This document shows positions 1 to 35,931 of a stretch of DNA of 35,931 nucleotides, one piece after another. The notes beneath the pieces were generated by a model. It ran no database searches and was not told the origin of the DNA. It was given only the letters and a program-made list of their open reading frames with translations. Every line of letters starts with the position of its first letter. The first letter of the stretch is position 1. This stretch comes from Vulcanimicrobiota bacterium (GTDB taxonomy: Bacteria > Vulcanimicrobiota > Vulcanimicrobiia > Vulcanimicrobiales > Vulcanimicrobiaceae), in NCBI GenBank assembly GCA_003140855.1, contig PLLF01000099.1:1-35931 (forward strand). Direction: 5' to 3'. Position numbers and translations under genes: made by a program.

Positions 1-45
1 CTGACACGGAAGAGGTCATTGGTTCAATCCCAATACCGCCCACCA
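1..45 (+). tRNA. tRNA-Val(GAC), 3' part only (cut by window edge)
   Basis: The window opens inside the anticodon loop. Read in tRNA numbering, C32-T33 are followed by anticodon GAC, then A37. A five-base variable loop AGGTC follows, then the T arm ATTGG/TTCAATC/CCAAT, acceptor strand ACCGCCC, discriminator A and an encoded CCA at 43-45. Acceptor strand and discriminator A fit a valine tRNA starting GGGCGGT. The 5' half should lie just outside the window; it cannot be told whether it is intact. Confidence 0.85.
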
Positions 46-156
46 TTTTGAGCACGAAGTAATACGCCGCAGTCCTACACAATCCGACCGAGTGAGGGGT
101 ACACCGGAGGGTACAAAGTGTCCGAGCTAGATTCGCCGCCGGTTAAGACGTGATTA

Positions 157-822
157 ATGACCAGCACCGAAGCAATGCTCGCCCTTGCCGAGCTTCCCCA
201 AGTAGTCTACATTTCCCACGATCGGAAGAGCGACGAAAATCACATGCTCACCGGCAAGCAGTACGCGAACGAGACTGGATGGGCTTTCCCAATGGGGCCT
301 GATCCGAAGGTTCACGGCGTGCAGACCGCTGCGTGGATAGTCGTCTCGGAAGATCCGCTCGTAGCCGGCATCTTATATCCGCAAGTCGCCGTCACCAACG
401 ACACATTGCCGTATCCAAACGTCCGTCATTACACTTTCGTTTGGCGACACGCAAGTAGCGGATTGCAGGGCGGCGATAAGATGCAGATTGATATCGATGA
501 CAATGGGCGTTTTGAGCGCGAGTGTGCGGATTACGATCCGCCGATGAGAAATCATTGCTACACGACGAGCACCTGGGATCCCGAGTTCCATGTGGCTGTT
601 TACGTCCGAGTGTGGCGGCAGCTTGGCAGCGTAATCAGCGATCAGTCATCGACAGTCTCACCGAATACCTCCGACGTGTACGTCGGTAACGCGCTTTGCG
701 GCACCGATATGGCGAACCAAACGAGCACGGCATCGCCTTGCCAAGCCTATCAGAACAACACGACAGGGATAACCACCTTCTATAATGCTTCCACAGCGGT
801 GGCGATTGCCGGGTCGGAGTAA
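157..822 (+). CDS. hypothetical protein
   Basis: This is a 221-residue reading frame whose family I do not recognise. The ATG at 157 is the first start after an in-frame TGA at 151-153. No signal peptide or membrane segment is visible, which is odd because the C-terminal half is rich in Asn, Thr and Ser (NQTSTASPCQ, QNNTTGITTF) as in exported proteins; the N-terminus may have been lost. An acidic IDIDDNGRFE segment at about 112-121 and four Cys are present. It lies six bases before the next, lipoprotein-like gene in the same direction, so the two may be co-transcribed. Base composition is less GC-rich than the region after 3 kb, consistent with acquired DNA between the tRNA-Val and the tRNA-Asn fragment. 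Confidence 0.5.
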   Translation: MTSTEAMLALAELPQVVYISHDRKSDENHMLTGKQYANETGWAFPMGPDPKVHGVQTAAWIVVSEDPLVAGILYPQVAVTNDTLPYPNVRHYTFVWRHASSGLQGGDKMQIDIDDNGRFERECADYDPPMRNHCYTTSTWDPEFHVAVYVRVWRQLGSVISDQSSTVSPNTSDVYVGNALCGTDMANQTSTASPCQAYQNNTTGITTFYNASTAVAIAGSE

Positions 823-828
823 CGCAAC

Positions 829-1407
829 GTGTGGCTACGTTACTCGCGGATGTTGGCTCTGGGGGGTGTGTTTATCATGTTCGCATGCAGCGAAACGTCC
901 GCACCTCAAGGGCCGAAATGGCATTTTGACGTCGCACGGTACAATGCATGTCTCGGCTCTGTGCGTCATGTTCGGCTAGATGCTCTTCGGCGCGGAAATC
1001 ATGTGAGAACGCTGGTCGTTCTTGACCTCGGTGCACGATGCATGACTTCTGAAGGGGTCGATGCGATCGACGGGCAGGACGAAATCAGGTACGCGGGCCT
1101 GAAATGTTGCCTGCAATTCCTTACGAAGAATTTCCGAGTCCCACGTGGGACCATCGTGCGCGAGCAGGATCTCTCCAACTTCTCCGTAGCGAAATACGCT
1201 GATTGCGTCGCACGAGTCCGGCGCGATTTCGGACAAACGCGCACTAAAGACGGAAAGATCGGACGAAGTATTGCACTCCTTTACGAAGGAGGCGTGTGCA
1301 CGTCTCAAGCCGGGCTAGATGTAATCGGAGGGGTTGACATAAGAAGCCTAGTAGGTGCTGATTGTTGCGGCCAGTATTTCGAGAATCTAAGTCGCAAACC
1401 AATGTGA
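829..1407 (+). CDS. putative lipoprotein with two cysteine-containing repeats
   Basis: 192 residues from GTG 829, or 185 from ATG 850. The N-terminus is a short hydrophobic stretch ending FMFAC (Cys20), which looks like a lipobox, so the product is probably an inner- or outer-membrane lipoprotein. The mature part is an internal duplication. Repeat 1 (about residues 38-98) and repeat 2 (about 131-187) share the order Y..C...VR, a basic stretch, a hydrophobic strand with L, then G..C......G.D.I.G...IR..G..CC. Each repeat thus carries a Cys near its start, a central Cys and a Cys pair, suggesting disulfides or metal binding. I recognise no named family. It follows the 157-822 gene by six bases. 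Confidence 0.5.
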   Translation: MWLRYSRMLALGGVFIMFACSETSAPQGPKWHFDVARYNACLGSVRHVRLDALRRGNHVRTLVVLDLGARCMTSEGVDAIDGQDEIRYAGLKCCLQFLTKNFRVPRGTIVREQDLSNFSVAKYADCVARVRRDFGQTRTKDGKIGRSIALLYEGGVCTSQAGLDVIGGVDIRSLVGADCCGQYFENLSRKPM

Positions 1408-1523
1408 TCAGATCGTATGAATGGGACTCTTTGCGACTCAACTTTAGTAGTCTTTTCACTGACATCTCATCGTCGAGCCTCGAATCTATGCGTTCTTGAC
1501 CTTCGGTGTAGAAATGCCAAGTC
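1408..1523. other. gap with no gene seen
   Basis: Short frames here overlap one another without coding character. I see no hairpin or promoter. It probably belongs to the decayed DNA leading into the transporter fragment. Confidence 0.4.
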
Positions 1524-1817
1524 GTGTCGGGAACCGGGTCGTATGTCCTTGTCGGAGCAGTTGCTGCAGTCGGCGTTCTGCACACTATCGTGCCCGATCA
1601 CTGGTTACCGATAACAATCCTTGCACGCCAGCAAGGGTGGACGTGGCGCCAGGTGGCACGATCTGCGGCCATAGCTGGCAGCGGACACGCAATCTCGACA
1701 CTGCTCATTGCGATCCTGGTCTGGGTACTCGGCGCGGTGATCGCGGCAAGATTCGGAGGCGCGCTGGAGCTGATCCGCTTTCGTAGACGGTTGTTGATTG
1801 GACATTACGCCGCCTGA
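1524..1817 (+). pseudogene. N-terminal fragment of a nickel/cobalt (NicO/UreH-type) transporter
   Basis: From GTG 1524 the frame gives about 85 residues of a membrane protein. It contains HTIVPDHW, which matches the HX4DH signature of the NiCoT/RcnA/UreH transporter group (the first-helix His and Asp that handle Ni2+ or Co2+). GHAISTLLIAILVWVLGAVIA then forms a second hydrophobic segment. Full-length members have six to eight membrane segments and 200 or more residues; here the frame runs out after two, with an unrelated tail (residues about 80-97) that ends just before the HigB promoter. I read it as a truncated, non-functional remnant. A small intact two-helix protein is a less likely alternative. 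Confidence 0.55.
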
Positions 1818-1891
1818 GCCATGCGCCGCTCGAACTCTATCGGCGTTTGGCCTTGTTACCGGTGCTTCGCGCCCCCATCGACCGGCGGGCC

Positions 1892-1920
1892 TTGACACGT
1901 ATAACGGTATACATTATAGT
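1892..1920 (+). promoter_or_regulatory. higBA promoter with embedded operator
   Basis: TTGACA at 1892-1897 and TATAGT at 1915-1920 are separated by exactly 17 bases, a near-consensus sigma-70-type promoter. The spacer carries a perfect inverted repeat, GTATA-ACGG-TATAC, at 1899-1912, placed where HigA, alone or with HigB, would block RNA polymerase. The predicted transcription start, about seven bases after the -10, falls on the GTG at 1927, so the toxin message may be leaderless. Confidence 0.7.
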
Positions 1921-1926
1921 GGCGTT

Positions 1927-2217
1927 GTGAGGCGGTTCGCCGATAAGGGAACATCTGACATCTTCGAGGGCATCAACTCGAAGGACGCACGCAGAACGCT
2001 CCCCTCGACGCTGCACCACCGCGCCAGGATGATGCTTGTGGTCCTGACAAGCGCCACAACGATCAACGACCTAAGAATTCCAGCCTCTAATCGCTTAGAG
2101 AAACTCGCGGGCAACCGAAGGGGTCAGCGCAGCATTCGAATCAACAATCAATTTCGTATCTGCTTTACGTGGGGTGTCGAAGGAGTCAGCGAGATCGAAA
2201 TTGCCGACTATCATTAG
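1927..2217 (+). CDS. higB: HigB/RelE-family toxin (type II toxin-antitoxin)
   Basis: 96 residues from GTG 1927. HigB toxins are RelE-fold endoribonucleases that cut mRNA on the ribosome. The protein begins VRRFADKGTSDIFEG and ends RSIRINNQFRICFTWGVEG...EIEIADYH, the usual HigB C-terminal core. The basic/aromatic surface (R-I-N-N-Q-F-R-I-C-F) is intact, as is a central NDLRIPASNRLEKLAGNRRGQ segment. The frame is open upstream to 1798, but residues encoded before 1927 do not match the family and the promoter sits at 1892-1920, so I chose 1927. It precedes its antitoxin by 15 bases, the order typical for HigBA (toxin first). Confidence 0.85.
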   Translation: MRRFADKGTSDIFEGINSKDARRTLPSTLHHRARMMLVVLTSATTINDLRIPASNRLEKLAGNRRGQRSIRINNQFRICFTWGVEGVSEIEIADYH

Positions 2218-2232
2218 GGAGGATGTAGACAA

Positions 2233-2553
2233 GTGAAAGATCTAACGGTTCCCACTAGAAAGCGCCCACCGCTTCCGGGGGAGATTATTCGCGCACTTTA
2301 CATGGAGCCACTTGGCATGACGTGCCGCGACCTCGCGGCTGCGATGGACATTTCCTATGTTAGGCTTAACGAGATACTCAATGGCCGCCGGGGAATCAGC
2401 CCAGACACAGCGATGCGCTTGGCTCGTGTTTTCGAGACGAGCGATGCCCTTTGGGTTAACATGCAGACGATGCTCGACCTCTTTGATGCTCGGCATTCTC
2501 CTGAGGCGAAGAAAATCGCGAAGCTACGCTCAGTCCGGCGGAGTGCCGCGTAG
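2233..2553 (+). CDS. higA: HigA antitoxin, XRE-type helix-turn-helix
   Basis: 106 residues from GTG 2233, with a strong Shine-Dalgarno AGGGAGGA at 2216-2223 overlapping the higB stop. HigA binds and neutralises HigB and represses the shared promoter. Residues about 14-75 follow the family line: LPGEIIRALYMEPLGMT, then helix-turn-helix CRDLAAAMDISYVRLNEILNG, then RRGISPDTAMRLARVFETSDALWVNMQ. Co-transcription with higB gives the usual toxin/antitoxin balance; the 1899-1912 palindrome is its likely binding site. The pair looks intact, unlike the transporter fragment before it. Confidence 0.9.
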   Translation: MKDLTVPTRKRPPLPGEIIRALYMEPLGMTCRDLAAAMDISYVRLNEILNGRRGISPDTAMRLARVFETSDALWVNMQTMLDLFDARHSPEAKKIAKLRSVRRSAA

Positions 2554-2613
2554 GCCCGGTTCCGAACCGAGAATGACGGTTCTCGTCGATACACCGTAAT
2601 CAAGAAAACTAAA

Positions 2614-2640
2614 AGCCGCCCATTCGGACGGCTCCTTCTT
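2614..2640. terminator. bidirectional rho-independent terminator
   Basis: Stem AGCCGCCC/GGACGGCT (2614-2621 with 2626-2633, one mismatch) closes an ATTC loop. On the plus strand it is followed by CCTTCTTTTCTT, terminating higBA. On the minus strand its complement runs into TTTAGTTTTC, which would serve the tRNA-Asn gene of which only the 3' half remains. Confidence 0.75.
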
Positions 2641-2644
2641 TTCT

Positions 2645-2690
2645 TGGCTCCGGATGTTGGACTCGAACCAACGACCCGCCGATTAACAGT
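2645..2690 (-). tRNA. tRNA-Asn(GTT) 3'-half fragment (attachment-site scar)
   Basis: Read on the minus strand, the fragment starts at anticodon-loop C32-T33 and anticodon GTT. It continues with TCGGC, variable loop GGGTC, T arm GTTGG/TTCGAGT/CCAAC, acceptor strand ATCCGGA, discriminator G and CCA. Discriminator G and GTT fit tRNA-Asn. Beyond 2690 there is no D arm and no matching 5' acceptor TCCGGAT, so the gene is only a 3' half. That is what integrases leave at the far end of an element inserted in a tRNA gene. Confidence 0.8.
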
Positions 2691-2751
2691 TAGCGACCGT
2701 ATGATGACTCGGGACGATTGCTGACAACCCATGACGAGTCGACCCCCATGT
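2691..2751. other. gap beside tRNA fragment; inverted repeat
   Basis: GACTCG at 2706-2711 and CGAGTC at 2735-2740 form a six-base inverted repeat 23 bases apart, next to the tRNA-Asn scar. It could be an integrase arm site or chance. No gene is seen. Confidence 0.3.
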
Positions 2752-3009
2752 TTACACACTTTTTGGGCAATAACTGAGGCGCGTGATGAATGTCACCAGG
2801 TGGCGCCACGGAAATTCGCTGCGTATCAAAACCTTGTTTGGGGCTTCCGACGTGACGGTCACATACAGCGTCCTGCCGTAGTTAGTGTACTCAAACCGTT
2901 GTACGCTCGTCCGGGAGTTTTGCTCGGTCACTCCCGAAACGGCAGCCCAGCGCGACATGATCTGCTGCGCCGTAAGCGCGTCGGTGGCCGCTCCCAAAAG
3001 GGCAATCAT
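2752..3009 (-). pseudogene. N-terminal fragment resembling LolA-like/outer-membrane-lipoprotein-sorting proteins
   Basis: 85 residues from ATG 3009, directly after an in-frame stop. ALTAQQIMSRWAAVSG followed by a strand pattern YVTVTSEAPNKVLIRSEFP resembles the start of LolA-fold exported proteins, in which a helix of this type is followed by '..APNK.....PG' strands. The expected signal peptide is missing or very short (MIALLGAATDA), and the rest of the domain is absent because the frame ends after RLSYCPKSV. No ribosome-binding site is visible. I regard it as a remnant next to the tRNA-Asn scar; a small unknown gene is possible. Confidence 0.3.
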
Positions 3010-3130
3010 TTACCGTGTGCCGCTTTGCGCTCGCGTTCGTTGGGTCCCCCAAAAATTGAAAACCCCACCAGCGCGCCCTGGCGCTAAGCCAAAAAGGCCG
3101 CTGTCGATGCAGCCGCCGAAACGAGGGAAC

Positions 3131-4825
3131 ATGATCGCTCGGAGCGCCCTCGTCACAATTCTGGCGGCCTCGCAAATAGCCGCGTCCACCGCTTTGCCGG
3201 ACTGGCGCGCTAGGCCGGCGCGCGCGTCACACGCCATGGTCGTTACCCAACAGCACTTTGCGACGCAAGCAGGCGTCGATGTGCTCCGGCTCGGCGGTAA
3301 CGCGGTTGACGCAGCCGTCGCCGTCGGTTACGCGCTCGCCGTTGTCGACCCGTGCTGCGGAAATATCGGCGGCGGCGGATTCATGCTTATTCGCATGCAC
3401 GACGGCCGAGAGCGGTTCATCGATTTTCGCGAACGCGCGCCCCTTCGCGCGACGCCCGCGCTATACCAAGATAAGAACGGCAATGTAATCGCGGGCCTGA
3501 GCACAAAAGGCTATCTTGCGGTCGGTGTTCCAGGCACGGTCATGGGACTGGAGCGCGCGCGCACGGAATTCGGCACGCGGTCGCGCGCAGCGTTGATCGC
3601 GCCCGCCATCGCACTGGCTCGAAACGGCTACCTAATCGGAGCCGGCGATGCGAAAATCTATAGAGGCCTGCCATCCGATGCCGGTGTGCGCGCAATCTTT
3701 GCGCCTAACGGCCGGACTCCGCAGCCCGGCGACGCGCTAAAACAGCGCCAGCTTTCAAGAACGCTCGAAACGATTGCGCGCGACGGACCAAACGTCTTTT
3801 ACCGGGGCGCCATCGCGCAAGCCATCGTCGCTGCAAGCAGTACGCACGGCGGCATCCTCTCGCTGCAAGATTTCGCATCATACCATGTTGACGAGCTAAA
3901 CCCCGTGCACTGCGCCTATCGCGGATACGAGCTCATATCGGCGCCCCCGCCGAGCTCGGGCGGCGTAACGCTGTGCGAGATTTTGAATGTAGTCTCGCCC
4001 TATCCGCTCGCGCGGTGGGGCTGGAACTCCGCCGCAAGCGTGCACTTCGCCGTTGAAGCCGAGCGCCGCGCGTATGCCGACCGAAACACGTACCTCGGCG
4101 ATCCGGCTTTCGTAAAGAACCCCGTCGCGCAGCTGATCACGCCGCGTTACGCGGCCAAACTGCGCGGTACCATATCGGTAAACCGCGCGACACCGTCGAC
4201 GCAAATTCGTCCAGGTCTCGGCGTCGTCGCGCATGAGAATGGCGAGACGACACACTACTCGATTGTCGATAGCGCCGGGAACGCCGTCGCCGTTACCTAC
4301 ACGATCAACGATACGTTCGGCGCCGGTGTCATCGCGGGCGACACCGGATTTCTTCTAAACGACGAGATGGACGATTTCACCAGCAAGCCCGGCGTTCCCA
4401 ATTTGTACGGGCTCGTTCAAGGTTCGCGCAACGATATTCGCGGCGGAAAACGCCCGCTCTCCTCGATGACGCCCACCATACTCACGCGTAACGGACGGCT
4501 ATTCATGGTTACCGGTAGCCCGGGCGGATCGCGCATCATCACGATCGTCCTTACCACGCTGCAAAACGTGATCGACTACGGTATGAACGTGCAAGCCGCC
4601 GTCAACGCTCCGCGCATTCACATGCAGTGGCTCCCTGATGTTGTCGAGTACGAACCCGGCGCGTTTTCGGCGCAGGCAATGGCAAAGCTCGCAGCGATGG
4701 GTTACAGCTTTAAAGAAGTCGCGGGATGGGGCTCGGCCCAAGCCATCGTCGTAGATCCCAAGACCGGAATGCTTTTCGGCGGGACGGACCGGCGATACCC
4801 GGAAGGACTAGCGGCGGGCTACTGA
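3131..4825 (+). CDS. ggt: gamma-glutamyltransferase (glutathione hydrolase) precursor
   Basis: 564 residues from ATG 3131, preceded by GAGGG. This periplasmic, self-cleaving enzyme transfers or hydrolyses the gamma-glutamyl group of glutathione and related compounds. Residues 1-21 form a signal peptide (MIARSALVTILAASQIAASTA). The large subunit has GGNAVDAAVAVGYALAVVDPCCGNIGGGGFM and FRERAP. The precursor is cut before Thr373 in GETTHYSIVD, the N-terminal nucleophile of the small subunit. Downstream come NDTFGAGVIAGDTGFLLNDEMDDF, PLSSMTPTI (substrate-binding Ser pair) and GSPGGSRII, all matching the family. Length is close to the roughly 580 of E. coli Ggt. The frame is open back to 2885; an ATG at 3107 adds only eight residues. 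A small membrane protein follows after 12 bases. Confidence 0.93.
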   Translation: MIARSALVTILAASQIAASTALPDWRARPARASHAMVVTQQHFATQAGVDVLRLGGNAVDAAVAVGYALAVVDPCCGNIGGGGFMLIRMHDGRERFIDFRERAPLRATPALYQDKNGNVIAGLSTKGYLAVGVPGTVMGLERARTEFGTRSRAALIAPAIALARNGYLIGAGDAKIYRGLPSDAGVRAIFAPNGRTPQPGDALKQRQLSRTLETIARDGPNVFYRGAIAQAIVAASSTHGGILSLQDFASYHVDELNPVHCAYRGYELISAPPPSSGGVTLCEILNVVSPYPLARWGWNSAASVHFAVEAERRAYADRNTYLGDPAFVKNPVAQLITPRYAAKLRGTISVNRATPSTQIRPGLGVVAHENGETTHYSIVDSAGNAVAVTYTINDTFGAGVIAGDTGFLLNDEMDDFTSKPGVPNLYGLVQGSRNDIRGGKRPLSSMTPTILTRNGRLFMVTGSPGGSRIITIVLTTLQNVIDYGMNVQAAVNAPRIHMQWLPDVVEYEPGAFSAQAMAKLAAMGYSFKEVAGWGSAQAIVVDPKTGMLFGGTDRRYPEGLAAGY

Positions 4826-4837
4826 GGAGGAGGCGCT

Positions 4838-5260
4838 ATGGTTTCAGTCCAGTCTTACCGCAATTTGAGCACGCTTTTGTACGCCCTATCCGTTGTTGAA
4901 GCGCTTGCCGGTCTCATTCTGATCTTTGGATCGAGCTGGGTGCTCTCGATGGCGCCCGGTATTTTGACGCTCGCCGATACTGCTTTCTTATCGATCTTCT
5001 TTAAAGCGATTGGCATCCTGGCACTGGGCTTGGGTTATCTACTGTGCGTTACCGCACGCGATCCGGCCCGTTATGTCGCGGTCATCGATATGTTGGTTTT
5101 TATTTTGATTGCATCGGCGATCCTGATCGGATACGCGCTCGGAGCGGTGCATCTCGGCCGATACTTTCCCGCGAATTACATAGTCGTGCGAATCGTCGTC
5201 CAGGTGATTTTAGCGGCGGTCCTTATCGCGATGCGCCCCAAAGCGGCCGCGCGCGCCTAG
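4838..5260 (+). CDS. four-helix membrane protein of unknown function
   Basis: 140 residues with four hydrophobic segments (about 12-34, 48-70, 80-104 and 113-134) and short loops. No catalytic or metal-binding residues stand out. The start is well supported: a strong GAGGAGGAGG Shine-Dalgarno lies seven to eight bases before the ATG. It begins 12 bases after the ggt stop, so it is probably co-transcribed with the gamma-glutamyltransferase. The family is not recognised. It ends two bases before the convergent cytochrome/barrel gene. Confidence 0.75.
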   Translation: MVSVQSYRNLSTLLYALSVVEALAGLILIFGSSWVLSMAPGILTLADTAFLSIFFKAIGILALGLGYLLCVTARDPARYVAVIDMLVFILIASAILIGYALGAVHLGRYFPANYIVVRIVVQVILAAVLIAMRPKAAARA

Positions 5261-5262
5261 GC

Positions 5263-6453
5263 TCACTTACCCAGAGGCGTCGTCCACCATAAGAACCAGC
5301 GCCAGTCGGGTCCGCCGCTTGGTGCGCTCGAATTGCCTAACATCCCCGCTTCGATGTATCCGTGCAAGTACTGCACTCCGGGCACGTTGAAGGCTAAGTT
5401 TACGTTGGCGAAATTCGTTGTCGTTCCCAGGCCGTCGTTGGTTGTTTCGGTACGAAGCCCCAGCAATGCGTTGTCTCCAAAGAGCGGTTCGTAAAGCTCC
5501 GCGCTAAAAGCGCGGCTGCGTGCAGATGGAAACTGATTGCCGTCGGCGTCAAACCCCGGGTTCGAGTCGTTGCCGATTTGATAAATGGCCAACACTCCGG
5601 GAAATCCGTTAGTCGGATCGCGCTGCACGTAACCGGCCATCGAACTGTAATGGTCGGGGTCGCCGCTTGAAACAATGAAGCTGCCGGAGCTCCCGAATAT
5701 GCCGAATTCATAGGGGTGATCGGGCAGCGCTTGCACCAGTTTCCAGGCGAACGTTTTATCCGTTCCGGGAACCGTATCAAAATCCGCGGCGCCTGGAAGT
5801 CCGTTTCCGCTTCCGAGCCATGCAACTTCGGCATTCCAGTTGTCATGCACGTAGCCGAGTTTTGCGCCCCAGCGGTTGGCATCTGCTTGCCACGTGTGCT
5901 CACCGACCGTCACGCCGGCCGCTGCAAATCCCGAAACGTCGAACCACTGGCTATAGGGCGACGGGCCGGGCGATTCGATCTTGCCCACAAACAGATGGCC
6001 GTCGCGATGGAATAAATTGTTGTATGTCACCCAAGCGGTATCCAGCGAACCGCCGGTCTTATCGTTCTGAATCAGCCATTGTTGAACGTGATAGGTAAAG
6101 TCCGGCGCAAGATAGCCCGCGCCGTGAAGGGCGACGTTTCCGGCCGCGATAGTATGCGTAGGAGATCTGTCGCTCACGCCGCCCGTGTTGTCGCCGTTGA
6201 TTTGTTCGCCGAGCCAGAACGGCAAGTGTTCCTTCAGCACGTCGCGATCGAGCGACGCGTAGCCGGTGCGTTGCACGAAGCGCCCGTACGCGTTAAGGCC
6301 GGGAACCATCGTGTGGCAAGCGCTGCATTGCAAGCCGTAAGCTTTTGCGAAGATCGGCATCGCCTGCGCGCGTGTGCCGGCGCAGAATGAAAATGCCGCC
6401 GCGAGCACGGCAGCCGCGGTCAAGCCGCGGCTGAATTCCTTCCGTGCGATCAC
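5263..6453 (-). CDS. exported mono-heme cytochrome c with beta-barrel-like C-terminal domain
   Basis: 396 residues. The first 31 or so form a signal peptide (AAVLAAAFSFCAGTRAQA). It is followed by MPIFAKAYGLQCSACHTMVPGLNAYGRFVQRTGY, with one heme c site Cys43-x-x-Cys46-His47. The remaining 320 residues are rich in alternating aromatic/polar strands (DFTYHVQQWLIQN, WQADANRWGAKLGYVHDNWNAEVAWLG) and end in aromatic strands (WRWFLWWTTPLGK), like an outer-membrane barrel. This layout suggests an electron-carrying outer-membrane protein; that is inference from pattern, not from a characterised homologue. Its ATG overlaps the stop of the upstream CuA protein by four bases, so the two are made together. 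Confidence 0.75.
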   Translation of the reverse strand: MIARKEFSRGLTAAAVLAAAFSFCAGTRAQAMPIFAKAYGLQCSACHTMVPGLNAYGRFVQRTGYASLDRDVLKEHLPFWLGEQINGDNTGGVSDRSPTHTIAAGNVALHGAGYLAPDFTYHVQQWLIQNDKTGGSLDTAWVTYNNLFHRDGHLFVGKIESPGPSPYSQWFDVSGFAAAGVTVGEHTWQADANRWGAKLGYVHDNWNAEVAWLGSGNGLPGAADFDTVPGTDKTFAWKLVQALPDHPYEFGIFGSSGSFIVSSGDPDHYSSMAGYVQRDPTNGFPGVLAIYQIGNDSNPGFDADGNQFPSARSRAFSAELYEPLFGDNALLGLRTETTNDGLGTTTNFANVNLAFNVPGVQYLHGYIEAGMLGNSSAPSGGPDWRWFLWWTTPLGK

Positions 6454-6809
6454 GCCACGACCTTAATCGTCAGCGTCATGGTGCTGTGTCCTGCCCCGCA
6501 GAACACGGTGCAGTGGATGACGTACGTGCCGGCTTTCTTGGGTGTGAACGTAATGGTTGCGTACTTGCCCGGCAGTATCATGGTGTTCGCAATGCCGAGA
6601 TCCGGCGAAACGATTCCGTGCACGCCGCCCGACGACGTTAGTCGCAGCGTGGTTACTTCATTCACGTGAGCGGTAATCGTTCCGGGCGTGAATTTCCAGT
6701 TCGCAGCCACGATATCGATGCTGGGGTGCGCCGACGCGCGGTGCGGGGCCGATGCGAGTACGAGAGTTGAGGCGATGGCCAGAGTGGCCGCTAGAATAAT
6801 TCTTTTCAT
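6450..6809 (-). CDS. periplasmic free-standing CuA cupredoxin (COX2-like domain)
   Basis: 119 residues: signal peptide 1-27 (ending ASA), then a single cupredoxin domain. The CuA ligands are complete: His64 in SGGVHGI and the C-x3-C-x3-H-x2-M motif CTVFCGAGHSTM (Cys100, Cys104, His108, Met111). It lacks the transmembrane helices of oxidase subunit II and is much shorter than nitrous-oxide reductase, so it should be a soluble two-copper electron carrier in the periplasm. Its start has a TACTCT box six bases upstream, so it can have its own promoter. It overlaps the cytochrome/barrel gene, pointing to electron transfer between the two. Confidence 0.85.
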   Translation of the reverse strand: MKRIILAATLAIASTLVLASAPHRASAHPSIDIVAANWKFTPGTITAHVNEVTTLRLTSSGGVHGIVSPDLGIANTMILPGKYATITFTPKKAGTYVIHCTVFCGAGHSTMTLTIKVVA

Positions 6810-6815
6810 GCACTA

Positions 6816-6821
6816 AGAGTA
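6816..6821 (-). promoter_or_regulatory. -10 box (TACTCT) six bases before the CuA gene start
   Basis: On the minus strand TACTCT is followed by TAGTGC and then the ATG at 6809. The spacing would put transcription start at the start codon (leaderless). No good -35 is visible. Confidence 0.45.
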
Positions 6822-6872
6822 ACCGCAGGCTGAGCAATGGCGGCGTAATACCCGAGAAGAACCTGGGAAGGT

Positions 6873-7538
6873 TTAAACGTCTCGATCCGTTACGCTCAGC
6901 TCGTTGTCAACCGCAGCGACGCCCGGCGCCGACCACGCTGCGCGCGTGGCGGCCGCCCATTCGGTCCAATTGCGCACGCGTCCGGTGAGTCTTACCGTGC
7001 CGCGATCGTCGGTTACATGAATTGTGTCTGCGTCGAGCTGCGCGTTGCGTTGAAACGCGCGGCTGATCTCGCGCGCGATTTGTACCGTCGGGATGCGCGG
7101 CTGCAATCTGATTTCGTTGTAGATGCCGCGCACGCCCAGTATGCGCCGGATGGCGTGTTCAGCCTCATTGCGCTGATACTCCCAGTCGACCTCTCCGCTT
7201 AGCGTTACGCAGCCGTCTTGAACGGTTACCGCGACCGTTCGCGGCAGCCACGCGTCCCAGTGCAGCGCCGCTGCAGCCGCGCGTGCGATGTCGGCATCGT
7301 CACGCCGATGCACTGCCGGCAGGTCAACCTGTAGCTCCTCGGCGATGCCGAGCACTCCTTTGACGCGCCGGATAGCCTTCTCGGCGGCCCATTTTTCGGT
7401 CAAGCTTGAAACCGTGCCGGTCACGGTCACGATGCCGTCCCGCACGGCGATGCCGATTCGTTCGGCGTTCACTCGCGGGTCGAAATCCAATTCTGCCAGC
7501 ACGATGTCACGCAAAGTTTGATTATCTGGCGTCAACAT
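6873..7538 (-). CDS. triple BON-domain protein
   Basis: 221 residues, three successive BON domains at about 5-73, 79-146 and 150-217. Each has the family's order: charged helix, V..G.V.L.G.V strand pair (IVTVTGTVSS, CVTLSGEVDW, TVRLTGRVRN), then a helix with A...A.R..GV..V.N.L. BON domains bind membranes or lipids in stress proteins such as OsmY; no signal peptide is seen here, so this copy is probably cytoplasmic. A Shine-Dalgarno AAGGAAG precedes the ATG. It starts nine bases after the upstream gene, so both belong to one transcript reading toward the CuA gene 63 bases on. Confidence 0.88.
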   Translation of the reverse strand: MLTPDNQTLRDIVLAELDFDPRVNAERIGIAVRDGIVTVTGTVSSLTEKWAAEKAIRRVKGVLGIAEELQVDLPAVHRRDDADIARAAAAALHWDAWLPRTVAVTVQDGCVTLSGEVDWEYQRNEAEHAIRRILGVRGIYNEIRLQPRIPTVQIAREISRAFQRNAQLDADTIHVTDDRGTVRLTGRVRNWTEWAAATRAAWSAPGVAAVDNELSVTDRDV

Positions 7539-7547
7539 AGTGCTTCC

Positions 7548-8030
7548 TTAATTGCGGTGTGGCGCACGGGCAGTCCGGCGCCATGGAAAAACCGCTTTGC
7601 GGTCGTGGGCGTGCGGCTCTAGCCGTGAGGGAACGTGAAGTGCGCGATCGGTAGCCATGCGCGCCTCGTTCACGCGGTAGCCGCGCGTAGACAGATGGCA
7701 ATCGAGATGTAGGGCCACCAAGTTCCGCTCAACATAAAGCCGCGAACATTTCAGCAGCAGATGAACCAGCGTCATATCTTCGTGAAAGACGTCAGGCAAC
7801 AGGTGCGCGAGACGGAATTCATCGACGAGCCTTTGGGCTTCGAATTCGTTCAAAGGGCACGGAACCGTAGACCGCCGGCGGCCGATCGTCAAGCGGATGC
7901 TTCGCCCGAAATACGGATCGTCGGTGGCGTCAATCGCCAGCGGTATACCCCTACCGTCCTTCACTGGCGGGCTGATACCGTACTCGCTCAAAAGTCGCTC
8001 GGCGCTGACCTCATCGGCTATAACCGTCAT
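7548..8030 (-). CDS. shortened ATP-grasp_5-like protein (acyl-CoA synthetase beta-like remnant)
   Basis: 160 residues. AERLLSEYGISPPVKDG resembles the opening of the ATP-grasp domain of ADP-forming acetyl-CoA synthetases and PatZ-type proteins. IDATDDPYFGRSIRLTIGRRRSTVPCPLNEFEAQRLVDEF resembles the later 'DP.FG....G.GG....LPPL....A..L' segment, and LVHLLLKCSRLYVERNLVALHLDCHLSTRGYRVNEARM the usual end. The ATP-binding middle (about 150 residues in full domains) is missing and the glycine-rich loop has become GRRR, so catalysis is unlikely. Residues 125-160 are a basic tail. It may be a regulatory or structural relic kept in a stress operon; the family call is moderate. Confidence 0.5.
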   Translation of the reverse strand: MTVIADEVSAERLLSEYGISPPVKDGRGIPLAIDATDDPYFGRSIRLTIGRRRSTVPCPLNEFEAQRLVDEFRLAHLLPDVFHEDMTLVHLLLKCSRLYVERNLVALHLDCHLSTRGYRVNEARMATDRALHVPSRLEPHAHDRKAVFPWRRTARAPHRN

Positions 8031-8036
8031 ATTTCC

Positions 8037-8042
8037 AGGCTA
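8037..8042 (-). promoter_or_regulatory. -10 box (TAGCCT) six bases before the 8030 gene
   Basis: Minus-strand TAGCCT, then GGAAAT, then ATG at 8030. It is the same geometry as the facing plus-strand gene, in an 82-base divergent gap. Confidence 0.45.
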
Positions 8043-8100
8043 GGCCATAGCCGTGAACGATTGAGGAAAGCGCCTTCCCAATCCACTCCAATGCGCTTGC

Positions 8101-8106
8101 TACGAT
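8101..8106 (+). promoter_or_regulatory. extended -10 box (TGC-TACGAT) six bases before the 8113 gene
   Basis: TGC at 8098-8100 directly before TACGAT makes an extended -10, followed by six bases and ATG at 8113. No Shine-Dalgarno is present, so the message is probably leaderless. Confidence 0.5.
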
Positions 8107-8112
8107 TCCCTC

Positions 8113-9165
8113 ATGATGCAGCCCGAGGTCATCCCTTTTTCGGATGCGCCGCGGATCGTCATTTGGGAAATGACCCGCGCATGCGCCCTGGCTTGCCGGC
8201 ATTGCCGTGCCGAAGCGATCCCCTTTCGCAATCCCGATGAATTAACCACGTCCGAGGCCTTCGCGCTGGTCGATTCTATCGCCGAATGCCGGCCGCTCTT
8301 TATCCTGACCGGCGGCGATCCGCTGATGCGCGGCGACGTCTTTAAAATCGTCGAATATGCCACCAACAAGGGTCTACGCGTGGCCGTTTCTCCAAGCGCC
8401 ACGGGCCGGCTTACGCCGGCGGCGCTGGCAAAACTATCTCGCGCGGGTTGCAAGAGCATCTCGCTGAGTCTCGATGGGCCCACTGCGGAAATGCATGATT
8501 CTTTCCGCGGCGTTCGCGGTTCGTTCCAGCGAACGCTCGATGCGGCTCGCTCCGCGCGCGAGATGGGTCTGTTAACGCAGATCAATACGACCGTTTCCCG
8601 TTTTAACAACGATCGGCTTTTCTCGATCGCGTCTTTAATCGAGCCGCTCGGCATCGCATCGTGGACGTTGTTTTTTCTCGTGCCGGTCGGTCGAGCCCAG
8701 CTCGAAGACGTGTTGAGCGCGCAAGAAACCGAAGAAGCGTTTCGGCGTCTTTACGAAATTGCGCAGACCGTCCCGTTCGCGGTGAAGACAACCGAGGCGC
8801 CGCATTACCGCCGGTTTCTCGCTCAACACGAGGGCACGCCGGCAGCGCAACTCCCAGCCGGAATAGGAGACGGAAAAGGGTTCATGTTCGTCTCGCACAC
8901 GGGTGACGTTTATCCGAGCGGCTTTCTGCCATATACCGCCGGGAATGTGCGAGAGATTAGCCCGCTCGCGCTGTATCGCGAGAATCCCGTCTTCCGCAAA
9001 CTACGCGAACCGTCGGAGTTCTCCGGTAAGTGCGGTCTCTGCGAGTTTGCGCAACTGTGCGGCGGTTCGCGCGCCCGCGCCTATGCCATGAACAAGAGCA
9101 TGTTCGCGTCCGACCCCACGTGTGCGTACACCCCGGAGGTTTTGCGGACCGCGGCTTATGCTTAA
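8113..9165 (+). CDS. radical SAM/SPASM protein (TIGR04053-like)
   Basis: 350 residues (a second ATG follows directly). The radical-SAM core has Cys24-x3-Cys28-x2-Cys31 (TRACALACRHCRAEA) for the 4Fe-4S cluster, then ILTGGDPLMR as the SAM-binding GGE-type motif and SLSLDGPTAEMHDSFRGVRGSF. WTLFFLVPVGRAQ and KTTEAPHYRRF are hallmarks of the TIGR04053 group, related to the heme enzymes AhbC, AhbD and NirJ. A C-terminal SPASM region, CGLCEFAQLCGGSRARAYA with ASDPTC, holds an auxiliary cluster. Its stop lies inside the start of the next radical SAM gene, so the two are translationally coupled. The exact substrate is unknown; a porphyrin-type or peptide target is possible. Confidence 0.85.
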   Translation: MMQPEVIPFSDAPRIVIWEMTRACALACRHCRAEAIPFRNPDELTTSEAFALVDSIAECRPLFILTGGDPLMRGDVFKIVEYATNKGLRVAVSPSATGRLTPAALAKLSRAGCKSISLSLDGPTAEMHDSFRGVRGSFQRTLDAARSAREMGLLTQINTTVSRFNNDRLFSIASLIEPLGIASWTLFFLVPVGRAQLEDVLSAQETEEAFRRLYEIAQTVPFAVKTTEAPHYRRFLAQHEGTPAAQLPAGIGDGKGFMFVSHTGDVYPSGFLPYTAGNVREISPLALYRENPVFRKLREPSEFSGKCGLCEFAQLCGGSRARAYAMNKSMFASDPTCAYTPEVLRTAAYA

Positions 9166-10330
9166 CGTTACAAAGTTGCTGTGTGGGCTCGATCAGCCGA
9201 TGGATGCATTGCGCTATGGCCACGGCGCCGGCGCGCCAAGAAGTGCTCGCGAACGCAAGCCCGTCGTGGTTTGGAACGTCTCGCGGACGTGCAATCTCCG
9301 TTGTTTGCATTGTTACAGCGACTCGTACGCGCGCAAATATTCGGGCGAGCTCACGTATACGCAGGGTATCGATTTGCTCAAAGATTTGGCCAAGTTCGGC
9401 GTACCGGCAGTGCTGCTTTCCGGCGGTGAGCCGCTAGCCCGGCGCGACACCCTGCGCTTGGCGGAATTTGGGCGGATGCTGGGCTTGAAATTTACGCTGT
9501 CGACAAACGGCACGCTAATCACCGAAACGCTCGCGGAGCGAATTCGCGAGATCGGTTTTAGCTATGTCGGCATCTCGATCGACGGCATCGGCGCGACGAA
9601 TGATGGGTTTCGCGGCGTTTCCGGTGCCTTCGATCGGGCTGTTCGGGGCATTCGCAACTGTAAGGAAGTGGGGCAGAAAGTCGGCCTGCGCCTAACGTTG
9701 ACGCCGCAAACCGTACAGGACCTAGACCGGATATTTGACTTTATCGAGGCCGAAGATATCGACCGCGCTTGCTTCTACCATCTCGTTCCCACCGGACGGG
9801 GCCGCGGTGCGATGGCGCTCGATACGGCTCAAACGCGTGCCGCACTGAACACGATCTTCAAACGCACGCGGGAGTTTGTTGCCGGCGGGACGCCGCGCGA
9901 AATTCTCACCGTCGACAATCACGCGGACGCCGCGTCTCTGTACCTCACGCTGCTCCACGATGATCCGGTCCAAGCCGCGCGCGCTTATGACGCGCTCGTT
10001 TGGAACGGCGGCGGCGCTAATTCATCGGGAACAGGCATCGCCGATATCGATACGCAGGGCAACGTGCATCCCGATCAGTTTTTTCAAGGCGTCACGCTTG
10101 GGAACGTGAAGAACCGGCGCTTCAGCGAGATTTGGATAGATGAGAGCAACGAGCTCCTGCGGGCACTTCGAAGCAGCAAATTGCGCATCCACGGGCGCTG
10201 CGCGCAATGCCGGTTCATGCCGATCTGCGGTGGAAACTTTCGCGCCCGCGCTTTCAACATGACGGGCGATCTTTGGGCGTCCGATCCGGGCTGTTACCTG
10301 GACGATGCTACGATCGGTGTGACGGCATGA
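9158..10330 (+). CDS. AhbC/NirJ-like radical SAM/SPASM enzyme (siroheme-derived tetrapyrrole modification)
   Basis: 390 residues from ATG 9158, overlapping the previous stop by eight bases. The opening MLNVTKLLCGLDQPMDALRYGHG is characteristic of AhbC (12,18-didecarboxysiroheme deacetylase) and NirJ (heme d1 synthesis). Cys45-x3-Cys49-x2-Cys52 (TCNLRCLHCYSDS) binds the radical-SAM cluster. LLSGGEPLAR and GISIDGIGATNDGFRGVSGAF follow. The SPASM end (GRCAQCRFMPICGGNFRARAF, SDPGC) is complete. AhbC leads to heme b by the siroheme route and NirJ to heme d1; no siroheme decarboxylase or cytochrome cd1 gene is in view to decide between them. The next gene overlaps it by four bases (ATGA). Confidence 0.85.
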   Translation: MLNVTKLLCGLDQPMDALRYGHGAGAPRSARERKPVVVWNVSRTCNLRCLHCYSDSYARKYSGELTYTQGIDLLKDLAKFGVPAVLLSGGEPLARRDTLRLAEFGRMLGLKFTLSTNGTLITETLAERIREIGFSYVGISIDGIGATNDGFRGVSGAFDRAVRGIRNCKEVGQKVGLRLTLTPQTVQDLDRIFDFIEAEDIDRACFYHLVPTGRGRGAMALDTAQTRAALNTIFKRTREFVAGGTPREILTVDNHADAASLYLTLLHDDPVQAARAYDALVWNGGGANSSGTGIADIDTQGNVHPDQFFQGVTLGNVKNRRFSEIWIDESNELLRALRSSKLRIHGRCAQCRFMPICGGNFRARAFNMTGDLWASDPGCYLDDATIGVTA

Positions 10331-10800
10331 TTGCGGTCCTGCCGGATGCCGAGATCGAGCGCACGCTGGCAGACGAATTCGTCGGCCGGCTCGGATGCAG
10401 CGCGGACGGTCGTCCCTATATCGTGCCGATCGCCTACGCCTACCATGGCGGCTGCGTCTATTCGCATACGGCCGAAGGCCTGAAGGTGCGCATGATGCGC
10501 AAGAATCCGCATGTCTGTTTCGAGGTCGACCGTGTTGAAGACCAATCCAACTGGCGCAGCGTCGTCGCGTGGGGAACCTTTGAAGAGTTGCACGGCGAAC
10601 CCGCCGAGGACGCGATGCGCATCATTCTGCTAAGGTTCTTGCCGGCGAAGGCCCGCGACGCGGTCGAGGATTTGGGGGCGAGCCGGCCGGGCGTCCTGGA
10701 GGAGGGCGCCGTGGTCTATCGCATCCGGCTCACCGAGCGTACGGGGCGCTTCCAACAAAGTGCGCCACCCCTTCACAGGTTCTTCCAGGCTCAGGCGTAG
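10327..10800 (+). CDS. pyridoxamine 5'-phosphate oxidase-like flavin/heme-binding split-barrel protein
   Basis: 157 residues from ATG 10327, overlapping the stop of the AhbC-like gene (ATGA). RLGCSADGRPYIVPIAYAYHGGCVYSHTAEGLKVRMMRKNPHVCFEVDRVEDQSNWRSVVAWGTFEEL is the split-barrel core of the PNPOx-like family; the members closest in pattern bind FMN or F420 and act as small reductases, and some relatives bind heme. The open frame extends back to 10207, but that part is inside the upstream gene and does not fit the family. Tight coupling to two radical SAM genes suggests it acts on the same tetrapyrrole or supplies electrons. A PNPOx-like protein also belongs to the mycobacterial DosR hypoxia set. 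Confidence 0.85.
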   Translation: MIAVLPDAEIERTLADEFVGRLGCSADGRPYIVPIAYAYHGGCVYSHTAEGLKVRMMRKNPHVCFEVDRVEDQSNWRSVVAWGTFEELHGEPAEDAMRIILLRFLPAKARDAVEDLGASRPGVLEEGAVVYRIRLTERTGRFQQSAPPLHRFFQAQA

Positions 10801-10815
10801 GCTAGAGGCATGTGG

Positions 10816-10989
10816 ATGATAGGCGAAATGGCGGCCAAGGCGCGCGCGCACGATTTCGCTCGAGAGAGCGACGATCGCGAGCCGCTCGCCAAACGTGCCG
10901 CAGACGAATCAGAACACGACGCGGTCCTCTCTTGGACCGAAACGATCGAGTGGTCCCGCACCGGGACCGAACTCATTCTGCGCAGCTAA
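10816..10989 (+). CDS. small charged protein of unknown function
   Basis: 57 residues from ATG 10816, with AGAGG seven bases upstream; a start at 10810 would add two residues but leaves no spacing. The sequence is strongly charged and helical in the first half (KARAHDFARESDDREPLAKRAADESEHDA) and ends VLSWTETIEWSRTGTELILRS. It follows the PNPOx-like gene by 15 bases and ends before the convergent membrane gene. Its place at the end of the radical SAM transcript is the main support; no family is recognised and it could be chance. Confidence 0.4.
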   Translation: MIGEMAAKARAHDFARESDDREPLAKRAADESEHDAVLSWTETIEWSRTGTELILRS

Positions 10990-10996
10990 GCTTTCA

Positions 10997-11425
10997 TTAA
11001 ACTTGCCGCACGCGCACCCAGGCGATAGCGGCAAATAAGATGACTGCGGCGAGCTGCAGCAGCGCGCTCGCGACAAGCGTTGCCGAAAAGAACAGAGTTG
11101 GCCCTTTGTCGACCAACGGTTCGAAAATGACGCGCAGCGCGAGCCCCGCGTTGAGCATTGTGAAGATGACGCGCACCGTCATCGCCGGATATCTGCCACG
11201 ATTCTCCGGAAACTTCTCGCGATTCACGGGCAAAAACCACAGCGCAATACCCATGACAAGATTGACCAGCCAGCCGACGAAGCCCATATGCGCGTGGACG
11301 TTCGAAAAGTTGTAGTGCAGCGGCAGCCCGAACGCCTTTAGGATGAGCAGTATCGCGCCTAGGGCAAAAGTGGCACAGAGCCATAGCAGGCTCGCTTTAA
11401 CGAAGAGGCGGCTTTCAACCGGCAT
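10997..11425 (-). CDS. four-helix membrane protein, NnrS/heme-copper subunit I-like
   Basis: 142 residues from ATG 11425 (a TTG at 11437 would add four). Four hydrophobic segments lie at about 10-30, 43-64, 85-105 and 113-137. The second holds HAHMGFVGWLVNLVMGIALWFLP, a His-x-His in a helix resembling the heme-ligand helices of NnrS and cbb3-type subunit I. The protein is far shorter than either, so it could be a half-unit that pairs with the divergent 11440 gene product, which carries further helix histidines. NnrS proteins contribute to nitric-oxide tolerance. Assignment is by pattern only. Confidence 0.6.
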   Translation of the reverse strand: MPVESRLFVKASLLWLCATFALGAILLILKAFGLPLHYNFSNVHAHMGFVGWLVNLVMGIALWFLPVNREKFPENRGRYPAMTVRVIFTMLNAGLALRVIFEPLVDKGPTLFFSATLVASALLQLAAVILFAAIAWVRVRQV

Positions 11426-11442
11426 GGTTGCTTGCAACCATG
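11423..11442. promoter_or_regulatory. 20-bp palindrome containing two divergent start codons
   Basis: CATGGTTGC-TT-GCAACCATG has nine-base perfect arms and contains the ATG of the minus gene (11425-11423) and of the plus gene (11440-11442). Only 14 bases separate the two coding regions. It is a likely shared operator. Neither ATG has a Shine-Dalgarno or TANNNT box, so either start could lie elsewhere. Confidence 0.5.
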
Positions 11443-12687
11443 TTTAGCCGGCGACATTGGGTTCCACCGGGCGCGCTCATCTTTGCGCAGCTTTCGCAAG
11501 GCGCATCATGGCTTCTTCTTCTCTGGGCCGGAGTCACCGGATCGATTTCGTCGATCGGATTCCCGGCCGTTGCGTGGATTCACGCCGTTGCCTTGGGCTC
11601 GGGAACCACTGCGGCCGCCGGCGTGCTGCTGCATGTCATTCCGCGCTTCAGCGATGTGCGATGGCGATCGGAGAATCTGGCTCGCTATTCCCTCTTCTTT
11701 TTCTGCGCCGGCGTTGTACTTTTCGTGGGCGCTTTGCTTTCCCGCCCCAACCTTGCGGTTTTCGGCGCGGGCGTGATTCTGTTGGCGCTCCTTACGTACA
11801 TCACCGTCGCGATCGTGACGCTGGCCCAGGCGTTTCGCGGCGAGCGCACCGAACGCGCGATCGCGCGAGCGCTGCTCATTACGCTTCTGTTTCTCGTTGT
11901 CACGGCGCTGCTGGGTTTCGCGCTGACCGCGTGGATCTCGGGATATACTGCGGCAGCCTGGATTGCGACATTGCCCGCGGCGCACGGAAACCTCGGCATG
12001 CTCGGCTGGCTTTCGCTGTTGGTCTTCGGCGTTTCGGTTCGCACGGTGCGGCCGATCACCGACGCGCGATCGCGGTTTGCCGCTGCCCACATCATCGTCG
12101 GATCCTTCACGCTCATCGGCGTCTTGCTATTGGCCATTGGCCTGGCCGGCGTTTCCCCGCTGGTCTGGCCCGGCGCGCTTCTCTTTGGTTGCGCGGCGCT
12201 GGTCTACGCACTCGACCTGCTCGATATCCTGCGGCGCGCGATTGGTCCGTTCGGCGCGCCGCGTGCGTTCCTGCTCGCCGCCGCCCTCTGGTTGCTCTGC
12301 GCGCTGGGCCTGGGCGCGGGAGCGCTTAGCGGCCAGCCATGGCAGCTGGCGTACGGCTTCGTCCTTTTGGCCGGTTGGCTCGGGCAGATGATCAATGCGC
12401 ACGTCTACCACATCGGCGTGCGCGTCATGCTAACGGCTTACCGCGGCGAGGACGACGAGACGCGTCCCCAAACCGTGCTCGACGCCCGGTTATCGTGGAT
12501 ATCTTTCGCTGCGTTTCAGCTCGCGATCGCAAGTGTCACGTTTGGGCTGCTCGTCCAAAATGCTAACGCAGTTTCGCTCGGCGGTGCGCTTGGCGCTGCC
12601 GGTTGGCTGGCGATGATGGCCAATCTTTCGATTGCGCGAGCGCGAGCGCGCGCGCTGCAGCCGCAGCCGACTATTTCCTTACTTTAA
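11440..12687 (+). CDS. twelve-helix membrane protein, NnrS/heme-copper-like
   Basis: 415 residues from ATG 11440 (TTG 11428 is an alternative). About twelve hydrophobic segments fill the protein. Histidines sit in or near helices at WIHAVALG, GVLLHVIPRF, LPAAHGNLGMLGW and GQMINAHVYHIGVRVML, a spacing reminiscent of NnrS and of cbb3-like subunit I proteins, which bind heme and sometimes copper. The typical oxidase HH pair and GHPxxY motif are absent, so it is not an ordinary terminal oxidase. It is divergent from the small 10997 protein across a palindrome, and its 3' end overlaps the convergent cytochrome gene by nine bases. A role in NO handling or heme-Cu assembly is inferred. Confidence 0.6.
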   Translation: MFSRRHWVPPGALIFAQLSQGASWLLLLWAGVTGSISSIGFPAVAWIHAVALGSGTTAAAGVLLHVIPRFSDVRWRSENLARYSLFFFCAGVVLFVGALLSRPNLAVFGAGVILLALLTYITVAIVTLAQAFRGERTERAIARALLITLLFLVVTALLGFALTAWISGYTAAAWIATLPAAHGNLGMLGWLSLLVFGVSVRTVRPITDARSRFAAAHIIVGSFTLIGVLLLAIGLAGVSPLVWPGALLFGCAALVYALDLLDILRRAIGPFGAPRAFLLAAALWLLCALGLGAGALSGQPWQLAYGFVLLAGWLGQMINAHVYHIGVRVMLTAYRGEDDETRPQTVLDARLSWISFAAFQLAIASVTFGLLVQNANAVSLGGALGAAGWLAMMANLSIARARARALQPQPTISLL

Positions 12688-13395
12688 GGATTGGACGAAG
12701 GCGGCGACGTCCGCCACGTCCTTTGCGCTCAACGGATTCGGATAGAGCGCCGGCATGGGCGGCGCGGGTTTCTTTATCCACGCCTGCGTTTCGGCGAGAT
12801 TTTTGCGCGCCGCTTCATTCTTGAGCGGCGGACCCATACCGCCCTGACCGCTCGCACCGTGACACGCCGCGCAGTTTTGCGCGAAGAGTATCTTCCCGTG
12901 CGCGACATTACCAGCCGGCGCCGCTTGCTGTGCGGCAACTGCCGGCGCGCGAAGATGGGTCGCCGCCGGCGCAACGCCATAACCGAATGCCGCGACTAAC
13001 GCCATTGATTCGAGCAGCAGCGCCGAAGCGACGCCGACGCCGCGCACGTAACGCTGCCCCGCATATGCCGTGAGGATCGCAAGCGCCACAAAAGCGAGGT
13101 GGTCGAGCGTATGCAGCCACGGGCTTCGATCGACAACTGCATACAACGACGGCGACATCAGCAGCATCGCGAGCAGCGGGCAAAGCACCGCTACCCAAAG
13201 CCACGGCGGAGATTCGCGATCGTCAGTGCCCGCGTAGAGCGCGAGCCCGGCGATCGCGCCGAGCAACATCAGCACCGCGTGATCCAGGTGGTGCGGTTGC
13301 ACGGCGATGCCGCGTTCGACGGTCATCACCGGCATCGCTGAAAGAACGATTCCCGCGAGTACGCTTCCCGCGAACACGATTCGGCGAACGGTCAT
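12679..13395 (-). CDS. membrane-anchored mono-heme cytochrome c, heme-copper operon
   Basis: 238 residues from ATG 13395. Five hydrophobic segments occupy residues 5-140, with His pairs in loops (QPHHLDHA, WLHTLDHLAF). A flexible Ala/Pro linker then leads to a periplasmic cytochrome c domain: HGKILFAQNCAACHGASGQGGMGPPL with Cys175-x-x-Cys178-His179, a likely Met ligand in PPMPALYPNPLS, and the closing helix DVADVAAFVQSLK. Its ATG overlaps the stop of the upstream heme-copper subunit I by four bases, so it is probably the electron donor or fixed cytochrome subunit of that enzyme. An apparent longer frame back to 13737 is a shadow of subunit I. Confidence 0.85.
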   Translation of the reverse strand: MTVRRIVFAGSVLAGIVLSAMPVMTVERGIAVQPHHLDHAVLMLLGAIAGLALYAGTDDRESPPWLWVAVLCPLLAMLLMSPSLYAVVDRSPWLHTLDHLAFVALAILTAYAGQRYVRGVGVASALLLESMALVAAFGYGVAPAATHLRAPAVAAQQAAPAGNVAHGKILFAQNCAACHGASGQGGMGPPLKNEAARKNLAETQAWIKKPAPPMPALYPNPLSAKDVADVAAFVQSLK

Positions 13396-14837
13396 GCTGC
13401 CGTCTCGGCGCTGCGCGCGCGCGCCAGGCGTACGGCCTCGATCAAACACACCACTAAACCCAGGATCAGCAGGATCGCGCCCGCGGAAGCCCAGGCGGCG
13501 ATTGCCGGGCCGGGAGCGGGCTGCTCGGCATAGCGCCGCGGGACGGAAGCTGCGCCTGCCACATACCATCCCAGCAGCAGCACCGCGCCGCCGCCGAAAA
13601 TTCCCAACCCCGTGATCCAGCGCGTCGCGAGCGAACTCACCAGTCCTGTCCGCGCTTCCAGATCTGCGAAGATCCAGCCGAACACGAAGAGCGTGACGCC
13701 TTCGAGCAGATACGTATGAAAGTGCGCCGGCACCCACAGCGTGTTATGCAGCGAGACGTTGATCGGAACCGTCGCGTCGATCAGCGCTCCGACGCCGCCG
13801 ATAAGCCATCCTACGAGCCCCGCGTACATGAACATGGAACTCATGGTCCAGCGTAGCCGCGACCGATAGATCAGCATCGCGCCGCCGAAGATCGTCACTA
13901 CGGCTGGCGGGAAGGCGGCCAAGTACGACGCGACTTCCCCGATGTACTGCAGGCCGCGCGGCTGCACGAAGTCCATATATAAATGATGGAAGTACGCGGT
14001 CGCCACAAAAAGCAGCGTTCCCCACCAGGCAATCGCGAGAACCTGCGACGTGTGCCATTCCCGCTGCGCGTAGCGCGGAAGCGCGACGTAGACAAAAGCG
14101 ATCGCCATGTAGATCGTCAGGTTCGCAAACGTATGTCCGAATAGGTACGTGAGATTCTTGGCCCACAGCGGATCGATCGCCACCGTTGGATCGATCCAGT
14201 GGATGATGAGCGCAACGCCGACCAGCATGCCGCCCGCCACCGCGAAGAGTCCGTCGACGGCGGTGATGAGGGCGGCGAAGGCCGCGGGCGGCGGCTCCGG
14301 GCGTCCCGACGCAACAAAGGCGTCGTGATGGAAGACCAGATCCCAGCCCATCGCGCCCCGCATGCCGCCGTACTTCGTAAGAACGCATCCGAGAAGTTGC
14401 ATGCAGTAAATGGTCCAGCCCAGCATAACGAGCGCAACACCTATCAGGAATGTCCCGGTCGCCCAATTCGGCCACGTCGTTCCCACGAACGGCAACGGAA
14501 AAAGAAATGTCCACCCCGCTCCAAAGCGTCCCGGAAAGACGCTCAAAATCACGGCCACGACGCCGAACACGATCAGCGCGTAGGCCGACCACGCCAGTCC
14601 TTGGTCCATCGCGCGCTCGCGATCCATGATGAACCATAGCCCGCCCATTCCGCAGAGCGCGAGGGCGACAATCATGCCCGAACCGTGCAGCGTCATCAAT
14701 GCATAGAACGAGCCCGGATCGTAGGTCAGCCAGCGCGCCTGCTCCATGCGCATCGCCAAACCGACCAGCACCATCAGGCCGAAGACTGCGATCCCGGTCG
14801 TCAAGTACGCCCACATGATCCTGCGCGGCCCGCTCAT
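13392..14837 (-). CDS. heme-copper oxidoreductase subunit I lacking the active-site tyrosine (candidate NO reductase)
   Basis: 481 residues from ATG 14837, which overlaps the subunit II stop (ATGA). About twelve helices carry all six metal-ligand histidines: His51 (TLHGSG) and His374 for the low-spin heme, His372 (PAHFHTYLLEG) for the active-site heme, and His235, His284 and His285 (LFGHTFAN, YFHHLYM) for CuB. In oxygen reductases of the A and B types the helix reads GHPxxY and the tyrosine four residues after the His is cross-linked and essential; here that position is Asn239. Loss of this Tyr is a hallmark of NO-reducing members of the superfamily, including recently described CuA-containing NOR families. 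The gene lies with a CuA subunit II, a cytochrome c, acetate kinase and phosphoketolase. NO as substrate is inferred. Confidence 0.85.
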   Translation of the reverse strand: MSGPRRIMWAYLTTGIAVFGLMVLVGLAMRMEQARWLTYDPGSFYALMTLHGSGMIVALALCGMGGLWFIMDRERAMDQGLAWSAYALIVFGVVAVILSVFPGRFGAGWTFLFPLPFVGTTWPNWATGTFLIGVALVMLGWTIYCMQLLGCVLTKYGGMRGAMGWDLVFHHDAFVASGRPEPPPAAFAALITAVDGLFAVAGGMLVGVALIIHWIDPTVAIDPLWAKNLTYLFGHTFANLTIYMAIAFVYVALPRYAQREWHTSQVLAIAWWGTLLFVATAYFHHLYMDFVQPRGLQYIGEVASYLAAFPPAVVTIFGGAMLIYRSRLRWTMSSMFMYAGLVGWLIGGVGALIDATVPINVSLHNTLWVPAHFHTYLLEGVTLFVFGWIFADLEARTGLVSSLATRWITGLGIFGGGAVLLLGWYVAGAASVPRRYAEQPAPGPAIAAWASAGAILLILGLVVCLIEAVRLARARSAETAA

Positions 14838-15385
14838 CGTACTTCGAAAGCTCCTTGCATCCCAGCATGCGCGATGCCGCAATACTCAAGACAGCGCACC
14901 AGGTAATGGCCCTTCACGCCGAACCGCAACGGCAGATGGTTCACGTAATCGGGCATCGCCTGCACTTGCGCCACCAGCCGCCCCCGCGGATCGTAGATAC
15001 CGAAACCATGGTTGACGTCTTTAGAAGTAACATCGAAGATAACGTTCGTTCCCGCCGGCACGGCCGGCGGAAGCTCGAAGCTATATTGGCTCGCAATGAC
15101 CGTAAAATGTTTTCCGGCCAGCGTTTCCGGCTTTCCATAGGGAAACGACGGTAGAGAGATCGCAAGCGCCACGACGGCAGAAGCGCCTAACCCCCACAGC
15201 CATCCCTTTCGCAAACGGTAACCCGAGGAAGTAACCGCCGCTTGCGTCTCGGGGGGTTCTATGGTTGTTCTCGCGACAGCGGCCATGATGATGAGAATCG
15301 CGCCGGCGGCTACGAGAAATCCGATCAGCACGGGGCTTGCGCCGTTCACGAACTTAACCGCCACGTATGCCTGGCGATCACGCAT
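14834..15385 (-). CDS. heme-copper oxidoreductase subunit II with CuA centre
   Basis: 183 residues from ATG 15385, overlapping the acetate kinase end by 40 bases; GTG 15364 would shorten it by seven residues and reduce the overlap. Two membrane helices (about 16-38 and 60-80) precede a periplasmic cupredoxin domain. CuA ligands are complete: His126 (VNHGFGI), Cys165, Cys169, His173 and Met176 in CLEYCGIAHAGM. It accepts electrons from a cytochrome or cupredoxin and passes them to the subunit I encoded directly downstream. A CuA subunit next to a Tyr-less subunit I distinguishes this enzyme from cNOR and qNOR, which have no CuA. Confidence 0.92.
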   Translation of the reverse strand: MRDRQAYVAVKFVNGASPVLIGFLVAAGAILIIMAAVARTTIEPPETQAAVTSSGYRLRKGWLWGLGASAVVALAISLPSFPYGKPETLAGKHFTVIASQYSFELPPAVPAGTNVIFDVTSKDVNHGFGIYDPRGRLVAQVQAMPDYVNHLPLRFGVKGHYLVRCLEYCGIAHAGMQGAFEVR

Positions 15386-16350
15386 GTCTCGTTCGTCAGA
15401 ATAACGCGCGTCTCCATTCCTTCGAACATGTCGAGACGCGCTCCGATCATCCTGCGAATATCCTCCGAATTCTCACCGATTCCGCCGGTAAAAACCAATA
15501 GGTCGAGCCCACCCAGCGTCACGGCCATCGCGCCGATGAATTTTGCGGCGGTATAAACGAAGAGCTGAACGGCTAGCTCGGCCGCTCGATCGCCGCTGCG
15601 TCGCGCCAACAGTTCGCGCATATCCGCCGTGGTTCCCGAAACGCCCAGCAAACCGGACTGCTGCGTCAGCAAGTGGTCTAAACCCTCAATCGTAAACTCA
15701 CCCGAACGCAACAGGTACAGCATGACGCCGGGATCCAGATCGCCCGGCCGCGTTCCCATCATCAGCCCGCCCAGCGGACTGAATCCCATCGTCGTATCGA
15801 CCGGCAGGCCGTCGCGCACCGCTGCAAGGCTCGCGCCATTCCCCAGGTGCGCGATCACCACGCGTGGATATCGCGCAGAGTCCAGCGTCGATACGATGTA
15901 CTCATAGGATAGGCCGTGGTAACCGTATCGCCGCACTAACGGATCGATCGAGGCCGGCAGCGCGAAACGCTGCGCGATCTCCGGCATCCGGCGGTGAAAC
16001 GCAGTATCGAAACACAACACCTGCGGCAGCACCGGCACAAGGGCCGTAACTTCGTCCACGATGCGCAGCTGCGAGGGCAGATGCAGCGGATCGATCGGCA
16101 CGTATCCGCGCAATTCCGTCAGGACGCTGGGTTCTACGACAACCGGCGCCGCGTGCATCCCCCCAAAAACAATCCGGTGCCCGACGGCCCGCGCCGAAAT
16201 GCCCTTGGCCGCTAGCTTGGCAAAGATGTCCTTAACCGGCGCGTTTACATCGAGGGTCTCCGCGAGCAGCTCGCGCTCGCCGCCGTCGCCCGCTTCAAAG
16301 ACCGCATATTTTAAGGATGACGATCCCGCGTCAAAGCAGAGAACCAGCAC
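15346..16350 (-). CDS. ackA: acetate kinase, short form
   Basis: 334 residues against about 400 in typical enzymes. It makes ATP and acetate from acetyl phosphate. Family motifs are present: FDAGSSSLKY (phosphate loop), GHRIVFGG with the conserved Arg, FDTAFH (catalytic Asp), RYGYHGLSYEYI, HLGNGAS, DTTMGFSPLGGLMMGTRPGDLDPG, LLTQQSGLLGVSG and FTGGIGENS. Two changes stand out: the Asn before AGSSS is Asp7, and the loop H..P.NL reads HLPSQL. It starts three bases after phosphoketolase, so one transcript turns xylulose 5-phosphate or fructose 6-phosphate into acetyl phosphate and then ATP. It overlaps the CuA subunit gene downstream, tying fermentation-type ATP supply to the respiratory enzyme. 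Confidence 0.92.
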   Translation of the reverse strand: MLVLCFDAGSSSLKYAVFEAGDGGERELLAETLDVNAPVKDIFAKLAAKGISARAVGHRIVFGGMHAAPVVVEPSVLTELRGYVPIDPLHLPSQLRIVDEVTALVPVLPQVLCFDTAFHRRMPEIAQRFALPASIDPLVRRYGYHGLSYEYIVSTLDSARYPRVVIAHLGNGASLAAVRDGLPVDTTMGFSPLGGLMMGTRPGDLDPGVMLYLLRSGEFTIEGLDHLLTQQSGLLGVSGTTADMRELLARRSGDRAAELAVQLFVYTAAKFIGAMAVTLGGLDLLVFTGGIGENSEDIRRMIGARLDMFEGMETRVILTNETCVIARHTWRLSS

Positions 16351-16353
16351 GTC

Positions 16354-18717
16354 TTAGGCCTTCCAGCGCCAGTTGCGGATCTCGGGCAAGTCGTCGCCGA
16401 ATTGCTCGATATACACCTTGTGCTCCACCAGTTTGTCCCTGATGTACTGTTTGATGTGCGCACCTAACTCTTGCAGGTGCGGCACGCGATCGATCACGTC
16501 GCCCGCCAGGTGCAGCCGGTCCAGGTCGTTCTTCACGGCCATGTCGAACGGCGTCGTCGTCGTGCCCTCTTCTTTATATCCGCGTACGTGCAGATTGCCG
16601 TGATTCGTTCGCCGATAGGTCAGGCGGTGGATCAGCCAAGGATAGCCGTGGAATGCAAAGACTATCGGCTTGTCTGTTGTAAATATCGAATCGAAGTCTG
16701 CATCTGAAAGCCCGTGCGGATGTTCGGTCTGAGGTTGCAGCGTCATCAAGTCGACCACATTGACGACGCGAATCTTCAGTTGCGGCAGGCGCTCGCGTAA
16801 GAGCGCCACGGCGGCCAGCGTTTCGAGCGTGGGCACGTCGCCGGCACAAGCCATCACCACATCGGGTTCCGCGTCCTGATCGTTGCTCGCCCATTCCCAG
16901 ATGCCCAGCCCCACGCTGCAATGCTTGATCGCTGATTCCATGTCCAGCCACTGCCATTCGGGCTGCTTTCCCGCCACGATCACGTTTACGTAGTTCCGGC
17001 TTCGCAAGCAGTGGTCGGCAACCGAGAGCAAGGTGTTCGCATCCGGCGGCAGATACACGCGTACGACGTCGGCCTTCTTGTTGACCACGTGATCGATGAA
17101 GCCCGGATCCTGATGGCTGAATCCGTTTTGGTCTTGGCGCCAGACGTGCGATGTCAGCAAATAGTTCAGCGATGCGATCGGCCTCCGCCAGTCGATGCCG
17201 CGAATCGATTTCAGCCACTTCGCATGCTGGTTTAACATCGAATCGATGATGTGCGTGAAGGCCTCATAGCATGAGAAAAATCCATGCCGTCCGGTCAGCA
17301 GATAGCCCTCGAGCCAGCCTTGGCAGAGATGCTCACTCAGGATTTCCATCACGCGTCCGTCCGGCGAAACGTGATCGTCGGTGGGCAAGATCGTCGCCGT
17401 GGAGGTTCGATCCGTTACTTCGAACAGCGCGCCCAAACGATTCGATGCGGTTTCATCCGGGCCGACGACGCGGAAGTGACTTGGATTGAGCTTCATTACA
17501 TCTCGCAAGAACGCTCCGAGAATTAGCGTCGACTCGTTCTGCACTGCGCCCGGAGTCTCAACTCGAACCGCGTAATCTCGGAAGTCCGGCATCACGAGAT
17601 CTTGCAGCAACAAGCCGCCGTTGGCGTGCGGATTCGCCCCCATACGGCGGCTGCCGGTCGGCGCGAGCTCGGCAAGATCGCCGCGCACGCGGCCGGTTTC
17701 ATCGAAGAGCTCCTCAGGATGATAGCTACGCATCCACTCTTCTAGTACACCCCGGTGCTTCGCATTCGTGATGACATCGGTAATCGGAACTTGGTGCGCG
17801 CGGAACGTTCCTTCGATCTGCACGCCGTCGACAATCTTCGGCCCGGTCCAACCTTTAGGCGTCCGCAAGATAAGCATCGGCCACGTCGGACGTTCTTTGA
17901 ATCCCTGCGATCTTGCCGAGCTTTGAATCTCGCGAATGCTCTCGATTGCGTTGTCCAGCGCCGCGGCCATACGCTGATGCATGTCCGGCGGCTCGTCACC
18001 CGCGATTAGGATCGGACCGTATCCGTAACCTTTAAAGAGAGCGAACAGTTCATCGTCCGGTATGCGCGCGAGAACTGTCGGCCCCGCGATTTTATATCCG
18101 TTCAAATGGAGTATTGGTAGAACAGCGCCGTCATGCGCCGGATTCAAGAACTTGTTCGAATGCCAGCTCGCCGCCAGTGCGCCGGTCTCCGCTTCTCCGT
18201 CCCCGACCACGCAGCACGCCAGAAGATCGGGGTTGTCAAAAACTGCGCCGTAAGCGTGTGCGAGCGAATAGCCTAGCTCGCCGCCTTCATGAATCGAGCC
18301 CGGCGTTTCGGGCGAAGCATGGCTCGGAATACCGCCCGGGAACGAGAATTGCTTGAAAAGGCGCCGCATTCCGCGCTCGTCCTGCGTGACGTTGGGATAC
18401 AGCTCCGAATAGATTCCCTCGAGATACGTATTGGCAACGACGGCCGGCCCGCCGTGCCCCGGGCCGCAAACGAAGATCGCGTTGAGCTCGTACTTCTTTA
18501 TCGCGCGGTTCATGTGCGCGTAGATGAAATTCAGTCCCGGAGTCGTTCCCCAGTGGCCCAATAAACGCGGTTTGATGTGCTCCGGGCGTAACGGTTCGCG
18601 CAGCAGCGCATTGTCCAGCAAATAGATTTGCCCGACCGCTAGGTAATTTGCGGCTCTCCAATACGCGTCGATCCGGCCGAGTTCTTCTGGCGAAAGGACC
18701 GTCTTCAAGACGTGCAT
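16354..18717 (-). CDS. xfp: xylulose-5-phosphate/fructose-6-phosphate phosphoketolase
   Basis: 787 residues, the usual length. This thiamine-diphosphate enzyme splits xylulose 5-phosphate (or fructose 6-phosphate) with phosphate to give acetyl phosphate plus glyceraldehyde 3-phosphate (or erythrose 4-phosphate). Recognisable parts are [74 protein letters not shown] and the ThDP/Mg motif GDGEAETG. Downstream are [53 protein letters not shown] and FAFHGYPW. It is the first gene of the operon running through acetate kinase, CuA subunit II, subunit I and the cytochrome. A TACGCT box lies eight bases before its ATG. Confidence 0.96.
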
Positions 18718-18725
18718 TCTTAGCT

Positions 18726-18731
18726 AGCGTA
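18726..18731 (-). promoter_or_regulatory. -10 box (TACGCT) before phosphoketolase
   Basis: Minus-strand TACGCT followed by eight bases and the ATG at 18717. No Shine-Dalgarno is seen. This promoter would drive the phosphoketolase operon down to 12679. Confidence 0.4.
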
Positions 18732-18887
18732 CCACGAATTCCCCGGATATTCTCGATGTGGCGGTAGGCTCTAGTAGGCCGACGCGCTATCGACAACGGA
18801 ATCTGGACCTCACTCGAGCACGTGGCTCCGAGCGGCCGAAATCAGAGCTCCATCGGGAGACGACCGTTTCACCGGTGCGTCCGCAGT

Positions 18888-18916
18888 AAAGAGAGCTGCT
18901 CCATGCGGCTCTCTTT
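18888..18916. terminator. strong isolated hairpin, terminator-like
   Basis: AAAGAGAGCTGC (18888-18899) pairs with GCGGCTCTCTTT (18905-18916), twelve pairs including one G-T, around a five-base loop. The arms end in AAA and TTT, so it could terminate in either direction. It lies between two divergent genes with no gene reading into it, so it may close a small RNA or be a leader structure. The remainder of the 286-base gap holds nothing else I can name. Confidence 0.5.
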
Positions 18917-18990
18917 CATAATCGCTCTTGCGAGGTGTCTTTGTGAAGAAATTGGGAAGGCGCATTCACGGCGGATTCGCCGCGATCGCA

Positions 18991-18996
18991 TAGACT
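18991..18996 (+). promoter_or_regulatory. -10 box (TAGACT) seven bases before the DUF302 gene
   Basis: TAGACT, then seven bases, then ATG at 19004. An AGGA at 19000-19003 touches the ATG and is too close to act as a Shine-Dalgarno. Confidence 0.4.
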
Positions 18997-19003
18997 ACCA
19001 GGA

Positions 19004-19417
19004 ATGATACCTTACGGTAGAACGATCTCTGTTGATTTGCTATTCGACGCGGCCATCGAGCGCGTCAAATCGCTCCTCGCCGACGAAGGTTTCGGCGTCT
19101 TATGCGACATCGACGTAGCGAAAACTCTGCGCGAAAAAACCGGCGCGGACTTCAGGCCGTACCGTATTCTTGGTGCGTGTAACCCTTCTTTCGCGTTGCA
19201 AGCTCTTTCGCTTGAATCGCAACTAGGTTTGCTGTTGCCGTGCAACGTCGTGGTTCAATACGACAAAGAGCAAACGATCGTTTCGATCGTCGATTCGCGA
19301 GCGCTCCTCTCCATTGTGGGCAATCCACAGCTCGAACCGGTCGCCGAGGACGTCAACTCTCGCCTGCAGCGAGTCTTGGACAGAGTTGCCGAGATAGAAG
19401 CCCCCGCGACGCTCTGA
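19004..19417 (+). CDS. DUF302 domain protein
   Basis: 137 residues, a single DUF302 domain: AIERVKSLLADEGFGVLCDIDVAKTLREKTGADFRPYRILGACNPSFALQAL, then GLLLPCNVVVQYDKE and a closing helix DVNSRLQRVLDRV. The single conserved Cys in ILGACNP and that in LLLPCNV are both present. Function is not established; family members often sit beside metal-handling or sulfur genes. Here it precedes a cation-transporting P-type ATPase by four bases, so the two are co-transcribed and it may assist that pump or the stress response. Likely cytoplasmic, no signal peptide. Confidence 0.9.
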   Translation: MIPYGRTISVDLLFDAAIERVKSLLADEGFGVLCDIDVAKTLREKTGADFRPYRILGACNPSFALQALSLESQLGLLLPCNVVVQYDKEQTIVSIVDSRALLSIVGNPQLEPVAEDVNSRLQRVLDRVAEIEAPATL

Positions 19418-19421
19418 GTCG

Positions 19422-21779
19422 ATGATCGAAGCACGGGGCTTAAGCGTCGCCGAAGCCGGCGCGCGCCTCGCCCAATTCGGCCATAACGATTTGGTTCCTG
19501 AACGAAGTTCTGCTTCGTTCTTTTCGTGGATCGTTCGTCTGGTAGCCGACCCGATGGTGATCCTTTTGGCCATTGCGGGTGCGACCTATTGGTTCTTAGG
19601 GGATCGTTTCGACGCGATCGTCGTCTGCATCGCGCTCCTTCCGATTTTTCTCGTTACCGGAATTCTCGAGTACCGTTCCGACCGCGCGCTGGAGCAGTTG
19701 CGAATGGTCTCTCCGCCCCAGGCGTGCGTCATCCGCGATGGAGTCAAGCACGTCATCCCGGCACGCGACGTTGTTCCTGGCGATGTCTTGATCTTACGCG
19801 AGGGCGACATCGTCGCCGCCGACGCACGCGTTCTTTCGGCTCGCCGGCTGTTGATCGACGAATCCGCGCTGACCGGCGAATCGTTTCCGGTCGAAAAAGC
19901 AGCTGCGCAAGAAAAACAGGCGCTGGTTTTGGCAGGCACGATTGTGCGTTCCGGCAACGCGGTGACGCTGGTCGAAGAGACGGGCAGGCGCACCGAGTAT
20001 GGCCGCATCGGCCAGGCGATGTCCAAGATGCGCCAAGCGCGCACGCCCATCGAACGCACGATTCATCGCCTGGTCGTCCAAATCGGGGCCGGCGTTGCCC
20101 TCGTGTGTGCGCTCGTGGTGATAGCCGGCCACGCGCACGGCGATGCGTGGCCCGTTGCAATCATCGCCGGCATAAGTTTGGCTATGGCGGCAATTCCCGA
20201 AGAGTTGCCGTGTGTTTACACGCTGTACCTCGCGTTGGGAGCGTGGCGGCTCGCTAAAGACAACGCGCTGGTTCGGCGTCTTTCAAGCGTGGAAACGCTG
20301 GGGTCGACGACCGTCATTTGCGTCGACAAGACCGGTACGCTCACGCACGGCAAGCTCGCGGTGGAGTCGGTCTTCGCTGCGCGCAGTTTCAACCGGGACG
20401 ACGTGCTGCGCGCGGCCGCGCTCGCATCCGACCCCGATTCGGGCGACCCGCTCGACGGCGCGCTGCTTGCCGCCGCGCCCGGCGCGTCCCAAAATCTTCA
20501 CAGACAACTCGTCGTGCCGTTCGACCCGGCGAGACAGTACGCTGCCGCCGCTTGGGACGGCGTGCTCGTCGTCAAAGGCGCCTACGAAGCGTTGCTCGCG
20601 CGCGGCGCCGCTGCGGATCGACAGAGCGCGCACGCCTTTCTCAACGAAGCTGCAGGGCGCGGCGCGAGGGTTCTGGCGATCGCTCGTGCGGCGATTGCAA
20701 CTCCCGACGAACGGACCGCCGAAAGCTTGCCGTTGCAACTCGTCGGGCTCGTCGCGCTCGCCGATCCGGTGCGCGAAGCGGCTCGCGATGCGGTCGCGCG
20801 CTGCCGTCAAGCGGGCATTCGCTTCGTAATGATTACCGGCGATCACCCCGCGACGGCTCAAGCGATTGCAGCGCAGGTCGGCATCGATCCGCAGGACGTC
20901 TTCGCACGAATTCGCCCCGAGGAAAAATTACGCATCGTGCGCGAGCTCCATGCGCAAGGCGAGATCGTTGCAATGACCGGCGACGGCACCAACGATGCGC
21001 TGGCGCTGCGGGAAGCCGATATCGGCATCGCCATGGGAAAGAGCGGCACCGAGGTTGCGCGCGCCGCGGCCAGCCTGATTCTGCTCGACGATAACGTTAC
21101 GACGATCGTGCGCGCCGTTGCCGACGGCCGGCGTATCTTCGATAATCTGCGTCATGCATTTTCGTACTTGATTTCATTCCACGCGCCGCTTTTGCTCGCA
21201 GCATTTCTCCTGCCGCTTCTCGGCGCCCCCATCCTACTGTATCCGATCCATCTGATCTGGCTCGAGATCATCGTGCATCCCACTTCCGCACTCGTGTTCG
21301 AAAACGATCCGGCGCATGCGGATGTAATGACCAATCCGCCACGAGCCCCATCGTCGGCCTTGCTTCGTCCGCAGGATTGGAAGCGGACTCTTCTTCTCGG
21401 GCTGTCGCTAGCCGGCGCGGTGCTTGCGCTGTATCTCTTTTTGCTCAATCACGGCTTCGCCGAGAACGCAGCGCGCGCCGCAGCGCTCATCACGATGATT
21501 GTCGGACAAACCACACTGGTCTTGGTCGAGCGGGCCGGCGCCCGGCGCATTTGGCGCGTGAGCCTGCGCGATAACAAGGCGATCGCCCCCATTCTGATCG
21601 GAACGCTGGGAACGCTGGTCGCCGCGATCTTCTGGGCGCCGCTCGCGCATGCGTTTCACTTGGCCGCTATTCCGGTGACCACGGCATTGATTTCGGCTGC
21701 CGTCGGCTGCTTGTCGGTGCTTTGGTCACAGCCGTTGCACGCCCGAACATCACCCGTTTGGCACCGTCGCTCATCGTAG
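19422..21779 (+). CDS. P2-type cation-transporting ATPase
   Basis: 785 residues. The pump has an N-terminal actuator preceded by a cation-ATPase domain, TGES loop (DESALTGESFPVEKAA), helix-4 motif AAIPEELP, phosphorylation site ICVDKTGTLTHGK (Asp302) and hinge motif MTGDGTNDALALREADIGIAMG. Six C-terminal hydrophobic segments begin with FSYLISFHAPLLLAAFLLPL. PEEL and HPTSALVFE, instead of the calcium-pump PEGL and NLVTD motifs, place it in a less characterised branch; the ion is not certain. CtpF, a P-type ATPase, belongs to the mycobacterial hypoxia regulon. The last 20 or so codons (from about 21725) overlap an AI-2E transporter remnant in another frame, so the C-terminus may have been altered by a deletion. 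Confidence 0.92.
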   Translation: MIEARGLSVAEAGARLAQFGHNDLVPERSSASFFSWIVRLVADPMVILLAIAGATYWFLGDRFDAIVVCIALLPIFLVTGILEYRSDRALEQLRMVSPPQACVIRDGVKHVIPARDVVPGDVLILREGDIVAADARVLSARRLLIDESALTGESFPVEKAAAQEKQALVLAGTIVRSGNAVTLVEETGRRTEYGRIGQAMSKMRQARTPIERTIHRLVVQIGAGVALVCALVVIAGHAHGDAWPVAIIAGISLAMAAIPEELPCVYTLYLALGAWRLAKDNALVRRLSSVETLGSTTVICVDKTGTLTHGKLAVESVFAARSFNRDDVLRAAALASDPDSGDPLDGALLAAAPGASQNLHRQLVVPFDPARQYAAAAWDGVLVVKGAYEALLARGAAADRQSAHAFLNEAAGRGARVLAIARAAIATPDERTAESLPLQLVGLVALADPVREAARDAVARCRQAGIRFVMITGDHPATAQAIAAQVGIDPQDVFARIRPEEKLRIVRELHAQGEIVAMTGDGTNDALALREADIGIAMGKSGTEVARAAASLILLDDNVTTIVRAVADGRRIFDNLRHAFSYLISFHAPLLLAAFLLPLLGAPILLYPIHLIWLEIIVHPTSALVFENDPAHADVMTNPPRAPSSALLRPQDWKRTLLLGLSLAGAVLALYLFLLNHGFAENAARAAALITMIVGQTTLVLVERAGARRIWRVSLRDNKAIAPILIGTLGTLVAAIFWAPLAHAFHLAAIPVTTALISAAVGCLSVLWSQPLHARTSPVWHRRSS

Positions 21780-21892
21780 TAGCATTGCTCACGGGCACCG
21801 CCTTGTTCGGCGTGTTGGGGTTATTTCTGGCAGTGCCCGTCACCGCCGTCATTGGTGCTGGTATTCGCGGCTTTGTTTCGACAAAGGTCTGA
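21728..21892 (+). pseudogene. 3'-end remnant of an AI-2E family transporter
   Basis: In the plus frame ending at TGA 21890-21892 the sequence reads RPNITRLAPSLIVVALLTGTALFGVLGLFLAVPVTAVIG... (shown in part). ALFGVLGLFLAVPVTAV is the usual last helix of AI-2E/PerM-type exporters. The rest of the roughly 350-residue gene is absent, and the remnant's 5' part lies inside the ATPase 3' end in a different frame. A deletion that joined the two genes explains it. No expression is expected. Confidence 0.55.
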
Positions 21893-22002
21893 AAGCGTTC
21901 CCAAAAATTTCCCATCCGGTTGTTACTCTAAGAAAAGGCCGGTCGAATTGCGGCCAATACACGCGGCCGTGACGATTGCCAGCCAAATGTTAGGTCAGCC
22001 TT
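21893..22002. other. Hsp20 upstream gap
   Basis: No gene. I see no convincing promoter; TTAGGT at 21990-21995 is eight bases from the ATG but does not fit TANNNT. Confidence 0.3.
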
Positions 22003-22440
22003 ATGACACTGCTCCAACACCACGAAACGGAATTTGACGTCCAGAAGATGCTCGATCGCTTTTTAGCGGACGCACCTTTTCTGCGGGATTTTCCGTTTCC
22101 GCGTATGTCCTTCCTGACGCCGTTTTGCGACGTGTACGAGAAAGACGGAAAATATTTCGTTGAACTCTCGGCGCCGGGCTACGACGCGAAGGACATCTCC
22201 ATTGAGGTAACCGGTGCGACCGTCACGGTGAACGGACAGTTCGTCGAATTGCCGGAGCACAAGAACCTCAAGTACTACAAACGTCAGATCCCGCGCGGAA
22301 CGTTCACGCGCACCGTAACGCTTCCGCAGGACATCGATCCGCAGTTCGTTGATGCCACCATGCACAACGGCTTGCTGACGTTGGCGTTGACGCCCGTCAA
22401 ACCGATCGTTCCGAAAAAAATCGCGATTAACTCCGCGTAG
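22003..22440 (+). CDS. Hsp20/alpha-crystallin small heat-shock protein
   Basis: 145 residues. A short N-terminal arm (about 1-40) precedes the alpha-crystallin domain: FCDVYEKDGKYFVELSAPGYDAKDISIEVTGATVTVNGQF, then the loop with KYYKRQIPRGTFTRTVTLPQDIDPQFVDATMHNGLLTLALT. The tail VPKKIAI contains an I-x-I-like element used to join oligomers. Such proteins hold unfolding proteins without ATP; alpha-crystallin HspX is a marker of hypoxic or NO-induced dormancy in mycobacteria. It ends before a strong hairpin terminator shared with the convergent MFS gene. Confidence 0.93.
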   Translation: MTLLQHHETEFDVQKMLDRFLADAPFLRDFPFPRMSFLTPFCDVYEKDGKYFVELSAPGYDAKDISIEVTGATVTVNGQFVELPEHKNLKYYKRQIPRGTFTRTVTLPQDIDPQFVDATMHNGLLTLALTPVKPIVPKKIAINSA

Positions 22441-22464
22441 ACGCCGCGACTGCGGCAACGCAAA

Positions 22465-22486
22465 GAGGGGCGGGAAACCGCCCCTC
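22465..22486. terminator. bidirectional terminator hairpin
   Basis: GAGGGGCGG (22465-22473) pairs perfectly with CCGCCCCTC (22478-22486) around a GAAA tetraloop, between the convergent Hsp20 and MFS genes. CTCCTTAGCCTTTT follows on the plus strand. On the minus strand the tail TTTGCG is weak. Confidence 0.7.
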
Positions 22487-22499
22487 GCTCCTTAGCCTT

Positions 22500-23666
22500 T
22501 TACGTGGTTCGAGCCACCGCGAAATAGAACACCAGCGCGCCGGCGCCCGCGATGAGCGACGCCGAAATAAATGTGTATTGCGGCGCAATCTTCCACAAGA
22601 ATCCTCCAAGTAGCGAAGCCGGAAATACGGCCAAGCCACGCACGAGATAATACGAGCCGACGTCGATGCTCCGCCGATCCTCGCGCGCCAGGTCCACGAT
22701 CATGGCTTTGCGGGGCGGTTCGCCGATCTCGCGCAAGCCCATCAGCACGAACGCGATCGCGAGCACGAAAGCGTTACGCGCGAAAACCAAGCTCAAAGGA
22801 AAGAGCGCAAAGAACACATAGGTGAGCGTCACCCAAGGTTCGCGCCCGCGCGCGTCGGCCAGGCGCGCAAAGGGTACGTACACGAGCAGCGACGTCGCCA
22901 TCGCCAGCCCCACGTACAATCCAAACGCTACCGACGTGAAGCCAAGCGTTTGCACCACGTAGAGCACGATGAAGATCTCCGCCGTGCCTTGTCCGAAACG
23001 CGCGATGATATCCGAGAGCAACAGGCGTTTCAGTCGCGGATGGAGCGCGGTCACGTCCTGCAGCAACACGCTCAACGCGCTCGGCGAACCGGCGCGTGCC
23101 GAGTATCGCGTGAGTTGCACGGCGATTGCCACGATGCCGATCGCAATTCCGATGTAGAGCGCGATTCGCGTGCCGTGCAGCACGCCGTACGCCGTGATGA
23201 TCGCGCCGCCCACAATCGGCGCCACCACGATGGGAATGCGCCGAATAATAGATTGATACGCGAACGCCAGGCTCCGCTCGCCCTTCGGCAGCGAATCGCC
23301 GATCAGCGAGAACGTGGCCGGCAACGAGAAACTCTGCCACGCCATCACCAGCGGCAAAGCGAGCAGCAGCACCCACCAGCGCTGGGCCAACGCAAAGCAC
23401 GCATAGCCCAAAACGGCGACTACATTAAACAGAACCAGGGAATTGCGATATCCAAGACGCGCCGTCACTACGCCGCCCGGAAATTGGTACACCGCGTCGA
23501 GGAAGTCTTTAAATGTGCCGTACGCGGCCACGGCGATAACCGAGCCGCCCAACGCGCGAATGTAATTCGGAATAAACCGGCCCCACAGCTCTTCCGCGCA
23601 CGCGATCAGAAAGATCGCCGCCAGCAGAACGGCGAGATTGCCCTTGAGTCCGCCGGTTATTCGCAC
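22500..23666 (-). CDS. major facilitator superfamily transporter
   Basis: 388 residues with twelve predicted membrane segments. The loop between helices 2 and 3 reads FPGGVVTARLGYRNSL, the MFS motif A region (G..aDr.GrR) in variant form, and the equivalent after helix 8 is FARLADARGREP. No substrate-specific motif is recognisable. Its first ten bases overlap the end of the ChrB-domain gene, so the two form an operon, and chromate or another oxyanion is a plausible substrate; classical chromate pumps are ChrA (CHR family), which this is not. Confidence 0.85.
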   Translation of the reverse strand: MRITGGLKGNLAVLLAAIFLIACAEELWGRFIPNYIRALGGSVIAVAAYGTFKDFLDAVYQFPGGVVTARLGYRNSLVLFNVVAVLGYACFALAQRWWVLLLALPLVMAWQSFSLPATFSLIGDSLPKGERSLAFAYQSIIRRIPIVVAPIVGGAIITAYGVLHGTRIALYIGIAIGIVAIAVQLTRYSARAGSPSALSVLLQDVTALHPRLKRLLLSDIIARFGQGTAEIFIVLYVVQTLGFTSVAFGLYVGLAMATSLLVYVPFARLADARGREPWVTLTYVFFALFPLSLVFARNAFVLAIAFVLMGLREIGEPPRKAMIVDLAREDRRSIDVGSYYLVRGLAVFPASLLGGFLWKIAPQYTFISASLIAGAGALVFYFAVARTT

Positions 23667-24100
23667 TTAGACGTGTTGCGGCAGTACTCGTACAAGGCAT
23701 CGTAAAGCGGCGTCTCCACCTCGAGCAGCGCGAGATCGTCCTTGTAAATGGAAGGGGATAAGGCTTGAAAACCCGATGCCATCGCGTAGAGGCCCGCCGA
23801 TTCGGCGGTGAGATTCCTGTCCGAAGTGTCTGCTCCCCGCACGATCTTTGCCATCCGCAATACCGCTGGGTCGTCCAATTCGTACTTCTTGATGACGGCG
23901 TCGAACGAGCACAGCGGCCCATCGTGCCCGAGTTCTGCGCCCTCAACGTCAAATGGGATAGCGTCCTCCCGCTCGGCGATGTTGCGCACCTCGCTCGCCG
24001 GTACGAATAAGAATTCCGCATAGCGATCCACGAATCGACGGATAAGCCACGGGCAAGCGATCCGGTCCACTCGTGCATGTTCGCGTGTTACAAATTTCAT
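23657..24100 (-). CDS. ChrB-domain protein (chromate-resistance type)
   Basis: 147 residues from ATG 24100; the frame extends ten codons further to TTG 24130. MKFVTREHARVDRIACPWLIRRFVDRYAEFLFVPASEV is the signature of the ChrB C-terminal domain, with the conserved Arg/His and Cys of HARVDRIACPWLI. It continues with IPFDVEGAELGHDGPLCSFDAVIKKYEL, DPAVLRMAKIVRGAD and LYDALYEYCR. In chromate operons ChrB is a sensor and regulator or aids reduction; the N-terminal ChrB part is absent here. It overlaps the MFS gene by ten bases, and no chrA is in view. Confidence 0.85.
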   Translation of the reverse strand: MKFVTREHARVDRIACPWLIRRFVDRYAEFLFVPASEVRNIAEREDAIPFDVEGAELGHDGPLCSFDAVIKKYELDDPAVLRMAKIVRGADTSDRNLTAESAGLYAMASGFQALSPSIYKDDLALLEVETPLYDALYEYCRNTSKCE

Positions 24101-24140
24101 GGCCGAGGGGTTCGCCGCAGTGCTAGTCAATGCTTAGCGG

Positions 24141-24992
24141 ATGAAAGCAAGTATCTGGCTCATTATTGCAGCCTTGGCCACCCTGAACACGGCAGATATT
24201 TCGGCCGCTCTGGGGCGTGCCGGAACGGCCATGCCCGGCGATGTTTACCGTGTGGCTTTTCCGCGAACGGATCTGCACGTGCGAATCGGCGACGTCACGC
24301 TCGCGCCGGGTTTTGCGCTGGGCGGTTACGCCGCATTTAAGTCCGAGGGCGACACAACGCTGGCCGTCGGCGATCTCGTTCTGCTGGAAGACGAAATCAA
24401 ACCGGTCATGATAAGTTTGGAAGGCGCCGGTTTTCAAATCACCGCGCTGCACAATCACCTTCGCAGCGAAACGCCGCACGTCATGTACATGCATTTCATG
24501 GCAACGGGCGACGCCGCAACGCTCGCCTCTGACCTGGATGCCGCGCTCGTCCTTACCAAAACGCCTTTAGGCCCGATGAAGCCGGCAAACCCTGCGATGC
24601 CGTGGTTCGCCGGCGCAATTCAACAAGGTCTTGGTTACCCGGGCAAAGCTTCGAACGGCATTCTCTCGATCTCCGTGCCGCGTGCCGAACCGATCGCGAT
24701 GCAGGGATACGCAATCCCGCCGGCCATGGGCGTCGCGATCGCGATGAATTTCCAAGGCGTCGGCACCGATCGCGTAGCCACGACCGGAGATTTCGTGCTG
24801 ATTGCATCGGAGGTCGGCGCCGTCGAACGATCGCTAAAAGAGCACGCCTTTGAAGTTACGGCGCTGCATCACCACATGCTCGGCGACGAGCCGCGCCTCT
24901 ACTACATGCATTTTTGGTCCGTGCAGCCGCCCGCGGAAATCGCGGCCGGACTAAAAGACGCGCTGTCCCACGTAAACGCAAGCACTCCATAA
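24141..24992 (+). CDS. exported DUF1259 protein, two domains
   Basis: 283 residues: a signal peptide of about 23 residues (SIWLIIAALATLNTADISAA), then two DUF1259 units. Unit 1 (about 30-140) has GDVYRVAFPRTDLHVRIGDVTLAPGFALGGYAAF and FQITALHNHLRSETPHVMYMHFMATGDAATLASDLDAAL. Unit 2 (about 160-283) has FEVTALHHHMLGDEPRLYYMHFW and IAAGLKDAL. Each has an ALH.H...P..YYMHF element with three histidines that could hold a metal. This is the LppY/LpqO group, whose function is unknown. It diverges from the ChrB-domain gene 41 bases away and is followed by convergent DNA. Confidence 0.85.
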   Translation: MKASIWLIIAALATLNTADISAALGRAGTAMPGDVYRVAFPRTDLHVRIGDVTLAPGFALGGYAAFKSEGDTTLAVGDLVLLEDEIKPVMISLEGAGFQITALHNHLRSETPHVMYMHFMATGDAATLASDLDAALVLTKTPLGPMKPANPAMPWFAGAIQQGLGYPGKASNGILSISVPRAEPIAMQGYAIPPAMGVAIAMNFQGVGTDRVATTGDFVLIASEVGAVERSLKEHAFEVTALHHHMLGDEPRLYYMHFWSVQPPAEIAAGLKDALSHVNASTP

Positions 24993-25012
24993 AAAAGAAC
25001 CGCCCCATCGAT

Positions 25013-25339
25013 TTAGTCTATGCTGGTCTTGATGTCCACCAGCAGGGCGCCGGCCGTGCGTAGCGACTCGCGAATACCGTGCAGCCGCTCGGGAGTAATC
25101 TCCAACACGCCGTCGACCATTGCTTCCAGGTTGGCCTGGGCGATCGATAGCGCGTTGCCAAGCTCGTGGCGTTCCATTTTCTGAAGCCGTTCGCGTTCGC
25201 TCTCCCGTACCTGCTGCTCTGTAATCAATACTAAGAGGTGCGCGGCAATCGGACCGTCTGCCTGTTCGAGCGCTTTCTTCGCACCGTGCCAGTCCCCGCG
25301 GATGCAAAGATCCAACGCTTGGATAATCTTGTCGGCCAT
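25013..25339 (-). CDS. DHp-only histidine protein (sensor-kinase core without ATPase domain)
   Basis: 108 residues. Residues 1-45 form a helical repeat-like region. LQKMERHELGNALSIAQANLEAMVDGVL (about 52-79) matches the dimerisation/phospho-acceptor helix of sensor kinases, with His58 in H-E-L-G-N, and the second helix (RLHGIRESLRTAGALLVDI) completes a two-helix hairpin. No catalytic ATPase domain follows, so it cannot phosphorylate itself; it may pass phosphate like Spo0B or inhibit the regulator. Its ATG overlaps the stop of the OmpR-type regulator by one base (TGATG), and the two follow the ba3 oxidase genes. Function is inferred. Confidence 0.6.
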   Translation of the reverse strand: MADKIIQALDLCIRGDWHGAKKALEQADGPIAAHLLVLITEQQVRESERERLQKMERHELGNALSIAQANLEAMVDGVLEITPERLHGIRESLRTAGALLVDIKTSID

Positions 25340-26052
25340 CAGTCTTTACGCAGCTTATAACCGACGCCGTAAACGGTCACGATATACGCCGGATCTTCCG
25401 GGTTGGGTTCGATTTTGCGGCGCAAATTGTTGATGTGCCGGTCGAGGGTGCGCTCGAAGATGCTACCGTCGTCGTGCACGAGATCCAGGAGCTGGGCGCG
25501 TGTCAGCACTTGCCCTGCGTTGCTCGCCAGCACGCTCAAGATCCGAAACTCGGCGGGCGTTACGGGAACCGGCCTCCCTGCGACTCGCACTTCGTGAGCG
25601 CGCGCATCTATTTGCAAATCTTTGATCTGTATAATCTGCTCGGTGTCTTGCGCGCCGGCTTGCTGCTTATCCGCGCGCCGGAGTACGGCGCGCACCCGCG
25701 CGACCACTTCGCGGGGCGAGAACGGCTTCACCACGTAATCGTCCGCTCCCAGTTCCAATCCGACGACGCGATCCACTTCGTCGCTGCGCGCCGTCAGCAT
25801 GATGGTCGGAATCCGGCGGTCTTTGTTTCCGCGGCGCAATATGTCGAGGCCGCTGCCGTCGGGCAGCGTAATATCCAAAATCATGATGTCCGGCCGGTGT
25901 TTGTCGAGCTCGGCCAGCGCTGAAGCCACATCGAGACAGACGACGCTTTCGAACGATTCTCGCTGCATGTAAGCGCTCAGCACTTCGCCGATTTGCGGTT
26001 CGTCGTCGACGATCAGCACGCGCTTGCCCGCGAACGTCGAATCCACTACCAC
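25339..26052 (-). CDS. OmpR/PhoB-family response regulator
   Basis: 237 residues. The receiver (about 10-125) has Asp16-Asp17, phospho-acceptor Asp60 (IMILDITLPDG), Thr87 (MLTAR) and Lys109 (YVVKPF). After a Gln/Ala linker, the winged-helix effector (about 145-235) reads TPAEFRILSVLASNAGQVLTRAQLLDLVHDD...DRHINNLRRKIEPNPEDPAYIVTVYGVGYKL. The start lies 7 bases inside the ba3 oxidase subunit I gene. Partner kinase: only a DHp-like protein follows; the complete PAS kinase at 29342 lies on the other strand. It probably tunes the respiratory genes that share its transcript. Confidence 0.92.
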   Translation of the reverse strand: MVVDSTFAGKRVLIVDDEPQIGEVLSAYMQRESFESVVCLDVASALAELDKHRPDIMILDITLPDGSGLDILRRGNKDRRIPTIMLTARSDEVDRVVGLELGADDYVVKPFSPREVVARVRAVLRRADKQQAGAQDTEQIIQIKDLQIDARAHEVRVAGRPVPVTPAEFRILSVLASNAGQVLTRAQLLDLVHDDGSIFERTLDRHINNLRRKIEPNPEDPAYIVTVYGVGYKLRKD

Positions 26053-27668
26053 GTTCGCATACCGGGCGCCAAGAATCCAGGATTATGCAGCATTTCGAGC
26101 AGCGGGCCCGCATACGCCAGCACTGCTACGATGAGCGCCACCACTCCCCAGCGGAAGAGCGATTGCAGCATGCGCGGCGCGGGCTCTGTGCCCGCAACGG
26201 GCTGCGCAAATTCTACGGTCGTATCTTCGCCTTTTTCGTTCACGACCAGCGTCCCGATCGCGACCGCTGCAAACATGAGGATGCTCGTTAGCAACAGCAA
26301 GCCGCCCGCGGCCGCGACCAGCATGTAGCCCAGCCATTCGTTCGGGGCAGAGCCCAGATAGCTGACTTCCGCCGTGCGGCGCGGCGCGCCGAGTAGGCCC
26401 GCGATGTGCATCGACATCGACATCACTAACATTCCGATAAACCACGTACGCGTCTGCCACAACGCCCAGTCCGGTTTCCAGAGGGCGCGTCCGGTCAGCT
26501 TGGGGATCATCCAGTAGGAGATTCCGAGGAACGTCAACGCTACCGGGCCGCCGACCGTCACATGGAAATGGCCGACGATCCAAATCGTGTTGTGCACGAG
26601 GGTATCCATCGAGTACGACGCGTTCACTAGACCGCCGAAGCCGCCCAGAATAAAAAGCAGCATGCCGTATGCGGGCCCGCAGAATGCCGGATCATTCCAT
26701 GGCAGCGATGTGACAGTCTGCCAGAAGCCGCGCCGCCCTTGCAGGCGCGCGGCGATCTCGAAGCTCGCAAAGATCGCAAACGCCGTGATGAACGAGGGGA
26801 TCGCGACGCCGTAGGTCGTCACCGTGTGCAGCATCTTCCACGTTGAAGAAATGCCGGGCTCCATGAATTCGTGGTGAATCCCAACGGGGGTCGAAAGCAG
26901 CAGCAGCATGATGAACGTCAGCCGCGTCAAGCCGTCGCTGAAGAGCTTTCCGTTGTAGAATTTCGGCACGATATTGTACCAGCAAATGTAGGCTCCCATG
27001 ATCCAGAAATAGACCAGCGGATGGCCGAAATACCAGAACAGCATCCGCGTAAGCATCACGTTGATACCGGGCGTCCAGCCGAACGCCCATGGAATCAAGA
27101 AGTACATTTCGCCGACAACGCCCAGCGTAGCGATCCACCACATCAGAAACGTCGCGGCTGCCGTGAAAGCCGGCAGTGGTACCGGAACTCCCGGGTTATT
27201 CTTGCGGAACCACAGGACGTTTTCGAAAATTTCAGCGGCGACGATCCACGTCCCGATGATGAGAATCGTCGCGCCGATGTAAAACCATGGGCTGGCTTTG
27301 AGCGGCGCGTAAAACGTGTACAAAACAGTGGCGTTGCCGGCCAGGATCTCGAAAGCGGCCATAACGACGCCCAGCAGCATTACCCACCATCCGAGCCAGC
27401 CCAAAATCATTTTACGCGGGCGCGGTATCGAGCGATACGTTACAAAAAGCGAGAGGCCGCAGATAAAGAACGTGGTGAACACGAGCGCCATCAGCACTCC
27501 GTGCATAGTTAATATGCGATAGTAATCGAACCAGGCGGGCGCGTTAAACGCCGATGCCCGCGACATGCCTTGCAGTGCGCCGAAAACTGCGCCCAGCACG
27601 ATCGCGGCCGTCGCGGTATACACGTGCGCGATAACGACGCGATTCTCTGCGCGCACCGCTTCGGTCAT
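26046..27668 (-). CDS. cbaA: ba3-type (B-family) cytochrome c oxidase subunit I
   Basis: 540 residues with at least 12 membrane helices. Oxygen-reductase ligands are all present: His56 (TMHG) and His369 for the low-spin heme, His367 (GHFHVTVGG) for the active-site heme, His216, His265 and His266 for CuB, and the catalytic Tyr220 in YFGHPLVYFW, whose absence marks the other subunit I at 13392. Long insertions and PWFYIGATILIIGTW are typical of the B family (Thermus ba3). It reduces O2 to water with proton pumping. Subunit II lies one base upstream and subunit IIa before that; the regulator overlaps its 3' end. Confidence 0.93.
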   Translation of the reverse strand: MTEAVRAENRVVIAHVYTATAAIVLGAVFGALQGMSRASAFNAPAWFDYYRILTMHGVLMALVFTTFFICGLSLFVTYRSIPRPRKMILGWLGWWVMLLGVVMAAFEILAGNATVLYTFYAPLKASPWFYIGATILIIGTWIVAAEIFENVLWFRKNNPGVPVPLPAFTAAATFLMWWIATLGVVGEMYFLIPWAFGWTPGINVMLTRMLFWYFGHPLVYFWIMGAYICWYNIVPKFYNGKLFSDGLTRLTFIMLLLLSTPVGIHHEFMEPGISSTWKMLHTVTTYGVAIPSFITAFAIFASFEIAARLQGRRGFWQTVTSLPWNDPAFCGPAYGMLLFILGGFGGLVNASYSMDTLVHNTIWIVGHFHVTVGGPVALTFLGISYWMIPKLTGRALWKPDWALWQTRTWFIGMLVMSMSMHIAGLLGAPRRTAEVSYLGSAPNEWLGYMLVAAAGGLLLLTSILMFAAVAIGTLVVNEKGEDTTVEFAQPVAGTEPAPRMLQSLFRWGVVALIVAVLAYAGPLLEMLHNPGFLAPGMRTW

Positions 27669-27669
27669 C

Positions 27670-28137
27670 CTAGCGTACCTCGATCTTCGCGAACATGTTT
27701 TGGTGACCGATGCCGCAGTACTCGTGGCATATGAGCAAGTACGTCCCCTTGGTGCGGAAGACGTGCGAGTCGCTGTTCACCCAGCCGGGGATTGCCATCA
27801 TATTCACATCGGTTTTCGCGATGAAAAACCCGTGCACGACGTCGGGGCTGGTCACGTAAAACGTCACCTTCTTCCCGGCGGGAATCGTAATCGTCGCGGG
27901 GTTGAACGAAAACACTTGCGCGACGTAGTACGCTTCGTAGCTTCCGTCAGGCAAACGTCGTACGCCGGGGTGGTCGAACGGTGGCGTTTTAGAAACCTTG
28001 GTGGGATCGATGGCCTGCAGTCCGCTCGGCGGGTTCATGTTGTCAGCGAATGCGGCGAAAGCGATCGTTGCCAAGAATACGATCAGCATGCCCATTCCGA
28101 ACGTTAGCCACCAGCGTTCGTACTTATGAATGTGCAC
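27670..28137 (-). CDS. cbaB: ba3-type cytochrome c oxidase subunit II (CuA)
   Basis: 155 residues: one membrane helix (about 9-30) and a periplasmic cupredoxin with complete CuA ligands: His102 (VVHGFFI), Cys137, Cys141, His145 and Met148 in CHEYCGIGHQNM. One helix only, in place of two, is the B-family (ba3) form. It passes electrons to the subunit I encoded immediately downstream. The upstream small subunit IIa gene ends three bases before it. Confidence 0.93.
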   Translation of the reverse strand: MHIHKYERWWLTFGMGMLIVFLATIAFAAFADNMNPPSGLQAIDPTKVSKTPPFDHPGVRRLPDGSYEAYYVAQVFSFNPATITIPAGKKVTFYVTSPDVVHGFFIAKTDVNMMAIPGWVNSDSHVFRTKGTYLLICHEYCGIGHQNMFAKIEVR

Positions 28138-28140
28138 GCG

Positions 28141-28272
28141 CTACCACCGCGCCTTCAGCAGGACGAACATCAAAAACCACAGGACGATAAAAACTCCGCC
28201 CATGGTAAACACGAAGGTCAGCGTTCCGGGCAATGGCTCGTCCGGTGGCGCATCGTTTTTTCGTGGCCGCAT
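28141..28272 (-). CDS. cbaD: ba3-type oxidase subunit IIa (single helix)
   Basis: 43 residues from ATG 28272. A short charged N-terminus (MRPRKNDAPPDEPLP) is followed by one helix, GTLTFVFTMGGVFIVLWFLMFVLLKARW, like the small subunit IIa of Thermus ba3 oxidase, which replaces a missing subunit II helix. It is the first gene of the oxidase operon: a TAGATT box five bases before the ATG can drive it. The frame continues upstream to 28437, but that stretch overlaps the divergent 28377 gene and lacks coding character. Confidence 0.75.
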   Translation of the reverse strand: MRPRKNDAPPDEPLPGTLTFVFTMGGVFIVLWFLMFVLLKARW

Positions 28273-28277
28273 ACCCA

Positions 28278-28283
28278 AATCTA
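28278..28283 (-). promoter_or_regulatory. -10 box (TAGATT) before the ba3 operon
   Basis: Minus-strand TAGATT, five bases, then the ATG at 28272; no Shine-Dalgarno. Confidence 0.4.
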
Positions 28284-28364
28284 GCGAGCCTCTTTGAAGA
28301 TGGTGTGAGCACGGCATTCTTCGGTTCTTCTCAATCCGGTCCTCGCCGCTTCTCCAACAAGCGC

Positions 28365-28370
28365 GACAAT
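28365..28370 (+). promoter_or_regulatory. -10-like box (GACAAT) six bases before the 28377 gene
   Basis: GACAAT, then CGGGCC, then ATG. A weaker case of the same geometry (first base is not T). Confidence 0.3.
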
Positions 28371-28376
28371 CGGGCC

Positions 28377-28859
28377 ATGGCAACCAATGTTTTCGAGCGA
28401 CACTTGACCGATTGCCCATACGCTCGCGCCCGAGCATATTTGCGCGAATCCGTCGAGGACACGGCTCGCAAGGGCAGGGTCACGATACTTCCGCTCACGG
28501 CCGCGCTGCCGTTCGTCCCGGGAGCGCTGGAAAAAAATGTTCTCGTGAGCTACCGTCCCGGCCAAGATCCGATGCGCTTCGACGAGCCGTGGCAGGTCCA
28601 CTGGACGCCGGAAGGCGGCGGGCCGTATCCCGATTTCGACGGTGAGATAACGGTACGCGCGGACGAAAGCTATCGCCGGGCCGTGCTGGAACTTCGCGGC
28701 GAGTACAAACCCCCGCTCGGCACGTTCGGACAAGCCTTCGATCTAATCATCGGTTCGAAGATCGCCGCCAGAACCGCCCGCGCGCTATTGCAAGAGATCG
28801 CGCGTGGCATGGAAGAGCGTTTCAACGACGAGGAGGACTTAAAGGAGCACGTAGGATGA
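28377..28859 (+). CDS. unknown protein, paralogue of the next gene
   Basis: 160 residues from ATG 28377. The N-terminal half (FERHLTDCPYARARAYLRESVED, residues 6-28) is followed by two strands and then PYPDFDGEITVRADESYRRAVLELRGEYKPPLGTFGQAFDLIIGSKIAARTARALLQEIARGMEERF, a segment also found in the 28856 product. The strand pattern and closing helix suggest an SRPBCC-like or related lipid-binding fold, but I cannot name the family. It overlaps the next gene by four bases (ATGA), so both are made together. It is divergent from the ba3 oxidase operon. Confidence 0.7.
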   Translation: MATNVFERHLTDCPYARARAYLRESVEDTARKGRVTILPLTAALPFVPGALEKNVLVSYRPGQDPMRFDEPWQVHWTPEGGGPYPDFDGEITVRADESYRRAVLELRGEYKPPLGTFGQAFDLIIGSKIAARTARALLQEIARGMEERFNDEEDLKEHVG

Positions 28860-29293
28860 GCGAAGTGCGCGTTACCAGCTATTGCGAGTGTCCGTTTTCC
28901 ACAGCCATCGATCTTGCGCAACGCGCGCTCAGGGAGCGGCACATGCAAGTCTCGCCGGTCGAGACAGTCGCCGAAAATGTTGCTCACGCAACCAAAGTTG
29001 TCGATGATGGCACCGATCGCACACGCCTTCACGATGCACTCTTGCTGGCATGGAAGCCCGAACATCGCGGGTTGTTTCCCGATTTCACCGGCGTGTTGAC
29101 CGTGCGGCCAAAAGATCGCGGCGTATGGATGCGCCTGCAAGGACGTTACAATCCGCCGTTCGGCATCGCCGGTAAGCTCTTCGATGTTGTGGCGGGACAA
29201 CGCATTGCCGAACGCACCGTGCGCCGGTTACTCGGCGACGTCGTTAACGATATCGAAGCGAAATGGAGCGCCGCTCGCCGCAACGGCGCTTAG
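28856..29293 (+). CDS. unknown protein, paralogue of the previous gene
   Basis: 145 residues. FPDFTGVLTVRPKDRGVWMRLQGRYNPPFGIAGKLFDVVAGQRIAERTVRRLLGDVVNDIEAKW aligns with the end of the 28377 product (shared L.GRY.PP.G..G..FD...G..IA..T.R.LL). The N-terminal parts differ: here RVTSYCECPFSTAIDLAQRALRERHM. Two diverged copies in one operon point to a heterodimer or two related substrates. The fold could be SRPBCC-like; no catalytic residues stand out. The PAS kinase starts 48 bases downstream. Confidence 0.7.
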   Translation: MSEVRVTSYCECPFSTAIDLAQRALRERHMQVSPVETVAENVAHATKVVDDGTDRTRLHDALLLAWKPEHRGLFPDFTGVLTVRPKDRGVWMRLQGRYNPPFGIAGKLFDVVAGQRIAERTVRRLLGDVVNDIEAKWSAARRNGA

Positions 29294-29341
29294 CCGCGAG
29301 GAACACACCACACACTTAAGCGAAAACTGCCGCCGGAGCAT

Positions 29342-30466
29342 ATGGTGAATACGAAAGTTCCAGACGTGGAAAGGCAGTTTCGCGACCTTTTGGAGTCTGC
29401 GCCCGATGCTATGGTCATCGTCGACAGTGGCGGGCGCATCGTTCTTGTGAACGCGCAGACCGAACGCCTCTTCGGGTACAGCCGCGACGAGCTCGTCTCG
29501 CAAACGGTCGAAATGCTTATCCCGCAGCGATTTCGCGCTAAACACGGCGGTGATCGTACCGCCTACTTTGATGCACCGCGAACGCGTCCGATGGGCGCCG
29601 GCCTGGAGCTGTACGGCCTATGCAAAGACGGCAGCGAGTTTCCGGTCGAGATCAGCCTGAGTCCTCTGCAAACCGAAAGCGGAATTCTCGTCTCGAGCGC
29701 CATTCGCGAAATCACCGAACGAAAGCAGCTCGAAAAGACGCTTCTCGAGAAAAATGCCGAGCTCGAAAAGGTCAACCGCGCTAAGGACAACTTTCTGGCT
29801 GCGATGAGCCACGAGTTGCGCACCCCGCTCAACGCCATCATCGGCTTCACCGGAACGCTACTCATGCGTTTGCCCGGCCCTCTCGCGGATGAGCAAGTCA
29901 AGCAATTGGAAATCGTGCAATCCAGTGCGCGCCACTTACTGTCGCTCATCAACGACATGCTCGACGTCGCGCGAATCGAATCCGGAAAAACCGAACTAAC
30001 TTTTGAACCGGTGATCATCGGCAGTATCGTGGACGAAGTTGCGATTGCCCTGCGTCCGCTGGCCGAAAGCAAGAAGCTCGCGCTTCAAGTCGAGCTCCCA
30101 CCCGAGGAACTCAAAGTAAGAACGGATCGCCGCGCGCTCCATCAGATCCTCATCAACCTTGCGAGCAATGCGATCAAATATACGAAAACCGGTTCGGTGC
30201 GCATCAGGACGGAGCGCAAACCGGGGGCGCCCGGCACGATCGAACTAGCCGTCATCGACACCGGCATCGGCATTAAACCCGAGGATCGCGAACGGCTTTT
30301 CGAAGCCTTTGAACAGCTCGATCGGTCCACGACTCGCCGCGTTGGCGGTGTCGGCCTCGGCCTGTATCTCAGTCGCAAACTCGCCGCGCTGATCGGCGCG
30401 ACGCTCACCGTGACCAGCGAAGTAGGAAAAGGCAGCACGTTTTCGCTCACGCTGCGTGAGGAGTGA
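29342..30466 (+). CDS. cytoplasmic PAS-domain sensor histidine kinase
   Basis: 374 residues with no membrane segment. The PAS domain (about 11-130) has [36 protein letters not shown] and closes with a PAC-type [29 protein letters not shown] coiled linker follows, then the HisKA domain with His157 in [20 protein letters not shown], and the ATPase with N box ([12 protein letters not shown]), D/G1 box ([12 protein letters not shown]) and G2 box ([14 protein letters not shown]). The PAS shows no obvious heme or Cys ligand. GGAG-like CCGGAG lies before the ATG. Two receiver proteins overlap or abut it downstream. Confidence 0.92.
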
Positions 30467-30862
30467 ATGCCGGCGCGCATTCTGGTCATCGACGACCATC
30501 GCACGAATCTCGACTTGATGCTCTATCTTCTCCAGGCATTCGGGCACGAGGCCACCGGCATCACCGATCCGACGTTGGCGTTGCAAACTGCCCGCGATCG
30601 CACGTTTGATGCGATCGTCACCGACATCCTGATGCCCGAGGTCGACGGTTTTTCGCTGGCGCGTTCGTTCAAAGCGGAACCCAAGCTGCAAGGAAAGCCG
30701 TTGATAGCAGTCACAGCTTTAGCCATGGCGGGTGACCGCGAGCGCATTCTCTCCGCCGGTTTCGACGGTTATATTTCAAAGCCGATCGACCCGGAGCGCT
30801 TTGTGTCGCAAGTCGATTCGTTCTTGCCGGAGGAGCTTCGTGGCAAGAATCCTTATCGTTGA
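30467..30862 (+). CDS. single-domain response regulator
   Basis: 131 residues: one CheY-like receiver with Asp9-Asp10, phospho-acceptor Asp53 (IVTDILMPEVDG), Thr/Ala near AVTALA and Lys in GYISKPI. No output domain, so it acts by protein contact. It starts one base after the kinase stop and overlaps the second receiver by 23 bases, so the three form one phosphorelay transcript. Confidence 0.9.
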   Translation: MPARILVIDDHRTNLDLMLYLLQAFGHEATGITDPTLALQTARDRTFDAIVTDILMPEVDGFSLARSFKAEPKLQGKPLIAVTALAMAGDRERILSAGFDGYISKPIDPERFVSQVDSFLPEELRGKNPYR

Positions 30863-31205
30863 CGACGAGCCTGCAAACCGGCTGCTCGTAAGGACGATTC
30901 TGGAACACGCCGGCCACGAGCTCGTAGAAGCTGCCGATGCTTCAGAAGGTTTGCGGGCTGCGCGCGAAAGCGTTCCCGATCTCGCGATCGTGGATCTCTC
31001 CTTGCCCGGAACGAGCGGCGTGGAATTTGTAACGATGCTTCGCCGCGACCCGAAAACGAGCGCGATAAAGATCGCGCTTTACACCGGTAGCGACGTCGAC
31101 GCGCCGATGCGCGACTTCATGTCCCTCACCGGCATAACGCACGTAATTCCGAAGCCATGCGAACCAGCCGAACTCGCGCGACTCGTCGCAGCGGCGCTTT
31201 CCTAA
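30840..31205 (+). CDS. second single-domain response regulator
   Basis: 121 residues from GTG 30840, with AGGAG at 30831-30835; a longer frame to 30732 is inside the previous gene. The receiver starts ARILIVDDEPANR, has phospho-acceptor Asp52 (LAIVDLSLPGTSG), Thr in ALYTGSD and Lys in VIPKPCEP. No output domain. It overlaps the first receiver and converges with the UspA gene by four bases. Two receivers for one kinase may split the signal or one may be a phosphate sink. Confidence 0.88.
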   Translation: MARILIVDDEPANRLLVRTILEHAGHELVEAADASEGLRAARESVPDLAIVDLSLPGTSGVEFVTMLRRDPKTSAIKIALYTGSDVDAPMRDFMSLTGITHVIPKPCEPAELARLVAAALS

Positions 31206-31663
31206 GCCGCCTTTACAGCTTTGCGTTCCTCGCCGCGTACGATCAGCACCGGCATGGGCGCGCTTCGCAGCACCGATTCCGCTACGCTTCCTAGGAAGAG
31301 CCGGCGCAAACCGGAGCGTCCATGACTGCCCATCACGATCAGATCGCCGGCCTGCCGCTTCGCCATCTCGACGATCGCGTCGGCGGGAGAGCCTTTCGCA
31401 ACCTCCGCATTCGCCTCGATTCCCGCGGCGCGCATGCGATCGACCGCTTCGTTCACAGCCACGTGCGCCTGCTCGTCGAGCGTTTTGAGCCACGCATTCA
31501 CGAGATCCGGCGTCGCGGCCGCCAGCGCCGCCGCCGGCACGATGTCGACCACGGTTAACACGGTGCAAGAGGAACCCTGTTCTTTGGCCAGCGATGCCGC
31601 TAAATCTACCGCTTGCAATGAAAAATTGGACCCGTCAATCGGAACGATGATATGTTTGAACAT
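31202..31663 (-). CDS. universal stress protein, UspA family
   Basis: 153 residues from ATG 31663 (frame opens at 31753). MFKHIIVPIDGSNFSLQAVDLAASLA is the usual start, with the ATP-binding Asp. GSHGRSGLRRLFLGSVAESVLRSAPMPVLIVR is the G-x2-G-x9-G-S nucleotide-binding loop. The family serves in growth arrest, oxygen limitation and nitric-oxide stress. A TACGCT box six bases before the ATG suggests a leaderless message of its own. Confidence 0.93.
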   Translation of the reverse strand: MFKHIIVPIDGSNFSLQAVDLAASLAKEQGSSCTVLTVVDIVPAAALAAATPDLVNAWLKTLDEQAHVAVNEAVDRMRAAGIEANAEVAKGSPADAIVEMAKRQAGDLIVMGSHGRSGLRRLFLGSVAESVLRSAPMPVLIVRGEERKAVKAA

Positions 31664-31669
31664 GAAACC

Positions 31670-31675
31670 AGCGTA
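31670..31675 (-). promoter_or_regulatory. -10 box (TACGCT) six bases before uspA
   Basis: Minus-strand TACGCT, GGTTTC, ATG at 31663; identical hexamer to the one upstream of phosphoketolase. Confidence 0.45.
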
Positions 31676-31722
31676 GCGCGACTCGGAGAAGGTCCTGTGA
31701 ACCAATTCGGAATGACCCAGGA

Positions 31723-32574
31723 ATGAAGCAAGCCTTCGCGTTCCCGCTGACACGGCTCGTCCTCATCATCCTCGGCTTTGTCGTCTTAGCATCGGTTATT
31801 TTGCGGCCGCTCGCGATGAAGCCGGGCGCAGCACTCCTCGGGCAAACCCTCGCATTCCTATTGCTGCTGGCGGTTACGCTGATCGTCGAACGTCTCTGCG
31901 CGAACCAAACGCTCAGCGACATCGGGTTCTCCGGCCGCGGCGCGATCACGGGAACCTTGGGCGGTCTTTTACTAGGCGGTGTGTTGTTTTCAATCGTCAT
32001 TGGAATTCTCGCACTGACGCACGCCTATACCGCGCACCTCGCGAGCTGGCGCGGCCTTGGAACCGCGCTGATTCTTTTTCTTATCGTCGCCTTATTTGAA
32101 GAGCTGCTGTTTCGTGGCGTCATCTTCCGCCTGATCGAACAAACGACCGGAACGTGGATTGCGCTCGCCCTATCCGCCGCGCTCTTCGGTTTGCTTCACA
32201 TCGCCAATCCCGGCGCGACAATTTTTTCGAGCATCGCAATTGCGCTCGAAGCCGGCGTTCTCTTGGCGCTGGCGTACGTGCTCACGCGATCGCTGTGGTT
32301 CGCGATCGGCATTCACTGGGGTTGGAATCTCTTCGAGGGACCGATCTTCGGCACGCAAGTCTCGGGCACGCAATTCACTGCCACGGTGCTGCACGCGAAT
32401 ATGCACGGCCAAAGCTGGCTCACGGGCGGAAAGTTCGGTCCCGAAGCCGGCGTCGTTGCAATAATCGTGTGTGTGGCCGCCGCCATAATCGTAGGCGCTG
32501 CTGCAATTCGCAAACAGCGCCTCGTTCAGCCCCTGTGGGACCGCTTGCGCGTCAAGACTCCATCTAATCCGTAG
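31723..32574 (+). CDS. CPBP-family intramembrane metalloprotease
   Basis: 283 residues, eight hydrophobic segments. The catalytic motifs are intact: Glu126-Glu127...Arg131 (LFEELLFRGVIF), His159 (FGLLHIANP) and His198 (IGIHWGWNL). These proteases (CAAX-processing/bacteriocin-processing group) cut within the membrane; in bacteria they serve peptide maturation, immunity or stress. AGGA sits just before the ATG. It is divergent from uspA, and its 3' end overlaps the convergent DoxX gene by 49 bases, an overlap that involves a 36-base direct repeat. Confidence 0.92.
   Translation: MKQAFAFPLTRLVLIILGFVVLASVILRPLAMKPGAALLGQTLAFLLLLAVTLIVERLCANQTLSDIGFSGRGAITGTLGGLLLGGVLFSIVIGILALTHAYTAHLASWRGLGTALILFLIVALFEELLFRGVIFRLIEQTTGTWIALALSAALFGLLHIANPGATIFSSIAIALEAGVLLALAYVLTRSLWFAIGIHWGWNLFEGPIFGTQVSGTQFTATVLHANMHGQSWLTGGKFGPEAGVVAIIVCVAAAIIVGAAAIRKQRLVQPLWDRLRVKTPSNP
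32503..32538 (+). repeat. 36-base direct repeat, copy 1
   Basis: It differs from the copy at 33000-33035 by three bases. The core holds the inverted GAAC...GTTC around GCGCCTC. It lies inside the 3' end of the protease gene. Confidence 0.8.
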
Positions 32575-32968
32575 TAAAGACCGCCCGACGTCACGATAAC
32601 GATTAGCGCCAGAATAATATCCGGCACGTCGTTGCTTGCCGGCGCCCACAGTGGCAGACCCTTTGCGCACAGGTAATTGCAGTTGAGGAAAATAGCAATA
32701 ATGGCCGCCACGCGCGTACCTAACCCGAGCAGCAAACCGATGCCGGCCAGCGCCTCGCCGACAATAATAAGGGGGCCGACCACATCGGCGTGCGGCAACA
32801 CGAGCCCAACTAGGATCGGCTTGTACCATGCATAGGCATTGGGACCGCGACAGTATTCAAGAACCCGCGCAGCGCGGTCGCGAATCCCACCGGAATCGTC
32901 ATTTTCGAGTAAGCCGCAAATAGGAATATCACGCCGAGATAAACCCGGGGCAGCACCATGAATCTCAT
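32526..32968 (-). pseudogene. DoxX-family membrane protein, interrupted by a frameshift
   Basis: From ATG 32968 the frame reads MRFMVLPRVYLGVIFLFAAYSKM...GFATALRGFLN, the usual start of DoxX proteins. At about 32858 the coding sense shifts by one base into the frame EYCRGPNAYAWYKPILVGLVLPHADVVGPLIIVGEALAGIGLLLGLGTRVAAI, which continues normally and ends at 32526. Restoring one base near 32858 would give a continuous four-helix protein of about 147 residues. DoxX proteins act in redox or lipid-related roles that are poorly known. It may be a true pseudogene or a sequencing or assembly error. It ends within the 3' part of the protease gene and is bounded by two 36-base repeats. Confidence 0.7.
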
Positions 32969-32999
32969 TCCCGCACCGTACCACATCAAAGGCGCCGTC

Positions 33000-33035
33000 G
33001 CAATTCGCGAACGGCGCCTCGTTCAGCCCATGTGG
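33000..33035 (+). repeat. 36-base direct repeat, copy 2
   Basis: 33 of 36 bases match copy 1 at 32503, with 497 bases between start positions. It lies between the DoxX gene start and the SRPBCC gene end. Confidence 0.8.
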
Positions 33036-33045
33036 ATGCGAGCGC

Positions 33046-33489
33046 TTATCGCATAATAGTGGAAAGCCGATCCACAATGGCGGTCCAGCCTTCGGTGTGC
33101 CGCTCACGCGACTCCATGCTCGCGATTTGCTCGTGAGTTAAAACCAGCTCGGTCCCGCCGCTCACTTCGTTGAACTCCAGCGTCAGCAGCGTATCGTATT
33201 CGTCTGCCTTGTTGTCTTCTTCCCAGCGCCAGGTCATGGAAAGGCGTTCGGGCGCGCGCACCTCGCGGTACACGCCGCCGACGTTCATGTCGCCGTCCGG
33301 CGTGAGCATCGTAAGGCTGTACCTTCCGCCCGGCCGCACGTCCATTTTAATGTCCCGCGTTTTCACCTCACCCGGGCCTAAGAACGTCGCGGCGATTTCC
33401 GGTTTTGTCCACGCGTCGAAGACGCGCTGGCGCGGCACGTTATATGTGCGGCGCAAAACGACCGCAGGAACCGTAACTGTTTCACTCAT
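33046..33489 (-). CDS. SRPBCC/AHSA1-domain protein
   Basis: 147 residues, one START-like AHSA1 domain: RRTYNVPRQRVFDAWTKPEIAATFLGPGEVKTRDIKMDVRPGGRYSLTM...GGVYREVRAPERLSMTWRWEE...LLTLEFNEVSGGTELVLTHEQI...HTEGWTAIVDRL. The fold is a hydrophobic pocket for lipids or aromatic ligands; no enzyme activity can be assigned. Its start overlaps the stop of the ArsR-type regulator by four bases. ArsR-AHSA1 pairs are a common arrangement, with the regulator controlling the small protein. Confidence 0.93.
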   Translation of the reverse strand: MSETVTVPAVVLRRTYNVPRQRVFDAWTKPEIAATFLGPGEVKTRDIKMDVRPGGRYSLTMLTPDGDMNVGGVYREVRAPERLSMTWRWEEDNKADEYDTLLTLEFNEVSGGTELVLTHEQIASMESRERHTEGWTAIVDRLSTIMR

Positions 33490-33830
33490 TTCTTCTTCTT
33501 TCGTTTGGGAGATTCGCCAAGAATGCCGGCCAGCCGATCGAGTGCGGCGTTCCAGAATCGGTGTTGTTTTTCGATCCAGTTCGAGGCGGCGCGCATGGCG
33601 TCCGGCGAGAGCGTGCAGCGATGAACTCGTCCGATGATCTGCCGCTTTATCAGGCCGGAATCCTCGAGCGCGCGCACGTGCTTGGACACCGCCGGTTGCG
33701 ATATGGAAAGCCCGGCCCCCACTTCCCCGACGGTCATCGGGCCGCGCGATAGACGTTCGATCATGCGCCTTCGGACTGGATCGGCCAGAGCCGAAAACAC
33801 CGTGTCGAGTTCTGCCGAATACTTAACCAT
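33486..33830 (-). CDS. ArsR-family winged-helix repressor
   Basis: 114 residues. ELDTVFSALADPVRRRMIERLSRGPMTVGEVGAGLSISQPAVSKHVRALEDSGLIKRQIIGRVHRCTLSP is the winged-helix domain, with recognition helix SQPAVSKHVRALE. The metal-sensor CxC of ArsR is absent, so the signal is not arsenic; this branch usually partners an AHSA1 protein, as here (four-base overlap). The tail is KRKKKK. It probably represses its own promoter at the palindromes just upstream. Confidence 0.93.
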   Translation of the reverse strand: MVKYSAELDTVFSALADPVRRRMIERLSRGPMTVGEVGAGLSISQPAVSKHVRALEDSGLIKRQIIGRVHRCTLSPDAMRAASNWIEKQHRFWNAALDRLAGILGESPKRKKKK

Positions 33831-33832
33831 GT

Positions 33833-33870
33833 AGTTATATAACTATACGGTTATATGTCCGGTCTGTCAA
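33833..33870 (-). promoter_or_regulatory. ArsR promoter with overlapping palindromic operator
   Basis: On the minus strand TTGACA (33870-33865), 17 bases, then TATAGT (33847-33842), and the ATG 11 bases on. Two palindromes overlap it: AGTTATATAACT (33833-33844) and the seven-base arms ATATAAC...GTTATAT (33837-33843, 33850-33856). They cover the -10 and its flanks, as expected for autorepression. Confidence 0.75.
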
Positions 33871-33903
33871 CCCTCGGCTGGCCCGGTGGCTCCCTAAAAG
33901 GAT

Positions 33904-33944
33904 GGCCCGCTCCGCGGGCCAATGACGGCCCGCTACCGCGGGCC
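33904..33944. repeat. two tandem GC-rich hairpins
   Basis: GGCCCGC-TCC-GCGGGCC (33904-33920) and GGCCCGC-TACC-GCGGGCC (33927-33944) share the same seven-base arms with different loops. No T tract follows, so they are not typical terminators; they resemble REP-type repeats. Confidence 0.6.
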
Positions 33945-33950
33945 CCCGTT

Positions 33951-33978
33951 TAAAGTGTCATTGTAGATAAAGTGTCAT
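33951..33978 (+). repeat. direct repeat TAAAGTGTCAT, two copies
   Basis: Eleven identical bases at 33951-33961 and 33968-33978, spaced 17 bases apart, between the hairpins and the GTCATCCTG-type element. Confidence 0.6.
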
Positions 33979-34021
33979 CCTGGACGCCTGAGCAGTGCGC
34001 CGTAGGCGCACGTGTCGAAGG
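33973..34021 (+). repeat. GTCATCCTG...GTCGAAGG-type intergenic repeat
   Basis: TGTCATCCTGG at the left, an inner hairpin TGCGCC-GTA-GGCGCA (33996-34010), and GTGTCGAAGG at the right. Short repeats of this shape occur in many bacterial genomes between genes; the match is by memory of the pattern and would need a genome search. Confidence 0.4.
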
Positions 34022-34077
34022 CCGCGGGTCACAAGCGGTGCGGGGTGCCGCGAGGAACATGGAAGAACGGACCCCTC

Positions 34078-34650
34078 GTGAGCGCCGAGTACCTCTCCGC
34101 CTATGCCGCCATCGGCACGTTCCTCGTGATTGCGATAACCGCGATCGCGGCCGTCATTCAGCTGCGGCATATTCGCGGCGCCAACCAGTTGACCGGACTA
34201 CTCCATTTAACCGAAGCGTGGCGCGGCGATGCGATCCAGCAAGCCAATAAGTTCATCCACGCAGAACTTCCCGCGCGCCTAGGTGATGCAGATTATCGGG
34301 CCGAACTCATGGCGCAGGATCCCAACCGGCAAACGCACCCGGAATTGCTGGTCGCCGATATGCTCGAACAAACCGGGTCGTACATTAAGTACGGCATGAT
34401 CGACGGGCAACAGTTCCTCGATATTGTCGCCGGGTACGTCACGCACATGTGGGATTGCCTGAAGGGCGTCGTCGCGTTGCGACGCATTGCAACAAACAGC
34501 AGCTCGCTGTATGAAAACTTCGAGTACCTCGCCGTACTCGCGCAGGATTTTTACGCCAAGCACCAGGCCGGAAATTATCCGCGCGGCGTGCGCCGCCTTA
34601 TGACCGAACCCGAATGGCGCGATCTCGCCGCGCGGTTTACGGAAGCTTAG
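34078..34650 (+). CDS. membrane-anchored hypothetical protein (DUF4760-like)
   Basis: 190 residues from GTG 34078; the frame extends to 34012, but that stretch is the repeat-rich gap. One helix (YAAIGTFLVIAITAIAAVIQL, about 6-26) anchors a cytoplasmic helical domain with LLHLTEAWRGDAIQQANKFIHAELPARL and a later WDCLKGVVALRRIATNSSSLYENFEYLAVLAQDFYAKH. This arrangement resembles DUF4760 proteins, whose function is unknown. It converges with the TonB-receptor gene, overlapping it by 14 bases. Confidence 0.6.
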   Translation: MSAEYLSAYAAIGTFLVIAITAIAAVIQLRHIRGANQLTGLLHLTEAWRGDAIQQANKFIHAELPARLGDADYRAELMAQDPNRQTHPELLVADMLEQTGSYIKYGMIDGQQFLDIVAGYVTHMWDCLKGVVALRRIATNSSSLYENFEYLAVLAQDFYAKHQAGNYPRGVRRLMTEPEWRDLAARFTEA

Positions 34651-35931
34651 TCGAAAGCACCAATCGCCACGTCGCCGGCCCGAGTACGTTACCGCTGGTC
34701 GCACCGGGCGGATTTCCGATCAGCTGGATGGGAACTCCACCGCCGTAGATCGGTAAGAACCCGGGATACGCGTTGAAGATGTTATCTCCGGAGAGTTGCA
34801 GTGAGAGCGTGCGCGCTATCGGATAACGCACGGTTGCATACGCGATCCCGAAAGGCGGCTCGTTAAGCGAGTTGTTGCTCCCGAAATACGTGTCGCCCAG
34901 CGACATGTATGCGCCGTTTCTGAATGTGTACGAAATTTCGCCGTTGGCTTGCGAGTACGGAATGCGCATGTTCCCGTTGTACGAGATTTGGTAGAAGCCC
35001 ACGGGGAGTCCGTTGGTATTCTGTCCCGAGATGATGTTGAGGTTTTGATCCTGCGTGCATCCGGGTCCGGGGATCGAGCAATAGAAATAGGGCGGCAGGT
35101 TGTAGTAGTAGCCTTTTTGCAAGGCGCCCGAGAGATTATATCCGAATCCGACCGCCGGCTGACGGCGGATCGTTAGCTCGATGCCTTCGAAGCGTGCGTT
35201 GCTGATGTTGGTGTTGGTTTGATTCAGAATCGGCGCATTGGGCGGCGCGGGCGGTCCGCCGTTGGTCTGGCAAACGGGCGGCGTGGCTGAGCCGCAAACC
35301 TGACCCGTGTTAACCGTTTGCCCGAAGAAACGGTTGAAGAGATTGGTGTAGTAGAGATCGCCCGAAATGAGCGTCGTCTGATCTTTGAGACGCACATCTG
35401 CGCCGAGATCGTACCCGAAGGCAGTCTCCGGTTTGAGGTTTCCGTTGCTTTGCGATTCCAAGGCCACGCCGGTCGACGGATCATAAACCGGAGTCGAAGT
35501 GATTTGATTCAGCAAGCCCAGGAACGGCGGCGCGATCGCGCTGCCTGCCGAGAACCGGATCGCGGTCGAGAGATTCGGCCGGAAGACCAACCCGATGCGC
35601 GGATCGAAGTGCGCATTCTTGGTGGTACCGAACGTTACGCCGGTTCCGTTGACGGCGGCATCAAACGTATTACAGTTTCCGCCGGCGCACGCGACCGCAT
35701 ATGTGCTGCTGTAGGTGTTGAAATAGTTGGCCAGGGTCACGTCCAGTTTCGGATTCACGTAGAAGTGGCCGCGTAATAGGAACGTCGTCAGGGTTTGCGA
35801 CGAGCCGGGCGGCAGAGAGAACAAATAGAACGGCCCCGAATAGACCGAGTAATCGGTACTCTGCGAAAAGGTGCGATCGACTGAAAACGTGATCATCCCA
35901 TTGCCGCCGATCGGATGCTGGTACTCGAACG
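34637..35931 (-). CDS. TonB-dependent receptor, C-terminal part (runs off the window)
   Basis: Over 430 residues are visible and the frame is open to the right edge. Alternating barrel strands are abundant, with the receptor hallmarks DPRIGLVFRPNLSTAIRFSAGSAIAPPFLGLLNQ, LKPETAFGYDLGADVRL, DLYYTNLFNRFF, ISNARFEGIELTIRRQP, ANGEISYTFRNGAYMSLGDTYFG, LSLQLSGDNIFNAYPGF and the closing strand TWRLVLSTKLP. It imports a ligand across the outer membrane using TonB energy; the ligand is not recognisable. The plug domain and signal peptide lie outside. Two Cys-containing loops (ACAGGNC, CSIPGPGC) may form disulfides. Confidence 0.9.
   Translation of the reverse strand, partial: FEYQHPIGGNGMITFSVDRTFSQSTDYSVYSGPFYLFSLPPGSSQTLTTFLLRGHFYVNPKLDVTLANYFNTYSSTYAVACAGGNCNTFDAAVNGTGVTFGTTKNAHFDPRIGLVFRPNLSTAIRFSAGSAIAPPFLGLLNQITSTPVYDPSTGVALESQSNGNLKPETAFGYDLGADVRLKDQTTLISGDLYYTNLFNRFFGQTVNTGQVCGSATPPVCQTNGGPPAPPNAPILNQTNTNISNARFEGIELTIRRQPAVGFGYNLSGALQKGYYYNLPPYFYCSIPGPGCTQDQNLNIISGQNTNGLPVGFYQISYNGNMRIPYSQANGEISYTFRNGAYMSLGDTYFGSNNSLNEPPFGIAYATVRYPIARTLSLQLSGDNIFNAYPGFLPIYGGGVPIQLIGNPPGATSGNVLGPATWRLVLSTKLP

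What the first reader, a model, noticed from the sequence alone, without database searches (positions are those of the whole stretch)
13392..14837. Heme-copper subunit I with Asn in place of the catalytic Tyr: candidate CuA-type NO reductase
All six heme/CuB histidines are present (His51, 235, 284, 285, 372, 374), but the GHPxxY helix reads GHTFAN, with Asn239 at the tyrosine position. The second subunit I in the window (26046) keeps GHPLVY, a direct internal control. Loss of this Tyr is known from NO-reducing members of the superfamily. Here the enzyme has a CuA subunit II and a cytochrome c, unlike cNOR or qNOR, and sits with phosphoketolase and acetate kinase. It may belong to, or lie beside, the recently described CuA-containing NOR families (eNOR, sNOR, gNOR, nNOR).
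Basis: partly seen in the sequence, partly recalled or inferred. Interest (0 to 1): 0.8.

Follow-up and report, generated by a model that had tools for sequence, protein, structure and literature searches.

The report
sNOR-family nitric oxide reductase, Eremiobacterota
The gene encodes the catalytic part of a copper-A-fed nitric oxide reductase of the already named sNOR family, in an uncultured soil bacterium (Candidatus Eremiobacterota); the Asn is the known mark of that family, and a conserved extra membrane subunit next to it looks little studied.

Summary
In detail: a heme-copper subunit I on the minus strand (14837..13392) has all six heme/CuB histidines and Asn239 where O2 reductases carry the cross-linked Tyr. 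Asn239 is invariant in 55 aligned relatives, and every O2-reducing B-family control checked has Tyr. Asn at this position is a published signature of sNOR. Two trees put the protein in one Asn clade (100/100 in the cleaner tree) with the Ruegeria (Silicibacter) pomeroyi homolog, apart from the Tyr B-family oxidases and the Gln eNOR-like proteins. Its nearest non-Eremiobacterota kin are Methylomirabilis proteins, a genus in which an sNOR is reported. A CuA subunit II with complete ligands is next to it (79 of 79 loci). NO-response genes (DUF2249, ScdA_N/hemerythrin, Crp/Fnr) lie near sNOR in 24 of 80 loci, about 40 times the expected number. The phosphoketolase/acetate kinase link is seen only within the genus. 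So it is a new member of a known, still biochemically unproven, NOR family. One less familiar element: a third operon gene, a 4-TM domain with conserved histidines plus cytochrome c, found at 61 of 80 related loci and fused to subunit I in Actinomycetota and one Planctomycete.

The parts
13392..14837 (-). sNOR-type subunit I (NorY-like), 481 aa, about 12 TM helices; Asn239 codon at 14123-14121
14834..15385 (-). CuA subunit II (NorS-like), 183 aa, two N-terminal hydrophobic stretches, CuA motif ..H...CLEYCGIAHAGM; stop overlaps the subunit I start (ATGA)
12679..13395 (-). third operon gene, 238 aa: N-terminal 4-5 TM domain (HHLDHA ... MSPSLY ... HTLDH ... GYG) plus C-terminal monoheme cytochrome c (CAACH); start overlaps the subunit I stop (ATGA)
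15346..16350 (-). acetate kinase family protein, upstream; linkage not conserved beyond the genus
16354..18717 (-). phosphoketolase, upstream; linkage not conserved beyond the genus
26046..27668 (-). B-family (ba3-like) O2 reductase subunit I with GHPLVY; internal control
27670..28137 (-). subunit II (CuA, one hydrophobic stretch) of the ba3-like control

Best explanation
The cluster 15385..12679 encodes an sNOR-family (NorSY-type) nitric oxide reductase. Electrons from a soluble or tethered cytochrome c, probably the c domain of the third gene, reach CuA in subunit II, pass to a six-coordinate heme in subunit I, and then to a heme/CuB centre that lacks the redox-active Tyr. Two NO are reduced there to N2O and water. 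With no NirK, NirS or NosZ found above cut-off in the genome, the likely role is NO detoxification or opportunistic NO respiration rather than full denitrification. Shown here: residues, family placement, CuA ligands, operon layout, NO-response gene neighbourhoods across the family. Inferred: the chemistry, the electron route, and the role of the third gene.
For: Asn239 is invariant in the clade, with Tyr in B-family O2 reductases and Gln in eNOR-like proteins. Published table: sNOR = Asn, eNOR = Gln, gNOR = Asp, oxidases = Tyr (PMC8756737). The tree puts it with Ruegeria pomeroyi DSS-3 SPO_RS20755 ('Silicibacter' is a listed sNOR genus), 100/100, and a Methylomirabilis oxygeniifera protein is its near relative; an sNOR is reported in Ca. 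M. oxyfera (PMC6094997). Complete CuA set in 79 of 79 loci. Subunit II with two N-terminal TM stretches and a short subunit I match the 'type II qCuANOR' description in PMC3475470. DUF2249 / ScdA_N-hemerythrin / DUF2249-Crp genes in 24 of 80 sNOR loci: 29 copies against about 0.7 expected. No Tyr at the cbb3 position. High-confidence model (pLDDT 88); best PDB match Thermus ba3, TM 0.80 by query length.
Against: No sNOR has been purified in the literature I could read, and PMC6967387 argues that N. europaea sNOR may be a high-affinity O2 reductase. Invariant Tyr243, one turn past Asn239 on helix VI, could in principle substitute; its distance to CuB was not measured, since the tool gave no coordinates. 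The window's own locus has no RIC, DUF2249 or FNR gene; the family-level link is carried by relatives. The Murali et al. 2024 reference set was not held, and no bNOR, gNOR or nNOR sequence was in the tree.
Confidence: 0.78

Rival explanations
1. It is an sNOR-family protein, but the family works mainly as a high-affinity O2 reductase under low oxygen, with NO reduction as a side reaction.
For: PMC6967387 proposes this for N. europaea sNOR because it is induced under O2 limitation. All six His and CuA are kept. A K-path-like Tyr (Y250, at the place of ba3 Y248 by my alignment) is invariant.
Against: The catalytic Tyr is absent throughout the clade. The genome already has four Tyr-bearing oxidases. 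NO-response genes cluster around the family.
Confidence: 0.15
2. It is a member of bNOR (CuANOR/qCuANOR type I), the other Asn-bearing family.
For: bNOR also has Asn and a CuA subunit (PMC8756737; PMC3475470).
Against: bNOR subunit I is about 560 aa and ba3-like, with subunit II of about 153 aa and one TM helix (PMC3475470). Here subunit I is 481 aa and subunit II has two N-terminal TM stretches. The protein groups with R. pomeroyi sNOR, far from ba3-like proteins.
Confidence: 0.02
3. The protein has another redox role, such as NO dismutation or sensing, rather than NO respiration or detoxification.
For: The genome shows no NO-producing nitrite reductase above cut-off, and no sNOR has been purified in the papers I could read.
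Against: The known putative dismutases (NOD) are qNOR-derived and have one coordinating His replaced by Asn (PMC3413370). Here all six His and CuA are intact.
Confidence: 0.05

Closest known systems
sNOR (NorSY-SenC) of Ruegeria/Silicibacter pomeroyi, Nitrosomonas and Methylomirabilis
   Same: Asn at the Tyr position, CuA subunit II upstream of subunit I, short subunit I, same clade as R. pomeroyi in the tree
   Different: 37% identity to R. pomeroyi; no SCO/SenC gene adjacent; a third gene with a 4-TM domain and cytochrome c takes the downstream position
eNOR
   Same: CuA-containing, B-family-related NOR without the Tyr
   Different: Gln instead of Asn; separate branch with ba3-like proteins
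bNOR / qCuANOR type I (Bacillus azotoformans)
   Same: Asn at the Tyr position and CuA (PMC3475470)
   Different: longer ba3-like subunit I and one-TM subunit II; not sequence-tested here
B-family ba3 O2 reductase (Thermus; window 26046)
   Same: fold (TM 0.80 by query length), six His, CuA
   Different: Tyr versus Asn; about 22% identity to Thermus ba3; separate clade

Membership tests
sNOR | Asn at the cross-linked Tyr position of helix VI | tested here: met
   definition from PMC8756737
sNOR | Six heme/CuB histidines kept | tested here: met
sNOR | CuA cupredoxin subunit II adjacent, with complete ligands | tested here: met
sNOR | Monophyly with a founding sNOR (R. pomeroyi) | tested here: met
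   37 rows, 100/100; also (96/99, with a long cbb3 row present)
sNOR | norSY-senC-orf1 gene order (as in AOB, PMC4940428) | tested here: not met
   norSY order kept but no SCO/SenC next to it; SCO is adjacent in R. pomeroyi and in Bacteroidota relatives. A neighbourhood trait, not taken as defining the enzyme family
sNOR | NO reductase activity | not testable with these tools
   needs enzyme assay
eNOR | Gln at the Tyr position | tested here: not met
bNOR (qCuANOR type I) | ba3-like subunit I of about 560 aa with one-TM subunit II | tested here: not met
   481 aa and two hydrophobic stretches; description from PMC3475470
gNOR | Asp at the active-site position | tested here: not met
   Asn239; definition from PMC8756737
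nNOR | Position in the Murali et al. reference tree | not testable with these tools
   paper not held
B-family O2 reductase | Tyr four residues after the CuB His of helix VI | tested here: not met
C-family (cbb3) | Tyr six residues before HH in helix VII | tested here: not met
   Val278; own cbb3 (C70) has Tyr there

The most novel reading that the evidence does not exclude
The wide soil and subsurface branch of sNOR (Eremiobacterota, Methylomirabilota, Planctomycetota, Verrucomicrobiota, Bacillota, Actinomycetota) is a three-subunit enzyme. The extra subunit is a 4-TM domain with conserved HHLxHA and HxxxxH motifs, in some lineages joined to a cytochrome c, so that the enzyme carries its own electron donor and perhaps an extra metal or heme site.
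Probability: 0.4. Interest if true: 0.5.

Novelty: new member of a known kind. Interest (0 to 1): 0.37.

Why it matters
N2O-forming NORs of the sNOR family are labelled cytochrome c oxidase by standard models; here the NCBIfam and Pfam hits were oxidase or COX1 models only (the same is noted for KEGG in PMC11388526). Showing sNOR across permafrost and soil Eremiobacterota and several other phyla, often with NO-response genes, adds organisms to the list of possible N2O sources or NO sinks. The conserved third gene and its natural fusions give a direct handle on what the enzyme complex contains.

Tried and rejected
Reading the + strand at the stated coordinates gives stops. The phosphoketolase/acetate kinase neighbourhood was dropped as a functional clue because it is conserved only in the same genus. 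A cbb3-like relocated Tyr was looked for and not found. NirK, NirS and NosZ searches of the genome gave only weak sub-cut-off hits. The third gene was tested as a CtaG-type assembly factor: Pfam E 0.7-1.7 and hhalign probability 17%, so unresolved. The fused Actinomycetota protein was modelled, but its C-terminal domain came out at low confidence (pLDDT roughly 50-69), so docking cannot be read from it. An alignment that mixed short third-gene rows with fused proteins misaligned and was discarded. A search centred on a plasmid record was not possible.

Full report
What is there. The gene lies on the minus strand, 14837..13392 (the + strand at these coordinates has stops). The 481-aa product is a COX1-family protein (PF00115, E 3e-49) whose best solved relatives are Thermus ba3 oxidases. 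Its six metal-ligand histidines are H51, H235, H284, H285, H372 and H374, and the helix VI motif is GHTFAN, with Asn239 where O2 reductases have Tyr. Subunit II and the third gene overlap it by ATGA at both ends, so three proteins are probably made as one translationally coupled set: CuA subunit II (15385..14834), subunit I, and a membrane/cytochrome c protein (13395..12679).

More than chance. In 14 orthologs from related genomes the Asn is invariant, and it is Asn in every aligned relative of the 80-locus set. In the 55-row alignment A2, invariant columns include all six His, K227, N228, N239, Y243, Y250, D289 and Q292. Controls behave as expected: the window's second subunit I and B-family oxidases from Burkholderia, Deinococcus, Haloarcula and Geobacillus have Tyr, while proteins from Thermus plasmids, Defluviimonas and a second Thermomicrobium locus have Gln, the eNOR mark. 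The genome has five heme-copper enzymes: two A-family, one B-family, one cbb3-type, and this one.

Where it belongs. Record titles show the relatives are Candidatus Eremiobacterota (WPS-2) and other soil or subsurface bacteria. The Hemp and Gennis table reproduced in PMC8756737 gives the active-site residue as Tyr for oxidases, Asn for sNOR and CuANor, Gln for eNOR and Asp for gNOR. The Ruegeria pomeroyi DSS-3 megaplasmid homolog (SPO_RS20755, GHVFIN, 37% identity) comes from the genus the table lists as 'Silicibacter' (that R. pomeroyi was formerly Silicibacter is my own knowledge). In a 67-row careful tree the Asn sequences form one group (96/99). Without the long cbb3 row, 37 Asn sequences form one clade at 100/100 and the Tyr B-family plus Gln eNOR-like proteins form another at 100/99. 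A Methylomirabilis oxygeniifera protein (64% identity) lies close to the window protein; an sNOR is reported in Ca. M. oxyfera (PMC6094997), though I could not match that locus tag directly. bNOR was ruled out on published features rather than by tree. nNOR could not be tested because the defining paper is not held.

How it most likely works. CuA ligands are complete in all 79 subunit II relatives. Electrons would enter at CuA and pass through the low-spin heme to the heme/CuB centre. Without the Tyr that oxidases cross-link to a CuB histidine (PMC3475470), which in established superfamily knowledge supplies an electron and a proton for O-O cleavage, NO reduction is the expected chemistry. There is no cbb3-like replacement Tyr: position 278 is Val here and never Tyr in relatives. 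Two caveats: Y243, eight residues after H235, is invariant and specific to this clade among the sequences compared; and residues at the place of the ba3 K-path (Y250; E or Q301 and S304 in most relatives) are largely kept by my alignment, so a proton path is plausible. These are inferences.

Genomic support for a NO role. Around sNOR in 80 related loci, one recurrent neighbour group is DUF2249 proteins, DUF2249-Crp/Fnr regulators and ScdA_N-hemerythrin (iron-sulfur repair, NO-response) proteins: 24 loci and 29 copies in 1.07 Mb, against about 0.7 expected from the density in 41 related genomes. They occur in Eremiobacterota, Planctomycetota, Acidobacteriota, Verrucomicrobiota, Bacillota and Bacteroidota. 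Caveats: the rate comes from DUF2249 in Eremiobacterota relatives only, and some loci are near-identical, so the excess is approximate. The window's own flanks lack these genes; its 97%-identical ortholog (L026) has a DUF2249 fragment about 5 kb away. The genome shows no NirK, NirS or NosZ above cut-off, so detoxification or use of external NO is more likely than a complete denitrification chain. Among seven genomes of the genus only three carry it, which suggests gain and loss.

The third gene. A 4-TM domain with HHLxHA, MxPxxY, HxxxxH and GFG-like motifs is found at 61 of 80 related loci, usually directly after subunit I. It is part of the same polypeptide as subunit I in Solirubrobacterales and other Actinomycetota and in one Planctomycete. 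In 28 proteins, the window's included, a CxxCH cytochrome c follows in the same ORF. Fusion plus conserved adjacency argues that it is a real subunit or a dedicated assembly factor. A link to CtaG is suggested but not significant, and the model of a fused protein is not confident there. I did not find this described in the papers I could search, but most subscription papers are missing.

Structure. The subunit I model is good (pLDDT 88, pTM 0.90) and matches heme-copper oxidases, Thermus ba3 best by E-value (TM 0.80 by query length, 22% identity).

Verdict. Observation confirmed. It is less novel than scored at first, because the Asn is the published mark of that family. NO reduction itself remains untested, and one group argues for O2 reduction in Nitrosomonas (PMC6967387).

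Noticed in passing
window 12679-13395 (-): Conserved 4-TM domain with HHLxHA and HxxxxH motifs, fused here to a monoheme cytochrome c, next to sNOR subunit I in 61 of 80 related loci; no significant Pfam family for the 4-TM part.
   Followed up: partly
window 11428-12687 (+) and 10997-11437 (-): Two uncharacterised multi-TM proteins with His-rich helices, divergently arranged, no Pfam or NCBIfam hit, also next to sNOR in L026, L033 and L027 and present in L048.
   Followed up: partly
window 8113-9165 and 9122-10330 (+): Overlapping pair of radical SAM proteins resembling heme b synthase / TIGR04053 and NirJ1/AhbC (heme d1-like); only the first passes a curated cut-off.
   Followed up: no
L057-L073 (Planctomycetota, Verrucomicrobiota, Acidobacteriota): Subclade of sNOR where the Gly before the CuB His of helix VI is replaced (AH or MH) and Asn stands three residues before HH in helix VII (TNYFHH).
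   Followed up: partly
L122, L123, L124, L127: Gln-type eNOR-like subunit I genes on plasmids of Thermomicrobium roseum, Thermus thermophilus and Defluviimonas, annotated as cbb3-type oxidase; a DUF542 gene is next door in Thermus.
   Followed up: partly
L108:3899-5370 (Parasedimentitalea marina plasmid): An sNOR subunit I homolog is split over two reading frames and not annotated, so probably a broken copy.
   Followed up: no
window 6450-6809 (-): Small cupredoxin with COX2-like similarity, standing alone without a subunit I next to it.
   Followed up: no
window 1798-2217 (+): HigB-like toxin of a type II toxin-antitoxin system.
   Followed up: no
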